Positions 1-64,000 of a DNA stretch of 64,000 nucleotides are shown piece after piece. Every line of letters begins with the position of its first letter. The first letter of the stretch is position 1. Position numbers and translations under genes: made by a program. This DNA comes from Ignavibacteriaceae bacterium. Lineage in GTDB: Bacteria > Bacteroidota > Ignavibacteria > Ignavibacteriales > Ignavibacteriaceae. The stretch spans positions 1 through 64,000 of the forward strand of contig JABWCL010000001.1 of assembly GCA_013360295.1 (NCBI GenBank). The letters run 5' to 3'. Under the pieces are notes generated by a model. The model was not told where the DNA came from, ran no database searches, and saw only the letters and a program-made list of their open reading frames with translations.

Positions 1-60
1 TAAATCAATGAAAGGTTGATCAGCGATAATCTTAATCCCAGCAAGCGACACACTCACCAT
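1..60 (-). CDS. N-terminal edge of an unidentified gene leaving the window
   Basis: From an ATG at 60-58 the minus strand is open to the window edge for 20 codons, beginning MVSVSLAGIKIIADQ. It would be divergent from the lipoprotein gene at 195, with about 130 bases between them. There is no clear ribosome-binding site and too little sequence to assign a family, so it may be spurious. Confidence 0.35.
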   Translation of the reverse strand, partial: MVSVSLAGIKIIADQPFIDL

Positions 61-93
61 AACAATATTACAAATATTTTATGTGAGCGCACA

Positions 94-124
94 ATTGCAG
101 TTGATAAGAATATCTGTATTTTTC
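94..124 (+). promoter_or_regulatory. Bacteroidetes-like promoter candidate
   Basis: ATTG at 94-97 and TATTTTTC at 117-124 are separated by 19 bases. This is close to the Bacteroidetes housekeeping pattern TTTG / TAnnTTTG. It would give a leader of roughly 60 bases before the lipoprotein start at 195. Seen by eye only; no transcription evidence. Confidence 0.35.
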
Positions 125-194
125 GGTAAGAATTAGAAACATTTTTACGGTAACTAAAACCAAATTTAATCATTAACTAAGAAAGCGGCCTCGA

Positions 195-695
195 ATGAAA
201 CGATTGGGCCTCTTGTTTGTTTTAAGTTTTTCCTCCTTGCTTTCTTGTTCAACTGATTCACTTGAAACAATTGAACGAAAACCGATCGGAGAGTATAATG
301 CGGTTGGGATTAACGTAAGCACAACTTCAGGATTAGGGCTTTCCTACCGGTATCACAACCCGGGAATTACTCTGATCCAGGTGGCGGGCGGAATAGTCAG
401 CACCGGGGGTAATGTTGGTTCTTCTGTTGGAATTGAGTATCAGCTTGACCTCTCAAGAAGAAACGATCTCCGTTATTATATCTGTGCAGCGGCAGGATTG
501 TATCACTCACACGGGGCCTCTGATATAAATGCCGGTATAGGTGTCGGATTTGACTACCCCTTATTTGGCAAAGAACTCCTCGAGAACATGTCCACCGGTT
601 TAACGATTTTTTATCCCGCGTATTATTCCTCCAGGGACAGCAGCCGTCACAGCATTTTTTTCGGCGTAAGCCTGAATTTCTTTTATAATTTCTGA
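195..695 (+). CDS. small lipoprotein, probable outer-membrane-associated, unknown function
   Basis: A 166-residue protein whose first 18 residues form a hydrophobic signal ending in a lipobox (LLSC), so it is probably lipidated at Cys18 and exported. The rest is glycine-rich with alternating polar and hydrophobic residues and ends in NFFYNF, suggesting a small beta-barrel or beta-sandwich with a terminal aromatic residue. I recognise no named family. It stands 66 bases ahead of the histidine kinase on the same strand, so cotranscription is possible but there is no functional link visible. Confidence 0.75.
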   Translation: MKRLGLLFVLSFSSLLSCSTDSLETIERKPIGEYNAVGINVSTTSGLGLSYRYHNPGITLIQVAGGIVSTGGNVGSSVGIEYQLDLSRRNDLRYYICAAAGLYHSHGASDINAGIGVGFDYPLFGKELLENMSTGLTIFYPAYYSSRDSSRHSIFFGVSLNFFYNF

Positions 696-761
696 TTCAG
701 GCATCGATATATGACTGCCTGTAGAATTAAATACTCCACCAAATCATAGGAATTATTCTCG

Positions 762-2546
762 ATGGAAGTACTAATTCTCTATACGATTTTATTGAGTGTC
801 ATTGCGGTAACCACCGCCTATAACGTAATCCTTTTTATTAACAGTACTCAAAAATCACTGCACGCACCGTTGTTGATAATCGGGATACTCCTTATTCCCT
901 ATTACTTTTCTCATATACTGCTCTTCACTGACAATATGCTGGATGACCGCATTGATAACTTAAAAAATATTTACACGTTTATTTTACTGGCGGCAATTCC
1001 TTTCAATTACTTTATTAAGAAATTCACCGGTTATCCGGAGAAGATCGTATTTGCATCCCTGCAGGCATTATTCATACTTATCGCCATAATGAATATCTAT
1101 TCCCCTACAGGTATTGTTTATGATTCAATTACCGGTATCGAACCAAACGCATCCATTCTGAAAGATTCCTTCACGATCACGGGAGTAAGCAACCGTTATT
1201 ATGACTCGCTGATGATACTCACAGCTTTTCAGATTGTATTTATAGCTCTGGCTTTCCGCCATCAGTATATTCACGGCAAGAGAAGGGATACAGTTTTTTT
1301 AGCTCTCGTGCTTTCATTAATGATCGCGGTAAACTTTTTCGACACTTATTTCCTGAATATTCACGAGGAAATTTCCTACGCTTTCCTGTATCTTCTGATA
1401 AGTATCAGAGTTTCTAATCAGGTTCTTGAGTCATACAAATTACGCGATCTGCTCCAAAGGAGCGAGGAGAAATATAAAAAGGTGTTCGATAATTCTGCCT
1501 TCGGAATTTTTCAACTCAATTCAGAGGGATTCATCATCCTTCTTAATCCTGCTGGAAGAAAGATTTTGGCGATTGAGGAAAATTATGCATCAAATTCTGT
1601 CAATTTCTACAATTTTTTCACTGAAAAAGGTAGAATAAATCAATTCAGGGAAATGACCGTCTCTTTTTCTGATAGCCAGGGATTTGAAACCGTTATCAGG
1701 GACTTGAAAGGTGAAGAAAAGTATATAAGGTTATTTGCGAAGGAAAACCTCAGAGATAAGATAGCAGTCATTGATGGAATATTTGAAGACTTCGGAGAAA
1801 AAAAGAAGGCCGAAGATTTACTCCTGAAAGCTAAATCGGACGCTGAAAAAGCGAGCCGGCTGAAATCGGAATTCCTGGCAATGATTTCGCATGAAATCAG
1901 GACCCCGCTCAACATCATTGGAGGGTCATCTGAGATAATAGAGTCCGAACTAAATGAAGAGCAGCGGAATGATCTGGATCAGTTCCTTTATAACATCAAA
2001 GACGCCTCAAAAAGAATAATCCGCACGATTGAATCGATAGTGCTGGTTTCACAGTTAAAAACCGGAACTTATGAATCAATAAGGAGAAGTGTAAATTTCC
2101 AGAGGGATCTACTCCCCGGAATAATCGAAACCGGGCGTAAACTCTCGGCATCATCCGGTGTCGGTTTTACTTACGATGGTGGCGGGGAGCCAATCCTGTT
2201 GTCTACTGATATCTTTGCGCTAAGCCAAAGTATGACTCACCTTCTGGAGAATGCGTTTAAATTCACTAAACGCGGTGTGGTAAACCTTAAGGCAATTTTA
2301 TCAGATGACGCTCTGAACATCATTATAACAGACACAGGAATAGGTATGTCAGAAGAATTCCAGTCAAATATTTCAGATCCGTTCAGACAGGAAGAGCAAG
2401 GCTATGACCGGTCATTCGAGGGGAATGGACTGGGGCTGACCTTGGTAAATGAATACTGCCGGATAAATGATATGGCCCTGAAAATTGAAAGTGTAAAGGG
2501 TTCAGGTACAAGCGTGACGTTAACAGTCAACTGCACCAGCGAATAA
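762..2546 (+). CDS. membrane sensor histidine kinase (7TM, PAS, HisKA, HATPase)
   Basis: The 594-residue protein has about seven hydrophobic segments in residues 1-225, a PAS-like segment at about 235-350, a short coiled linker, then a HisKA dimerisation helix with the phospho-acceptor motif ISHEIRTP (His near 377). The HATPase_c domain follows, with N box (LLENAFKFT), G1 (DTGIGMS) and G2 (GNGLGL). It should autophosphorylate in response to a membrane or intracellular signal. No receiver domain is fused and no response regulator is encoded nearby, so it is an orphan kinase. The ligand cannot be inferred. Confidence 0.9.
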   Translation: MEVLILYTILLSVIAVTTAYNVILFINSTQKSLHAPLLIIGILLIPYYFSHILLFTDNMLDDRIDNLKNIYTFILLAAIPFNYFIKKFTGYPEKIVFASLQALFILIAIMNIYSPTGIVYDSITGIEPNASILKDSFTITGVSNRYYDSLMILTAFQIVFIALAFRHQYIHGKRRDTVFLALVLSLMIAVNFFDTYFLNIHEEISYAFLYLLISIRVSNQVLESYKLRDLLQRSEEKYKKVFDNSAFGIFQLNSEGFIILLNPAGRKILAIEENYASNSVNFYNFFTEKGRINQFREMTVSFSDSQGFETVIRDLKGEEKYIRLFAKENLRDKIAVIDGIFEDFGEKKKAEDLLLKAKSDAEKASRLKSEFLAMISHEIRTPLNIIGGSSEIIESELNEEQRNDLDQFLYNIKDASKRIIRTIESIVLVSQLKTGTYESIRRSVNFQRDLLPGIIETGRKLSASSGVGFTYDGGGEPILLSTDIFALSQSMTHLLENAFKFTKRGVVNLKAILSDDALNIIITDTGIGMSEEFQSNISDPFRQEEQGYDRSFEGNGLGLTLVNEYCRINDMALKIESVKGSGTSVTLTVNCTSE

Positions 2547-2587
2547 TAATTCCGTGGCCGATAATATCTCCTGAATACAAACTAATG

Positions 2588-5236
2588 TCAGACATCCCAC
2601 CAGTACGTAAATTTAACAAGAAAAATATCGTTCCCCTCACTCTTAAGCAGGTTCCTGAAATCGCGCCGGATATTCAGTTCACCCGCATCATCAAAATTCA
2701 TTTGATCGTGAGACCAGACAAAATATAGAATTGAACCGGGTAAAGCTTCCCATCTTAAAACAACATTTCCACGTAAAGATTTAAAATTAAAATTTGGGTT
2801 TGACACTGTGAAAGGAGCAGCATTTCCAGCTCCATCTGGATCAATATGATACTCATTGCTTGACTCACTGAAATCAATTGTTGAAATGCCTTCTCCATAA
2901 ATCAGGAAATCCTCGCTCCGCGGCCTTGATATTTCCTTAAATTCACTGTACTTACCTACCGCCGAGAATGGCTGAGCGAAAATCTGGAGGCTGAGCTTTG
3001 GAGTGAAAGTGTAATCGATTCTTATATCAGCATTCAAGTTTGACTGCTCAATCTTTCCGAATACGTATCTTGTACTGAAAGTATTAATCGCGGTGGCATC
3101 ACTTATGTTCGCCACCCATTGTCTGGAATCAACGGATTTTGAAAAAGATGGTCCGATACTTAAACTTAACCTTGATTCGGGTTTCCAGTTGAGATAAGTA
3201 TTAAAACTTCTGTAGTAACTGTTATCAAAACCATAAGAATAATTCCCACCAAACTCTACTGTGAGCGGTTTCCTTGAATCGGAATAAACATACGCCCCGA
3301 TGTAATAATCAGCCGGTTGAACGATCATAGGTCCTCCCCTTGTAGCGGATCTTGTAAGTGTTTTAAAACTATAACTGCCATTTAAACTAATTCCCCAGTA
3401 ATTTGTAAAATTGTACTGGTTCATAAACCAGATCGCACGATTAGTATTATCGCCGCCAAAGTCATAACTCTGTGCGTGTGAGACGTATAACGAACTGTTC
3501 CGAAAAATTCCGTACGGTTCATACCATCTGTAACCGAGTACAAGGTGGCCGTTGATCCGGTCCGCTGTTCCCTGAAAACCGATATCATTATAATCCATTC
3601 CTGGTGTAACTGCTCCGATGGCAGAGTTTATATAGAAGTTACCTGACTGCTTATTCAGCATGAACCTTGTATAAACACCTGATAAAGAAGTCCTGTTTGG
3701 GTCAAATTCGAAATGCTCCGCATCAGGACGTTGAAGGTATCTTACGGGATGCTGCTGTACAGACGCGATCGAAGATTCCGATCCTGTCAGATAAGAACCG
3801 ACGATCAGGCCAGTAATTACATAATCACGGGCATCGTCAAGAAAGGTGTATCCGTCAACTCCGAAGACGAAAGAGTTTTTAACAATATCCTGCCTGACCT
3901 GATAACTGTTCACATCACGGTTTACGGTGGTAAAGATTAATCCAAGCATCTGCCTTGATTCATTAAGCTCTTTCTTGATTCTAAATACTCCGTAGTGAGT
4001 CAGTGGTTCTACTTCTTCTGAAGTAATCGCCCCATTGTTCCAGAGTTTTGCCCTTGTTCTCTCAGTGACTGCAGTAATAGCGCCCATTGTCAAACCTTCA
4101 CTGAATTTACCGCTTAGTTTTGCTGCTCCAAGAATCCTGGTCGATGACGGGTAATCAGTGTATTCCGAAGAACTTGTACCGCCCCTTGGTGCTCTTCCTA
4201 TTCTGCGGGAGTAGAAGAGTTCGGGAGTCCCGAAATTAAATCCCCAGTTATTGTTCGCCCCATCCATTCCAAAATAAAAAATATTTGATCCCTCAATGAA
4301 AAATGGTCTTTTTTCCGAAAAATAGGATTCGAATGCACTCAGATTCATAACAGCAGGATCCACTTCAACTTGTCCGAAGTCCGGATTGATAGTACCATCA
4401 ACATTAATATTACTGCCGATTCCGAATTTGAAGTCAGCTCCGATCGCGTTGTCATATTGTTTTGATTTGTAAAAAGGATCTCCGGTATCGTGAAGCAGAT
4501 ATTGGGCTTTTTGTACCAGGTAAGGCATAACCTCAAAACGTTTTTTGGCTTTTATATCCTCTAGTCCTTCCAGTCTTGCGAAACGTGAAACAAAACCACT
4601 CTCCTTTTTAGGCACCATTACATAATAAGAATCTTCTTTTTTCCTTTTGATCTCGCGCGAGAAGTTCACTCCCCAGACCATCGACGCGGACTCGTTAAAT
4701 CTTAGCTGTGAGAAGGGAATCCTGAACTCTGCTGACCATCCTGCGCCATCTATTACCGTTTCAACCTCCCATATTCCATCCCAGGTATTGTCATTCCAAC
4801 CATCATTATAGAAAACGCCGTCAGCCATTACCCCGGCCGGATTTACGGCAAAATAATAGCCGGTCTTTTTATCCAGAAAAGGATCGAGATAAACGTAGAT
4901 CCAGTCAGATGAAAGATAAGAGTCTCTCCTTCCCAGGCTCCTGTCAATTCGTTCGGGAATACTGTCATACATTTTGGCTGCTATATAGAGGTAGTTCTCA
5001 TCATAGGCGATCCAAATCTGCGTAGGTTCTGTGGCGGGTTTTCCTTCATCGGGATCCCTCTGCACAAATCTTTCAACCGGTTTACTGCCCCATGCGGGTT
5101 CACTTACTAAACCGTCAAACTTCAGATCATGCGCGCTGATCCTAACAGCTTTCACTGGCATGACATTAAGGCTGTCATACTTGCTAGCAAACAACTCAAA
5201 TAGGCTGAGAACGGAGATAATTAAAACTAAAAACAT
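2588..5236 (-). CDS. DUF5916 family outer-membrane protein with CBM9-like N-terminus
   Basis: An 882-residue exported protein (hydrophobic signal in residues 1-18). Residues about 30-210 form a carbohydrate-binding family 9-like domain, with the typical W-I-A-Y-D-E-N-Y-L-Y-I-A core and a DPF...GYYFAVNPAGV segment. The remaining 650 residues are aromatic-rich, strand-like sequence ending in KFTYWWDV, consistent with an outer-membrane barrel. This matches the DUF5916 architecture common in Bacteroidota and relatives. The role is not established; binding of extracellular glycan is an inference from the CBM9-like part. It converges on the histidine kinase, 41 bases away. Confidence 0.85.
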   Translation of the reverse strand: MFLVLIISVLSLFELFASKYDSLNVMPVKAVRISAHDLKFDGLVSEPAWGSKPVERFVQRDPDEGKPATEPTQIWIAYDENYLYIAAKMYDSIPERIDRSLGRRDSYLSSDWIYVYLDPFLDKKTGYYFAVNPAGVMADGVFYNDGWNDNTWDGIWEVETVIDGAGWSAEFRIPFSQLRFNESASMVWGVNFSREIKRKKEDSYYVMVPKKESGFVSRFARLEGLEDIKAKKRFEVMPYLVQKAQYLLHDTGDPFYKSKQYDNAIGADFKFGIGSNINVDGTINPDFGQVEVDPAVMNLSAFESYFSEKRPFFIEGSNIFYFGMDGANNNWGFNFGTPELFYSRRIGRAPRGGTSSSEYTDYPSSTRILGAAKLSGKFSEGLTMGAITAVTERTRAKLWNNGAITSEEVEPLTHYGVFRIKKELNESRQMLGLIFTTVNRDVNSYQVRQDIVKNSFVFGVDGYTFLDDARDYVITGLIVGSYLTGSESSIASVQQHPVRYLQRPDAEHFEFDPNRTSLSGVYTRFMLNKQSGNFYINSAIGAVTPGMDYNDIGFQGTADRINGHLVLGYRWYEPYGIFRNSSLYVSHAQSYDFGGDNTNRAIWFMNQYNFTNYWGISLNGSYSFKTLTRSATRGGPMIVQPADYYIGAYVYSDSRKPLTVEFGGNYSYGFDNSYYRSFNTYLNWKPESRLSLSIGPSFSKSVDSRQWVANISDATAINTFSTRYVFGKIEQSNLNADIRIDYTFTPKLSLQIFAQPFSAVGKYSEFKEISRPRSEDFLIYGEGISTIDFSESSNEYHIDPDGAGNAAPFTVSNPNFNFKSLRGNVVLRWEALPGSILYFVWSHDQMNFDDAGELNIRRDFRNLLKSEGNDIFLVKFTYWWDV

Positions 5237-5435
5237 AACACTCGAAAAATAATTTGTAAGTATAAGAATTTGGACTCGGTTGGCATTAAAAAGTTACCTT
5301 AACCGCACGAATTTCTGATGGCAGGCTTCCATCACTGACAAACGGAGATTCGCATCAGATGTTTGAAGCACTTGAGAAGATTGGAACTTATTATCGAGAT
5401 TTTTTATTAACATAAGAGATTATTAATTTCAAAGT

Positions 5436-6581
5436 ATGCTTCTCTTTTTTATTTCATTTTTTGTAGTGTTTGGACTGGCAAATTTTTATGTTGCCAGAAG
5501 GGTATGGCAGGGTACAGAAATACTACCCCGCTCTTTCCGAATTTCCCTCACCGTTTTATTTATTGTTTCGGCTGCTTCTTACCCGGCGGCAAGAGGTCTG
5601 CTCTCTTTCAATAATTTTATATATGATTTAATCCTCGGGATCGGGGCAGTCCACTTCGTTAATTTACTCTATGCTTTTTTATATGTCGGATTGCTGGATT
5701 TAATCCGTTTTGCATTGAGATGGAAATCTCATCCGTTCAGGAGTAATCGCACTTCATACCTGAAACTCAAAGGATATTTATCTTTAGCCGGTGCGGTTAT
5801 GATCATCTCTCTTGTTGTATTCGGACATTTTAATACTCTTAATATAAAAGTCAAGTATGCCGATTTCGAATTACCTGGCCGGACGGGAGGATCGCAATCA
5901 TATAAAATCCTGCTCTTCTCTGACTCACATTTTTCCTCTCTGAATTCAGGAAAATTTCTGGAGAATCTGATTCAAAAAATTAATGAGATTAATCCGGATA
6001 TAATTCTTATGGGCGGGGATGTAATTGACGATAAACCGTCGGTTTTATTCAGGACTAATGTAACAAGGATAAGCAGTGAGATTCATCCTCCGAAGGGTAT
6101 CTATATGTGTCACGGCAACCACGAGTATATTGTCGGCATTAGTGAAGCGGAAAAGTTCCTCGATACTGTCAATTTCAATATACTGAAGGATGATTATGTC
6201 ATTATTGACAGTACCTTTATTATAGCGGGCAGAGACGACAGTGCAAAATCAAGATTTACAGGTTTGCACCGTAATTCACTAAAGGATGTAATCGCTCCAG
6301 CGAAGGATCTAAAACTTCCTATCATACTTCTTGACCACCAGCCATTTAATCTTTCGGAAGCTGCAGCAGAGGGGGTTTTCTTTCAATTTTCAGGGCACAC
6401 TCACAATGGGCAATTCTTCCCAATAAATTTAATTACTAACCTGATCTATGAGTTAAGTTGGGGTTACAAAAAAATTCATAACACCCATTTTTATGTTACC
6501 TCCGGAGTTGGTACCTGGGGCCCGCCCATCAGGATTGGCAGTGATAGTGAGTTGATTGTCCTGAACCTTCGCTTCAGATAA
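5436..6581 (+). CDS. membrane-anchored calcineurin-like metallophosphoesterase (YkuE-like)
   Basis: A 381-residue protein with about four N-terminal membrane segments (residues 1-130) followed by a metallophosphoesterase domain. The metal-binding motifs are in order: DSHFSS, GGDVIDD, GNHE (HGNHEY), LDHQP and GHTHNGQ. Members of this group hydrolyse phosphoester or pyrophosphate bonds, often on lipid-linked substrates, at the outer face of the membrane. The substrate here is unknown. It sits alone, 151 bases before prfA. Confidence 0.88.
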   Translation: MLLFFISFFVVFGLANFYVARRVWQGTEILPRSFRISLTVLFIVSAASYPAARGLLSFNNFIYDLILGIGAVHFVNLLYAFLYVGLLDLIRFALRWKSHPFRSNRTSYLKLKGYLSLAGAVMIISLVVFGHFNTLNIKVKYADFELPGRTGGSQSYKILLFSDSHFSSLNSGKFLENLIQKINEINPDIILMGGDVIDDKPSVLFRTNVTRISSEIHPPKGIYMCHGNHEYIVGISEAEKFLDTVNFNILKDDYVIIDSTFIIAGRDDSAKSRFTGLHRNSLKDVIAPAKDLKLPIILLDHQPFNLSEAAAEGVFFQFSGHTHNGQFFPINLITNLIYELSWGYKKIHNTHFYVTSGVGTWGPPIRIGSDSELIVLNLRFR

Positions 6582-6732
6582 ATAAGTTTTCAAAGCTGAC
6601 CTCATCTCTCTCTTGCCGATGGTGTTCGTGGTGAAGCTCCCGTTGAAGATTTTTGCCTCATAAATCCTTAAATTTTCATTAAAAGAGTGTATATTTAAAG
6701 ATTGATATTTTTAATGACTAAATTAAGTTTTA

Positions 6733-7812
6733 ATGGAACTGCTCGAAAAGCTTGAAAAAATAAAAGAAAAATTCGACCGGATCCTGGCACAGCTGTCGGA
6801 TCCGGAAATTTTCTCCAACTCCGAGAAAATGATCGCTCTGAATAAGGAACGCAGCGACCTTGAACCTATTATACTTGCCATTGACAATTATCGAAAAATA
6901 GTAAATGACTATAATGGAAATAAAGAGATTCTGGAGTTATCTGATGATAATGAACTGATTGAAATTGCCGAAGCTGAATTAGCCGGCCTGAAGCAGCGTA
7001 AGGAAGAACTCGAAGAAGAAATAAAAGTACTCCTGTTACCCAAAGATCCTAACGATGATAAGGATATCATTATGGAAATCAGAGCCGGTACCGGCGGGGA
7101 TGAAGCTGCTCTTTTTGCCGGAGACCTTTTCAGAATGTACAGCCGTTATGCTGAAATCAAAGGCTGGAAGTTCGAGTTGATTGATATCAATGATACCGGA
7201 ATTGGCGGTATCAAGGAAGTTGTTTTCTCTCTCATTGGTCAGGGAGCTTATGGTGAATTAAAGTTTGAAAGTGGCGTTCACAGGGTTCAGCGTGTACCGG
7301 CCACCGAAGCAAGCGGCAGAGTTCATACTTCAGCTGCATCGGTAGCCGTGCTTCCTGAGGTTGAGGACGTTCAGGTTGATATTAATATGAATGATCTCAA
7401 AATTGACGTTTACCGCAGCGGCGGCGCCGGCGGGCAGAACGTGAATAAAGTTGAGACCGCAATCAGGATAACCCATTTACCAACCGGTATTGTGGTTCAA
7501 TGTCAGGATGAACGTTCACAGTTGAAGAACAGGCAGAAAGCAATGAAGGTACTCAAAGCCCGTCTGTATGATATAAAGATCAAAGAGCAGACTGAGGAAA
7601 TCGCCGCTAAACGCAAATCGATGGTTGGCAGTGGTGACCGGAGCGATAAAATCAGGACCTACAATTTCCCTCAGAATCGTGTGACTGATCACAGGATTAA
7701 TCTTACTTTGTATAACCTTTCTGAAATTATCGACGGTCATCTGGAGTCACTAATTGAGCATCTGAAAATTGCCGACCGTACGGAAAAATTACAGGCTGAG
7801 GTACAGCCATAA
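6733..7812 (+). CDS. prfA: peptide chain release factor 1
   Basis: At 359 residues this is a normal-length class I release factor that ends translation at UAA and UAG. The stop-codon recognition tripeptide PAT is at residues 189-191, which identifies RF1 rather than RF2. The GGQ motif that promotes peptidyl-tRNA hydrolysis is at 233-235 within [10 protein letters not shown]. The N-terminal 110 residues are the usual coiled-coil domain. There is no prmC methylase next to it. It is followed after 47 bases by the repeat protein and then the sirtuin and radA. Confidence 0.97.
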
Positions 7813-7859
7813 ATCACAGACATAATCAATCATTCAATCACTTTTTTGTGAGTAAACTT

Positions 7860-8636
7860 ATGAAAAAAACGTTCTTACTCCCTCTTCTTATCGCGGTTTT
7901 TACTTTCTCATTATCGGCTCAGACAGTAGATGAGTTAATTTCGCAGGCAGATAATTTTGCGCTGAAGGAATTCAATAATCAGAAAGCACTTGAGGTTCTT
8001 CTTCGTGCTGAAAAAATAGATGGTAAAAACTGGGAAGTGCTCTGGAGAATCAGCCGCAGTTATGTGGATATTGCCGAACACCTTCCGGATAAAACCGACA
8101 AACAGAAAGAAGACCAGTTGGCTATGTACCAGAAATCCCTTGATTACGCAAATAAAGCTATCAATATTGCCCCCAATAAATCAGTAACATATTTGCGGCG
8201 CGCGATTGCCAATGGCAGAGTTGCCCTCTTCAAAGGAGTATTCTCTGTAATAAGTATCGTAAATTCAGTAAGAGATGATCTGCTGAAGTCAATAAAGCTT
8301 GGAAACGGTGGTAATGAGATCATTGCAACGGCGCATTACGTGCTTGCCAGAACTCACGCGAAAGTATGTGAGAAACCTTACCTGGTACGCCTTCCGCTCG
8401 GGCTTGGGTGGGGCGAGATGGATGAAGCAGTCAAAAATTATAAGAAAGCTATCGAACTGAGGCCGAACTTCCGTATGTTTTATATCGATTACGCCCGTAC
8501 GTTAATTACGCTTGAGAATTATAAATCTGGCAGAGAAAACCTGAATAAAATTCCTTCGATCCCTGTATTGGATGAGGACGATAATAAAGTCCTCGCAGAT
8601 TCAAAACAATTACTCGAGCAGATAAAGAATAAATAA
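7860..8636 (+). CDS. exported tetratricopeptide-like repeat protein
   Basis: The chosen ATG at 7860 starts a textbook signal peptide (MKKTFLLPLLI... cleaved after SAQ). An in-frame GTG at 7848 would add four residues and has no better ribosome-binding site. The mature 240 residues are helical and contain TPR-like pairs, for example at about 110-140 (SLDYANKAINIAPNKSVTYLRRA) and 200-225 (NYKKAIELRPNFRMFYIDYA). Such proteins usually scaffold envelope complexes; no partner is indicated. Its stop codon directly abuts the start of the sirtuin gene. Confidence 0.8.
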   Translation: MKKTFLLPLLIAVFTFSLSAQTVDELISQADNFALKEFNNQKALEVLLRAEKIDGKNWEVLWRISRSYVDIAEHLPDKTDKQKEDQLAMYQKSLDYANKAINIAPNKSVTYLRRAIANGRVALFKGVFSVISIVNSVRDDLLKSIKLGNGGNEIIATAHYVLARTHAKVCEKPYLVRLPLGLGWGEMDEAVKNYKKAIELRPNFRMFYIDYARTLITLENYKSGRENLNKIPSIPVLDEDDNKVLADSKQLLEQIKNK

Positions 8637-9374
8637 TTGGCTGTAGCTTCTCCGAAATTAATCGAGATCCTGAAACGAGCCCGTAAGATTGTTTTCCTTA
8701 CGGGCTCCGGGATATCCGCTGAAAGCGGAATTCCCACCTTCAGAGGAGCAGAAGGATTATGGAAAAACTTTAAACCTGAAGAACTTGCGAGTTTTAATGC
8801 TTTCATTAAAAACCCGGACAGGGTTTGGGAGTGGTATCAATTCAGGCGTGATATCATTCTTAACTCAAAGCCCAATGCAGGGCATTTTGCAATTAAAGAC
8901 TTCGAAAAACACTTCCCTTCTGTTATTGTAGTCACTCAGAATGTTGATAATCTCCACCGCGCCGCAGGTTCTTCTGAAATATATGAGCTCCACGGAAACA
9001 TCATGAAAAATTATTGTATCCGTTGTAAAAAGAGATATGACTTCGAAAAATTTACACTAAAAGAAGAGTGCCCGAAATGTGACTGCGGAGGTCTGATTAG
9101 ACCCGATGTTGTGTGGTTCGGAGAGAACCTCAATGATTCAGTTTATTCAGCGGCTGAAAATTCAGTTGATGAAGCTGACTTTGTCATCGTTTCCGGCAGT
9201 TCTAATATTGTGTATCCTGCCGCCCTTTTACCTCAAATAGCAATCAGAAAAGGAATTTTCACTGTCGAAATAAATATTGAGCGGACTGAACTCTCCCATA
9301 TGATGGATGAATTTATTGCAGGTAAATCCGGCGATATTATCCCCTCACTGCTTCGGGAGTATCTCGAGTCTTGA
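8637..9374 (+). CDS. cobB: NAD-dependent protein deacylase, sirtuin family
   Basis: This 245-residue Sir2-type enzyme removes acyl groups from lysines using NAD+. Visible features are the NAD-binding segment GSGISAESGIPTFR (23-36), QNVDNLH (101-107), the catalytic His119 in LHGN, and zinc cysteines C127, C130, C145 and C148. Tyr67 and Arg70 occupy the Y-x-x-R position that in CobB and SIRT5 favours acidic acyl groups such as succinyl, so desuccinylase activity is plausible. The start is a TTG that touches the previous stop codon, and the 3' end overlaps radA by four bases (TTGA), indicating translational coupling. Confidence 0.93.
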   Translation: MAVASPKLIEILKRARKIVFLTGSGISAESGIPTFRGAEGLWKNFKPEELASFNAFIKNPDRVWEWYQFRRDIILNSKPNAGHFAIKDFEKHFPSVIVVTQNVDNLHRAAGSSEIYELHGNIMKNYCIRCKKRYDFEKFTLKEECPKCDCGGLIRPDVVWFGENLNDSVYSAAENSVDEADFVIVSGSSNIVYPAALLPQIAIRKGIFTVEINIERTELSHMMDEFIAGKSGDIIPSLLREYLES

Positions 9375-10723
9375 AAAAATATAGAGTAAAATACATTTGC
9401 AGCAACTGCGGGTTTGAGTCACTTAAGTGGCTCGGTAAATGTCCATCCTGTGCCACCTGGAATTCATTCTCAGAAGAAATACTTGAAACGAATGAAAAGA
9501 CAGTCAGGAAAAAAGAAAAAAGCGGTACCTCCTCTTTCAACATCAATGAAATTGAAAGCTCTCCGGAGAGCCACAGAACAACTAATTCCACTGAACTTGA
9601 CCGGGTACTGGGAGGAGGCCTTGTTGCGGGTTCCGTAGTATTGATAGGCGGCGACCCGGGTATTGGTAAGTCAACCCTGGTTCTGCAGTCTCTGGGTAAA
9701 GTTGGGTACAAATCACTGTACATCAGTGGTGAGGAATCGCTCAGACAAATAAAAATGCGTGCCGAAAGGCTGCAGGTGGTATCAGAGGCACTCTTTCTGA
9801 TGGCTGAAACAAATCTTGAGAACATACTGAACGAGATTGATCTCCGTACCCCCGAGGTTGTTGTAATAGATTCAATCCAGACGATTCAGACTGACCTTTT
9901 ACAAAACAGCGCGGGAACCGTTACTCAGATACGGGAATGCACAGCGAGGCTAATTGAAAAAGCAAAGAAGGACGGATTCTCTGTTCTGATTATCGGACAC
10001 GTAACCAAAGACGGTACACTTGCCGGCCCTAAAGTGCTGGAACATATGGTTGATACCGTTCTCCAGTTTGAAGGCGATCCGAATCATAACTACAGAATTA
10101 TCAGGGCTGCAAAGAACAGGTTCGGCAGCACAAATGAAATTGGTATCTTTGATATGCGTGATTCAGGACTCATCGAAATAACCAATCCCAGTGAAATATT
10201 TCTGTCAAACTCTTCCAGCAAAGTCAACGGAAGTTGTGTGACAGCAACAATGGAGGGCCTTCGCCCACTGCTGGTTGAAATTCAAACACTCGTTACCCCG
10301 TCTCATTTCGGAAACCCGCAGCGTGTCTGTGATGGATTCGATTACAGGCGACTCTCTATTCTCCTCGCGGTACTTGAAAAACGAGTCGATCTCCGGTTCT
10401 CCACCACAAATGTTTTCCTGAATGTGGCCGGTGGGCTGAATATCTATGAGACGGCTGCCGACCTGGCTATCTGCATTGCATTGGCAACCGGACTGACGGA
10501 CAAACTTCTGGAAAGAAATCTGGTCGCAATTGGCGAGGTTGGTTTAGGTGGTGAGTTGAGACAGGTGAAATTTCTTGAAAAACGGCTTTCTGAGGCTGCC
10601 CGCCTTGGTTTTAAAACTGCACTTATACCTCCGACAAATGAACCTTTACCCGATATTGATAATATGGAAGTTATCCGCTTTCCCAACCTCCGGGATACAC
10701 TCCACTTTGTGATGAATATGTGA
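9371..10723 (+). CDS. radA: DNA repair protein RadA/Sms
   Basis: A 450-residue RecA-like ATPase that drives branch migration of recombination intermediates. The zinc finger has Cys10, 13, 24 and 27, Walker A is GDPGIGKST at 94-102, and the RadA-specific KNRFG motif is at 248-252. The C-terminal Lon-like domain follows (NVAGGLNIYETAADLAICIA). The TTG start overlaps the sirtuin stop, with a weak purine run (GGGAG) upstream. All family signatures are intact. Confidence 0.97.
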   Translation: MKKYRVKYICSNCGFESLKWLGKCPSCATWNSFSEEILETNEKTVRKKEKSGTSSFNINEIESSPESHRTTNSTELDRVLGGGLVAGSVVLIGGDPGIGKSTLVLQSLGKVGYKSLYISGEESLRQIKMRAERLQVVSEALFLMAETNLENILNEIDLRTPEVVVIDSIQTIQTDLLQNSAGTVTQIRECTARLIEKAKKDGFSVLIIGHVTKDGTLAGPKVLEHMVDTVLQFEGDPNHNYRIIRAAKNRFGSTNEIGIFDMRDSGLIEITNPSEIFLSNSSSKVNGSCVTATMEGLRPLLVEIQTLVTPSHFGNPQRVCDGFDYRRLSILLAVLEKRVDLRFSTTNVFLNVAGGLNIYETAADLAICIALATGLTDKLLERNLVAIGEVGLGGELRQVKFLEKRLSEAARLGFKTALIPPTNEPLPDIDNMEVIRFPNLRDTLHFVMNM

Positions 10724-10788
10724 TTGTTATCACACTCTACAGCATCGGAAATTCTTTTTCTAAGTTTGAATTTAGGCTTAACAATAGG

Positions 10789-10820
10789 TTTGTGATTTTG
10801 GGTAATTTTTTTTATATTTC
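10789..10820 (+). promoter_or_regulatory. Bacteroidetes-like promoter candidate for the zinc-ribbon/rpsU pair
   Basis: TTTG at 10789-10792 and TATATTTC at 10813-10820 are 20 bases apart, matching seven of eight positions of TAnnTTTG. It lies in the 112-base gap after radA and would start a short leader ahead of the ATG at 10836. Assigned by eye. Confidence 0.45.
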
Positions 10821-10835
10821 TTAGCTAAGATTTAT

Positions 10836-11231
10836 ATGAGTACTAAAATGATCAAATCCAAGAACGTCGAAGCTTACTGCAACTACTGTAAAGCTGTTAC
10901 TAAAATGGAAATTAAAGGTGACAGCAGTACTGACAGTGAGAGCACAAAGAGATGGGCTAAATGCAAAAAGTGCAAGCAGACTCTCAATATTGACCTTATG
11001 AATATTGAGAAAAGCGTTAAGCCTAAAGCTTCGCTTTATGATGGTGAAAAGAGTGTTACTTATTCCCCGTCGCTTTCATACAACGTGGGTGATTCTATCT
11101 TTCACGAAACATGGAATGATGTTGGCGTTGTAGTCTCAAAAGAATTTACTTCAAACGGCAGAGGTTCCATACTCGTGGAATTTCAGAATTTAGGCAAAAA
11201 GAAATTATTAGAAACAATCAATAACAAATAA
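10836..11231 (+). CDS. small zinc-ribbon protein with Tudor-like C-terminus
   Basis: A 131-residue soluble protein. The N-terminal half has two cysteine pairs, C15/C18 (YCNYC) and C43/C46 (CKKC), which look like a zinc ribbon, with a low-complexity Ser/Thr/Asp stretch between them. The C-terminal 50 residues (YNVGDSIFHETWNDVGVVV then LVEFQNLGKKKLL) resemble the Tudor-like domain at the end of PcrA/UvrD helicases, which binds RNA polymerase. The helicase itself is absent. It precedes rpsU by 11 bases, so it is probably cotranscribed. A role at RNA polymerase or the ribosome is inference only. Confidence 0.7.
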   Translation: MSTKMIKSKNVEAYCNYCKAVTKMEIKGDSSTDSESTKRWAKCKKCKQTLNIDLMNIEKSVKPKASLYDGEKSVTYSPSLSYNVGDSIFHETWNDVGVVVSKEFTSNGRGSILVEFQNLGKKKLLETINNK

Positions 11232-11242
11232 AAGGAGCTATT

Positions 11243-11437
11243 TTGGTAGGTATTACTATTCAGGAAAATGAATCAATTGACAAAGCACTAAAGAGATTTA
11301 AGAAAAAATATGAGCGTTCTGGGGTTTTAAAAGAATTTAAGAAAAGGACCTTTTTCCTCAAGCCTTCGATCAAGAAGAGAATGGCGAAAATCAAAGCTGT
11401 CAGAAGAGCACAGCGTACTGATTTTATCAACGAATAG
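11243..11437 (+). CDS. rpsU: 30S ribosomal protein bS21
   Basis: The 64-residue basic protein begins MVGITIQENESIDKALKRFK and carries the KKRTFFLKPSIKKR segment typical of bS21. It sits on the small subunit near the anti-Shine-Dalgarno region and assists initiation. The start is TTG with a strong ribosome-binding site (AAAGGAG) six bases upstream, which decides the start. Followed by a perfect hairpin terminator. Confidence 0.96.
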   Translation: MVGITIQENESIDKALKRFKKKYERSGVLKEFKKRTFFLKPSIKKRMAKIKAVRRAQRTDFINE

Positions 11438-11456
11438 TTTTACCACAAAATAGTTT

Positions 11457-11488
11457 CAGGGCTGCATTACTGCAGCCCTGATTATTTT
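11457..11488. terminator. hairpin terminator between rpsU and the convergent LOG gene
   Basis: A perfect ten-base stem, CAGGGCTGCA at 11457-11466 and TGCAGCCCTG at 11471-11480, with loop TTAC, is followed by a T-rich run on the plus strand. It ends rpsU and may also serve the convergent gene. Confidence 0.85.
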
Positions 11489-11490
11489 CT

Positions 11491-12315
11491 TTATTTCCTT
11501 TTTAGATAAAACTTCTCAAAGTGGCGTTTTACAATCTCAAAAGCGTCATCAATTGAATTGCAGAATTGAAATAGATTAAGATCACTTTTATTGATCATTC
11601 CGTATTCCGCCAATTTATCAAAATTTAATATATCTTTCCAGTATTTCTCATCATATATAAGTATCATCAGGTTCTTCTTTATCTTTCCGGTCTGAACTAA
11701 TGTAAGTATCTCAAAAAGTTCATCCATCGTACCGAACCCGCCCGGGAAAATTATCAGTGCTTTCGAAAGATAAGCGAACCAGAACTTTCTCATAAAAAAG
11801 TAATGGAACTCAAATTTTAACTGAGGTGTCACATATTGGTTCACGAACTGCTCGAAAGGAATGCTGATATTTAATCCGATCGAATATCCACCTGCCTGTT
11901 TTGCTCCTTTGTTGGCAGCCTCCATTATACCGGGGCCCCCGCCAGTACACATGATAAACCTATTTTTATCCAAACCAAGGCTAAGTGACCATTCTGTAAG
12001 TCTCTTGCTTAACTCAACAGCGTCATCGTAATATTTCGACATAATAAGATCCTGTTGCGCCTTACGCAATTTCAGAGCGAATCCCGGAACTTGTTTTGGA
12101 TCGGCATTTTTTATTTTAGCATATTCTCTCAACGCGGCTCTTCTCGATATCAGCCTGGCTGATCCGAAAAAAACGACTGTATCCATAATTTTATATTTAT
12201 TGAATCTCGATTCCGGTTCAAGATACTCTGCCAGTATCCTGAGGGTTCTCGCGTCCGGCGAATTCAAAAAATTTGGATTCGAGTATGCCTTTTTTGGTGT
12301 TTTAATATTCTTCAT
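11491..12315 (-). CDS. TIGR00730 family Rossmann-fold (LOG-type) protein
   Basis: A 274-residue protein with the two family signatures GGGPGIMEAANKGA and PGGFGTMDELFE. Relatives that have been tested hydrolyse nucleoside 5'-monophosphates, releasing ribose 5-phosphate (the LOG cytokinin-activating reaction). The N-terminal 90 residues extend beyond the shortest members, as in the longer LonelyGuy-like bacterial branch. The real substrate in this organism is unknown. It converges with rpsU and is divergent from dacB, 55 bases away. Confidence 0.9.
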   Translation of the reverse strand: MKNIKTPKKAYSNPNFLNSPDARTLRILAEYLEPESRFNKYKIMDTVVFFGSARLISRRAALREYAKIKNADPKQVPGFALKLRKAQQDLIMSKYYDDAVELSKRLTEWSLSLGLDKNRFIMCTGGGPGIMEAANKGAKQAGGYSIGLNISIPFEQFVNQYVTPQLKFEFHYFFMRKFWFAYLSKALIIFPGGFGTMDELFEILTLVQTGKIKKNLMILIYDEKYWKDILNFDKLAEYGMINKSDLNLFQFCNSIDDAFEIVKRHFEKFYLKRK

Positions 12316-12370
12316 ATTTACAAATTAATTAATTAAAAATTTTTGAACAGCTAAAATACGCAATTTACTA

Positions 12371-13633
12371 TTGATTAGAAGAGCAATTTTTATTTTCCTT
12401 TTTATTTACTCTTCCGGGTTGACGCAGGTTTATTCTAAGAACCCGGAGTTAAAATCGAAGATCAATGAAATTTTTTCACGTGTGCCTGCCTCAACTTCCG
12501 TCTCAGTTTTGATATTGGACCCTCTTGATAAAGATACAATATTTGCGCTGAACCCTAAAGAGGCACTGGTTCCAGCATCAAATATCAAACTTTTCACGAC
12601 TGTTGTGGCAATGAATATGTATGGGCCAAATTACGAAATACCCACGGTATTATATTCTGATACTGAACCTGATGATAAGGGGGTAATTAACGGCAATTTA
12701 TATATCAAAGGTTTTGGTAATGGATTGTTCGATACTAAAGACCTTGAATCGTTCGTAGAGGGACTGAAGTCTTTCGGAATTACCAGAATAACTGGTGATA
12801 TATTAGGTGATGACAGTTTCCTTGACAACGAATATTCACGCAACGATTGGCTTGAGGATGACAACAACGCGCAGTTAATCCCCCCCGTCTCAGCCCTGGT
12901 GCTTGACAGAAACAGAAAGACTGAAAGACGAAGAATACGCCGTAACAGGTATCGTACTGTCAGCGTAAATATAGCCAATCCCCCGGCACACGCGGCTCAG
13001 GCATTACTAAATTCTTTGAAGAAAAATAAGATCACAGTCCTGGGAACTTCGGGCGTCGGAATCACTCCTGAAGACGCATTTGAACTCGGCAGAGTCTCCG
13101 TGAAAATGTCTGATATCGTGAGTATAGTTAATAAAAGAAGTGATAACTTTCTGGCGGAAATTCTCTTCAAACTCATTGGAAGGAAAAAGGGGCAAAACGA
13201 AAATAACGGTTATTTTGCTTCACAGGAGATTAAAAGATTCCTTATTGAAAATGATATCTATGCTAACGGAACCCAGATCGCGGATGGGTCGGGACTTTCC
13301 CATTATAATTTTAGTTCTGCTGCTTCGCTGACCAGCCTTCTCGAGTGGGTCTATATTAATATGGATTTTTACGATTCATTTATTACCACCCTTAGTGTTG
13401 CCGGGATTGACGGCACACTCGGAAGACGAATGTCTTCAATCTCTCCGGCTTACAAATTTTATGGTAAAACAGGGACACTTAGAGGGTCAACCTCCGTTTC
13501 CGGTTTCTTATCTTCAGTTTATAACAGAGATCTGATTGTGAGCATTCTGTTTCAGCACAATCATGGATCAGGCGATTTCTACAAGAACATCCAGGATGAT
13601 GTAATTAAACTGCTTTCATCCTCATTCGAATAA
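12371..13633 (+). CDS. dacB: D-alanyl-D-alanine carboxypeptidase/endopeptidase (PBP4, S13 family)
   Basis: A 420-residue exported penicillin-binding protein that trims or cleaves peptidoglycan cross-links in the periplasm. The three active-site motifs are present: SNIK (Ser70, Lys73), SDN (in NKRSDNFLAE) and KTG (in YGKTGTLRG). It is shorter than the E. coli enzyme (477 residues), which points to a reduced insertion domain. The start is a TTG with no ribosome-binding site; the hydrophobic signal follows directly (RRAIFIFLFIYSS), so a later start would lose it. Confidence 0.93.
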   Translation: MIRRAIFIFLFIYSSGLTQVYSKNPELKSKINEIFSRVPASTSVSVLILDPLDKDTIFALNPKEALVPASNIKLFTTVVAMNMYGPNYEIPTVLYSDTEPDDKGVINGNLYIKGFGNGLFDTKDLESFVEGLKSFGITRITGDILGDDSFLDNEYSRNDWLEDDNNAQLIPPVSALVLDRNRKTERRRIRRNRYRTVSVNIANPPAHAAQALLNSLKKNKITVLGTSGVGITPEDAFELGRVSVKMSDIVSIVNKRSDNFLAEILFKLIGRKKGQNENNGYFASQEIKRFLIENDIYANGTQIADGSGLSHYNFSSAASLTSLLEWVYINMDFYDSFITTLSVAGIDGTLGRRMSSISPAYKFYGKTGTLRGSTSVSGFLSSVYNRDLIVSILFQHNHGSGDFYKNIQDDVIKLLSSSFE

Positions 13634-13637
13634 AAAA

Positions 13638-13680
13638 AATCCCTTTGCTGTTTCAGGACAACAAAGGGATTATTAAAAAA
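13638..13680. terminator. bidirectional terminator between dacB and secG
   Basis: AATCCCTTTG at 13638-13647 pairs with CAAAGGGATT at 13662-13671, with A-runs on the left and right flanks that give T-runs on both transcripts. Confidence 0.8.
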
Positions 13681-13690
13681 ACAGAAATAC

Positions 13691-14020
13691 TTATTTACTC
13701 TGGCTTTGGGGTAAGGTAGGTGTAGTGGGAACAGTGGTTCTGCCTGATTCCTGGATTATACTTTTCCTCTGGTCTCCGGTACTGACACCAGGAAGATAGA
13801 ATAAATTTATGAGTAAAGCTAAAAGAACGAGGATTCCTGCGAGCCACCAAGTGGATTTGCTGAGAAAGTCAGCTGTTCTTCTGGTCCCGAACATAGCACC
13901 AACATTAGCCGCACCGCCAAAGGTACCGGCAAGACCGCCGCCTTTGCTCGCCTGCAACAATACAATTACGATTAAAAAGATCGCAATCAGTAAGGATAAA
14001 ATCATTAATAAAGTATACAT
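13691..14020 (-). CDS. secG: preprotein translocase subunit SecG
   Basis: The 109-residue protein has two membrane helices (residues 2-22 and about 55-76) around the conserved GGGLAGTFGGAANVGAMFGTR loop of SecG. It is part of the SecYEG channel and speeds export. The C-terminal tail (about 30 residues, Thr/Gln/Pro-rich) is longer than the minimal form. It lies 21 bases downstream of tRNA-Met on the same strand and is probably transcribed with it. Confidence 0.95.
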   Translation of the reverse strand: MYTLLMILSLLIAIFLIVIVLLQASKGGGLAGTFGGAANVGAMFGTRRTADFLSKSTWWLAGILVLLALLINLFYLPGVSTGDQRKSIIQESGRTTVPTTPTLPQSQSK

Positions 14021-14041
14021 CTATTCTCCAATTATAATTTG

Positions 14042-14115
14042 TAGCGAGGGAGGGACTCGAACCCCCGACACATGGATTATGATTCCATTGCTCTAACCTG
14101 CTGAGCTACCTCGCC
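14042..14115 (-). tRNA. tRNA-Met (CAT), elongator type
   Basis: On the minus strand the cloverleaf is complete: acceptor GGCGAGG/CCTCGCT (first pair G-T), D stem GCTC/GAGC, anticodon stem ATGGA/TCCAT with loop ATCATAA (anticodon CAT), and T arm GGGGG-TTCGAGT-CCCTC. The anticodon stem lacks the three G-C pairs of initiator tRNA and the first pair is not a C-A mismatch, so it is not the initiator. An isoleucine tRNA with modified CAT is the alternative, but the overall match is to elongator Met. The CCA end is not encoded. Confidence 0.92.
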
Positions 14116-14162
14116 GAAAAACAAGACTTTAAAGTTAATAATTTTTCTAATAAAATGCAAAA

Positions 14163-15164
14163 CTAAAGGTTTTTTCTAAACTCTTCTACAATTTTGCTTA
14201 GTTGTCCCGGATACATTCCCCTTATAATTTCTATTGTTTTTTCGTCTAAGGGCAAAACAGGGTCGGAATTCTTCTCGGCCTGAGCCCGAGTTCTGATTCC
14301 TGGAATAGCAACACTCACACCCTGAACCGAGAGCACGAAGGAGATAGCCAATTTCGCTTTTTCCTCGATTGTGTTCACACCGGTTCGCTTCCAGGTCTCA
14401 TCCAGTATCGAAAGAGCCATTTTTAGGACATCCGGCTTTAACCTGAAACTTCTGTGGTCATCTTTTTCAAACGTCTGTGAGGGAGAAAATCGTCCTGAGA
14501 GTAATCCGAACTGATACGGCATCCTTGCGATTATTCCATAGCCATTCTCTCTGGCAGCAGGAATTACTTTATCCAGAGATATCTGGTTAATTATGTTCAG
14601 GACTACCTGGAATGAATGCCCGATTTTATTGGTAATAAAGAAATCAGCTTCTTCTTCGGGTAGAAAAGTATTAAGCGAAATTCCCCAATATCTGATTTTC
14701 CCCTCCTGTTTAAGTTGTTCCATTGCTTCGATGCAATCACCTTGCTTAAGGTGAGGCATTCTGGCGCTATGCAGCTGGTAGATATCAATGTAATCACGCT
14801 GCAAACGCCGAAGTGACTCCTCGCAGGCTGAGATTATATAATCTTTGCTGTAATCGAGATAAATTTTCTGTTCTGAATCAATCCTGTGTCCGACCTTTGT
14901 AGCGATAACTACCCTGTCAGATTTTCCCTTGAATGCTTTCCCGATCAATTCTTCGCTATGACCTAATCCGTAGAAGTCAGCCGTATCGTAAAAATTTATA
15001 CCATTATAGTACGCCGAATACAAGGCTTCCATTGATTCATCATCGTTTACCTTCCCCCAGCCAATCGGTATGTCACCTGCCATTGCAGGTCCGCCAATTG
15101 TCCACCCGCCGAAACCTACCTCACTTACTTTTAAACCGGTTTTTCCAAATTCCCTGAAATTCAT
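14163..15164 (-). CDS. aldo/keto reductase
   Basis: A 333-residue NADPH-type oxidoreductase of the AKR superfamily. The start FGKTGLKVSEVGFGGW is typical, and the catalytic set is present: Asp and Tyr in NFYDTADFYGLGHSEE, Lys in VIATKVGH and His in YQLHSA. The physiological carbonyl substrate cannot be told from sequence. It is the last gene of a compact minus-strand unit; the M48 protease gene ends five bases upstream of its start. Confidence 0.92.
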   Translation of the reverse strand: MNFREFGKTGLKVSEVGFGGWTIGGPAMAGDIPIGWGKVNDDESMEALYSAYYNGINFYDTADFYGLGHSEELIGKAFKGKSDRVVIATKVGHRIDSEQKIYLDYSKDYIISACEESLRRLQRDYIDIYQLHSARMPHLKQGDCIEAMEQLKQEGKIRYWGISLNTFLPEEEADFFITNKIGHSFQVVLNIINQISLDKVIPAARENGYGIIARMPYQFGLLSGRFSPSQTFEKDDHRSFRLKPDVLKMALSILDETWKRTGVNTIEEKAKLAISFVLSVQGVSVAIPGIRTRAQAEKNSDPVLPLDEKTIEIIRGMYPGQLSKIVEEFRKNL

Positions 15165-15169
15165 TATAC

Positions 15170-16030
15170 CTATGGAAGAGTGTTTTTAATGTTTGTTGTG
15201 TATTCAGTTTTAAATATGCCATCACCGGTATATTTCCAGTCATGAACAGGCAACGAAGCATTGGTAAGCCGCTGGTTTGTATTTGCTATCCTCTGGATCG
15301 GATCAGGGTGTGTTGATAAAAAAGTCTCCAGTTGACTGCTTTGTGAACTGACTAAACCGTCATCTCTGAGCTTTTCAAAAAAGAACTTGACCGCGCCCGG
15401 ATAGTAGCGTGTGTCTTTCAAGTATTCGAATGAATACTGATCGCTTTCGTCCTCAGCCGTCCTGGAGTTCGCGAGAAAAGCTATTCCGACAAAAAGGTTT
15501 GCGGCAATCTCAGCTAATTGGGTTGGGTTCTGTCCGAGAATAAGACTGAGAAGAACCGATACGCCATAATAGGCAGTCATCCTCTGTGTCGCGTGTCGCC
15601 TCTCGGCATGTGCAATCTCGTGCCCTAATACACCTGCGAGAGCGGCTTCTGAATCAAGATACTTCAGTAAACCGGTATAGACATAGACTGGGCCGCCGGG
15701 CAGAGCAAATGCATTGTAAACACTATCGTTTTTCACAATCTCAAGCGAATACTGGTAAACATTTTTCTTTGCTACCTTTGGAGACTGCAAAATGTGGTTA
15801 AAGATCCTTGTTCGTATATAATCGCGGGCAGCATTTGTCCTGCTGTCCCGGGGATACTCTCCTGGATTCGCGTTTATCTCCGTGACTACCTGCTGACCTA
15901 GTTCAACATCGTCCGCATCGCTGAAAATATTTATATCAGAGAAAATATTGTTGTCCTTATCGCAGGAAACAATAAATAGCGAAGAGAAAGTTATTGTAAA
16001 AGATAGTATCAGTAAACGAAATTTATTCAT
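15170..16030 (-). CDS. M48 family metalloprotease, lipoprotein
   Basis: A 286-residue periplasmic protease. The signal ends in a lipobox (FIVSC, Cys23), so it should be lipid-anchored. The zinc site is HEIAH (137-141) with a downstream glutamate in TAEDESDQYSF. It resembles the LoiP/BepA group, which degrades misfolded outer-membrane proteins, but without a TPR domain. It lies seven bases after obg and five before the reductase. Confidence 0.9.
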   Translation of the reverse strand: MNKFRLLILSFTITFSSLFIVSCDKDNNIFSDINIFSDADDVELGQQVVTEINANPGEYPRDSRTNAARDYIRTRIFNHILQSPKVAKKNVYQYSLEIVKNDSVYNAFALPGGPVYVYTGLLKYLDSEAALAGVLGHEIAHAERRHATQRMTAYYGVSVLLSLILGQNPTQLAEIAANLFVGIAFLANSRTAEDESDQYSFEYLKDTRYYPGAVKFFFEKLRDDGLVSSQSSQLETFLSTHPDPIQRIANTNQRLTNASLPVHDWKYTGDGIFKTEYTTNIKNTLP

Positions 16031-16037
16031 TATTCAT

Positions 16038-17024
<987 letters not shown>

Positions 17025-17030
17025 TTATTT

Positions 17031-18491
17031 TTATCCTTTACTCTTTTCAGCAAAATGTTTTTCAATTTTCTGAATAAGCAGAGAAGCTTCAGGGCTGCTG
17101 AACGCGTTAATTTTATAAGAAAGGAACACGGTGTTAATCAAGGATAGGGCCGAGTCTCTATCACGGCAGTCATTAATCTTCTCCATTGTATTGACAAAAT
17201 CCATGCTGTCATTACTGAAAATTGTGGAAACAACCCGCATCGTCTCACGAGTTGAAAATTGCGACAGTATCCCGGGATCTTGTTCCTCTGATTCATCTTC
17301 TTCTGCCCGGAACTCGTTAGTCATCTCAGAATCAACTTTTTTTATTACCGGTGTGACTTCATCAGCAATATCGGGAGATTGTTTTTTTTCATCCACGGTC
17401 AAGGATCGCATTACATCTTCATCAAACAATTCGAGAGTACCTACCCCGCCTCTGTTCTGATCATTTGTATTCTCTTCCCCGGTTTCATCATCCTCCTTAT
17501 CCCTGAAGATATTCAATTTAGAGTTGAGAAGTAACTCCAATTGCTCAAGTTCCGAGTTATCCGTTTCACTGGCAGGGATATACGTTTCAGGATCAGGTGC
17601 ACTGTCCAGATTATTTGTCATGAATGATCCGAATAATCCCTTTTTTATACTTGGTAATGGTTCAGTCATACTGCTGTCTGGCTGAGTTTCGGGTCTGACG
17701 GGCTGCTGAAATAAGTTATTCTCCGAACCAAACGCAATCCCGCTGTAAATTGCGGTTTTGTAGTCCTCCACCTCATATTTCTGCTTTGGATCATCGGATA
17801 GTAAAGTGCGTAATTTGTTTATATATTCCTGTAAGCCCTTCTCTTTAAGTGTCATTTCGACCATACCAATAGCGATCAGCTTTTTATTACCTTCCCCAAT
17901 GTTCACAAAATCACTTATCGCCTTAAGCGTTTCATCAATGATCGTCCTTTGCTGTGATCTGATCAGTTCGTTCTCAATTTTATATAGCGAAGACTCGAAT
18001 TCTGACGCAGAGACCTCCAGTGCAGACTTCTTTTCAAAATAAGCCACAAGGATATTAGCATAGTAAGGATAATAGTGACCGTACCTGAAGAATAGCCTCA
18101 GGTCGTCGAGAGTCCTAGTTTCCTCATTATCATAAACGAATCTTTTAAGTGTCCATCTCGGCCTGATTACAAAATTAAGGTTGTAGATCACAGCTTGTTC
18201 CACCAGTCTTTTGACATCCTCAAAAGGCAATAACTTATTCGCCCTGATTATATCAGCGATTTTCTCAAAATAGGATGAGATCTCCTTCCCCGAATAATCG
18301 AAAACCGACTCTTTCAGAATCTTCTTTCGGTCCAGGTGCAGGAGGTAATTCAGTTCAGCGGAAATATACTGCACTATCGCCGGGTGAACGTCTGAGTTGA
18401 TGAGATCATTAATAGTAAAAAAAGCGCCAAGCCTTTTTATTTTATTAATATTGAAATCAACTATAAAACGTATTTCTTTTTCAAACATCAT
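17031..18491 (-). CDS. unknown 486-residue cytosolic protein upstream of obg
   Basis: I do not recognise a family. There is no signal peptide or membrane segment. Residues 1-260 look helical with several aromatic-rich stretches (RLFFRYGHYYPYYANILVAYFEKK), and residues about 265-420 are acidic, Ser/Thr-rich and probably disordered. A short helical segment (about 425-486) closes the protein. It is the first gene of a four-gene unit (this gene, obgE, M48 protease, aldo/keto reductase) with gaps of 6, 7 and 5 bases. The context gives no clear function. Confidence 0.75.
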   Translation of the reverse strand: MMFEKEIRFIVDFNINKIKRLGAFFTINDLINSDVHPAIVQYISAELNYLLHLDRKKILKESVFDYSGKEISSYFEKIADIIRANKLLPFEDVKRLVEQAVIYNLNFVIRPRWTLKRFVYDNEETRTLDDLRLFFRYGHYYPYYANILVAYFEKKSALEVSASEFESSLYKIENELIRSQQRTIIDETLKAISDFVNIGEGNKKLIAIGMVEMTLKEKGLQEYINKLRTLLSDDPKQKYEVEDYKTAIYSGIAFGSENNLFQQPVRPETQPDSSMTEPLPSIKKGLFGSFMTNNLDSAPDPETYIPASETDNSELEQLELLLNSKLNIFRDKEDDETGEENTNDQNRGGVGTLELFDEDVMRSLTVDEKKQSPDIADEVTPVIKKVDSEMTNEFRAEEDESEEQDPGILSQFSTRETMRVVSTIFSNDSMDFVNTMEKINDCRDRDSALSLINTVFLSYKINAFSSPEASLLIQKIEKHFAEKSKG

Positions 18492-18522
18492 AAAGGTTAA
18501 TAATTGCCATTACCAAAAATAA

Positions 18523-18550
18523 AAAATCCCGAAGAATTATTCGGGATTTT
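18523..18550 (-). terminator. terminator of the sdhCAB operon
   Basis: AAAATCCCGAA at 18523-18533 pairs with TTCGGGATTTT at 18540-18550 around a six-base loop. Read on the minus strand it is followed by a T-rich tract, just after the sdhB stop. Confidence 0.85.
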
Positions 18551-18571
18551 CAGGAGAATAATACGAATTAT

Positions 18572-19312
18572 TTATTTGAAGGACGCTTTCAGGTATTCCC
18601 TGTTCAGCCTTGCGATATTGGTGATTGATATGCTCTTGGGACACTCGGCCTCACACGCACCGGTATTAGTACAGGCACCAAATCCCTCTTTGTCCATCTG
18701 AGCAACCATATTCAATACTCTCGCCTCCCTCTCAGGGTGTCCCTGCGGAAGCAGGGCAAAGTGTGAAACTTTAGCTGAAACAAAAAGCATCGCTGACGCG
18801 TTCTTACATGCGGCAACGCAGGCACCGCATCCGATACACGCCGCTGCATCCATCGCTAATTCAGCAGTATCATGGTCAATCAGAACAGCATTTGCATCGG
18901 GAGCACTTCCGGTCCTCGCTGATATAAATCCACCCGACTGCATTATTCTGTCAAGCGGGGACCTGTCTACTACTAGGTCTTTCAGCACCGGAAACGGTTT
19001 TGCCCTCCACGGTTCAACCCAGATTGTGTCTCCGTCCTTGAATGAGCGCATATGCAGCTGGCAAGCGGTTATGCCGCGTTTCGGACCGTGCGCCCTGCCG
19101 TTAATGTAAACACCACAGCTTCCGCAAATACCTTCTCTGCAGTCGTGATCGAATGCCACCGGATCAATGTTCTGAGATATGAGCTTTTCATTGAGGATAT
19201 CCAGCATTTCAAGAAATGACATATCCGGCGACACGGACTCAAGTTCGTAAGTAGAAAAATCGCCTTTAGACTTCGAATCCTTTTGGCGCCAAATTTTAAG
19301 AGTTAACTTCAT
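18572..19312 (-). CDS. sdhB: succinate dehydrogenase/fumarate reductase iron-sulfur subunit
   Basis: The 246-residue subunit carries electrons from the flavoprotein to quinone. Three cluster motifs are visible: the [2Fe-2S] site [12 protein letters not shown] with a distal Cys in GITAC, the [4Fe-4S] site [11 protein letters not shown] followed by a later cysteine, and the [3Fe-4S] site [12 protein letters not shown]. It is the last of three genes (C, A, B) on this strand. The gap to sdhA is 43 bases. Confidence 0.96.
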
Positions 19313-19355
19313 TTAATTACCTGTAACTTAGTCTTTTTTAATATTTTACGATAGA

Positions 19356-21269
19356 TCACTTGTAGCTTCTCTGACTTGGTTTTACATATTCGAAAGCCAG
19401 GTTTTCTTTATGCATTTCAGGTTCCTGGTCATCGCCTTTGTATTCCCAGGCTCCTACATAGCTGAAATTCTCATCATCGCGGCGTGCTTCATTTTCTTCG
19501 GTCTGATATTCTTCTCTGAAGTGACCACCGCATGACTCGTTCCGTTGCAGAGCATCTCTGGCAACTAACTCACCTAACTCGAGGAAATCCGCTACCCGAC
19601 CCGCTTTTTCCAAAGATTGATTAATTTCTTCATTCTCGCCTAAAACTTTAACATTTTGCCAGAATTCATATCTGATTTCCTTTATTTGCTTTATGGCTTC
19701 ATCAAGTCCTTTTGCGTTGCGGGACATTCCAACATTATCCCACATTACCTTTCCGAGCGCTTTATGGTAGTGGTCAACAGATTTTGTACCTTTAATGCTC
19801 AATAACTTATTTATACGCTCTCTGGTCTGAGCCTCGGCATTACCAAATTCTTCGTGCTCCGTGGATATTTTATCAAGTCCGCCTTCAGCGAGATACCCTC
19901 CAAGGGTATACGGTATTACAAAATAGCCATCGGCAAGTCCCTGCATCAGTGCACTTGCTCCCAGCCTGTTTGCTCCGTGATCCGAGAAATTTGCTTCACC
20001 GAGAACAAACAATCCGGGGATATTGCTCATTAGGTTATAATCAACCCATAATCCGCCCATAGTATAATGAACCGCGGGAAATATTCGCATAGGTACATTA
20101 TACGGGTTCTCTGCTGTTATCTGCTCATACATATCAAAGAGGTTCCCATACTTCTCTTCTATCTTTGGTTTTCCAAGTCGTTTAATAGCATCTCTGAAAT
20201 CAAGATATACAGCCAGTTTACTCGAGCCGACGCCTTTTCCATCGTCACATACCTGCTTCGCGTTCCTCGAGGCAACATCTCTTGGAACGAGATTACCAAA
20301 GGAAGGGTATTTTCGTTCAAGAAAATAATCTCTGTCTTCTTCAGGAATTTCGCTTGGTTTTCTGCTGTCGTCCGGACTTTTGGGAACCCAGACTCTTCCG
20401 TCATTTCTGAGACTCTCACTCATTAAAGTAAGTTTTGACTGATGGTCACCGCTAACAGGTATACAGGTAGGATGAATCTGTACAAAGCACGGGTTACCAA
20501 ATACCGCGCCTTTTTTGTAGGCTCTCCAAATAGCAGTTGTGTTTGAGCCTTTCGCGTTAGTGGAGAGATAATAAACATTTCCATATCCTCCGGTCGCTAA
20601 AAGCACGGCATCAGCGGCATATCGTTTAATCTCACCTGTAACCATATCCCTGGCAATTATTCCCCGGGCTCTTCCGTTGACCACTACCAGTTCCAGCATC
20701 TCGTGACGCGGGAACATTTTGACGTTTCCAAGTCCGATTTGCTTTGAAAGGGCACTATAAGCGCCAAGAAGGAGCTGTTGTCCTGTCTGACCCCTGGCAT
20801 AAAATGTCCTCGAAACCTGAGCCCCTCCGAAGGAACGGTTATCAAGATAACCGCTGTATTCTCTTGCGAATGGCACGCCCTGCGCAACACACTGGTCGAT
20901 AATATTCACGCTTAGTTCCGCCAGCCTGTGAACATTCGCCTCCCTGGCACGGTAGTCGCCTCCTTTTACAGTATCGTAAAAGAGCCTGTATATACTGTCA
21001 CCATCATTTTGATAATTTTTCGCGGCATTAATACCTCCCTGCGCTGCAATACTGTGTGCCCTTCGGGCGCTATCCTGGTAACAAAAAGCCATAACATTAT
21101 AGCCGAGTTCAGCCAGAGTTGCTGCCGCAGAGCCGCCGGCTAATCCAGTCCCAACAATAATGACACTGTATTTTCTCTTATTAGCAGGATTCACCAGTTT
21201 CAACTGGAACCTGTGCTTATACCACTTTTCCGAGATGTGGCCTTCTGGTATTTTTGAATCTAATTTCAT
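19356..21269 (-). CDS. sdhA: succinate dehydrogenase/fumarate reductase flavoprotein subunit
   Basis: The 637-residue catalytic subunit oxidises succinate to fumarate or does the reverse. The FAD dinucleotide site is [17 protein letters not shown] (about 41-57). The covalent FAD histidine lies in [12 protein letters not shown]. The substrate and proton-transfer region includes HPT (QIHPTCIP) and REGASAL-like sequence ([13 protein letters not shown]). The extra C-terminal domain with [15 protein letters not shown] is typical of the longer Bacteroidetes/Chlorobi form. Confidence 0.97.
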
Positions 21270-21290
21270 CTTGTTACTCCATTACTGCAC

Positions 21291-21947
21291 TTACTGGTGA
21301 AAAAACAAAAAATAGACAGGGAACGTGGCGAATCCGGCAGGAACGACTATCGAAAAAAGCAAACCGAGAAATTTTATCAGCGGTGTGTACTTTTTATGAT
21401 TCATCCCCAAAGTCTGAAACGCGCTCTGGAAACCGTGGTTCAGGTGAAGCCCCAGCAGGAGCATCGCGAAAATATAGAACCAACTATATACCGGCGACTT
21501 AAATGATTCTACAACCGACTCGTACATTGTGACGTCAGTTCCGATAACCCTGTGAGTCACAAAAAATGTGTTCAAATGGATAATGAGAAATGCCAGAACA
21601 AGAAGTCCTGAATAGAACATGCTCCTCGAAGTAAGAGTACTATTTTCCGAAGGCTTATAAACTGCATAAGGAACAGGTCGCGCTTTTTTGTTTTCTAGGG
21701 TTAACCGGAGGGTATTAAATATGTGAAGAATAAATCCTAAGGCTAGACCGATCTCGAGGAATCTTATAATACCATTCGTAGACATAAAATGGGAATAAAC
21801 TTCAAAAGCTTCCCCTGCGTCATTCCGGAACAATAAGAAATTACCTGAGAGATGCACTACCAAAAAACTGCAGAGAAAAATACCGGTGAAAGATACGATT
21901 ATCTTCTTACCGATTGAGGAATTAAGAAATACTGTAATCCATCGCAT
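21291..21947 (-). CDS. sdhC: succinate dehydrogenase cytochrome b subunit
   Basis: The single membrane subunit has five helices and several conserved histidines in them (VVHLSGNF, GFILHIFN, LIIHLNTFF, LGLHLNHGFQ), as expected for a diheme anchor like that of Bacillus or Wolinella. It passes electrons to menaquinone. I chose the ATG at 21947 (MRWITVFLNSSIGKK), which matches the usual family start. An in-frame TTG at 21983 would add 12 residues. There is no sdhD, consistent with this type. Confidence 0.93.
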   Translation of the reverse strand: MRWITVFLNSSIGKKIIVSFTGIFLCSFLVVHLSGNFLLFRNDAGEAFEVYSHFMSTNGIIRFLEIGLALGFILHIFNTLRLTLENKKARPVPYAVYKPSENSTLTSRSMFYSGLLVLAFLIIHLNTFFVTHRVIGTDVTMYESVVESFKSPVYSWFYIFAMLLLGLHLNHGFQSAFQTLGMNHKKYTPLIKFLGLLFSIVVPAGFATFPVYFLFFHQ

Positions 21948-21999
21948 TGTGATAACCTGCTTGTAAGAAAAATGTATTGCCAAACTTATTAAATCAAAT

Positions 22000-22028
22000 C
22001 AAATTATACAACGATTAACCTTAACAAA
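22000..22028 (-). promoter_or_regulatory. weak promoter candidate for sdhCAB
   Basis: On the minus strand TTTG (22028-22025) and TATAATTTG (22008-22000) are separated by 16 bases. The spacing is short for the Bacteroidetes pattern, so this is a tentative assignment. Confidence 0.25.
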
Positions 22029-22171
22029 AGTTAAAAATCACTACTTTTTTGATTATTAATGATAATTCCGGAACTATGAATAAACTAAAATTTTGAGTTC
22101 TATTTTTCAAAAAAGTTTTATATGTTTATTAAACGAATATTATTTTTATATTTCGGTATTAAATCGGAGAA

Positions 22172-22702
22172 ATGATGGACACAACAAAGAACCACGGAAT
22201 TAAAATAGTTATATTATTGATTATTGCGGCTGCCTTTTCAAGGCTGATCCCCCACTATCCCAATTTCACAGCGATCGGGGCAATAGCCTTATTTTCCGGC
22301 GCCTATCTGAACAGAAACTGGCTCGCATACACCATCCCTGTGTTTGCTCTTTTCCTGTCAGACCTATTCCTGGGTTTCCATGAAGGAATGATTGCCGTTT
22401 ATGCAGCCACCCTGTTGGTGGTATTTATCGGAAATTATATGCTGCACAACAAGGTTAGAACCGTACCTGTTGCGCTGGCTGCGGTTATTTCATCTGTCTC
22501 CTTCTTCATCATCACGAACTTCGCTGTTTGGGCTTCCGGTCTTCTTTATCCGCGTGATTTAACAGGTCTTTTAGCCTGTTACGTTGCGGCAATACCCTTT
22601 TTCCACAGTACTCTGCTGGGAGATCTGTTCTATTCAGGAGTTCTCTTTGGCGCCTATGAATTACTCGTAAAACGTTTCCCGCAGCTTGCTTTACAAAAAT
22701 AA
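22172..22702 (+). CDS. DUF6580 family membrane protein
   Basis: A 176-residue integral membrane protein with about five helices. The conserved start of the family is visible: SRLIPHYPNFTAIGAIALFSGAYL, followed by the FALFLSDLFLGFHEGM loop. DUF6580 proteins look like substrate-binding (S) components of ECF transporters and often follow riboswitches elsewhere; no riboswitch is recognised here. The substrate is unknown. GAGA precedes the tandem ATGATG start. Confidence 0.85.
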   Translation: MMDTTKNHGIKIVILLIIAAAFSRLIPHYPNFTAIGAIALFSGAYLNRNWLAYTIPVFALFLSDLFLGFHEGMIAVYAATLLVVFIGNYMLHNKVRTVPVALAAVISSVSFFIITNFAVWASGLLYPRDLTGLLACYVAAIPFFHSTLLGDLFYSGVLFGAYELLVKRFPQLALQK

Positions 22703-22722
22703 ATTTTTCAAATTGATGAAAG

Positions 22723-22752
22723 CCCCTCTTTACCGGAGGGGTTTTCTTTTTT
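22723..22752 (+). terminator. terminator after the DUF6580 gene
   Basis: CCCCTC at 22723-22728 pairs with GAGGGG at 22736-22741 and is followed by TTTTCTTTTTT, just before the ribosome-binding site of the HAD gene. Confidence 0.75.
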
Positions 22753-22765
22753 AAAGAGGAAAACA

Positions 22766-23542
22766 ATGTCCGGAATATTCCTTCTGATTGATTTCGACGG
22801 TGTCATTAAAATCGGGGACAAACCCGCCTCCGGTATCTCAGACTTTTTCGAGGTAATCTCAAAACCGCCGGTTAATGCTTGCATTCTGAGTAATTCCACA
22901 TTAAGGACAGGTAGTGATATCAGAAAATTATTATCTTCCTGGGGTGTGGAATCCTCCCTGCCGATTATGACCACAATTGATTTTGCTATCGATTACATCC
23001 GAGTCAATTTCAGTACCGTGAAAGTGATTCTGAATGAAAAAATGAAAAGACATTTTATCGGTTTTGATGACGAATATTCGAATGAGGCGGTTTTGATAGG
23101 CGATATCGGCGAAAAGTGGGATTATTCTCTGATAAATGATCTCTTTCTCAGGGTTAGGCAAGGAGCTGAACTTATTGCTCTTCACAAAAATAAATTCTGG
23201 TTCCCTGACGGTAAAAATTGTAAACTGGATATAGGCGGATTCATACGGGCTATTGAGTATGCCACAGGTGAAACTGCGGTAGTCCTCGGAAAACCCTCCC
23301 TTCTTTACTTCAAGAATGCTCTTGTGAAGATGGGTTATGATTATCAATCTCCATTATATTCTGTCGGGGATGATCCCTACACGGACATTCTTCCCGTCAG
23401 GGAACTTGGAGGTATTGGTTTGTTCGTATCCACCGGCAAGTATCCCTTTAGTCCTGATGACGAAATAAGAAACATTTATGACTGGCACTTTAGAGATCTC
23501 AGTGGATTAACTCAATTTATTTTGGAAAAGATCCGATCTTAG
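22766..23542 (+). CDS. HAD superfamily (IIA, NagD-like) hydrolase
   Basis: A 258-residue phosphatase. Motif I is DFDGVIK (nucleophile Asp9, acid Asp11), motif II is the ILSNST segment, motif III Lys lies in VLGKPS, and motif IV is GDDPYTDI. The cap domain sits between motifs II and III as in NagD. Substrates of this group are small phosphorylated sugars or nucleotides; which one cannot be told. AAAGAGG precedes the start by five or six bases. Confidence 0.87.
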   Translation: MSGIFLLIDFDGVIKIGDKPASGISDFFEVISKPPVNACILSNSTLRTGSDIRKLLSSWGVESSLPIMTTIDFAIDYIRVNFSTVKVILNEKMKRHFIGFDDEYSNEAVLIGDIGEKWDYSLINDLFLRVRQGAELIALHKNKFWFPDGKNCKLDIGGFIRAIEYATGETAVVLGKPSLLYFKNALVKMGYDYQSPLYSVGDDPYTDILPVRELGGIGLFVSTGKYPFSPDDEIRNIYDWHFRDLSGLTQFILEKIRS

Positions 23543-23845
23543 CTCGGGGAGTCAAATTATTATCTTCACTCCTCCCGGAATCAATCTGATTTGTGATAGA
23601 TTTCGAATTCCCGGTCAGGTAATCAATTATCATTATATATCTCTCAGGAGGCAGTCGTACAAGGGAATTGAGCTAAAACCAGTATTGTACCCGCAGTTAG
23701 TCCACCCCCGGTCTTTATAACTTTTCCGGTGTTTATTACCGCTTTTCGAGGCACCATCATTTCCCCCTTTTTCCAAACTTTTATATAAAACTTATTTACC
23801 GTAATTTCTGTTACAGTATTCAGGATAAACTAAAATAACTTAACT
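23543..23845. other. 303-base intergenic stretch, no convincing gene
   Basis: A short imperfect hairpin follows the HAD gene (GGGGAGT pairing with ACTCCTCCC, about 23546-23577). A minus-strand frame of 38 codons (23760 to 23644) begins MMVPRKAVINTGKV and has a purine-rich run before its ATG. It resembles no family I know, so I leave it uncalled. The last 100 bases are AT-rich and probably hold the promoter of the next gene. Confidence 0.4.
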
Positions 23846-24661
23846 ATGCGTATTATTTGGAAAATATTTTTCTTATTGGTGTCATTTCAGATCCATTGCC
23901 TGTTCGCGCAAATCAGCGCCAGAATTGTATCTGAGCAGCAGGTTATCACTGCAGGAGAGGATTTCAGGCTGGGGGTAATGCTCACGATCGAAGAAGAATG
24001 GTATACTTACTGGATTAATCCGGGAGATGCGGGTATGGCGCCGGATATCAAAATAGACCTTCCGGTGGGATTTGAACTGATTGATATTCAGTACCCTGCT
24101 CCGGAAAAATTTGAGAGCGATGAGGTGGTCTCGTTCGGATACAAAGATTCAATTATGTTTGTCCTGAGAATTAAAAACAAAATTACAACCGCAGGAACTT
24201 ACCCAATTACAATAGATTGTTCCTGGCTGGTGTGTAAGGAGGTCTGCCTGCCGGGTAATGCCTCTTTAACCTTCAATATCGTTATCGGTCCCAAAGATAG
24301 CCTTAACAATATCCAGGTAAATAAACTTTTATTCGAATACTACAGCTCCCGTGTACCCCTAATAACTGATGAGATCGAGCTTTCTCACACCGGTACTGGT
24401 AAACCCTTTATACTAAATATCAAGTTCAACAAAATTTTCGGAAGCGAACTCAAACTAGCTGAAGTTTATCCATTTGAGAATGGGATATTCAGGAATATTC
24501 CTTCCCCGAAGATTTCGTCAGGGTCAGAGGGGTATTCAGTCCATTTCACATTGGAGGAAGGAATTGATCTCCCTTCATTGCCATTGAAGTTTCTGTTTGT
24601 ATTTTACGACTCTAAAAATAAACTTACATCTTTTGAATCAACCCTAAACATAAAAAAATAA
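23846..24661 (+). CDS. exported DsbD N-terminal-like (DsbD-alpha) domain protein
   Basis: A 271-residue protein with signal peptide (cleavage near IHCLFAQ). The rest is an immunoglobulin-like fold resembling the periplasmic alpha domain of DsbD, including EEWYTYWINPGDAGMAP and the cysteine region CSWLVCKEVCLPG near residues 131-143. There is no membrane or thioredoxin gamma part, so it is a free-standing electron-transfer domain or a ligand-binding relative. It is 15 bases ahead of a redoxin, which supports a thiol-redox role. Confidence 0.8.
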   Translation: MRIIWKIFFLLVSFQIHCLFAQISARIVSEQQVITAGEDFRLGVMLTIEEEWYTYWINPGDAGMAPDIKIDLPVGFELIDIQYPAPEKFESDEVVSFGYKDSIMFVLRIKNKITTAGTYPITIDCSWLVCKEVCLPGNASLTFNIVIGPKDSLNNIQVNKLLFEYYSSRVPLITDEIELSHTGTGKPFILNIKFNKIFGSELKLAEVYPFENGIFRNIPSPKISSGSEGYSVHFTLEEGIDLPSLPLKFLFVFYDSKNKLTSFESTLNIKK

Positions 24662-24676
24662 ATAAAGGAGACCATT

Positions 24677-25276
24677 ATGCGAACATTCTTGTCAGCAGTT
24701 TTTCTGCTATTTTTAACCACCGCTATCACAGCTCAGGATGCTAAAATTGGAGGGAAAGCTCCGGCTTTCAGCTTGGAGGACAGTCAGGGAAAAACACACA
24801 ACCTTTCTGACTTTAATGGGAAATATGTAGTTCTGGAATGGATAAACTTCGACTGCCCGTTTGTTAAAAAACATTACGATTCCGGAAATATGCAAAGACT
24901 ACAGAAAAAGTTCACAGAAAAAGGAGTAATCTGGCTTTCTGTCTGCTCTTCAAAAAAGGGTAAACAGGGAAATTTCACAAATGAGGAAATTAATTCACGC
25001 TCCAAAAAACTCAGTGCTGCCCCGACGGCATACCTCGTAGACGAATCCGGAGAGGTTGGAAAATCTTATGGTGCGAAGACTACACCTCATATGTATGTCA
25101 TTAATCCTGAAGGTACACTTGTTTATATGGGAGCTATTGATGACAAGCCAACTACAGATGTAGAAGATATAGAAGGAGCGACCAATTACGTTACGGAAGC
25201 GCTTAACAGTCTTATGAATGGTAAGGAAGTAAAAACTAAATCAACTAAAGCATACGGTTGCTCTGTTAAATATTAA
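24677..25276 (+). CDS. exported thioredoxin-fold redoxin (AhpC/TSA-like)
   Basis: The 199-residue protein has a signal peptide (cut after ITAQ) and an AhpC/TSA-like fold. The expected CxxC is replaced by a single cysteine in NFDCPFVKKHYDSGNM, with other cysteines in WLSVCSS and near the C-terminus (YGCSVKY). This is the widespread redoxin group with CPFVxKHY. It may be a thiol peroxidase rather than a disulfide reductase. A strong AAAGGAG precedes the ATG. Confidence 0.87.
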   Translation: MRTFLSAVFLLFLTTAITAQDAKIGGKAPAFSLEDSQGKTHNLSDFNGKYVVLEWINFDCPFVKKHYDSGNMQRLQKKFTEKGVIWLSVCSSKKGKQGNFTNEEINSRSKKLSAAPTAYLVDESGEVGKSYGAKTTPHMYVINPEGTLVYMGAIDDKPTTDVEDIEGATNYVTEALNSLMNGKEVKTKSTKAYGCSVKY

Positions 25277-25295
25277 ATAATTTTTCCGATTCAAA

Positions 25296-26024
25296 TTGTA
25301 TAGTTACTCTCTTCGCGTAAGTTATGATGGCACTGAATTTACCGGCTGGCAAATTCAGGCAAACGCCCGGACTGTCCAGGGAGAGTTAACTTCAGCATTA
25401 TCTAAAATTTTATCTTCCAGAATTTCAGTTACGGGCGCCGGAAGGACTGACACCGGCGTCCATTCCATAGGGCAGATTGCAAGTTTTCTATCCCCTGTTA
25501 AACTGTCATCTTATGAATTCCTCTATTCCGTCAATTCCATTCTTCCATTTAGCATCGCTGTAAGTGAGTTACAGGAAGTTGAAAGCGGATTTAACGCACG
25601 TTTTGATGCTAAAAGCAGAGTATATTACTATTTTCTTAGTCACGCTAAAGACCCTTTTCTCCATAAGTATTCCTGGTTCAGGTTAGTCCGTCCGGATATC
25701 ACAAAATTAAATTTGATGTCCCGGGAATTATTTGGTAGTCACGACTTTTCATCCTTTACTAAGCATGCCGGCGAGGTTGATAATCTTATCTGTACAGTAA
25801 AATCTATCAAATGGATTGGGAGGAGAAAACTAACCTACGTAAGAATTGAAGCCGACCGATTCCTTCATGGGATGGTTAGGGCTATGGTCGGAACCTTGAT
25901 CAGATATTGGGATCACCCGGATAACTCGGAAATCATTAAGAATATATTACTGAGTTGTGACAGAAAGGAAGCATCTGAATCAGCGCCTGCAAAAGGACTA
26001 TTTTTGTATAAAATAAATTATTAA
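25296..26024 (+). CDS. truA: tRNA pseudouridine synthase A
   Basis: The 242-residue enzyme makes pseudouridine at positions 38-40 of the tRNA anticodon arm. The catalytic aspartate is Asp52 in GRTDTGVHS. SYDGTEFTGWQIQ and the FLHGMVRAMVGTL motif confirm the family. The start is a TTG without a ribosome-binding site; no ATG lies before the conserved YDGT motif. Confidence 0.95.
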   Translation: MYSYSLRVSYDGTEFTGWQIQANARTVQGELTSALSKILSSRISVTGAGRTDTGVHSIGQIASFLSPVKLSSYEFLYSVNSILPFSIAVSELQEVESGFNARFDAKSRVYYYFLSHAKDPFLHKYSWFRLVRPDITKLNLMSRELFGSHDFSSFTKHAGEVDNLICTVKSIKWIGRRKLTYVRIEADRFLHGMVRAMVGTLIRYWDHPDNSEIIKNILLSCDRKEASESAPAKGLFLYKINY

Positions 26025-26028
26025 ATCA

Positions 26029-26514
26029 ATGGAACTTTCCGATCTTCATCCTCTGACAACACATTTCCCAATAGCGTTCCTTACACTTGCCAGTATTCTT
26101 TGCGGCGTAAGCATCTTCAGAAAGTCAGATTTTTTGAGCAAGTCTCTTCTGCTGATCCTAATCCTGGGTGTGGTTTCTTCCGTACTGACTCTTTTCACCG
26201 GCAATCTTGCGGCGACTGAGTTCTCATCGGCAATTGCGCCCAGATTGGATGCATTTATATCGTCGGAAATAAATTCATTGATTGAACAGCACGAAGACTT
26301 TGCGACTTATACAATGCTGAATTATACTTTTATGCTGATAATCCTTTTTTATGAATTTATTAATAAGAGACGCAATAAACAACCAATAGGAGCTGCACTT
26401 AGGATAGTAATACTGGGGTTAACTTCACTAACGGGTTTATATTTAATTTACAAAACCGGTATCTACGGCGGTGAGCTTGTTTTCAGATACGGAGTTGGTT
26501 CATGGGTCCCTTAA
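26029..26514 (+). CDS. DUF2231-like membrane protein
   Basis: A 161-residue protein with four hydrophobic segments. The opening DLHPLTTHFPIAFLTLASIL fits the DUF2231 signature (LHP..VHFPIA), and a histidine in EQHEDFATYTML recalls the family's possible heme or metal ligands. Function unknown. It starts four bases after truA and is 13 bases before the next membrane gene. Confidence 0.8.
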   Translation: MELSDLHPLTTHFPIAFLTLASILCGVSIFRKSDFLSKSLLLILILGVVSSVLTLFTGNLAATEFSSAIAPRLDAFISSEINSLIEQHEDFATYTMLNYTFMLIILFYEFINKRRNKQPIGAALRIVILGLTSLTGLYLIYKTGIYGGELVFRYGVGSWVP

Positions 26515-26527
26515 GGATAAATCAAAA

Positions 26528-27358
26528 ATGAAAACTCAGGAGTTAAAGCCTACATGGTCTTTAATAGCATCTGTAATACTTATTGTCAATATTACCGGGG
26601 CAGCCTTGGCTCTGCTTTCGTTTCCGGAAACATTATACATTGCAGGATTCAGATTTCATATATTTGCGATTATTCTCTTTATTTCCCTAGCCCTGCGAAA
26701 AGCTGCCCCGGATATTGTGGGAGATCTCCGAAATATTAAGCCTTCGCTTTTATGGCAGTTTTTATTATACTTTATACTCTTAGTACTTCCGGTTTATTTA
26801 CTTTATGTTTTTAAATTAATAAAATTTGCGGATCCGGATTTCTTGTTCGAACTCGGAGCCTCCTCCCTGACGGATTTACCTCTTTATATACTCTGGCTTG
26901 CACCTTTGTTTTACGCGGCTTTTATTTGGTATTCTCTCCTGATAAAATTGCCCTGGGGAAGGATATTTGTTTTTATTCTTGGCTTCCTTCCATTTCTATA
27001 TCTTGCACATTCTCCTGCTGATGGAATTGTCGTACCGGAAAAGCTGTTATATCCATTCATATACGGCATTATTCTGAGTGTTGCTGCCTTGTCCGGTAGT
27101 TTTTATTTTTTCTATTTCTGGGCTTATATTCCTCTATGGGTTTTTATACTGGCTGTGGGAACAACAAATCAAGAACTATTACAGGTTCTCCTGGCAAAAT
27201 CCTATGAAGAATGGGAAGGGATTTTTTCTCTGAAAGGTGAAGTCTCGGAATATAAATTCTATATATATTATGCTTTTTGTTTACTATTATTACTAATAAA
27301 TTTTTTCACAAATAGAAGAACCTGGCGTACCCGGCAAAACGGAACCTTGAATCGTTGA
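26528..27358 (+). CDS. polytopic membrane protein, unknown
   Basis: From the ATG at 26528 (AAGGAT ten bases upstream) the product is 276 residues with seven or eight hydrophobic helices, few charged loops and a basic C-terminus. A longer frame from a GTG at 26471 overlaps the DUF2231 gene and adds a hydrophilic leader, which I reject. I recognise no family. Its position after a DUF2231 gene suggests a paired membrane role. Confidence 0.7.
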   Translation: MKTQELKPTWSLIASVILIVNITGAALALLSFPETLYIAGFRFHIFAIILFISLALRKAAPDIVGDLRNIKPSLLWQFLLYFILLVLPVYLLYVFKLIKFADPDFLFELGASSLTDLPLYILWLAPLFYAAFIWYSLLIKLPWGRIFVFILGFLPFLYLAHSPADGIVVPEKLLYPFIYGIILSVAALSGSFYFFYFWAYIPLWVFILAVGTTNQELLQVLLAKSYEEWEGIFSLKGEVSEYKFYIYYAFCLLLLLINFFTNRRTWRTRQNGTLNR

Positions 27359-27447
27359 TCACCTGATCATTTTAATTCAAAAAAAGAAATTACGAAATAT
27401 TGCTTTTCGAGTATTTTGGATTCCGTAAGAGTACAACTAAAGTCATA

Positions 27448-28032
27448 ATGAAAAAAATAATTCTGTTACTAGTAATTCTCTTTTCTTTGCACTCCACTGC
27501 TATTGCCTCGGACAAGGCTCGGGGAGTGTTCTTTGGCGTTGGTGTAGGTCCCAGGCTCCCGATTACTCAGTTCTCCCAGACTTCACTATTAGGTTACGGC
27601 TTTCACTTCGAACTTTCTTATACGGATAATGAATCTCTTCCGTTCTTTTTATATGGCAAGATCGGATTTGAACAATTCCCGGGCTCCCAGACATATTATC
27701 AGTCATCAGAATATTCTCACTTCTCGACATCCGTACTACCCATTCAGCTCGGAGTAAGACATTACTTTAGTCCAATGCTTGAGAATGTTATTGTGATTCT
27801 TCCTCATATCGAAGCCGCTGCTTGTTTTTCCGTAAATCAGACACTTCATCACTTTAAGCAATCTGCAAACCGCCCCTCATATATCGAACAGACAACAGAT
27901 TTTGGAGCGAATATTGGTATCGGCGCTTCCATGTTCCTTCTCGAAATGACTGGTTCTTACACATACTTTAAAGAAAGACAATATTTAGGTTTTGACCTTA
28001 AAATAAGATTACCCCTCTTTGTAATATTTTAG
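27448..28032 (+). CDS. small outer-membrane beta-barrel protein
   Basis: The ATG at 27448 begins a clear signal peptide (KKIILLLVILFSLHSTAIAS). The mature 170 residues alternate polar and aromatic residues (GVFFGVGVGPRLP, FHFELSY, LYGKIGFEQF, LGVRHYF), as in eight-stranded OmpA/OmpX-like barrels, and end LPLFVIF. An in-frame TTG 48 bases upstream is less likely. The function is unknown. Confidence 0.75.
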   Translation: MKKIILLLVILFSLHSTAIASDKARGVFFGVGVGPRLPITQFSQTSLLGYGFHFELSYTDNESLPFFLYGKIGFEQFPGSQTYYQSSEYSHFSTSVLPIQLGVRHYFSPMLENVIVILPHIEAAACFSVNQTLHHFKQSANRPSYIEQTTDFGANIGIGASMFLLEMTGSYTYFKERQYLGFDLKIRLPLFVIF

Positions 28033-28043
28033 GAGATTTTACG

Positions 28044-28826
28044 ATGGACCTTTCCACTCTGCTTTTTGAACAAAAAAAGAATTATGCGATAGTTACGATA
28101 AACCGTCCGGATAAATTAAACGCACTTAACAATACTGTATTAACAGAACTTAAACAGGTTTTTTCAAATCTTTCTGTTTTGGATGAAATCAGGTGCGTGA
28201 TAGTTACCGGGGCGGGCGCAAAATCATTCGTTGCAGGTGCCGACATTGCAGAAATTAATAAACTGGATGTCCCACAGGCAAAGGTGTTTGCTGAATTCGG
28301 TCAGTCAGTGTTCTCCTTAATTGAAGAAATGAATAAACCTGTTATCGCGGCAATTAACGGTTTCGCTCTTGGCGGAGGTGCCGAACTTGCCTGGTCCTGC
28401 CACATAAGAATTTGTTCTGAAAACGCCCTGTTTGGGCAACCTGAAGTTGACCTTGGGTTGATTCCGGGATACGGCGGAACACAGCGGCTCCCCCGGCTTA
28501 TAAGTTCATCACTGGCTGCGCAATTGCTGCTGACAGGTGAAAAAATTGATGCTCAAAAAGCATTAGCTCTTGGGCTGGTCAATAATGTCTTCAAACCCGA
28601 AGAGTTATTACCAAAAGCTGAAGAACTTGCGGATAAGATATCAGCTAAACCTGCGCTAGCTGTCCAAAACATTCTCAAGGCACTTTCGTCTACACGGCAA
28701 ACCGGACTTAATGAAGGGCTTGCCATCGAAGCGCTTTTGTTCTCTCTAACCTGCGGCTCTGATGATTTCCACGAGGGAACTAAGGCATTCCTGGAAAAAA
28801 GAAAAGCCGCGTTCAAACATAAATAG
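28044..28826 (+). CDS. enoyl-CoA hydratase/isomerase family protein (crotonase)
   Basis: The 260-residue enzyme has the oxyanion-hole segments AGADIAE and FALGGGAE and the two catalytic glutamates Glu114 and Glu134 (GQPEVDLGLIPGYGGTQRL). With both acids present it should hydrate enoyl-CoA, as in beta-oxidation or butanoate metabolism. No thiolase or dehydrogenase is nearby. A strong AGGAGA precedes the ATG. It stops with TAG, after which the same frame remains open into the next gene. Confidence 0.93.
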   Translation: MDLSTLLFEQKKNYAIVTINRPDKLNALNNTVLTELKQVFSNLSVLDEIRCVIVTGAGAKSFVAGADIAEINKLDVPQAKVFAEFGQSVFSLIEEMNKPVIAAINGFALGGGAELAWSCHIRICSENALFGQPEVDLGLIPGYGGTQRLPRLISSSLAAQLLLTGEKIDAQKALALGLVNNVFKPEELLPKAEELADKISAKPALAVQNILKALSSTRQTGLNEGLAIEALLFSLTCGSDDFHEGTKAFLEKRKAAFKHK

Positions 28827-28901
28827 GGTACGAGCATCAGTTCCCCGGGCTATAAAAGGGTCTTTCTTTTCCTCATAGGATTAAACTTTTTTTTCCTGCT
28901 T

Positions 28902-29807
28902 GTGCTTCTTGGATTGAGCATATATAAAAAGGATAAATCTGTAATGGAAACCCCTGTAAAAAAGAATTTGCATGAGATTGTAAGAAGACATTTCAGTGAT
29001 TTTGGATTACCTGACGTGCCTTTCCAGACTTTGAGGGATACTCTCACAATACAATTTGAAAGTTTATCCAACGACTTCCCGGTTCATTACCTTATTCACG
29101 AACTTCAAAAGGAACTCAGAGGAAGTGACAACTACGTCACAGGCATTGAATCCGAAATAAACATGCGGACTTTCTTCGTTATAACTGATGAGGAAGAGCC
29201 TCTGAAAATAGTATTTAATTTTCAGAGAAGTGAACAGGACATTGGCAGGGAAATAGTCTTATTTGTTAAAAAGAACATAACTGACGAGTCATTATTTATA
29301 AATACGATCGAATCACTCCCCTTTCCGGTTACGGTTATCCTCACTCCTTCGGAGAGAGAGAGAGTGTTCGGTAAGTTATTACACGAGCATGATCTCAGCT
29401 TCGGAGTTTTAATTACCCCGGCAATAACGGAGGAACTGTATAAGCTATCTGAAGAATATACTCCGCTCCGCATCCGGCAGACGACAAACCGCCTCGCTAT
29501 TGATTTTGAGAAATCGAATAACTTCCTGATTGAAACTGCTGCCGTGAAATATCGTTCCGCTACCTATGACCAAATCAGAAAAAGAATAATAGCAGCGAAT
29601 AAACCGGTGTTCCTCGCCGATACACTTATAAACCTGACCAGTTATGATGAGAGTGAAATCAGGGAAAGAATTCTGAAAATCGTGGTATCACTCAAACCTT
29701 CACGGCAGGAAATAATACTATTCCCTTTCGAAAACCTTAATCTTGTATCTTCTCTGATTCCGACGCTAAGCAAAAGGAGCATTAGAATTGCTGAGCTAAG
29801 GCGCTGA
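28902..29807 (+). CDS. single-pass membrane-anchored protein, possible divergent polysaccharide deacetylase relative
   Basis: The GTG at 28902 gives 301 residues, but the open frame begins directly after the crotonase TAG and upstream codons 28857-28917 encode a hydrophobic helix (RVFLFLIGLNFFFLLVLLGL) followed by Lys-Lys. No ATG, GTG or TTG lies before the helix, so the true start may be a rare codon such as ATC at 28836. The C-terminal part (VFLADTLINL, then IILFPFENLNLVSSLIPTL) faintly resembles the YibQ-type divergent polysaccharide deacetylases without their catalytic residues. That is a weak inference. Otherwise function is unknown. Confidence 0.65.
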   Translation: MLLGLSIYKKDKSVMETPVKKNLHEIVRRHFSDFGLPDVPFQTLRDTLTIQFESLSNDFPVHYLIHELQKELRGSDNYVTGIESEINMRTFFVITDEEEPLKIVFNFQRSEQDIGREIVLFVKKNITDESLFINTIESLPFPVTVILTPSERERVFGKLLHEHDLSFGVLITPAITEELYKLSEEYTPLRIRQTTNRLAIDFEKSNNFLIETAAVKYRSATYDQIRKRIIAANKPVFLADTLINLTSYDESEIRERILKIVVSLKPSRQEIILFPFENLNLVSSLIPTLSKRSIRIAELRR

Positions 29808-29941
29808 CCGCCCGCGATGTTAAAACGCAGAATAAAAGGGTTAATAACCACTCATCCAATATTATTATTTATTCCCCCCCGCTTCATTATTTTTTCACCG
29901 GACTTAATTAAAGTTTAGAAATTATACCAAGGAGTGCTCAA

Positions 29942-30883
29942 ATGTCACGATATTTTTACTTAACGATACTTTTTGTTTTGATGCTTTTAACGACTGGCGC
30001 CTACGCTGTACCTGTTCCGGACACAACTGACACCGATGACGATACCGAAGGAATGTTTGATGACGAAGACTGGGGAAACTGGAAAAGAAAAAAATGGAAC
30101 TGGGATATGGATTTCGATGCCTGGAGAGGTTTTGATCAGCCCGCGATAAGAGCCAGTTACGGACTCAACCGCACTTCTGTGAAAGATTTCACCACAACTT
30201 TTGGTGATGTTCGCAGTCTCGAAGCCCGGATTGGCTATGTTGATGTTGATCCTTACAGAAAAAACTCTTATCTGGTGGATTATGAGTTCAACTACTTCAA
30301 TTATTATCGTGGCGCCTCCAGTATCGATAAAAGAGTCAGCACCGGTAACGAGATTACCGCGGAGTTGGTCAGGCTTGGAGTTGGTTGGGAAAAAGGTATC
30401 GGGTACAGGATTGGCGACGCAGCCCTGATTCCATATACCTCATATGCCATTGGTTGGACAAAAGCCAATATCCAGAATATACCTGTTGCGGGAATCAGTG
30501 CTCTCGAAAGCGAACGACTGAATTTCTACCATGATAAATATAAATTCGGAGTTAAAACAGAATCCGGAATCATATTGCAGCCGATAAGAAATGTATCAGT
30601 AAGTGCGGCGATGGAAAAATCCTTAATCTACCCAAGGATATTGACTTGGAAAATGGGAGGAAGTTATATGGTTGAAGGAATTGGACAGCATATGATCGAC
30701 GAATTTATGGAAAAAGTTATTGACAATTCCCCATTCGTTGCGCCCATACTTAACGTTGCATTAAAGAGCGCTTTAACTTATTACTTATTTGAAATGAGGC
30801 GCGAAGAAATGAATTTCCCGTTTGAAGGTGTAGCCCCTCTTTATCACGAAGACTTCAAACTATCAGTGAATTTCATATTCTAA
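29942..30883 (+). CDS. exported protein, probable outer-membrane barrel, unknown
   Basis: The 313-residue protein has a signal peptide (cleaved after TGAYA), an acidic tract (DTTDTDDDTEGMFDDEDW) and a Trp/Lys/Asp-rich stretch. From residue 75 on, alternating residues suggest a beta-barrel (SYGLNRTSVKDFTTTFGDV, LEARIGYVDVDPY, YLVDYEFNYFNYY), ending KLSVNFIF. I do not recognise a family. AAGGAG precedes the ATG by eight bases and a strong terminator follows. Confidence 0.72.
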   Translation: MSRYFYLTILFVLMLLTTGAYAVPVPDTTDTDDDTEGMFDDEDWGNWKRKKWNWDMDFDAWRGFDQPAIRASYGLNRTSVKDFTTTFGDVRSLEARIGYVDVDPYRKNSYLVDYEFNYFNYYRGASSIDKRVSTGNEITAELVRLGVGWEKGIGYRIGDAALIPYTSYAIGWTKANIQNIPVAGISALESERLNFYHDKYKFGVKTESGIILQPIRNVSVSAAMEKSLIYPRILTWKMGGSYMVEGIGQHMIDEFMEKVIDNSPFVAPILNVALKSALTYYLFEMRREEMNFPFEGVAPLYHEDFKLSVNFIF

Positions 30884-30913
30884 TCTAACACTTCTCCTCT
30901 TACAAGAAGGCAT

Positions 30914-30950
30914 AAGCCACTCTTCTAATCATTGAAGAGTGGCTTTTTTA
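30914..30950 (+). terminator. terminator after the exported barrel protein
   Basis: AAGCCACTCTTC at 30914-30925 pairs perfectly with GAAGAGTGGCTT at 30934-30945, loop of eight bases, followed by a T-run. Confidence 0.9.
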
Positions 30951-31170
30951 ATCTCAGATTTAATTCACCAAATCGCCTATACATCAAGTCCAGCCCTGAA
31001 GACCTCACTATATCCAGCAAAATCAAATCCTAACCTGCCTCCATACTACCGCGCGCTGAAGCTGGATGATTTGCAGGAAGAGGTGGAAAATGTGGTAAAG
31101 CTTGGTAATGTTTTTAGTTTAGAATAGGCAAAAATAGGCAAGGATGGATGAGGAGAGGAAGTGGAGGGAA
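30951..31170. other. intergenic stretch with gene-like fragments
   Basis: This 220-base stretch contains a plus-strand open frame whose end reads YYRALKLDDLQEEVENVV and, on the other strand, a 22-codon fragment reading YGGRLGFDFAGYSEVFRA. Neither has a good start signal and both are short. They look like remnants of coding sequence rather than working genes. Confidence 0.35.
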
Positions 31171-31173
31171 TAA

Positions 31174-31208
31174 AAAAACCGCAAATTCAAGCTGAAAATG
31201 CGGTTTTT
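31174..31208 (-). terminator. terminator of tRNA-Lys
   Basis: AAAAACCGCA at 31174-31183 pairs with TGCGGTTTTT at 31199-31208. Read on the minus strand it directly follows the tRNA CCA end and is itself followed by a T-run. Confidence 0.85.
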
Positions 31209-31283
31209 GGTGCACCCTGGGGGACTCGAACCCCCGACCTATAGATTAAGAGTCTACTGCTCTACCAACTGAGCTAAGGGTGC
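31208..31283 (-). tRNA. tRNA-Lys (CTT)
   Basis: The minus strand folds as acceptor GCACCCT/AGGGTGC, D stem GCTC/GAGC, anticodon stem GTAGA/TCTAT with loop CTCTTAA (anticodon CTT, reads AAG), and T arm GGGGG-TTCGAGT-CCCCC with discriminator A. Unlike the tRNA-Met in this window, the 3' CCA is encoded (31210-31208). Confidence 0.95.
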
Positions 31284-31354
31284 ACCGCAAAAATACGCAT
31301 TTTTTGCAGTTCTGCAAAGAGGCTGACTTTTAATTTCTGCTTTAAAATAAAAAA

Positions 31355-31381
31355 GCTGTCCTGATTTTTAGTCAGGACAGC
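31355..31381 (-). terminator. terminator of the clpB/beta-helix unit
   Basis: GCTGTCCTGA at 31355-31364 pairs with TCAGGACAGC at 31372-31381 around a seven-base loop, followed on the minus strand by a T-rich tract. Confidence 0.85.
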
Positions 31382-31406
31382 CTTTAAAGGGTGTTTATTG
31401 ATTCTT

Positions 31407-33224
31407 TTATCTGGTAAAAATTATTTTTGTTATTGCTGATTTCTCATTATCGGATACCCGGAGGAGATAAACCCCACTCCCGGTATTTAATTTCCTTGAT
31501 TCCAGTGATATTTTATTTCCCTGCAATACGTAATTTTCTGAATAAATGATTTCACCTAAAATATTTATTAACTGTAAGTTGACACGGTCTCCTTCAAAAC
31601 CTTCCAAGACAATACTTACATTCCCTGCAGCAGGGTTAGGGTAAGTCTGAACGGTAGGATTGATTGATCTTCTGCCGGTTAAAACAACGGAAACTTCGCC
31701 AATCTGTCTTTTACTTCCGTCAAAATCCTGCTGAATCAGCCTGTATTTTAATTCACCGGCTATCGCAGTTACATCTGCGTCAGTATACTCGTATATCGCC
31801 GCCTCAGTAGTTGTTCCTCTCCCGGCTATAAAACCAGCTTGCATCCAGTTTTCAGGGGTTGAGGTTGAATTCTTCTCAAGATAAAAGCCTTTGTTATTAA
31901 GTTCTGAGACAACTTCCCAGGTCAGTTTTACCACATCGCTGATCACAGTACCTGCAAATGATTTCAATTCGACCGGAATAAGACTTGGGTCATAGAAAGG
32001 CATAAAATAAACAAGTCCCTTGAGCGGATCATCGACTTTGTGAGTAATTTTTAACTCAATCGCGGCTGAATCATATACTCCCCAGTCATTATTCTGTGCA
32101 TAGATGTTGTTCGTGCAGTTATTGAACATATCGAAAGGCAAACCTCCCTGAAGGTTATTATAAATTCTGTTCCATCCATCATCAGTTGTATCCTGATTCA
32201 TCAGGTTTCCCAAGTTCGGATCGGGACCTGCAACGATATTCGTGCCGTTCTGTACTGTAACTCCCCAGTGATTACCATAAATAGTATTACGTGTTATTAC
32301 CGGTTTATTGAACGGGCTGCCATTAACATTAATCCCGCTTCCAGACACGTTGACATCAGGATTAATATTGTTATTATAAATGAGGTTATTCGCTACACGG
32401 GCATTTATTACTCCATTCGATGAACTGTAGAGAGTAATACCAAAACTGTTGCTATATATCGTGTTCCCCTCGATCACAGCATTTGAAAATGCGCTTGCGC
32501 CGCTAACCCAAAGTGACACTCCGCCTGTTCTAAAGTTAGTCGTGTTGTAAATAACGTTATTCCTGATTATGGGGGAATTATTTCCCTGCAGCCCTATACT
32601 TACCTGGTTCTTCGCAGATGTATTCTGGGTATTGTTATCTCCGATAATGTTTCCCTCAATCAGCGGGTTGGATGTAAGATTGATGAGAATTCCATACTCA
32701 TAACATCTTTTAATACTGTTATTTTTAATTATCGCGTTCGAGGTGCTTAACTGAATTCCCCTTGAGCACTTCCAGAATTCGTTATTTTCAACAGCAGGGC
32801 TGGCATCCACACATCTCACGCCGCTGTACGCATACTGAATAAGGCAGTACTTTACCTGACTTTGACTGTCAACCGCGGTAGCATTGAAACGTATTCCATC
32901 GAAAGCACCGGTGGAGTCAGGGGTCGCGCCTGTAAATGTGATTTTGTTCGCTTCAGTACCCACAGCCATAAAACTCCCGTTTACCTCGAATCCTGAAGTT
33001 GTCCCTGTAAAAGTTAAAGTCGTTCCGGGAATAATTGTGATCTTATCATTCGCTGCGACAATAATTTTATTCACGACAGCATAATTTGGGAATGTACCGC
33101 TTATTACAGCAGGCGCATAAATTTTGAGGCTGTCCGGTGTCCAGTTAACACCTGTACCCGGTGTGGTATACTGCCCATAAACGGATAGGGCAAAAAGGAG
33201 AAAGAGAGTAAAAGTTTTTTTCAT
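31407..33224 (-). CDS. secreted parallel beta-helix protein with type IX-like sorting domain
   Basis: The 605-residue protein has a signal peptide (cut near SVYGQ). Residues about 60-400 are repeated Asn/Gly/Ile-rich turns (IIKNNSIKRCYEYGI, PLIEGNIIGDNNT, NVIYNTTNFRTGGV) typical of right-handed beta-helix (NosD/pectate-lyase-like) proteins. The final 80 residues form a type A sorting domain (TYPNPAAGNVSIVLEG ... GVYLLRVS ... KIIFTR). It is probably surface-anchored or released. It starts immediately after the clpB stop codon with no spacing. The ligand or substrate is unknown. Confidence 0.87.
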   Translation of the reverse strand: MKKTFTLFLLFALSVYGQYTTPGTGVNWTPDSLKIYAPAVISGTFPNYAVVNKIIVAANDKITIIPGTTLTFTGTTSGFEVNGSFMAVGTEANKITFTGATPDSTGAFDGIRFNATAVDSQSQVKYCLIQYAYSGVRCVDASPAVENNEFWKCSRGIQLSTSNAIIKNNSIKRCYEYGILINLTSNPLIEGNIIGDNNTQNTSAKNQVSIGLQGNNSPIIRNNVIYNTTNFRTGGVSLWVSGASAFSNAVIEGNTIYSNSFGITLYSSSNGVINARVANNLIYNNNINPDVNVSGSGINVNGSPFNKPVITRNTIYGNHWGVTVQNGTNIVAGPDPNLGNLMNQDTTDDGWNRIYNNLQGGLPFDMFNNCTNNIYAQNNDWGVYDSAAIELKITHKVDDPLKGLVYFMPFYDPSLIPVELKSFAGTVISDVVKLTWEVVSELNNKGFYLEKNSTSTPENWMQAGFIAGRGTTTEAAIYEYTDADVTAIAGELKYRLIQQDFDGSKRQIGEVSVVLTGRRSINPTVQTYPNPAAGNVSIVLEGFEGDRVNLQLINILGEIIYSENYVLQGNKISLESRKLNTGSGVYLLRVSDNEKSAITKIIFTR

Positions 33225-35852
33225 TTAGTTTTCCTTTATGTTAAAAAATACCGAACCGCGATCATCTATATCCGCGCTGATAATTACGGGTGTTACCGAA
33301 GTAAGCACGAGTAATTGCTGAGCAAGAGGGTTCGTAATATATTTAGTTATCGTTCTTTTCAGAGGACGAGCTCCGTAACTGATATCATAAGAAAGCGATA
33401 CAAGCCATTCTTTAAGCGGCTCTGAAATCTGAAGTATTACATCTTTTTCTTTCAATTGATCCTGCAATATACTCAATTGGAGTTCAACAATTTGCTTCAT
33501 ACTGGCCTTTGTCAGGGGGTTGAAGAAAATTATTTCATCGATCCTGTTAAGAAATTCGGGACGTATGGTAGCTCTTAGTATCCTTATCAGATCCGATCTC
33601 AGTTCACTTGAAATATTTTCTACATCACTCTGACTCATTGCATTGCTTAGTTTCTCCTGGATCACATGGCTTCCAAGATTGGATGTCATAATAATGATAC
33701 TATTACGGAAATTGACAGTCCTTCCCTGGCTATCGGTTAGTCTTCCGTCATCAAGTACCTGAAGGAGAATATTAAATACCTCCTGGTGAGCTTTCTCGAT
33801 TTCATCTAGGAGAACCACAGCGTAAGGCCTTCTCCTGACAGCCTCAGTTAATTGTCCCCCCTCTTCGTAGCCAACGTACCCCGGAGGAGCCCCGACTAAT
33901 CTTGATACACTGAACTTTTCCATATATTCAGACATATCTATCCTTACCATAGCGTGTTCATCATCGAACAATGTTTCCGCAAGAGCCTTCGCTAACTCGG
34001 TTTTCCCTACCCCGGTAGTACCTAAAAATATGAAAGACCCCAGAGGTTTGTTTTTATCCTGTAATCCGACTCTTGACCTGCGTATCGCATTGGCTACTGC
34101 TGTTACCGCATCCTCCTGACCGACAACCCTTCGGTGCAGTTCATCTTCGAGACGGAGTAGCTTAGAGCGTTCGCTTTCCAGCATCCTGCTTACAGGTATA
34201 CCTGTCCATTTCGCTACCACCTCAGCTACTTCCTCAGCTTCTACTTCCTCTTTCAGAAGTTTCTTAGACGACTGAACCCTATTTAGCTCATTCGTCAGTT
34301 TATCCATTTCTTTCTGAAGGGAAGTGATCTTGCCGTATCTAATCTCTGCAACTTTCCCAAAATCACCTTCTCTTTCAAGGATGTCAGCTTCTGTTTTTAG
34401 ATTTTCGATCTCAGATTTAATTGAACGTATGGAATTAATCTTATCTTTTTCCAACTGCCAGTGAGACTTAAGCGATAATCGTTCTTCGCCTATTGCAGCT
34501 AATTCCTTTTCAAGTTCCTCCAACCGCTTTAGAGAGTAATCATCAACTTCCCTCCTAAGCGCTGCTTTCTCAATTTCTAATTGTTTTATGCGTCTTTCGA
34601 GCTGATCCAGTTCTTCCGGCATCGAATTAATCTCGATTCTGAGTTTAGAGGCTGCTTCATCAATCAGGTCTATTGCTTTATCCGGAAGGAATCTGTCAGT
34701 TATATAACGTTGAGACAACTGGACCGCAGCAACAATCGCTGCGTCAGTTATCCGTACACCGTGGTGAACCTCATACTTTTCTTTCAGACCGCGGAGGATT
34801 GATATGGAGCTGTCTTCATCAGGTTCTCCAACCAGTACCGGCTGGAATCTGCGTTCAAGCGCCGCATCCTTTTCGATATGTTTTCGGTATTCATTCAGTG
34901 TAGTTGCTCCCACACAATGTAATGCTCCCCGTGCAAGCGCAGGTTTAAGTATATTTGCTGCATCCATTGCTCCCCCGACCGCGCCCGCTCCAACCAACGT
35001 GTGCATCTCGTCAATAAAAAGTATTACCCTTCCATCCGATTGTTCAATCTCTTTCACAACAGCTTTCAGCCTTTCTTCAAACTGTCCCCGATATTGAGTG
35101 CCCGCCAGTAACAAACTTATATCAAGAGCTATAATTCGTTTATTTTTAAGGTTTTCCGGCACATCACCTAAAACAATTCTCTGAGCAATCCCCTCAGCTA
35201 TTGCCGTTTTACCCACTCCGGGTTCACCTATCAGAACAGGGTTATTCTTTGTTCTCCGTGATAGTACCTGGAGCACCCTTCTTATTTCTTCATCCCTACC
35301 TATGACGGGATCAAGTTTTCCCGATGAAGCTTCTGAGGTCAGATCCCGTCCATATTTTTTAAGTGATTGATAAGTATCTTCTGCCATCGGACTTGCCACC
35401 TTTTGTGAACCGCGAATCTCTTTCAGTACCTTAAGCACGGCAGAATGGCTTATACCATTATCTCTTAACAGTATTCCCGCACGCCCTTTTTCCTCCGAAA
35501 GAGCAAGCAGGATGTGTTCTGATGCAATGAATTCATCACCAAATTTCTCGGATTCCTTGTATGCCTGGTCGAACAACGAGACGGATGCAGATGATAATTG
35601 CGCGTTAAGAACTGTTGAACCAGTGATTTTGGGAAGCGATTCCAGAAGTGAAATTAATTTGATCTTTATCTGATCAGCATTACCGCCGATTTTATTCAGA
35701 ATAGTCTCACCTATCCCGCCCTTTTGCTGGATAAGGGCAGCAAGCAGATGTTCAGGTTCCAATACCTGGTTATTGTTCGCTTGGGCAGTCTCTATTGCCT
35801 CTTGTACAATTTCCTGTGCCTTAACTGTAAATTTATTTAAGTCAAAATTCAT
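33225..35852 (-). CDS. clpB: ATP-dependent disaggregase ClpB
   Basis: The 875-residue chaperone resolves protein aggregates with DnaK. It has the N-terminal double Clp repeat (1-145), the first AAA+ module with Walker A GEPGVGKT (209-216), a long coiled M-domain (about 400-530) and the second AAA+ module with GTTGVGKT and GYVGYEEGG pore loop. Length and motifs are normal. A CTTG-N20-TAATTTTG promoter-like pair lies upstream; no CIRCE operator was seen. Confidence 0.97.
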
Positions 35853-35882
35853 AGTATCAAATCCTTTTCATTTATAACATTA

Positions 35883-35914
35883 CAAAATTAAAAACCCAGC
35901 AAAAAAAGTTCAAG
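35883..35914 (-). promoter_or_regulatory. Bacteroidetes-like promoter candidate for clpB
   Basis: On the minus strand CTTG (35914-35911) and TAATTTTG (35890-35883) are 20 bases apart, an exact match to TAnnTTTG. The transcript would begin about 25 bases before the clpB ATG. Confidence 0.45.
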
Positions 35915-36052
35915 AAAGTTATATGACAAAATGTCCATCTAATGTCAAATCTGACTTAAGACCAGAGTAATTACCCCGATATTCTCCATTAATCTAAACC
36001 CGGATATATTCTAATACACAAAAAATTCATATAGTTCACGGTTTAAAAACAA

Positions 36053-36079
36053 AAGGCAGCAAGTGCTTCCTGCTGCCTT
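36053..36079 (-). terminator. terminator of the sugar-nucleotide operon
   Basis: AAGGCAGCA at 36053-36061 pairs with TGCTGCCTT at 36071-36079, and the minus strand continues into a T-rich tract after the ugd stop. Confidence 0.85.
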
Positions 36080-36099
36080 AATTCTACAATGATCCAAAT

Positions 36100-37425
36100 C
36101 TACAGGATTGCCACACGCCCTATGCTATAGTATATCAGGCCTTCCTCCTTCATTTTCTCTGGGGCAAATATATTTCTGCCGTCAAAAATGACTTTGTCCT
36201 TAACATTCCGCTTAATAAACCCAAGATCAGGGTTCCTAAACTCATTCCATTCGGTAAGAATAAGCAATGCATCCGCATTCTTCAGGGCATCATATTCGTT
36301 CTCAGCGTAAGAGATTTTGTCCTTGAAGAAGTATTCAGATGTTTCGTGGGCAGCCGGGTCATATGCTGAAATAGTGGCACCCTTCTCGAGCAGCATATTA
36401 ATAATTGTGATTGAAGGTGCTTCACGCATATCATCGGTATTTGGCTTGAAAGCCAGTCCCCAGATAGCAAACTTCTTCCCTTTCACGTCACCCTTGTAAT
36501 GGTTTAATAATTTCTCGACAAGAACTTTCTTCTGATCCTTGTTAACTGCATCAACTACGGTAAGTATCTTTAATTCAGAATTGTTATCCTTAGCTGTTTT
36601 AATTAGGGCATTTACATCCTTGGGGAAGCAAGACCCGCCGTATCCGATACCCGGGAATAAAAACCTCTTACCTATCCTGTTATCAGATCCCATCCCCTTA
36701 CGAACCAGATCCACATTAGCGCCTACTTTTTCACAGAAGTTAGCTAATTCATTCATAAAAGTGATCCGCATAGCGAGATATGAATTCGCTGCATACTTTG
36801 TTACCTCGGCGCTCTCATTATCCATCATAAGAATAGGGTTTCCCTGGCGTACAAAAGGCTCATACAGATTCTTCATAATCTCAGAACTTTTAACGTCACG
36901 GGTGCCTATTACGATTCTATCCGGCTTCATAAAATCTTCTACTGCAAATCCTTCGCGCAGGAACTCCGGATTGGATACAACGCTAAAATTAGTAACGCCG
37001 CTTTCTTTTATCCTGCTTTCTACCGCGTGAGAAGTACCCACCGGTACGGTGCTCTTATTCACAACGATTTTAAATTCCTGAATATTATTATCCTTCAGTA
37101 TTTTCCCGATATCTGTAGCAGCATTGAGCACATATTTAAGGTCGGCTGAACCATCTTCATCCTGGGGAGTTGGGAGGCAAAGGAAAATAATAGAAGTATT
37201 CTCAACTGCATACTTCAAATCATCGGTAAATGTAAGACGTTTTTTTTCGATATTCCGGTGAAAGAGAAGCTCGAGCCCCGGTTCATAAATAGTAACCTGG
37301 GAATTGCGCAATTTATTAAGTTTGTCTGGATTATTGTCAACACAAATAACTTGGTTACCCATTTCGGCGAAACAAGTCCCGGAAACTAATCCAACATATC
37401 CGGTTCCTATAATGGAAATTTTCAT
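36100..37425 (-). CDS. ugd: UDP-glucose 6-dehydrogenase
   Basis: The 441-residue enzyme oxidises UDP-glucose to UDP-glucuronate with two NAD+. The dinucleotide motif is GTGYVGLVSG (7-16) and the catalytic Cys266 lies in GYGGSCFPKD. Length is normal for the TuaD/Ugd class. It is last in a six-gene minus-strand unit, 15 bases after glgP, and supplies acidic sugar precursors for extracellular polysaccharide. Confidence 0.96.
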   Translation of the reverse strand: MKISIIGTGYVGLVSGTCFAEMGNQVICVDNNPDKLNKLRNSQVTIYEPGLELLFHRNIEKKRLTFTDDLKYAVENTSIIFLCLPTPQDEDGSADLKYVLNAATDIGKILKDNNIQEFKIVVNKSTVPVGTSHAVESRIKESGVTNFSVVSNPEFLREGFAVEDFMKPDRIVIGTRDVKSSEIMKNLYEPFVRQGNPILMMDNESAEVTKYAANSYLAMRITFMNELANFCEKVGANVDLVRKGMGSDNRIGKRFLFPGIGYGGSCFPKDVNALIKTAKDNNSELKILTVVDAVNKDQKKVLVEKLLNHYKGDVKGKKFAIWGLAFKPNTDDMREAPSITIINMLLEKGATISAYDPAAHETSEYFFKDKISYAENEYDALKNADALLILTEWNEFRNPDLGFIKRNVKDKVIFDGRNIFAPEKMKEEGLIYYSIGRVAIL

Positions 37426-37440
37426 TTTTCTCCGTATAAA

Positions 37441-39921
37441 TTAATCTATTTGAATTTTAATTGGTTTTACATTCCAGATATGCTTTGCATATTCCGAAAT
37501 TGATCTGTCACTCGAAAACTTACCGATCCTTGCTACATTAAGAATTGATTTAGTGGTCCATTCATCTTTTCTAAGATATGTCGCGCTAACTTGATCCTGA
37601 GTATTAATGTATGACGGATAATCAGCAAATAAGCAATAATAATCAGTATTCAGCAGGTTATCTACGATCGGTTTAAATATTCCTGGCTCAAGCCGGTTAA
37701 AGTAATTATTACTGATCATATCAATGACTCTTTTTAGGGACTGGTTCCCTTCGTAATACTCTCTAGGATTATACCCTGATGCTTTCAGTTTAATTACTTC
37801 ATCTGCCAGCAGGCCAAAGATAAAAATGTTATCGTCACCTACTTCTTCTCTGATCTCAATATTCGCTCCATCCATTGTGCCTATTGTCAGAGCTCCATTC
37901 AGAGCGAACTTCATATTCCCTGTGCCGGACGCTTCGAGGCCGGCCGTTGAGATCTGTTCCGAAAGATCCGAAGCGGGGATTATTTTTTCCGCGAGAGATA
38001 CCGAGTAATTCTTGAGGAACACAAGTTTCAGTTTATCGCCGACATCAGGATCGTTGTTAATAATTTCAGCGACGCAGTTAATTAGTTTAATGATCAATTT
38101 TGCCATGTGATATGCAGGTGCGGCCTTGCCGGCAAAAATTACTGTGCGGGGGACAAATTCCGCGTCCGGGTTATCCTTTATCCGGTTGTATAAAGTTATC
38201 ACATGCAGCACATTCAGAAGCTGGCGTTTATACTCATGGAATCTCTTGACCTGAACATCAAAAATTGATTCGGGGTTAATTATCACATAGTGCTCTTTCT
38301 GAATGTAATCTATTAATTGAAGTTTATTACTCCATTTTACTCCGCGCCAGTTCTCAAGGAATGCTGAATCTTTGACCGCTTTTTCAAGTTTTTTAAGATC
38401 CGCAAGATTTTTTACCCATTTATCACCAATCCTGTCCGTGATCATATTCGCCAGAAATGGATTAGCCGCTTTGAGCCATCTTCTCGGTGTTATTCCATTA
38501 GTAACATTGACAAATTTTTCCGGGCAGAATTTATAAAAATGAGGGAAGATATGATCTTTCAATATCTGAGTATGCAGAGCGGCAACTCCGTTTACCGCGT
38601 GCGAGCCGATTATCGCCAGGTTAGCCATACGGATCTTCTTCTCACTCCCCTCCCTGATCAGAGAAAGCTTTGAAATGGTCGCATCATCAAAGTTATAATT
38701 AAGCCTCAGCTCATCCAGGAAGCGCTGGTTTATCTCATAAATTATCTGAAGGTGCCTTGGTAAAAGCTCGTCCATCAGATCCACCGGCCACTCTTCAAGT
38801 GCTTCTGGAACAACAGTATGATTTGTGTAAGCAAATGTATTCACTGTAATCTTCCAGGCTTCATCCCAGCCAAGTTTCTCCTGATCCATCAGGATCCGCA
38901 TCAGTTCGGGGATCGCTATTACAGGGTGAGTATCATTCAACTGTATCGCGGTTTTTTCCGCAAAGAATTTATAATCCCTGTGGTTAATCTGGAACTTACG
39001 AATTATGTCCTGGAGTGAGGCTGAAACAAAGAAATACTGTTGTTTTAGTCTCAGATACTTTCCTTCTGTATAAGTATCATTCGGGTATAATACTTTTGAA
39101 ATGTTCTCAGATAAGTTTTTATTTTCAACAGCCGCGAGATAGTTTCCACTGTTAAAGTCCTTGAAACTGAATTCCTGGGTTGCCTTCGCCTGCCATAGAC
39201 GAAGGTTATTGACCGTATTATTATCATACCCCGGGACAGGTACGTCGTATGCTACTGCCAACACATCCTCCGTGTCTACCCAGTCAAAATGCCATTTACC
39301 TGTATCATCCTGGTAAGAGTGAACGGTACCAAAAAATTTAACTTTATAACTTAAATCACGTCTGAAAATTTCCCACGGATTACCGTATGAAAGCCAGTTA
39401 TCAGGTTGTTCCATCTGGTTCCCGTTCTCGATCTCCTGCCTGAAGATTCCGTATTCATACCTGATACCGTATCCGTAAGCAGGCAGTTCAAGTGTGGCCA
39501 TAGAATCAAGATAACACGCTGCCAGTCTGCCGAGGCCTCCATTCCCTAGAGCCATATCGTGCTCTTCTTCTATAATGTCTTCAAGGATTACTTTATCCTT
39601 CTTTAAGATCTCCCGGCATTCATCGTAATAGTTCATGTTGATCAGCGCGTTGCTCAGGAGTCTGCCGACGAGAAATTCCAGAGATAAATAATAAACTCTT
39701 TTTACGTCATTTGTTTTGTGGACATGCTGAGTTCTCAGCCATTTCCTCACCAGTCTGTCCCTCACGGACATGGAAAGAGAATAGTACATATCCTCCGGTT
39801 TTACAGTATTCTTATCCTTAACAAGGATAAATTCAAGGTGTTCCGCGAATTGATTCGACAGAGAATAGCTTTCAAGTGTTTCTCTGTCAGTAAAAAAAAT
39901 GGAAGACTCCTTATCTAACAT
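37441..39921 (-). CDS. glgP: glycogen/alpha-glucan phosphorylase
   Basis: The enzyme releases glucose 1-phosphate from glycogen. The PLP-binding lysine is in GTGNMKFALNG and the family core (EFLVGRLLSNALINM, NGGLGRLAACYLDSMA, AIQLNDTHPVIAIPELMR) is intact. I choose the ATG at 39921 (MLDKESS; 826 residues), preceded by AGGAAGGA at ideal spacing. An ATG 21 bases earlier would bury this ribosome-binding site in the coding region. Confidence 0.96.
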   Translation of the reverse strand: MLDKESSIFFTDRETLESYSLSNQFAEHLEFILVKDKNTVKPEDMYYSLSMSVRDRLVRKWLRTQHVHKTNDVKRVYYLSLEFLVGRLLSNALINMNYYDECREILKKDKVILEDIIEEEHDMALGNGGLGRLAACYLDSMATLELPAYGYGIRYEYGIFRQEIENGNQMEQPDNWLSYGNPWEIFRRDLSYKVKFFGTVHSYQDDTGKWHFDWVDTEDVLAVAYDVPVPGYDNNTVNNLRLWQAKATQEFSFKDFNSGNYLAAVENKNLSENISKVLYPNDTYTEGKYLRLKQQYFFVSASLQDIIRKFQINHRDYKFFAEKTAIQLNDTHPVIAIPELMRILMDQEKLGWDEAWKITVNTFAYTNHTVVPEALEEWPVDLMDELLPRHLQIIYEINQRFLDELRLNYNFDDATISKLSLIREGSEKKIRMANLAIIGSHAVNGVAALHTQILKDHIFPHFYKFCPEKFVNVTNGITPRRWLKAANPFLANMITDRIGDKWVKNLADLKKLEKAVKDSAFLENWRGVKWSNKLQLIDYIQKEHYVIINPESIFDVQVKRFHEYKRQLLNVLHVITLYNRIKDNPDAEFVPRTVIFAGKAAPAYHMAKLIIKLINCVAEIINNDPDVGDKLKLVFLKNYSVSLAEKIIPASDLSEQISTAGLEASGTGNMKFALNGALTIGTMDGANIEIREEVGDDNIFIFGLLADEVIKLKASGYNPREYYEGNQSLKRVIDMISNNYFNRLEPGIFKPIVDNLLNTDYYCLFADYPSYINTQDQVSATYLRKDEWTTKSILNVARIGKFSSDRSISEYAKHIWNVKPIKIQID

Positions 39922-39961
39922 ATTAGTTCCTTCCTGATGCATGTTAAAATTTTAAAGTTGT

Positions 39962-40516
39962 TTATTCACCGAACGTAAAATCACGGGCAATATCCTTAAA
40001 CCGTGTCCCAAGCAGATCTTTGTCTGATAGGACCGGCGACTCGCAATTCCAGGGGATGGCTAAATCCGCGTCATTGTAAAGTATTGTTCGTTCTGATGAA
40101 TTATTATAAAGTTTAGTGCACTTATAATTGAAGACAGCGACATCTGTTAAAACTAAAAACCCGTGAGCGAATCCGGGCGGTATCCACAATTGGCGATGAT
40201 TCGACTCAGATAAATTGGTGATATAGTGTTTGCCGTATGTCGGAGAGCCATAGCGAATATCCAGCGCCACATCTAAAACTTCACCCTGTACAACCTGGCA
40301 GAGTTTGCCCTGTGAATACGGCTGAATCTGATAATGCATTCCGCGTATGGTATTCTTCACCGAACGGGAAAGATTATCCTGAACAAAAGAACATTCAATC
40401 CCGATCTCCGCATACTTTTCAACCTGGAAAGTTTCAAAAAAATATCCTCTTGAGTCGGTGAAGACCCTCGGCTCGATAAGAATAACTCCATTGAGCGCTC
40501 TTTCTATCACTTTCAT
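39962..40516 (-). CDS. rfbC: dTDP-4-dehydrorhamnose 3,5-epimerase
   Basis: The cupin-fold enzyme of dTDP-rhamnose synthesis. The catalytic histidine is in RGMHYQ and the tyrosine in NYKCTKLYN. The chosen ATG at 40516 gives 184 residues and follows AAGGAGG at seven bases; a TTG at 40522 in frame is too close to that site. Only rfbA accompanies it; rfbB and rfbD are not in the window. Confidence 0.94.
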   Translation of the reverse strand: MKVIERALNGVILIEPRVFTDSRGYFFETFQVEKYAEIGIECSFVQDNLSRSVKNTIRGMHYQIQPYSQGKLCQVVQGEVLDVALDIRYGSPTYGKHYITNLSESNHRQLWIPPGFAHGFLVLTDVAVFNYKCTKLYNNSSERTILYNDADLAIPWNCESPVLSDKDLLGTRFKDIARDFTFGE

Positions 40517-40546
40517 ATACAATCCTCCTTACGTAAAAACAATAGA

Positions 40547-41413
40547 TTATTCGGATTCATGTATCTTCTCCAGGTAGAGCCGGTACATACTTTTGGGTAT
40601 TCCGTCAATAACTCTCTGAAACTGTGCTTTATCAATAAATTTCATCTTATAAGCAATTTCCTCAATACAGGCTATCTTCAGACCCTGCCTCTCTTCAATT
40701 ACTCCAAAGAAGTTTGAAGCCTGCAATAATGCCTCAGGCGTTCCCGTATCCAGCCAAGCTACTCCGCGCCCTATTTTTTCAACTCTCAGTTCCCGGAGCG
40801 CCAGATAGGCATTGTTGACATCTGTAATTTCCAATTCTCCGCGTGGAGATGGTTTTAAGTTTTTTGAGATTTCGATAACTTTATTGTCGTAAACGTACAA
40901 GCCGGGAACCGCAAAATTAGACCTCGGTTTCTTTGGTTTTTCTTCGATAGATAACACTTCTCCCTTCTCATTAAACTCCACTATACCGTATCGTTCCGGA
41001 TCGTTTACCTGATAGCCAAAAATTGTTGCGCCGTTATTGCTGTTTTCAAGGGCTTTGTATAAAAAGTCCAGATAACCATAGAAGATGTTATCCCCGAGTA
41101 TCAGGGTAACAGAATCCTTCCCGATAAAATTCTCTCCCAGAATAAAAGCCTCCGCAATACCGTTGGGAGCAGCCTGAAGGGCATACTCAATATTGAGTCC
41201 GAGTTCATTCCCGTTTCCAAAAAGCCTCTTATAGTGAGGGATTGTTTCTTCGTTAGAAATAATTAATATCTCTTTAATCCCGCCCAACATAAGAACAGAA
41301 AGAGGGTAATAAATCAATGGCTTATCGTAAATGATCGTCAGCTGTTTACTGTAGATCTTGGTCAATGGATACAAGCGGGAACCTGATCCGCCGGCGAGTA
41401 TGATACCTTTCAT
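40547..41413 (-). CDS. rfbA: glucose-1-phosphate thymidylyltransferase
   Basis: The nucleotidyltransferase makes dTDP-glucose from glucose 1-phosphate and dTTP. The signature MKGIILAGGSGSRLYPLTK starts at the ATG at 41413 (288 residues, usual length). A longer frame from 41458 overlaps galE and adds nothing conserved. LGDNIFYG and the EEKPKKPRSN motif confirm the family. glgP in the same unit would supply its sugar phosphate. Confidence 0.95.
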   Translation of the reverse strand: MKGIILAGGSGSRLYPLTKIYSKQLTIIYDKPLIYYPLSVLMLGGIKEILIISNEETIPHYKRLFGNGNELGLNIEYALQAAPNGIAEAFILGENFIGKDSVTLILGDNIFYGYLDFLYKALENSNNGATIFGYQVNDPERYGIVEFNEKGEVLSIEEKPKKPRSNFAVPGLYVYDNKVIEISKNLKPSPRGELEITDVNNAYLALRELRVEKIGRGVAWLDTGTPEALLQASNFFGVIEERQGLKIACIEEIAYKMKFIDKAQFQRVIDGIPKSMYRLYLEKIHESE

Positions 41414-41433
41414 ATATTCAGTTCCATTATATT

Positions 41434-42408
41434 TTAGTAACGAGGATTGAGATGCCACTTCCAGGCGCTCTCAATAGTTTGTTCAATTCCAAATTTTGGG
41501 ATCCATCCAAGGACAGTCCGAGCTTTGTGGTTGTCTGCAACAAGTATTGCGGGATCCCCGGCTCTCCTCTCCCCAATCTTATAGTTAATTTTCTTCCCTG
41601 TTATCTCACCGCACTTTCTTATGACCTCCAAAACAGAATTGCCATAACCTGTACCCAGGTTGATTATTGTGGAATCCTTTCCTTCGACGAGGTAGTTGAG
41701 GGCTCTTAGATGTGCGTCAGCAAGATCAAGTATATGAATATAATCCCGAATGCAGGTCCCGTCATCAGTCGGGTAATCATCTCCGTAAATTGTAACACTT
41801 TCTCGTTTCCCGAGTGCAGTATTGAGAATGATAGGGATGAGATGAGGTTCCGGATGATGGCTTTCTCCGATATCGCCGTCAAATGAGGCCCCGGCCGCAT
41901 TAAAATACCTCAGGCAAACTGATTTAATACCAAAAGCAGTATCATAATCTCTGAGCACTTGTTCGATCATTAATTTTGTTCTGGCGTATGGATTTAACGG
42001 GTCCGTTTTAAAATCTTCTTTTATCGGCATTTGATCCGGATTGCCGTATAAACTGCAGGTAGATGAAAAAACAAACTTCTTCACTCCGCCCTGCTTAGCT
42101 GCTTCAATAAGATTATAGCTGCCTAACACATTATTTCGATAATAAATATCAGGAGAATCAACAGATTCACCCACATATGCGAATGCGGCGAAATGGACAA
42201 TGGCATCAATTGAATGGCGGGAAAAAAGGTCGGTAAGTGAGGTGAAATCGAGTAAATCAATTTTTTCGAGGGAAACACCATCTGGCACAGATTCGGTATG
42301 TCCTCTGGAAAGGTTATCAAGGACAACTATCCGGTTATCAGTTCTTCTAAGTACTTTTACGAAGTGGGAACCGATGTACCCGGCTCCTCCGGTCACTAAA
42401 ATATTCAT
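41434..42408 (-). CDS. galE: UDP-glucose 4-epimerase
   Basis: A short-chain dehydrogenase-type epimerase interconverting UDP-glucose and UDP-galactose. The NAD site is GGAGYIGSHF and the active-site pair is YARTK, with SSTCSLYG before it. I use the ATG at 42408 (324 residues) rather than a GTG three codons earlier. It follows the STAS gene by 17 bases. Confidence 0.95.
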   Translation of the reverse strand: MNILVTGGAGYIGSHFVKVLRRTDNRIVVLDNLSRGHTESVPDGVSLEKIDLLDFTSLTDLFSRHSIDAIVHFAAFAYVGESVDSPDIYYRNNVLGSYNLIEAAKQGGVKKFVFSSTCSLYGNPDQMPIKEDFKTDPLNPYARTKLMIEQVLRDYDTAFGIKSVCLRYFNAAGASFDGDIGESHHPEPHLIPIILNTALGKRESVTIYGDDYPTDDGTCIRDYIHILDLADAHLRALNYLVEGKDSTIINLGTGYGNSVLEVIRKCGEITGKKINYKIGERRAGDPAILVADNHKARTVLGWIPKFGIEQTIESAWKWHLNPRY

Positions 42409-42425
42409 ATTGTTCACAATTACTG

Positions 42426-42776
42426 TTATTTCGAATTCTGGGTAAACGCAAGAATTGCTTCAGTCCTGTCGGAAAATATTTCAAAAACTTCATTCAGATG
42501 CATTAGCTTAAAAACAGGGTATACATTTTTATCGAGGTTATAAATCTTAATTTCACCTCCGTTAGCGCGCACCCTTTTTAAACCGGACACAATTGCGCCA
42601 AGGAAAAAACTGTCTATAAAGAAGACTCCGGAACAATCCAGAAGAATCTTGCGGACACCTTTTTCATCAGCTAGAGTATTGATTAGGTCCTTAAATTCGT
42701 GTGCAATATCAGCGGTTGCTCTCTTCATTCCGAAAGTTACAACACTGACGTCATCTACCTGAGATACCTGAAACAT
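42426..42776 (-). CDS. STAS domain protein (anti-sigma factor antagonist-like)
   Basis: The 116-residue protein is a single STAS domain like SpoIIAA or BtrV. The phosphorylatable serine is Ser56 in GVFFIDSFFLGAIVSGL. Such proteins bind or release a partner kinase/anti-sigma factor according to their phosphorylation. No cognate RsbW-type kinase or PP2C phosphatase lies nearby. It is the first gene of the galE-rfbA-rfbC-glgP-ugd unit, with a strong AAGGAG before its ATG. Confidence 0.88.
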   Translation of the reverse strand: MFQVSQVDDVSVVTFGMKRATADIAHEFKDLINTLADEKGVRKILLDCSGVFFIDSFFLGAIVSGLKRVRANGGEIKIYNLDKNVYPVFKLMHLNEVFEIFSDRTEAILAFTQNSK

Positions 42777-42804
42777 CTTGAACTCCTTAAGAGGAACTCC
42801 TCTT
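42777..42804 (-). promoter_or_regulatory. leader hairpin and repeated ribosome-binding segment before the STAS gene
   Basis: On the minus strand a seven-base perfect stem (AAGAGGA / TCCTCTT, 42804-42789) sits directly against the AAGGAG ribosome-binding site. The segment AGGAGTTC occurs twice, once in the stem and once at the working site. This could tune ribosome access, or simply be a small duplication. Confidence 0.4.
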
Positions 42805-42869
42805 GAAATATCTCTAAAACAATTGTACAGTGATCGAAATTTAGTGAAAGTTTATGTAGATAAAAAGAA

Positions 42870-42902
42870 AAAACCTCTTTTATTTTAAATAAAAGAGGTT
42901 TT
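42870..42902 (-). terminator. terminator of the ferritin gene
   Basis: AAAACCTCTTTT at 42870-42881 pairs with AAAAGAGGTTTT at 42891-42902, and extends further as an A/T palindrome. A T-run follows on the minus strand. Confidence 0.85.
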
Positions 42903-42921
42903 ACAAATACATTGGAATGAC

Positions 42922-43428
42922 TTAGGCTTCTTCAGTCTCCGGGGCACGTTGTCCAAGTTCCCTGTCCATCATAAAAAGACCTGCCTTATAATCTCCAATC
43001 ATTTTAACATCTTCGAGAATTTTTAAGGCGGTCGCCTCTTCTTCCACCTGTTCATTTACAAACCACTGGAGGAAGGTATGAGTTGCGTAGTCTTTTTCGC
43101 CGAGACTCAGGTCAACTATGTCGTTTATTGAACCGGAAATCATCTTTTCGTGCTCGTATGTATCTTCAAATACTGAAACTACAGATTCCCAATCGATTTT
43201 CGGGTCCGCAATCTGCTGGAGTACAACCCGACCGCCCTTCTGGTTTACATAATTCAGGATTTTCATTGCATGCTGGTATTCTTCCTGTGACTGCAGTCTC
43301 ATCCAGCCGGCAAAACCAGATAGGTTAATGCTCTCAAAATAGTTACCCATCGAGAGGTATAAATACGATGAAAATAATTCTTTATTTATTTGCTCATTCA
43401 GAGCCTTTTCAATATTACTCTTTAACAT
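42922..43428 (-). CDS. ftnA: ferritin
   Basis: The 168-residue four-helix iron-storage protein carries the ferroxidase residues in NEQINKELFSSYLY, SQEEYQHAMKI and NEQVEEEAT. Length and start (MLKSNIEKALNEQINKE) match bacterial nonheme ferritins; there is no heme-binding methionine context of bacterioferritin. A promoter-like pair precedes it and a strong terminator follows, so it is a single-gene unit. Confidence 0.95.
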   Translation of the reverse strand: MLKSNIEKALNEQINKELFSSYLYLSMGNYFESINLSGFAGWMRLQSQEEYQHAMKILNYVNQKGGRVVLQQIADPKIDWESVVSVFEDTYEHEKMISGSINDIVDLSLGEKDYATHTFLQWFVNEQVEEEATALKILEDVKMIGDYKAGLFMMDRELGQRAPETEEA

Positions 43429-43459
43429 ATTATTGTCCTTAATTTATTATTTTTGTGTG

Positions 43460-43491
43460 CAAAGCTAATAAATTATTAATTATACGTCAAT
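43460..43491 (-). promoter_or_regulatory. Bacteroidetes-like promoter candidate for ferritin
   Basis: On the minus strand ATTG (43491-43488) and TAGCTTTG (43467-43460) are 20 bases apart; the second box is an exact TAnnTTTG. No Fur-like palindrome is evident beside it. Confidence 0.45.
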
Positions 43492-43580
43492 ATAGAAATT
43501 TGAAAGCGGAGTATCCGGGTAATTACCTAACCTGAAATTCCAGAATCTATTATATTCCTCAAAAAAACGGTCCGATTGTT

Positions 43581-44582
43581 ATGCGTTTAATACATAAATA
43601 TATTTTTTTTATTCTCTTATTACCCCTTTTGATCGCGGGATGCGAGTTAGCGCCGCCTGAACCTGTATCTGTCCCGGTATTGGATGCCGGCATTTATGTT
43701 ACCTCGTCTATTCCCGGGGCTCTTATCTCGATCGATGGGATTTCTCAGATGAAGTATACACCTGATACGGTATTCACCACAAGCGGCACACACGTTATAT
43801 CCATTACCAAGGAGGGTTATCAGACAACAGCCATAAACATTACCGCGATTTCTGACTCTGTGATTAATGTGAATGCAGACCTCGTTGTCGCTATTCCAAA
43901 AATCGTGCTTCTTGAGGATTTTGCTAACGTCAGTTGTGTGCCTTGCGTGGCATCGAACCTAATCATTAAATCCCTTAAAACTTACACTTATGACGAAACT
44001 AAGCTTGTCGTACTGAAGTTTCCGACGAATTTCCCCTCGCCAAATGATCCGTTTTATCTGGCCGCACAGGTTTACTGCAACGCACGGATAACATACTATA
44101 ATGTGCTGTTCGCGCCTACAACCATACTTGATGGAATCCTGAAGCCGGTTTCTTCGGATTCAATAAAAGTTAAGGCAGCCATAGAACAGAGATTGGCAGA
44201 AATTCCGAAATTTCAGGTTTCTGTTACCGATACAATCACCGGCGGCAATATTAATTACAAGGTCAGAGTCGAATGTCTTGATACAAACGGAATCAGCACG
44301 GCGAATCTTGCCCTGCGATTTGTGGTAATGGAAGAGGAGATAATCTTCAGCACCCCCCCCGGATCTAACGGTGAAACTCATTTCTATGATGTTGTCCGGA
44401 CTATGCTGCCGGACCAGAACGGGATTACTATTTCAACGGGTGGAATTACACCAGGTTACAGCCAGGAGTTCAATTTATCAACACCAATAAATTCCATCTG
44501 GCAAATTGAGAAAATCAGGGGAGTCGCCTTTGTTCAGAACAGGTTCACTCGAGAAGTGTACCAGGCGGCTATCGCCCATTAA
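43581..44582 (+). CDS. lipoprotein with PEGA and Omp28-like thioredoxin domains
   Basis: The 333-residue protein has a lipobox (LLIAGC, Cys21). Residues about 36-100 form a PEGA domain (SSIPGALISIDGISQMKYTPD, HVISITKEGYQT), a small surface beta-fold. Residues 108-230 are thioredoxin-like with CVPC and a downstream cis-Pro region (APTTILDGI), as in the Omp28 family of outer-membrane lipoproteins. A thiol role at the outer membrane is plausible. It is followed after 90 bases by the PorV-like gene. Confidence 0.85.
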   Translation: MRLIHKYIFFILLLPLLIAGCELAPPEPVSVPVLDAGIYVTSSIPGALISIDGISQMKYTPDTVFTTSGTHVISITKEGYQTTAINITAISDSVINVNADLVVAIPKIVLLEDFANVSCVPCVASNLIIKSLKTYTYDETKLVVLKFPTNFPSPNDPFYLAAQVYCNARITYYNVLFAPTTILDGILKPVSSDSIKVKAAIEQRLAEIPKFQVSVTDTITGGNINYKVRVECLDTNGISTANLALRFVVMEEEIIFSTPPGSNGETHFYDVVRTMLPDQNGITISTGGITPGYSQEFNLSTPINSIWQIEKIRGVAFVQNRFTREVYQAAIAH

Positions 44583-44672
44583 TATCGGGGTTAAGGGCTT
44601 ATTTTTTGCATTAATAATGATAATGCCTTTAATTATATAACAAAAGTAATTCGATATAATTTTAAGTATTTA

Positions 44673-45710
44673 ATGAGACTACGCAATTATATTTTATCGT
44701 TAGTAATACTAACTTCCTCTTTAATCTCTGCACAAACTGGTGTCGCGAAATATGCCGGCGAATTCATTTCAATCGGTGTCGGCGGTAGGCCTATGGGTAT
44801 GGGCGGTGCATATACCGCGATCGCGAATGATGTCGGCTCAGCATACTACAATCCAGCCGGGTTAGCAAATCTTGATTACCCTCAGATATCATTAATGCAC
44901 GATGAGAGATATGGTGATCTTGTTAATTATAATTACGCCGCTCTTGCAATTCCCTATGGGGCGCAGTACACTTTCGCGGTTAGCGCAATGAGGCTGGGTG
45001 TTGATAAAATCTTCGATACTCGTAACGCGTTAATTGACAGGGTTACAGGACAGGTTATTTATGATATCACTCTCCCTTCCGCGAAAATAGATCCTACCAA
45101 GATAAAGGAATTCAGTAACCAGGACTGGGTAGTTTATCTGAGCGGAGCCAAAAGAGAAAACGAAAAACTTTACTATGGTGCGAATGTCAAGGTGATTTAT
45201 CGGAAAATCGGAGACTTCAGCGCTACAGGAATCGGAGTAGATGTAGGTGCGCTTTACAAACTCGACGACATGTTTACTCTTGGTGCGAATTTACAGGATG
45301 CTACGACAACCCTGGTAGCCTGGAGCACCGGAAGGAACGAACTGATTTCCCCAACTTTAAAATTAGGCGGGGCTTCGAATCTAAGTCTTTGGCTTCTCAA
45401 TATTACTGCGGCTCTGGATTTTGATGTCCGCTTTGAAAACCGCAAATATGCATCTCATTTTAATATGGGTCCTGTCAGTTTTGATCCCCACGCGGGACTG
45501 GAATTGGGATTCAGAAATCTCTTCGCGATAAGAGCCGGTTATAATGATGTCAAACAGTTTACTCTAGGCGCAGGAGTTCACCTTCCAAAGTTGAATATTG
45601 ATTATACCTTTGCAAGGTTCAATATGTCTGAAGACGACAGACTCCCCGATACACATCGTATTTCGCTCATACTCACTCTTGAAGAACCCCGTTTTATGAG
45701 GAAGTATTAA
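44673..45710 (+). CDS. PorV/PorQ family outer-membrane protein
   Basis: The 345-residue barrel has a signal peptide (cut after ISAQ) and the family signature GVGGRPMGMGGAYTAIANDVGSAYYNPAGLA. PorV carries type IX cargo to the surface attachment complex in Bacteroidota; PorQ-type relatives have related roles. Which this is cannot be told, but it fits the sorting-domain proteins nearby. It ends with strand-like sequence and a terminator. Confidence 0.88.
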   Translation: MRLRNYILSLVILTSSLISAQTGVAKYAGEFISIGVGGRPMGMGGAYTAIANDVGSAYYNPAGLANLDYPQISLMHDERYGDLVNYNYAALAIPYGAQYTFAVSAMRLGVDKIFDTRNALIDRVTGQVIYDITLPSAKIDPTKIKEFSNQDWVVYLSGAKRENEKLYYGANVKVIYRKIGDFSATGIGVDVGALYKLDDMFTLGANLQDATTTLVAWSTGRNELISPTLKLGGASNLSLWLLNITAALDFDVRFENRKYASHFNMGPVSFDPHAGLELGFRNLFAIRAGYNDVKQFTLGAGVHLPKLNIDYTFARFNMSEDDRLPDTHRISLILTLEEPRFMRKY

Positions 45711-45727
45711 TAAAACCTTTTAAACTT

Positions 45728-45757
45728 AAAAAGCTCCGTACTCAACCGGAGCTTTTT
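45728..45757. terminator. bidirectional terminator between the PorV-like gene and lepB
   Basis: AAAAAGCTCCG at 45728-45738 pairs with CGGAGCTTTTT at 45747-45757, giving a T-run on both strands. Confidence 0.85.
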
Positions 45758-45782
45758 AGTTTTATAAGATCTGCTGATAGAT

Positions 45783-46772
45783 TTAATGAAGCAGTTTTAG
45801 AATTCTTTCTAACCTCACACTCCCGAGAAGCTTAAATATATTCGTAAAGGGAATATCCCTATCCCATGAAAAAAGTACTATGAAGGCTTCGCCTACAACA
45901 AGATCCCTCGGTACAAATCCCCAGAAACGGCTGTCAAAACTGTCGCTCCTATTATCTCCCATCATGAAATAGTAATCTTTCTTAATTTTGTAGCTTGATA
46001 CTTCTTTGCCCGCAATAAATATCCTCATCCCTCTGACTTCGACGACTTCTTCACCAAATTCCCTGTTAATGATTGTGCGCCATTCTTCAATATTATTAAG
46101 ATTCAGTTCAATGACGTCACCTGCTTTTGGCACTTGCAAAGGACCGTAATTATCCTCATTCCAGGGTCTTCCTTTGGGAAAAATCCTGATATCTTCCTGC
46201 CCTGCTGGAATTGGAGTAGGTATCAGATACTTAATGTATGGCGGTATCCAGAATTCTTTCCCGTTTACGAAAACAACCTTATCGCGGATCTCAACAACAT
46301 CACCCGGCAGTCCGATACACCTTTTAACATAATTCACATTAAGCTCGGTTGGCCTTAACTGATCACGGTCACCTGGATACTCGAATACTACTATATCCCC
46401 GTTTTTAGGTTCCCTGATGGAAGGGAAAGTAAAAAACGGTAATTCAACCTCAGTGAAAGGAATGTATCTCGGAGATGATGACCCAAATACGAATTTATTA
46501 ACCAGAACAAAATCCCCGACAAGGATAGTATCCTCCATCGAACCTGTAGGAATTCTGGTATTCTGAATTATGAATGTTATTATGATTAATGCCGCGATCG
46601 CCGCGAAAAACAACGAGCTGAAAAATTCTTTCAGTTTTTGACCGGGAGTCCGGTTCTTTTCCCTTTCCAGTTCTTCAAAAGATTTGATTCCTATCAGCCT
46701 TTTCAGGAAATGTATAAATTTCTCTTTTGCTGTTGATACATCCTTATTCTGTTCAAGAGTATTATTACTCAC
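45783..46772 (-). CDS. lepB: signal peptidase I
   Basis: The 329-residue membrane protease removes signal peptides from Sec substrates. One membrane helix (about 50-70) precedes the catalytic Ser78 (PTGSMEDT); Lys150 (NYVKRCIGLPGD) is the general base. MMGDNRSDSFDSRFWG is the conserved box. The 5' end overlaps gatB by eight bases. Confidence 0.95.
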   Translation of the reverse strand: MSNNTLEQNKDVSTAKEKFIHFLKRLIGIKSFEELEREKNRTPGQKLKEFFSSLFFAAIAALIIITFIIQNTRIPTGSMEDTILVGDFVLVNKFVFGSSSPRYIPFTEVELPFFTFPSIREPKNGDIVVFEYPGDRDQLRPTELNVNYVKRCIGLPGDVVEIRDKVVFVNGKEFWIPPYIKYLIPTPIPAGQEDIRIFPKGRPWNEDNYGPLQVPKAGDVIELNLNNIEEWRTIINREFGEEVVEVRGMRIFIAGKEVSSYKIKKDYYFMMGDNRSDSFDSRFWGFVPRDLVVGEAFIVLFSWDRDIPFTNIFKLLGSVRLERILKLLH

Positions 46773-48225
46773 TTTGTGTCCTTAATTTTAACAAATATTT
46801 TAATAAAAGATCATTTACAATTTTGGGATTTGCTTTCCCACCTGTCTCCTTCATCACTTTACCGACAAAGAAACCAAAAACTTTTTCTTTCCCCTCAATA
46901 TATTCCTTAATTTGACCGGGATGTGCTCTAACAATATTTTCTATTATTGTTTGTATCTGACCGGCATCTGAGATCTGAATAAGATTTTTTTTGTTGATAA
47001 TCTCATCCGCATCCGCTCCCGAGGCCATCATCTCCGTGAAGACTTCTTTCGCGATTTTATTGCTGACTGTGCCATCAATTATTAGGTAAAGAAGTCTGCT
47101 GAGATTTACCGCCGGTACAGGAAACTGATTTATCGAAAGTTTAAGTTCATTAATTTTTCCGAGTACTTCGACCATTACCCAATTGCTTGCCATTTTATAG
47201 TCACTCAGGTTTGATGCAAGTTCCTCGAAATAATCTGCAATTTCCTTTGAGGAGGTGAGAACCTCCGAATCGTAAACAGGCAAGCCGTAGTTTTCAATAA
47301 ATCTTGACTTCCTTGTCTCCGGCAATTCCGGAAGCTGAAATTTTATTTCATTCAACCACTCATCTGTTATCGTGACAGGCATAAGATCCGGTTCTGGAAA
47401 ATAACGGTAATCGTGCGCATCTTCTTTACCGCGCATGGGTAAAGCTAATTCTTCATCCGGATCCCAGAGCAGTGTCTGCTGAATAACCGGCTTCCCTTCC
47501 CCGATTAATTCAATCTGGCGCCCGATCTCATACTTAATTGCCTTCTCTACATTTCGAAAAGAATTCATGTTTTTTAATTCAGTTTTTGTTCCGAGTTCTT
47601 GCGTACCTTGGAGGCGAACGGACACATTCGCATCGCAGCGGAATGACCCCTCTTCCATATTCCCGTCACATATACCCAGATACTGAAGGACCTGCCTCAA
47701 CCCATTCAGATACCTGACTGCTTCCTCGGCAGAACGTATATCCGGTTCACTTACGATTTCAATCAAAGGAGTACCGCACCTGTTTACATCCACAGAAGAC
47801 CCGAAGCCCGAATCGTGAATTAATTTCCCCGCATCTTCCTCAAGATGTATTCGGGTTACTCCTATTCTGGATTCTTTTCCCTCTGAATTAAGAATCTTAA
47901 AATAACCACCGGAACATAATGGTTTGTCATATTGTGATACCTGGTAACCTTTTGGTAAATCCGGATAAAAATAGTTTTTTCTGGCAAAAACCGAGTATTG
48001 ATTAATCTTACAATTAGTCGCCAGCCCCATCATCACCGCAAATTCCACAGCTTTTTTATTTAGAACCGGAAGTACTCCTGGATGCCCTAAGCAAACCGGA
48101 CAAACGTGAACGTTGGGTTCAACGGAAAATTCCGCCGGACAACTGCAAAAGATTTTTGAGTTCGTCAGCAATTGGGCGTGTACTTCCAACCCTATTACCG
48201 GTTCATAGATTAAATAATCGGTCAT
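46765..48225 (-). CDS. gatB: aspartyl/glutamyl-tRNA amidotransferase subunit B
   Basis: The 486-residue subunit binds mischarged Glu-tRNA(Gln) or Asp-tRNA(Asn) and activates the acyl group for amidation. The N-terminal IGLEVHAQLLTNSKIFC and KNYFYPDLPKGYQ signatures and the C-terminal YqeY-like tail (PKIVNDLLLKYL) are present. gatA and gatC are not in the window. It shares one base with the GH13 gene stop (TAATG). Confidence 0.96.
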   Translation of the reverse strand: MTDYLIYEPVIGLEVHAQLLTNSKIFCSCPAEFSVEPNVHVCPVCLGHPGVLPVLNKKAVEFAVMMGLATNCKINQYSVFARKNYFYPDLPKGYQVSQYDKPLCSGGYFKILNSEGKESRIGVTRIHLEEDAGKLIHDSGFGSSVDVNRCGTPLIEIVSEPDIRSAEEAVRYLNGLRQVLQYLGICDGNMEEGSFRCDANVSVRLQGTQELGTKTELKNMNSFRNVEKAIKYEIGRQIELIGEGKPVIQQTLLWDPDEELALPMRGKEDAHDYRYFPEPDLMPVTITDEWLNEIKFQLPELPETRKSRFIENYGLPVYDSEVLTSSKEIADYFEELASNLSDYKMASNWVMVEVLGKINELKLSINQFPVPAVNLSRLLYLIIDGTVSNKIAKEVFTEMMASGADADEIINKKNLIQISDAGQIQTIIENIVRAHPGQIKEYIEGKEKVFGFFVGKVMKETGGKANPKIVNDLLLKYLLKLRTQSE

Positions 48226-49580
48226 TATTTAGAACTTATAAATACTTCATACTCCCACGGCCGGAGTGACATTTTGTTCGACTTTACGGTCTTCAGGGTT
48301 TTAGTAGTGAAGTATCCTTTGAATTCTGATTCCGGAACATCCTTAAACTCGAAATTAATCGCCTCAGAAGATAAATTAAACACCATAAGAAGAATATTGT
48401 CACCCGATTTCCTCAGGAAAGTCAGAACCTTATCTGATTGCGTATTCGGGACATTGATAAAAGTACCACCAGAGGGTTTATTATGCAAAGCAGGATTCAA
48501 TTTCTTCATTTTGTTCAATTTTTGGTAGAATAAAGAATAGTCCGACTTTATCCAGTCAACTGCATCTTTTTCAAAAAAACTTAGTCTTCGATTCAAACCA
48601 ATTTCTTGTCCGGTATATAGAAGCGGCATTCCGGGGATCGTATACGTAAGCACCGCTAAAGCTTTCACGGCTTCACCCATCCTCTCGAACTCTGTACCGT
48701 TCCAGGAATTTTCGTCGTGGTTGGTGATAAACTGCATTCTGAGAGCATTATCCGGATAACTGTTGTTGTCTTTTTCGATCTTGTCTTTAATTTCAGAGGC
48801 TTTTGCTTCACCCTTAGAAATCCTATTCAGCAGGTGATGCATATCCCATCCGTATGTCATGTTAAATGAATTGAAATGCATTTCGGGGCTTTCCCATTCG
48901 GCGAGCATAAACACATTCTTAATCTTTCGCAGACGTGCCGTCGCATAATCCCAGAACTCGATGGGTACCATACCGGCTACATCGCACCTGTATCCATCTA
49001 TATTAAATTCCCTCACCCAGAACTCGAGTGCATCAGCCTTGTAGTTCCAAAGCGCCTTGTTATCGTAATTAAGATCAATCACATCACTCCAGTCTGCAAC
49101 GGGAGGCACGAAATTGCCGGCGGAGTCCTTAGTATAAAAATCAGGATGGGTTTTTGTCAGCGGATTGTCCCAGGCGGTATGATTCGCCACCCAATCAAGG
49201 ATGATATACATTCCCATCGAATGTATCTCTTTAACCAATTCTCGAAATTCTTCCAGAGTACCGTAATATGAATCAAGACCTTTATAATCTTTGACTGCAT
49301 AGTAGCTCCCCATTGTCCCCTTTCTGTTGAGTTCACCTATTGGGTGGATCGGCATAAACCACAAAATTCCCACACCCAGCTCTTTAAGCCTCGGCAGATG
49401 TTCGCGGAACTCCCTGATACTTCCTGATTGAGTAAACTGCCGTAAATTCACCTCGTAAATAACCTTGTCTTTCACCCATTCAGGGTGAACAATTGTACTC
49501 TTTAACTGCCCCAGTGAACCATTGGATAAGCCAAGGAAAAAGATAATTATCGCGAATATTCTGCTAAGATTAGTATTCAT
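48225..49580 (-). CDS. secreted alpha-amylase family (GH13) glycosidase
   Basis: The 451-residue protein has a signal peptide (cut near NGSLGQ) and a complete GH13 barrel. The nucleophile is Asp200 (DGYRCDVAG), the acid/base Glu228 (FMLAEWE) and the third carboxylate Asp289 (ITNHDENSW), with LDWVANHT as conserved region I. It should cleave alpha-1,4 glucans in the periplasm or at the surface. The gene runs into gatB with a one-base overlap although the functions differ. Confidence 0.93.
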   Translation of the reverse strand: MNTNLSRIFAIIIFFLGLSNGSLGQLKSTIVHPEWVKDKVIYEVNLRQFTQSGSIREFREHLPRLKELGVGILWFMPIHPIGELNRKGTMGSYYAVKDYKGLDSYYGTLEEFRELVKEIHSMGMYIILDWVANHTAWDNPLTKTHPDFYTKDSAGNFVPPVADWSDVIDLNYDNKALWNYKADALEFWVREFNIDGYRCDVAGMVPIEFWDYATARLRKIKNVFMLAEWESPEMHFNSFNMTYGWDMHHLLNRISKGEAKASEIKDKIEKDNNSYPDNALRMQFITNHDENSWNGTEFERMGEAVKALAVLTYTIPGMPLLYTGQEIGLNRRLSFFEKDAVDWIKSDYSLFYQKLNKMKKLNPALHNKPSGGTFINVPNTQSDKVLTFLRKSGDNILLMVFNLSSEAINFEFKDVPESEFKGYFTTKTLKTVKSNKMSLRPWEYEVFISSK

Positions 49581-49730
49581 TAAGGTATCTATGCTTCTAA
49601 AAAGATGTAAATAATAAATATAAGGAATTTTGTTTTTTAGTTATAATCCATTTAAAAAGTGAGTATTTCTGAAAAGGATTAACCAGTTGAAGGTGTGAGG
49701 CTGTCAGGATGCAGGTATTCAAGAAACAAA

Positions 49731-49750
49731 GCCGCTGCTATCGCAGCGGC
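49731..49750 (-). terminator. terminator of the TonB-dependent receptor gene
   Basis: GCCGCTGC at 49731-49738 pairs with GCAGCGGC at 49743-49750 around TATC. The minus strand continues into TTTGTTTCTTG. Confidence 0.8.
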
Positions 49751-49771
49751 TCTGTTAACTTTTTTATGTAA

Positions 49772-52700
49772 TCAGAAGGTGTATCTCACGCCTAATTGAG
49801 CCTGCCATCTGCTTAGCAGATTATCCTTAACATAAGGATCGGCTTTATCAGAGAATGAAACACGCACCCGATTACTCACCGGATCAAATGACGGCAATGC
49901 GCCTGAACCTGTAGTGGATTCTGTCTTCAATAGGGCATCTGCCTGATTCGGTACCAGTTTCAGGTGTCCCCAGTCTGAATTTAACAAATTCATAAAATTC
50001 AATATATCAAGTGTTATCTCGAACTTATGACCAAAAAGTGAAGGGATTTCCTGACTAATTCTCAGATCAAATTGAGCTAACCAGGGCTCGAGTGAAGCGT
50101 TCCGCTTTGCTATACTTCCCTTATTTGATTTCAGATATTCGTCTCTTTCAATATATCCCATTAATAAAACTGCAGCATTTGAATCAGAAACCAATACGTT
50201 ATTCACGTTTTTAACGAAGATATATTTACTATGTGCGTCATTAATATCAGACGGAATATAAACAAGGTCATTACCATCATGACCGTCGCCGTTAGCATCA
50301 CCATTAAAAACATATGAATACGGTCTGCCGCTCTGGCCATTATAAAATATAGATACAGTTGTTGCAGCATTCGCAAACCATTCATATGAATATGAAACAG
50401 CCGCGAAAACTCTGTTCTTTATTTCAAAGTTTGACGTAGTCACAGGTGGTTCGTTAGGATTACCCGGAACCGGATTATACCTGAACTGTGATCTGGCCTG
50501 GCTTGATAGAACGCTATTTTGATCTTCCGCTGAACCATAAGCATATCCCAGATTTAGATCTAGGTTGCGGATGGGCTGCCCCTGTAATTGAGCAGATATA
50601 TTAAACTGGGAGGCTTCGCTCGTATTTTTAAGCAGCATAACCCTCTGGAAGTAAGAGGCTACTCTCTTGCCCCAATAAAACCTTCCATCCTTAAGAGTAT
50701 CACTAATACCTGCGATATTCAGATCTTCATAGATTGGGTCATTAATTGCCTGAGTATATAATACATCAAGACTTCCCGTAAACCCAAACGGTAATTTCTG
50801 GTCAACACCAACATTAAGACGGAAAACCTGTGGTAATTTAAAATCCGGATCGGTAATATTTATTTCTGTACTACTACCCGCCGTAAGGCCACTGGTTCCT
50901 GCTCTTGGCTGAGTATTAACATCCGCAATGAAGAATCCCGGATTGCTTTTTGAAATATCAGCAAATTCTACGCCGGTGTTACTGTATTGATTTGATATCC
51001 ATACGTAGGGTACTCTTCCCGTAAAAATTCCTGCGCCGCCACGTAAGATAGTTGAGCGGTCACCCAGGAGATCCCAGTTAAAACCAAATCTGGGTGATAT
51101 AAGCAGATTTCCGCTTGGGACTTCACTGGTAGATAATCCTCTGGAACCAAAATACTTGGTGACCGAGTCGTTCTTTGCCGGGCTGTCCGGAAAGGTTGGA
51201 ATGTCAACTCTTAATCCAAGATTGAGCTTAAGTGTCGGTATAATCGTCCATTCATCCTGGGCGTAAAAACCCCACTGTATTGCACCGAACTTAGCAGGTT
51301 GTTTTGGATCGGCTGTCAGTGAATAGCGGTATTCATACCTTGATGGTTTTCGCAGGTAAATATCCTGGACTGAGTTGAACTCATAGTACCCATAATAGTT
51401 CCTGATGAAAAGGTTTGAGAAAGTAAAGAACTCATTATGCGTTCCTACCGTTATGATATGATCACCCAGATAATAAGAAAAATTATTTGTTATTTCAAAG
51501 ATATCCTGATCAAGTGCATTCGCGATTGAGAATTGTTCAGTTCCGGCATACATATCAGTACCCGAAATCGGTGTCTTAACTCTTATGGTCGGGAATTTTT
51601 TATCTACTGCTCTTTCATCACGAATAATTGTATATCCGACGGTTAACTCATTTGACATATTGTTTCCAAAAGTACTATTCAACTGCAGAACAGTTGAGTT
51701 TGTCATGCTCTCAAACGTATAAAGCTGATCAGCAAATCCGATCCTGGAGGTTCGGTCAATAATGTCATCGCTTGCAGAGACCAGGTTATTCCTGAGAGTA
51801 AGTTTATGATCTTTGGAAAGATTGTAATCTATCCTGGCGAATAGCTTAAGGCTTGGGCGGTCGCGTTCAAGTTCACCTTTATATGCACCCGGGTCATACC
51901 CAAATGTATCCTTTAGAACCTGAGTTAAGAAAGAAGCAGCCGAATCAAGTTTATAAAAGTTGGAAGCGTTATTCAGGGGAAGATTGACAGCGGGTTGAAC
52001 ACGATCTGTAACTTCACCATTAACAAAAAAGAATAAATTGTCCGGAATAATTGGTCCACCGAGCCTAAAACCTATCTGATTCTCACTAAAATTACTTAGT
52101 TTTGTTTTGTTTGCATCAGGGCTTTTACCTGCCAGGTCCTGATTTCTTTGGTAGTAGTAAGCGGACCCCGTGAATTGATTTGTACCGGAACGGGTAATTG
52201 CATTTATTCCGCCGCCGGTAAAACCGCTGAAACGCACGTCATAAGGGGCTAAAACGACCTGGAATTCCTGTATTGCATCTAGCGAAATCGGATTGGTATT
52301 GGCTTGACCTCCAGGAGTACCGGAACTTCCTAATCCGAAGAGATCGTTATACTGAGTTCCGTCAAGCTGAATATTATTCAGCCTGTTATTTCTTCCGGCA
52401 GCGCTGAGACTGGAGCCCGAGAAAAGAGGTGAAAGTTTAGAAAAGTCCTGAAAACTTCTTGACACTGTGGGAAGGTTCTGGATCTGCTGGTTGTTTACTC
52501 CTGTAGCCGCTCCGGTTTTCCCCGAATTAAGAACAGCACTTCTTCCTGCTTCTACTAGCACGGTTGAAGTTTGTATTTGTGTTTCACTTAGGGAAACATC
52601 TAATGTTAAATTCTGACCAAGCGCTAGAACGGGTACGGTAATTAACTGTTTTTCGTATCCGACATACGAGATAGTGACAGAATACGGGCCACCAACACGA

Positions 52701-52921
52701 AGCCCCGTAAGGTTGTATCTTCCGTCTTCTCTGGTTGAGGTTCCGTAATTCGTGCCTGTGGGTGTGTGTATAGCGACAACTGTCGCGGAGGGTAATCCGC
52801 CGCCTGATTTATCGGTGATTTTACCGGAAATTGTAGCAGTAGTTGATGCGCTTTGGGCAAGTGATTGTGTGCTGATACACACAATCAGAAGAAGAATAAC
52901 TGGTATGATTTTTTTTATCAT
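49772..52921 (-). CDS. TonB-dependent receptor, Oar-like, with carboxypeptidase-regulatory domain
   Basis: The 1049-residue outer-membrane receptor has a signal peptide (cut after SLAQ), a carboxypeptidase-regulatory-like domain (about 28-112: SGKITDKSGGGLPSATVVA ... GLRVGGPYSVTISYVGYE), a plug (about 120-245: NLPTVSRSFQDFSKLSP, LDGTQYNDLFG) and a large barrel ending in the terminal aromatic signal GVRYTF. It resembles the Oar group rather than SusC, and no SusD partner is adjacent. The ligand is unknown. Confidence 0.93.
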   Translation of the reverse strand: MIKKIIPVILLLIVCISTQSLAQSASTTATISGKITDKSGGGLPSATVVAIHTPTGTNYGTSTREDGRYNLTGLRVGGPYSVTISYVGYEKQLITVPVLALGQNLTLDVSLSETQIQTSTVLVEAGRSAVLNSGKTGAATGVNNQQIQNLPTVSRSFQDFSKLSPLFSGSSLSAAGRNNRLNNIQLDGTQYNDLFGLGSSGTPGGQANTNPISLDAIQEFQVVLAPYDVRFSGFTGGGINAITRSGTNQFTGSAYYYQRNQDLAGKSPDANKTKLSNFSENQIGFRLGGPIIPDNLFFFVNGEVTDRVQPAVNLPLNNASNFYKLDSAASFLTQVLKDTFGYDPGAYKGELERDRPSLKLFARIDYNLSKDHKLTLRNNLVSASDDIIDRTSRIGFADQLYTFESMTNSTVLQLNSTFGNNMSNELTVGYTIIRDERAVDKKFPTIRVKTPISGTDMYAGTEQFSIANALDQDIFEITNNFSYYLGDHIITVGTHNEFFTFSNLFIRNYYGYYEFNSVQDIYLRKPSRYEYRYSLTADPKQPAKFGAIQWGFYAQDEWTIIPTLKLNLGLRVDIPTFPDSPAKNDSVTKYFGSRGLSTSEVPSGNLLISPRFGFNWDLLGDRSTILRGGAGIFTGRVPYVWISNQYSNTGVEFADISKSNPGFFIADVNTQPRAGTSGLTAGSSTEINITDPDFKLPQVFRLNVGVDQKLPFGFTGSLDVLYTQAINDPIYEDLNIAGISDTLKDGRFYWGKRVASYFQRVMLLKNTSEASQFNISAQLQGQPIRNLDLNLGYAYGSAEDQNSVLSSQARSQFRYNPVPGNPNEPPVTTSNFEIKNRVFAAVSYSYEWFANAATTVSIFYNGQSGRPYSYVFNGDANGDGHDGNDLVYIPSDINDAHSKYIFVKNVNNVLVSDSNAAVLLMGYIERDEYLKSNKGSIAKRNASLEPWLAQFDLRISQEIPSLFGHKFEITLDILNFMNLLNSDWGHLKLVPNQADALLKTESTTGSGALPSFDPVSNRVRVSFSDKADPYVKDNLLSRWQAQLGVRYTF

Positions 52922-53357
52922 ATAAAAATTACTCCAATTAAGTTGTATGTGATTGGTTAAAGATCTTTACAGTGTATCTGTAATTTGTCACCTCGAAAAT
53001 AGTTCTGATGATTTGTATTTTAAAGAAATATTTTTTTCTTAACAATTATTTAATTTTAAGAATTTGTTTTTTCCTTTGCTGTTTCCGTGTATTCTAACTA
53101 TATTCAAAACGGAGAGCTACCAAGTACTAATTTCTAAAAAACTGATTTCTCATTTAGAGCGAGACTCATCCGGGTTTTAATCTATCCTCACCTTAAACAC
53201 AGTATTGGGTTCCCTGCCAAGGGGTTTCTGTACCCTTTTAAGGCTGCTTTATATGTTGGTCACACGCCACTACCCTGCGTTTTGTTAAATGTTTCATTTT
53301 ACTTAACTTTAACCAATACTAATTTCCAATGTTATTTTTGACTTTAAAATAGGTTTA
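52922..53357. other. 436-base intergenic stretch between the receptor and gldC
   Basis: The ends are AT-rich and hold the divergent start regions. The middle (about 53090-53285) is more GC-rich and contains a nested inverted repeat: GGGT (53207-53210) with ACCC (53232-53235), enclosing CCCT (53212-53215) with AGGG (53220-53223). No open frame longer than about 20 codons runs through it on either strand. It may be a structured RNA, a dispersed repeat or a decayed gene. Confidence 0.4.
53308..53340 (+). promoter_or_regulatory. Bacteroidetes-like promoter candidate for gldC
   Basis: TTTA at 53308-53311 and TATTTTTG at 53333-53340 are 21 bases apart; the second box matches TAnnTTTG exactly. The transcript would begin about 15 bases before the gldC start. 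Confidence 0.4.
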
Positions 53358-53360
53358 TTG

Positions 53361-53702
53361 ATGTCCACGTCCTCAGAAATCAAGTTTACCGTTTATCTCG
53401 ACGAGAACAAAATCCCCGAAAAAATTGAATGGGATGCAGAAGACTCGGATTCGAACGGGAAAAAAACTGCCTCCTCAATAATGCTATCTATCTGGGATGA
53501 TGAAGAGAGGGTGACTTATGGAATAGACCTCTGGACGAAGGATCTCATAATCCACCACCTTAACATACATATGCATCAGACCTTGCTTAAAATGGCAGAT
53601 ACCTATGGCAGAGCCACGAACGATTTTACAAGCGCTGAACTTCTAAGAGGGTTCGCCGATGAATTCGCAAGAAAATTAGAACTAATAAATAATCCTAACT
53701 AA
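53361..53702 (+). CDS. gldC: gliding motility protein GldC
   Basis: The 113-residue soluble protein matches GldC across its length (IKFTVYLDENKIPEKIEWDAEDSD ... IDLWTKDLIIHHLNIHMHQTLLKMADTYGRAT). In Flavobacterium, gldC is not strictly essential but improves gliding; its biochemical role is not established. I use the ATG at 53361; a TTG lies one codon upstream. The rest of the gliding set is not in the window. Confidence 0.9.
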   Translation: MSTSSEIKFTVYLDENKIPEKIEWDAEDSDSNGKKTASSIMLSIWDDEERVTYGIDLWTKDLIIHHLNIHMHQTLLKMADTYGRATNDFTSAELLRGFADEFARKLELINNPN

Positions 53703-53707
53703 CCGGA

Positions 53708-54247
53708 ATGAAAATGAAAAAGTATTGGTTTTTTGTCCTTTTCCTGTTTCCTGTGCTCTTAACTGCTCAGCCCAAAAGTGTCCACTTCAAGAAATTGATG
53801 GAATTCCTTCCTTCAGCAGAATTGAAGGGTTTTACGAAATCAAAACCTACCGGCAGTACACAGACCGTGATGAATATTTCCTCATCTGAAGCTGAGGTTG
53901 ATTTTAATGAACCAAGTACCGATGAGACCGGGACAGGCAAATCAATCTCCGTGAAAATTGTTGACGCGACATTCAATCCTTATATTGAAATGCAGTACAC
54001 AATGCTCGGAGATAATTATACATCGGAAACTGAAAGCGGGTATGAGAAGTTCACACGGATAAACGGAAAATACCCCGGAAAAATTACCGTTAACTCGGGT
54101 GACTTTAAGTACTGCGTTTTAGAGTTTTCTGTTGCTTCCAAATATTTAGTTACTCTTCGCGGCGATGGCTTCGACGATATAAAATTCCTCAATGACATTA
54201 TCAGTTCAATGGATCTTGAAGGCCTCTCAAAACTTAAAGCTGAATAG
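53708..54247 (+). CDS. exported protein of unknown function downstream of gldC
   Basis: The 179-residue protein has a signal peptide (cut near LLTAQP). The mature part begins with FKKLMEFLPSAELKGFTKSKPTG and looks like one alpha/beta domain with no cysteine pair or metal motif. I do not recognise the family. It starts five bases after gldC and is probably cotranscribed with it. Confidence 0.75.
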   Translation: MKMKKYWFFVLFLFPVLLTAQPKSVHFKKLMEFLPSAELKGFTKSKPTGSTQTVMNISSSEAEVDFNEPSTDETGTGKSISVKIVDATFNPYIEMQYTMLGDNYTSETESGYEKFTRINGKYPGKITVNSGDFKYCVLEFSVASKYLVTLRGDGFDDIKFLNDIISSMDLEGLSKLKAE

Positions 54248-54265
54248 TAGAACAGATATTAATAG

Positions 54266-54296
54266 AAACGCCGGTCAAGCCGGCGTTTTCTTTATT
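54266..54296. terminator. bidirectional terminator
   Basis: AAACGCCGG at 54266-54274 pairs with CCGGCGTTT at 54280-54288 around TCAAG, followed by a T-rich tract. It separates the convergent genes ending at 54247 and 54292. Confidence 0.85.
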
Positions 54297-57200
54297 TTAC
54301 TAACATAAGTTTTTTAGTTTCAGAATATTCTCCCGAGGTTATGCGGTAGAAATACAATCCACTGGGAAGGTCCCCAGCCTCCAGTTTAACTTCATACCAA
54401 CCTGCCTGCTTTGCCTCATTCACTAATACCCTCTTCTCCCTTCCCATTACATCGAATACTGCAAGGTTTACGTGTCCCGCCGCAGGAATAAAATACCGGA
54501 TACTGGTAGAAGGATTGAACGGATTTGGGAAATTCTGCATTAACCGGTAATCCTTAAGAATCTCTTCACCTTTAACTCCCACCGGAAGAGTGTAATCAAA
54601 TATAAAAAATTCTGAACCGTCAATATTTCCGTCACCATTACCTGACGGTATCTGAGACTGCAACGCTCCATTATCATTTGTCCCATAATGACCAACAGCA
54701 ATGTATAACTTACCCGGTATGAATCCGAATTCATTCTGGATATTAATACTCCCCTCCAATACTGTTCCGGAAGCTTTCAGAGGTGTTCCGTTTGCATCAA
54801 ACCAGGCGGAATAGTTGTTAGTGCTTTCATTGGCAAGATACGCGCCCCACGCCGCCACTTGTCCCGCTTTTGCCCAGGGTGCAGATACGGTACCTCTAAG
54901 TGAATCAGTGATAAATAAGAATACATCTTTGCCAAGTGATGGTGCAGGAGTAGTAGCCACATAAAGGTCAGTACCATTCCAGCCAAGATACAACGGGACC
55001 TGATTGGCTGAGGTAACAACCCGTGCTGATGCATCAGCCTGGCCATCCATAACAAATGACTGCCCGCCGCTCCCGCCGCCTCCGATTATTATCGAGAAAT
55101 CCTGACCGTTATTATTATTCCACGTGTTATTGTTATAGTGGATTACGAATGCCATACGGTCAACATTCTGAACAGGATTATTAAATGGCCCAATTTTAAT
55201 TTTAAGCGTACCAGCAGTATCAGGACCGGTGAACGGCGATTCAACTGCAGGACCGGTGCCATTAAACTTCACTGTACCAGCAGGCCAATAGACAGTATCC
55301 GGAGTCTGCCAGGTGCTGCCGTTATTATTTACCCCCCAGTGCAATTTTGCTCCTATTGATGCACCGGTAACCGTAATTGTGATGGTGTCATTTTTGGAAA
55401 TTGTTGTAGGCAACCAGGATACTGTACTCCCCCCTCCACCTCCCCCGGAATTCGATTCGCCTATCCAGCAATGCATAATAGGAGATTTCGCGTTATTTCC
55501 AAGCGCGTCTATTGCCTCAATGTAATAGTCTATAAGCTTATTATTTAAACCGTTAATCTGGGCGCTGTATTCTTTCGCTTTTATTAATGGCATAGGATCT
55601 GTAATTGCGGTTTTGTCGACACCCGTCATATCCAACTCTATCCAGGCGCCGACTTCACTTCCTCCGGCATAGGTATCGTTATGATCAGACTGCATCGAGT
55701 TTATACCGTCATTATCTATACGATACTTCAATTTCACGGATGTGAGACCACTCTTATCATAAACGTAACTCCATACAGTCATATTCGAAGGCTGATTAAT
55801 TCCCCATTCTGTTCCTCCCGGATTATATGGTTCTCTTTGCGGGAGAAAAATGGTCGGTGGCGTCAAGTCCGTACCAGTCACCTGCTGTGCAGCCTGATAA
55901 GCCTGATTCGCGGCTCTTGTTGGATGTGAATCCCATATTCCATTAAGTGAACCATCCCAATACCAATAATCGCTGGATTCACCAACGAGTAGGTATCTCC
56001 ACGCATTCATAGTGTGCGTGCTTGCGGGGTTGATCTGTTCAGCGGTTAGTACCCAGTTTTTCGCAGCGGTTAACACTCCCCAGCTATTCCTGTCTGGACT
56101 GTAATCATTACTGCCCGGATCTCCCAGCCATTTTTTAAACTCGGGATCACCATTATCAGCACCGCTCCAGGAACCATCTTCCACATGAATAACATCATTT
56201 GGATTTGGAGGAAACTGCTGAAGGTAATCCTGAATAGTCGTACATACAAAACGATTAGGCTTGGACTGAACCCAATTAACAAAGCTCTGAAAGTTACCGC
56301 CATAATACCCTTCACTGCCGCCGCCATAATTATCACCGTCGTGATGGAGCACAATCAGGATCGGATGGTTTGGGTCAGTGTTGTATGATTCTAACTGGCT
56401 CATAACTGCTTCATAATTCAGTGCACCAAAGCCCCCTCTTCCGTCCTCGTTGCCCATATACCTGTCCGCCGGAACCGCAATAATTCGGGATTTTGCGCCT
56501 GTCGCTGGATCAGTATACTCAACGAAGTGAGGCTGTCTCCCCCACTTTGCAGAATTCTTTGTCGGAGCCCACAAACCATTTAACTGTACCCAGTCATTAG
56601 GGTTTGGATTTAACTGATCAGATTTATTCGGTTCATATATGTTGCCGCCTGTATTAAAAGGATAGCCGACTGCAGCCCTGTCAAAGTGAACATTATCAAC
56701 AAGTATCCACTGAATTCCTTCTTCAACCAAAGCGGGAATCATTCTCGGTGAAAATGCATTTTCCGGCGGGAACATACCTTTCGAGTAACTACCGGTAAAA
56801 TTCGCAGCCATAATCTGTTTATGCATCTGAATCTGCTTTCTGATATCTCCTCTGTCAATTAGTCCCATAAGAGGATGGAAATATCCAAAAGCGACCATAT
56901 CAAGGCGGGGATTTCCTAAACTCGTTTGCTGGTTCTTTATGTAGTTCCAATGAGATTTCCAATTGATGAAGTTACCATTACCCACCCCTTCCAATGCATT
57001 CAGATTCTCAATTAATGAACCGGAAAAACTAACTTGAGCACCAAAATGCGGAAGATTTGCATTGATTCCTTTCTGAACGGCATTTTTAGGCCACGAGGTA
57101 TAAGGTCCCCAGCGCTGGTTATGTATATCAAAAACCGAGAATGGGTATCTGTTATTCGCCTGAGTCTGGACTATTGATTCATAAGGCCAGTAGATAGGCT

Positions 57201-57336
57201 GATGCATATGCCATAAAAAGGCGATGTAAATGGGGGGATTACTACTTTGAACAGATCCTGACTGTTTTTCTCCGTTGCCGGCAGAAATATTGCTAACAGT
57301 AGAAATAAATAATAAAATAATTAAAAGTTTATTCAA
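54292..57336 (-). CDS. secreted GH57-like glycosidase with starch-binding-like and sorting domains
   Basis: The 1014-residue protein has a signal peptide (about 1-20), then a GH57-type catalytic region starting with the hallmark WHMHQP (residues 42-47) and running to about 430. A bacterial Ig/starch-binding-like domain follows between Gly-rich linkers (about 635-755), then a second beta domain (about 760-920), and a sorting domain (NFPNPFNPSTSIRYFIP ... GLYFYRITSG). GH57 enzymes act on alpha-glucans; the catalytic glutamate was not located with certainty. It should be exported to the cell surface. Confidence 0.87.
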   Translation of the reverse strand: MNKLLIILLFISTVSNISAGNGEKQSGSVQSSNPPIYIAFLWHMHQPIYWPYESIVQTQANNRYPFSVFDIHNQRWGPYTSWPKNAVQKGINANLPHFGAQVSFSGSLIENLNALEGVGNGNFINWKSHWNYIKNQQTSLGNPRLDMVAFGYFHPLMGLIDRGDIRKQIQMHKQIMAANFTGSYSKGMFPPENAFSPRMIPALVEEGIQWILVDNVHFDRAAVGYPFNTGGNIYEPNKSDQLNPNPNDWVQLNGLWAPTKNSAKWGRQPHFVEYTDPATGAKSRIIAVPADRYMGNEDGRGGFGALNYEAVMSQLESYNTDPNHPILIVLHHDGDNYGGGSEGYYGGNFQSFVNWVQSKPNRFVCTTIQDYLQQFPPNPNDVIHVEDGSWSGADNGDPEFKKWLGDPGSNDYSPDRNSWGVLTAAKNWVLTAEQINPASTHTMNAWRYLLVGESSDYWYWDGSLNGIWDSHPTRAANQAYQAAQQVTGTDLTPPTIFLPQREPYNPGGTEWGINQPSNMTVWSYVYDKSGLTSVKLKYRIDNDGINSMQSDHNDTYAGGSEVGAWIELDMTGVDKTAITDPMPLIKAKEYSAQINGLNNKLIDYYIEAIDALGNNAKSPIMHCWIGESNSGGGGGGSTVSWLPTTISKNDTITITVTGASIGAKLHWGVNNNGSTWQTPDTVYWPAGTVKFNGTGPAVESPFTGPDTAGTLKIKIGPFNNPVQNVDRMAFVIHYNNNTWNNNNGQDFSIIIGGGGSGGQSFVMDGQADASARVVTSANQVPLYLGWNGTDLYVATTPAPSLGKDVFLFITDSLRGTVSAPWAKAGQVAAWGAYLANESTNNYSAWFDANGTPLKASGTVLEGSINIQNEFGFIPGKLYIAVGHYGTNDNGALQSQIPSGNGDGNIDGSEFFIFDYTLPVGVKGEEILKDYRLMQNFPNPFNPSTSIRYFIPAAGHVNLAVFDVMGREKRVLVNEAKQAGWYEVKLEAGDLPSGLYFYRITSGEYSETKKLMLVK

Positions 57337-57381
57337 TGCTTCCTCAAATATTGATCAACGAAAAAATATAAAATCGTATAA

Positions 57382-59025
57382 TTACTTCTGATAGATAATT
57401 TTGCCCCCAAGAATTGTCATATGTGCATTCACGTACCTGATATTTATTGGATCAATCTCAAAAATATTCTGATCAAGGACTACCATATCACCCAGTTTAC
57501 CAACTTCCAGGGATCCTTTTATATTTTCCTCGAATGATGCATATGCGTTGTTTAAAGTGTAACATTTCACAGCTTCCTCAACCGATATTTTCTGTTCAGG
57601 GACCCACCCTTCAGGATTTAAATCATCAAGTGTCCTGCGGGTTACGGCAGCGTAGATACCCACAATCGGATTAAGTGGCGCAACACTCCAGTCAGAGCCA
57701 AAGCAAAGTAAAACTCCGGCATCGAGAAAACTTCTGAAAGGATACGTATATTTTATTCTTTCCGCTCCGATTCTTTTCTCAGCCCAAACACCATCGTCAA
57801 TGCAATGGTATGGCTGAGCAGAGGCAATTACTCCGATTTCCCTGAATCTGGGAATATCCTCGAAGTTCACGTGCTGCGCGTGTTCAATTCTGAACCTTCT
57901 GTCCCAAACGGGATTCTCATTTTTAATCTTTTCATACATATTGAGGATATAATTATTGGCTTTATCTCCGATGGCGTGTATACTGATCTGAAGCCTGTTC
58001 TTATCCGCGTCAATCGACCACTTTTCAAGCCTCCCGTCAAGTACTATATCATTGGGTAATCCGCTTGTAGATGGATCCTGAGAATACGGATCATAGAACC
58101 AGGCAGTACTTGAACCGAGTGAACCATCAGCAAATGCCTTTAGGGAACCCATTCTGAGGAGTTCTGAGCCATTCCCGATTTTTATTCTTTTATTAACCAG
58201 GTTTTCGTAATCATTGATCGGCAAACGTGTAAAAATCCTGCACGTTAGCTTACCTTCCTTCTCAAATCTTTGGTATATTTCCAGATCTTTGTCATAGGTT
58301 ATATCCTGAACGCTGGTAACGCCAAATCTCTTTGCCTCATTGAGAGCAGATTCCATAGCCCTGACATATTCCTCATCCTTGGGAGTAGGTATAACATTAA
58401 ACACCAGATTCATCGCGTTGTCTTTCAGCATACCCGTAGGCTCTCCTGTTAAGGGATCCTTCACGATAAGTCCTCCTTCAGGACTGGGTGTATCCTTGGT
58501 AATGCCAGCCAATTTTAACGCTAAACTATTTGCTAATCCCATATGTCCGTCAAACCTGCTTACAAATACAGGCGTATTAGCGGTAAAAGGATCAATCCAC
58601 GATTTATGCGGCAAATCTTTTACTTCCCACGCTTCATGGTCCCAGTCCCCTCCGGTGATCCATACGTTTTTATGTTCCTGACTGTACTTACGAATAATCT
58701 CTTTGAACTCTGCTGTACTCTTTGCTCCCCTTAGATCAATTCCATTTAAGTAAAAACCACCATTAATGAAATGTGTGTGATTGTCAATAAAACCGGGTAA
58801 AGTAAGTTTCCCCTCCAGATCTGTCAGGATAGCACCGGCAGAATTATACTTCATCGCTTCGTGAGTGTTTCCCACATAGATAATCCTTCCATTTTCGACT
58901 ACAACAGCTTCAACCCATTTCTGGTTTGGATCGAGAGTATAGATCTTTCCATTTATAAAGATGTTCAGGTTTTGTGCAGTTATGTTCATGATAGAGAAAA
59001 TAATTAATAGAAAAAAATATTTCAT
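57382..59025 (-). CDS. exported amidohydrolase, YtcJ-like
   Basis: The 547-residue metal-dependent hydrolase has a signal peptide (cut near ITAQN), the metal motif DNHTHF (His83, His85), later histidines in SIHAIGDKANN and RIEHAQHV, and the terminal aspartate in CFGSDWSVAPLNP. This is the YtcJ/AepA-like branch of the amidohydrolases, whose substrates are largely unknown. It follows the next gene by 137 bases with a terminator between. Confidence 0.88.
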   Translation of the reverse strand: MKYFFLLIIFSIMNITAQNLNIFINGKIYTLDPNQKWVEAVVVENGRIIYVGNTHEAMKYNSAGAILTDLEGKLTLPGFIDNHTHFINGGFYLNGIDLRGAKSTAEFKEIIRKYSQEHKNVWITGGDWDHEAWEVKDLPHKSWIDPFTANTPVFVSRFDGHMGLANSLALKLAGITKDTPSPEGGLIVKDPLTGEPTGMLKDNAMNLVFNVIPTPKDEEYVRAMESALNEAKRFGVTSVQDITYDKDLEIYQRFEKEGKLTCRIFTRLPINDYENLVNKRIKIGNGSELLRMGSLKAFADGSLGSSTAWFYDPYSQDPSTSGLPNDIVLDGRLEKWSIDADKNRLQISIHAIGDKANNYILNMYEKIKNENPVWDRRFRIEHAQHVNFEDIPRFREIGVIASAQPYHCIDDGVWAEKRIGAERIKYTYPFRSFLDAGVLLCFGSDWSVAPLNPIVGIYAAVTRRTLDDLNPEGWVPEQKISVEEAVKCYTLNNAYASFEENIKGSLEVGKLGDMVVLDQNIFEIDPINIRYVNAHMTILGGKIIYQK

Positions 59026-59113
59026 ACTTGTACTCCGGTAAATATTAAACAGCGTCCATAATAGGACAATATATCCACGTAAAAATAAACAAAATGTGAA
59101 GAAATTATAATAA

Positions 59114-59138
59114 AAAACCCCGGTGGAACCGGGGTTTT
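59114..59138 (-). terminator. terminator of the two-gene cargo unit
   Basis: AAAACCCCGG at 59114-59123 pairs with CCGGGGTTTT at 59129-59138 around TGGAA. On the minus strand a T-run follows. Confidence 0.85.
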
Positions 59139-59162
59139 ATAAAACAGGAAATCAGTGAATTA

Positions 59163-61793
59163 CTATTTCACGAGAATCATTTTACGGGTAAATACATTCG
59201 CTCCGGAATTTAACCGGTAGATGTATGTACCGCTTGTAAGGCGGGAAGCATTGAATTTCACTTCGTGGTTCCCTGCTTTCATCAGTTCACCGCTGATAAG
59301 TGTAGCAACTTCCTGTCCTAATACGTTATATATCTTAAGGTCAACTATGCTTTCCTTCGGTAATCCAAAACGGATTGAAGTTGAAGGATTAAACGGATTA
59401 GGATAGTTCTGATCCATATAGAATACCTGCGGAACAGTCTGATCCTTTATACCAACTGTGATATTTTTTATAAAAGTAATATTGAATGTATCAACGCTGG
59501 CAATAAGATTTGGTTCATTACCTTTTGCGCGGACTGTCCATTTGGTAACCAGTGTATCCTTTGTTCCTAACCACTGAAGCATTTTCTTGCCATCAAATGT
59601 GTAGAAAGTATCGCTGAGAACACCGCTGGTTATCTGAGGAGAAGTTAACAGCATAAACTGGTAAATAACAGGATCACCGTTCAGGTCAACCGACTTAGTC
59701 CATTTTGCAGTAGCTGTCTGATTAGAATCAGTTATGACGACAACAGCATTATTAGCCGGTGAATTCAGGAAGAAATACTTTGATGGTGGAACAGCCAATC
59801 CTCCGGTGATCTGAGAATAGAAATTCGGAGTAATCTGATAACCGTCATTGTGAACAGTTGATGATGTGGTATACTGAGTACCAGTTCCGACAACGCTAAT
59901 CGGCCAGGTTGGTTCAGGATTATCATCCAGGTCTGTATCACGGTCAATTCTGAAAATAATCTCTTTATATCCGTCCCAAACTAGCATATTTGCATCTCCG
60001 GGAGGTGTGGGCCACGCGGGTGAAGCCGCGGTTTTGGCTACGCCGTTAAACTTGATCAGTACACCTTCGTAGCGTTCAGCCTGTGCAAGATAATCGTTCA
60101 GGGTCAGTTCAACAGGAGTAACTGTATTACCCGAATCTATCACTGTTACATCAGTTGCCATATCAGCAATATCCAGCTGAGTCGTGCCGCGGAAGTAACT
60201 AACTGTACCATTTACTAACAGCCTCGTGCCAACGCTGTAAAAAGGTCCGCCGCCGGTTACGCTTGATTTGGTAATCGTGATACCGCCGGTTTCATCCTGA
60301 ATAATATAGCTGAACCTTCCTGCCGAACGGGTGTAGTTAACAGAATTTACAAGTCCAAGTACTGTAACAGTCTGTCCAGCCCTGTCAGGCTGTAAATCAC
60401 CATTCGCATCAACTTTAACAGCAGCAATCGACTCTGCAAAAATAACTCTGATTGGAGCAAGGGCGGGAGTCGTAAATGAATTCGGTCCGCTAGGGGGTGA
60501 TATGATTACAACTTCCTCGTTTGAGTTTTCAAAATATACGATATTGCCGGCCGCGTCAACGGCTACGTCAGATTTCTGGAAAGTTGCGTTATTCTGGAGA
60601 TCCTGAAAAGCGACAGCTTTACTCGGAGTAGCTGTATAAATATTATTGATTACCCAAATTCCCTGCGGGAAAGTATTTCCGGAGGCAACTCTTGACTGAA
60701 CGAAGTAAACAAGGTCATTTGCGGGAGAATCTCCGTAATAAATCGCAGCTGTCGCACAACGTCCCGTATCAACCCTTACAGTCCATAATGTATCGTTAAA
60801 GGTCTTCGTTGCACCAATGGTTGCGCCAAGGGGGATTCTTGCAACCCCTGGTTTTGTGCTGCCGTCGGGGCTGCCGTAGAACGGAATGTATAAAGACCTG
60901 TTGGCATCCCTGCCCACAACTGCATCATACATAGTAATTCCAGCACCGTTTGTACTAACAAGCAGTTGTTTCGGTCCGAAATAACCTGCATTATTTCCGA
61001 TCGGGAAACCATAAACAGAAGTATCACCAACCACAATAACATATTTGTCAGCGCCTGTTCCATAAATAGCTAATCCCTGAATAGGCGTATTATATCCTCC
61101 GGAATCAATCATTTGAACATTCAGAGTGTCTGTATGATATCTGAAAATCTGACGATTTGTTCTCCCGATAAGATAAATATACCCTTCATTATCTGCTTCC
61201 GATGACCATCTTAAGTCAGATGGGCCAACGGGTGTACCGGTTGTGGTAAGGAGCGCAACTCCCTTGGAATTACCCCACTGCTCGCCATTCGCGGCGTGGC
61301 GGGCAACTCCAGTGGCATATCCGCCGTTATCAGCAGCAAAGATAAAGCCAAAGTTTTTGAAGTTTACATTTTTAACAGTGGTTACACCACGGGTATAAAT
61401 TGCCGGCTGTGAGTAATGCAGCAATTTATATTCGGCATATCCGGCATTCCAGCTTTTAATCTGGAAAGTGTAGTTTCCTGAAGGGACAAACTGTCCGGCA
61501 TTATTTTTGCCATCCCAGATGTAAAAAGTATCAATGTTGCTATAACCGGTATCTGCAATTGTCCTGACAAGATTTGAGCCATTAAAGATACTGATTATCA
61601 GAGAGTCGGCTCTGTCAGCAAGCGTAAAACGGATCGCCGCTCCGGAGCCATCATCAAACCTTCCGTCGAACGGAAGATCACTGCCGGGCTGTGTCACCCG
61701 GATATTATGAACGAATACTTTGGCCTCAAGAACAGAGGCAGATGCTGCGAACAGCAATAAAGCCAAAGTAAACAAAGAGAAGATTTTTTTCAT
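59163..61793 (-). CDS. large secreted multi-domain protein with type IX-like sorting domain
   Basis: The 876-residue protein has a signal peptide (cut near SVLEAK). A FlgD-like Ig segment (about 55-110: IWDGKNNAGQFVPSGNYTFQIKSW) is followed by a beta-propeller-like region (about 140-460), an OB-fold-like segment (about 465-560: QTVTVLGLVNSVNY ... YIIQDETGGITI) and a fibronectin-like stretch (about 675-770). The sorting domain reads NYPNPFNPSTSIRFGLPKES ... GTYIYRLNSG. The substrate is unknown. Twenty bases separate it from the related gene upstream. Confidence 0.82.
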   Translation of the reverse strand: MKKIFSLFTLALLLFAASASVLEAKVFVHNIRVTQPGSDLPFDGRFDDGSGAAIRFTLADRADSLIISIFNGSNLVRTIADTGYSNIDTFYIWDGKNNAGQFVPSGNYTFQIKSWNAGYAEYKLLHYSQPAIYTRGVTTVKNVNFKNFGFIFAADNGGYATGVARHAANGEQWGNSKGVALLTTTGTPVGPSDLRWSSEADNEGYIYLIGRTNRQIFRYHTDTLNVQMIDSGGYNTPIQGLAIYGTGADKYVIVVGDTSVYGFPIGNNAGYFGPKQLLVSTNGAGITMYDAVVGRDANRSLYIPFYGSPDGSTKPGVARIPLGATIGATKTFNDTLWTVRVDTGRCATAAIYYGDSPANDLVYFVQSRVASGNTFPQGIWVINNIYTATPSKAVAFQDLQNNATFQKSDVAVDAAGNIVYFENSNEEVVIISPPSGPNSFTTPALAPIRVIFAESIAAVKVDANGDLQPDRAGQTVTVLGLVNSVNYTRSAGRFSYIIQDETGGITITKSSVTGGGPFYSVGTRLLVNGTVSYFRGTTQLDIADMATDVTVIDSGNTVTPVELTLNDYLAQAERYEGVLIKFNGVAKTAASPAWPTPPGDANMLVWDGYKEIIFRIDRDTDLDDNPEPTWPISVVGTGTQYTTSSTVHNDGYQITPNFYSQITGGLAVPPSKYFFLNSPANNAVVVITDSNQTATAKWTKSVDLNGDPVIYQFMLLTSPQITSGVLSDTFYTFDGKKMLQWLGTKDTLVTKWTVRAKGNEPNLIASVDTFNITFIKNITVGIKDQTVPQVFYMDQNYPNPFNPSTSIRFGLPKESIVDLKIYNVLGQEVATLISGELMKAGNHEVKFNASRLTSGTYIYRLNSGANVFTRKMILVK

Positions 61794-61813
61794 TTAATAT
61801 GTTCCTTGTTTGG

Positions 61814-63274
61814 TTATTTAAGAATTGTCATTTTCTTTGAAATGCTGCTGCTTCCATTGCTCAGACGATAAATATAAGTACCTGAAGGTAGTAGAGAAGC
61901 ATTGAATTCGATAGTATAAACTCCGTTTTCAAAATACGCATTTGAGATCAGTTCAGAGATCATCTCACCATTAATATTGAATATATCGAGACTGATATTG
62001 CCTGAATTTGTCAGAGCAAACTTAATTGTCGTAGCCGGATTAAACGGATTAGGATAATTCTGCATAAGTTCAAACTGAGAAGGTATTGCGGATTCATCCT
62101 TCTTTATTCCCACAATGGTTAAAGGAATTGTAGGAAGGGTTCCGGTATAATTCCATTTATCTACCGTCCAGCCATAATACGAAACTGTATAGACATTACC
62201 ATTAGCATCGAAGTCAACGTAATAAGGTGATGTATAACCTGATGCGTTGCCCGGAGTCGTACCTCCGCTTCGGGTTTGGTATCCGCCGGTCATCAGGTAG
62301 TTCCATTCTGCGCAATCAATGGTATCCATAAATGCGCCGGTATTAGGATTAATGAAGAAGATTTTTCCGTATTCGTAAGCTGATCCGCCGAGGAAACTGA
62401 GATCCGCGGCAAGAGCAAGAATGTTTTTGTTAGGAAGATAATTTAAGCCCCAAGGTCCTGGACGAAGAGTATCTCCGGTTGTTGCAATTTTTGTATCGTT
62501 AAAATTTATCGTAAAAGGAGCATATAATTGGTATCCTGATGAAGGGCTGCCAATATAACAATAGACTTTTTTAGCCGTGTAGTTCGAAACATAAATGACC
62601 GTACCCTCCGGATTGACGGTTATTCCCCTGAGTTCTCCTGCGTCCGGTACGGTGAATGATGTCATAGGTGCGGAATTGTGAGCTGTTGCCCAGTTTGGAT
62701 CATTCGCGATTGAGTTAAACACAAGAACTTTTCCGGGGGCATCGTTTATTATCTGGGTAACATAAACACGTTTTGATGCGTCAATATCTATCGCGTAAAC
62801 TGAATCAGCGCCGGTAACCATTCTGTATTCGGTCGAAATCACTGAGTCTGCGGACATCCTGAAAACCAGAATATTCCTCTCCTGGTCGTTATTAGCAACA
62901 AAAACCAATGAATCAGGTGAAGCGGCAAGATCCATTGCCTCTCTCATCTCAATATAATCGAATCCACTCACCCATGGCTGGCGGTAACCACCAACGCCGG
63001 AAGTACCATATCCGTATGAGCCCATTCGCCCATTCATGGAATCCGCATTGGTATAACCAACAAGGTAGTTAGTAGTGTTCGTTCCCCTGCGAACGAGGGC
63101 AACGAATGTATTTTCTTTAATAACTCCGACTGAAGGAGTATTATAACCTGTACTGTTTGGTTGTTCATCCCAGGTAGCATAAAGGCATAACCATGAACCA
63201 TCAAAAGTCTGAGAGTAAGGCGTCGTCTGAAAGGCGAGGAAAAGAACCAGGAAAAAGAAAAAACTTTTCATCAA
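61814..63274 (-). CDS. secreted beta-propeller-like protein with type IX-like sorting domain
   Basis: The 486-residue protein has a signal peptide (cut near TPYSQ). Repeated blade-like segments (SPDSLVFVANNDQERNILVFRM, DASKRVYVTQIINDAPGKVLVF, NPEGTVIYVSNYTAKKVYCY) suggest an NHL-type propeller over residues 30-390. The sorting domain follows (NYPNPFNPATTIKFALTNS ... GTYIYRLSNG). Only ordinary propeller features are visible. It is the first gene of a two-gene unit with the 876-residue protein. Confidence 0.82.
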   Translation of the reverse strand: MMKSFFFFLVLFLAFQTTPYSQTFDGSWLCLYATWDEQPNSTGYNTPSVGVIKENTFVALVRRGTNTTNYLVGYTNADSMNGRMGSYGYGTSGVGGYRQPWVSGFDYIEMREAMDLAASPDSLVFVANNDQERNILVFRMSADSVISTEYRMVTGADSVYAIDIDASKRVYVTQIINDAPGKVLVFNSIANDPNWATAHNSAPMTSFTVPDAGELRGITVNPEGTVIYVSNYTAKKVYCYIGSPSSGYQLYAPFTINFNDTKIATTGDTLRPGPWGLNYLPNKNILALAADLSFLGGSAYEYGKIFFINPNTGAFMDTIDCAEWNYLMTGGYQTRSGGTTPGNASGYTSPYYVDFDANGNVYTVSYYGWTVDKWNYTGTLPTIPLTIVGIKKDESAIPSQFELMQNYPNPFNPATTIKFALTNSGNISLDIFNINGEMISELISNAYFENGVYTIEFNASLLPSGTYIYRLSNGSSSISKKMTILK

Positions 63275-63388
63275 AAGTCTCCTAGATTTATTGGTGATTT
63301 AATAAAGATACCCTAAATTGCTAAAAATATAAGAAAAATCAAATATTAATTATTATTTTTTTGGTCAAATACTTATCTGCCTGGATGG

Positions 63389-63419
63389 TTTCAATACTGC
63401 ATTTTTATTTGTACTTTTG
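63389..63419 (+). promoter_or_regulatory. Bacteroidetes-like promoter candidate, possibly leaderless
   Basis: TTTC at 63389-63392 and TACTTTTG at 63412-63419 are 19 bases apart; the second box is an exact TAnnTTTG. It ends seven bases before the ATG at 63426, so the transcript may start at the codon itself. Confidence 0.4.
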
Positions 63420-63425
63420 CCAGTT

Positions 63426-64000
63426 ATGAATTTCTTGCCAAGAAACGGTTACTATAAACGTATACTTCACATCGCTCTTCCTGCTATAGCCGGACTGTCG
63501 TCACAAATGATCGTCTCGATTGTTGATGCTGCGATTGTCGGCAGGCTTGGCAACTCTGAATACGCCCTCGCGGCTATGGGTATTGGTGTACTGGCAACGT
63601 GGGTAATAGTGAGTTTTCTATCCAGCCTTGCTACCGGAACCCATATACTTGTCGCCAGGCGTTACGGTGAACACGATCTGGAGTCGTGCTCTAATATTTT
63701 TAATAATTCTCTTCTACTCGGCTTTTTTCTGGGAATAATTATAACTTTATTAGGGATGATGTTCGCTGATGATTTTGCGCAGCTTCTCGCAAAGGACCAT
63801 ACTGTTGGTGACCTTGCCGGGGAATTCATATTCTATCGGGTTATCGGTATCCCATTCTTCCTGATCACGGTCTCATTCAGGGGTTTTTTATTTGGTATTG
63901 GGAACACCAGGATTTTTATGTTTTCGGCGATCCTGGTTAACGTCCTGAACATAGTGTTTAATTACATTTTTGTATACGGGAAACTTGGGATGCCTGCTAT
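63426..64000 (+). CDS. MATE family efflux transporter, truncated by the window end
   Basis: From the ATG at 63426 the frame stays open for 191 codons to the edge, so only the N-terminal half is present. It contains five to six helices with the MATE start ILHIALPAIAGLSSQMIVSIVDAAIVGRLG and the GTHILVARRYGE loop. MATE proteins export drugs or metabolites with sodium or proton coupling; the substrate cannot be predicted. This is not a broken gene, only a cut one. Confidence 0.9.
   Translation, partial: MNFLPRNGYYKRILHIALPAIAGLSSQMIVSIVDAAIVGRLGNSEYALAAMGIGVLATWVIVSFLSSLATGTHILVARRYGEHDLESCSNIFNNSLLLGFFLGIIITLLGMMFADDFAQLLAKDHTVGDLAGEFIFYRVIGIPFFLITVSFRGFLFGIGNTRIFMFSAILVNVLNIVFNYIFVYGKLGMPA

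Follow-up and report, generated by a model that had tools for sequence, protein, structure and literature searches.

A probable near-cognate ATC start for a membrane-anchored protein gene downstream of a crotonase gene in an Ignavibacteriaceae bacterium

The reading frame that follows the amber stop of an enoyl-CoA hydratase (crotonase) gene in the Ignavibacteriaceae genome G000 most likely belongs to a real gene with a near-cognate start codon, a further example of a rare, already known way of starting translation. Judging from the sequence, it is probable that this gene starts at the ATC at 28836-28838 by means of an AGGG motif, that its product is a membrane-anchored degenerate deacetylase and that the weak start results in a low level of the protein. 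The features of the locus are listed in Table 1 with their positions in the window, by which we mean the whole stretch of 64,000 nucleotides that was analysed.

Table 1. Features of the crotonase and membrane-protein locus, in positions of the window
Feature	Position	Strand	Remarks
Enoyl-CoA hydratase (crotonase) gene	28044..28826	+	ATG start, TAG stop; PF00378 E=3.5e-63
Crotonase amber stop TAG	28824..28826	+	Overlaps the Shine-Dalgarno-like AGGG; basis sequence
Shine-Dalgarno-like AGGG	28825..28828	+	7 nt before ATC; duplex -3.9 kcal/mol with the anti-SD tail
Proposed start codon ATC	28836..28838	+	Sole ATT/ATC/ATA/CTG codon between TAG and helix
Proposed membrane-anchored protein gene, 323 aa	28836..29807	+	Order-wide family, 151/164 genomes
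N-terminal transmembrane helix	28860..28925	+	Hydrophobic run; model helix codons 7-33; conserved positions 16 and 23
First canonical start codon GTG, within helix	28902..28904	+	Probably not the start; canonical codon of relatives upstream of helix
NodB / divergent polysaccharide deacetylase fold domain	29241..29804	+	Structure match; probably without metal site

The first-pass annotation had claimed that the frame of the crotonase remains open beyond its TAG, and this was confirmed, as 326 codons (28827-29804) can be read before the stop codon TGA at 29805-29807. Its second claim, that the first ATG, GTG or TTG is a GTG in the middle of the helix, also proved correct; this GTG is codon 26 and lies inside the hydrophobic run VFLFLIGLNFFFLLVLLGL. 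The product of 301 residues proposed there is obtained if counting begins at the GTG, whereas from the ATC the protein has 323 residues. A membrane anchor past the crotonase stop is seen both as the hydrophobic run and as a helix predicted by AlphaFold at codons 7-33. Since residues 9-325 align to the same-genus genome G001 (56% identity), the model places a helix here, and two helix positions upstream of the GTG (16 and 23) are leucine in about 90% of 144 relatives, the frame is more than a chance one. In G000 the leucine at position 16 is present and position 23 is F. For the crotonase itself, 54 of 59 genomes (G000 counted) gave a match at E<=1e-70, and no Rfam family was found between 27000 and 31000 at the gathering threshold. 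The ORF after the membrane protein (29942-30883) encodes 313 amino acids with a signal-like N-terminus and has no Pfam match at E<=1.

As one sequence cannot show where translation starts, relatives were compared. The family was found in 43 of 59 genomes by whole-genome sequence search and in 151 of the 164 genomes of the order by profile search, G000 being counted in both. In a phylum-wide sample it was present in 33 of 296 genomes, 27 of them from the order, one from the class (4.8e-26) and five with weak matches. ORFs were obtained from 146 of the 151 genomes, G020 (fetched later) and G064, G079, G105 and G127 (whose matches lack the 5' part) being left out, and G035 and G159 were dropped for an incomplete 5' end, which gave 144 members for analysis. 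Within 1.5 kb upstream, 126 of the 144 loci have a crotonase gene in the same orientation, some of the other contigs being short, and the median distance from the crotonase stop to the assigned canonical start is 20.5 nt (116 loci).

In 138 of these 144 members, read by eye, a canonical codon precedes the helix. The alignment of relatives that had been proposed as a check thus points upstream, and orthologues starting inside the helix, which would have spoken against an upstream start, were not what was found. Among the 11 members labelled automatically as having no start, G009, G034, G099, G100 and G027 were counted as canonical, with TTG or GTG before the helix. Six members have no canonical codon before the helix and carry only ATC (G000 and G136), ATT (G025) or CTG (G007, G032 and G051) there. 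These codons were assigned by eye, and in G032 and G051 the CTG was chosen over another near-cognate codon for its Shine-Dalgarno site and position. The first canonical codon is number 85 in G032 and number 79 in G025, so that a start there would lose conserved sequence; in G136 a TTG at codon 14 could serve as start. G007 and G032 are of the same genus and have the CTG in common; their identity is 33% in the 54 nt upstream of this codon and 81% in the 54 nt that begin with it, and in G032 an in-frame TAA and the CTG are separated by only eight codons. Unlike this CTG, which the two species share, the ATC of G000 is not conserved in G001 of the same genus. The proposed CTG of G051 (L184) is overlapped by a mini-ORF in another frame, ATG-CCC-TGA, which could couple termination to re-initiation.

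The lack of a canonical start recurs in this family and was not seen in its neighbours. For the control, ORFs of at least 90 codons from loci L091-L190 were clustered, clusters with at least 12 members were taken, each family was aligned, and a canonical codon was sought at or before profile position 12. Eight of the 26 clusters (7, 12, 14, 15, 18, 21, 23 and 24) were left out as antisense ORFs because a longer ORF of the opposite strand covers 65-100% of their members, but no member of the 18 clusters that were kept; all 42 flags outside the target family fall in seven of these eight. None of the 582 members of 17 neighbouring control families was without a canonical start, and the same automatic rule flagged 4 of 99 members of the target family, G136 not being flagged and G025 lying outside that set. 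Fisher's test of 6/144 against 0/582 gave p=6e-5, and p=0.0014 when G000 was removed and the genus of G007 and G032 was counted once.

The near-cognate codons are also distinguished by an excess of Shine-Dalgarno (SD) sites. No 16S gene was found in G000, G001, G026 and G056, and the anti-SD sequence was for this reason taken only from G007 and G051, whose 16S 3' ends carry CCTCCTTT, the CCTCC core included. The mean duplex energy was +0.4 for ATG starts (98), -1.6 for GTG (18), -1.6 for TTG (22) and -4.9 for the six near-cognate codons. To guard against a choice of codon guided by its SD site, the best near-cognate codon before the helix was also scored in every member, and it reached -3.9 or lower in five of the six against 5.8% of the 138 canonical members (Mann-Whitney test on these energies, p=0.0002). 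As a background, 12.6% of 3550 internal ATC/ATT/CTG codons reach -4. The site of the window, with a spacer of 7 nt, is modest in strength, and the codon of G136 has no clear SD (-1.5).

The crotonase genes have strong SD sites, with a mean energy of -6.1, and 85% of 86 relatives show the motif there, against 7% of 95 canonical-start members of the target family. The target shares its shortage of SD sites with control family 5 and nearly with family 3. In the window the ORF of family 5 (25296-26024), presumably truA-like, starts with TTG, as in 23 of 68 relatives, and its SD is as poor as that of the target. A trade-off between start codon and SD is visible in the target and in control families 11 and 13. 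It is not a general rule, since in the control families overall weaker start codons did not go with stronger SD sites (p=0.98). These patterns are suggestive of an initiation that may be kept weak in the target gene by different means in different species.

As a positive control we took infC, the gene for initiation factor IF3 and the classical case of a non-canonical start. It was matched in 57 of 59 genomes, and 50 loci (L213-L262) were examined. In 44 of them, that of G000 included, no canonical codon lies before the conserved N-terminus; the six with such a codon before the conserved part are G009, G025, G031, G034, G040 and G042. The placing rule gave a near-cognate codon in 42 (ATC 35, ATT 5, ATA 2; mean SD energy -7.1) and none in eight. 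In these bacteria, at least one gene thus seems to start with ATC or ATT as a matter of course. ATC starts of infC are found for example in L224 and L230, and G000 (L243) and G001 carry ATT there. The membrane-protein gene resembles infC, with its AUU, AUC or AUA start, in having a near-cognate start aided by an SD site. However, infC keeps its near-cognate start across the order, whereas most relatives of the membrane protein start with ATG, GTG or TTG.

Other parallels are known. The E. coli pcnB gene has an AUU start and uses a weak start for low expression, as proposed here, for a different protein. In PMC9845219, where work on the AUU of E. coli infC is cited, the start of infC in E. coli is tied to autocontrol by IF3, while for the membrane-protein family no such control is known. 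In S. aureus infC (AUA), cvfC1 (AUU) and ccpN (AUA) have extended SD motifs, and reporters of cvfC1 and ccpN yielded less than with AUG, according to PMC13009471. These genes are thus similar in combining non-canonical starts with strong SD motifs, but their start codons are shared by relatives and their use has been measured, whereas here the codon varies by species and is proposed from sequence. For CUG an efficiency of 0.86% of that of AUG and a share of 0.024% of bacterial start codons are given in PMC11497404. Neither the family nor the infC starts of the order were found mentioned in the open-licence literature, among the matches listed.

The number of events behind the near-cognate starts depends on how the trees are read. 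The family tree requires at least four changes of start state, and on it G000, G007, G032 and G025 belong with four others to a long-branched group of eight (support 92), so that there may have been fewer events than this count suggests. The crotonase tree, in which G136 is not included, likewise needs four changes; it places G000 with G001, G027 and G095 (support 95), and G025 and G007 weakly. Either the near-cognate starts had several origins or one group retained them while the codon itself changed.

Neither Pfam nor NCBIfam contained a match (E<=1) to the product of the gene. When 26 members were scanned against Pfam, ten families turned up, each in a single member (best E 0.0012), and no pattern was seen; matches in the PDB by sequence (CDC45 over 78 residues, E 0.006) and by profile (HtpG, 0.03-0.11, and an AI-designed TIM barrel, 1.3e-9; 40-55 residues each) were judged to be due to chance. 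The AlphaFold model, made from 26 sequences, has a mean pLDDT of 84 and, behind the N-terminal helix, a mixed alpha/beta body. Its residues ~139-326 were matched by VIA-align to 2nly in first place (Z 16.2, rmsd 2.9 over 182 residues) and to 2qv5 in second (Z 14.4, rmsd 3.2 over 188 residues), and Foldseek gave E 7.8e-5 to 2qv5. We take both structures to be divergent polysaccharide deacetylases of PF04748, the family formerly called DUF610 and known as YibQ.

The likeness to PF04748 therefore concerns the NodB-like fold of a predicted model. The differences are the lack of a sequence match, the lack of a conserved histidine and the presence here of an N-terminal anchor and an extra domain. 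Indeed, the PF04748 model had no match in the whole window genome at E<=1, and the family was absent among the Pfam hits of the 26 members at E<=0.1. Deacetylases of the CE4/NodB type bind a metal through Asp-His-His and have further catalytic residues. In the alignment of 144 members no well-filled column has more than 25% His, and judged by conservation alone this metal site was not recovered. A single-pass membrane-anchored, catalytically dead relative of the deacetylases is thus the most likely identity, with a function suggested by the fold only.

If translation begins at the ATC, the initiator tRNA would read this near-cognate codon with the help of the AGGG. As the AGGG overlaps the crotonase stop, ribosomes that finish the crotonase would be well placed to start the membrane protein. 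The weak ATC would keep the protein at a low level, and most relatives may reach weak initiation otherwise, by an ATG with almost no SD site. Such a rare start at ATC 28836 was the first of four options in the first-pass annotation and is the one best supported, by the relatives, the SD sites and infC.

Amber readthrough, in which some ribosomes would read the TAG at 28824 as an amino acid and produce a fusion of crotonase and membrane anchor, is unlikely. It would agree with the open common frame in the window, with an in-frame TAG before the genes of G000, G007 and G025 and an in-frame TAA before that of G136 (read by eye), with a frame open to the crotonase stop in four of the six against 20 of 121 others (p=0.012) and with a crotonase TAG in four of the six, G051 counted, against 25 of 121. 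Part of the in-frame excess may come from a detection bias, since a frame that extends back from a near-cognate start into the crotonase will probably contain an ATG by chance, and such a start is then overlooked. Nevertheless relatives do not preserve this layout: only 23 of 126 loci share the crotonase frame with no further stop in between, and the crotonase stops vary (TAA 83, TAG 29, TGA 14). G032 shares genus and CTG with G007 but is out of frame with a stop between, and G051 is also out of frame with its crotonase. Moreover, readthrough would need no SD site before the helix, yet five of the six carry one; no pyrrolysine synthetase match was found in G000 at E<=0.001, and TAG ends 8 of the 47 long ORFs of the window, as an ordinary stop would.

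An error in sequencing or assembly is quite unlikely, as is the very recent disappearance of a start at or near 28836-28850. The loss of an ATG, another of the options raised, finds loose agreement in G001, which has GTG ATG at codons 6-7. However, counted from the stop, the codon of G000 that corresponds to this ATG is CCG, two bases off. An error at the ATC is improbable since five other genomes show the same lack, among them the single-contig G007, whose CTG is common to a second species; neither would an error be expected to bring with it an SD at the proper distance.

A start at GTG 28902, with everything before it left untranslated, is very unlikely: this is the first codon that a standard gene caller could use, but a start there removes most of the helix, both leucine positions included, although the preceding region reads as helix and aligns to relatives, which carry their canonical codon upstream. 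A different near-cognate start such as ACG 28830, in frame and one base from ATG, is extremely unlikely, as its spacer to the AGGG is only 1 nt and the ATC is the sole ATT/ATC/ATA/CTG codon before the helix.

With the start at the ATC retained as the preferred reading, a wider one can be offered as a tentative possibility, namely that an order-wide pseudo-deacetylase is held at low translation, that several lineages have swapped to a near-cognate codon with an SD site and that this is a second gene tuned by IF3. If true, the gene would respond to IF3 levels like infC in the same cells. Genes that start with ATC, ATT or CTG can be missed or truncated in standard annotation, and here it is the membrane anchor that is lost. 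The interchange of canonical and near-cognate codons, with a changing ribosome binding site, provides a natural series for the trade-off between start codon and SD strength, and the same series would be suited to asking whether IF3-sensitive starts set the dose of a protein.
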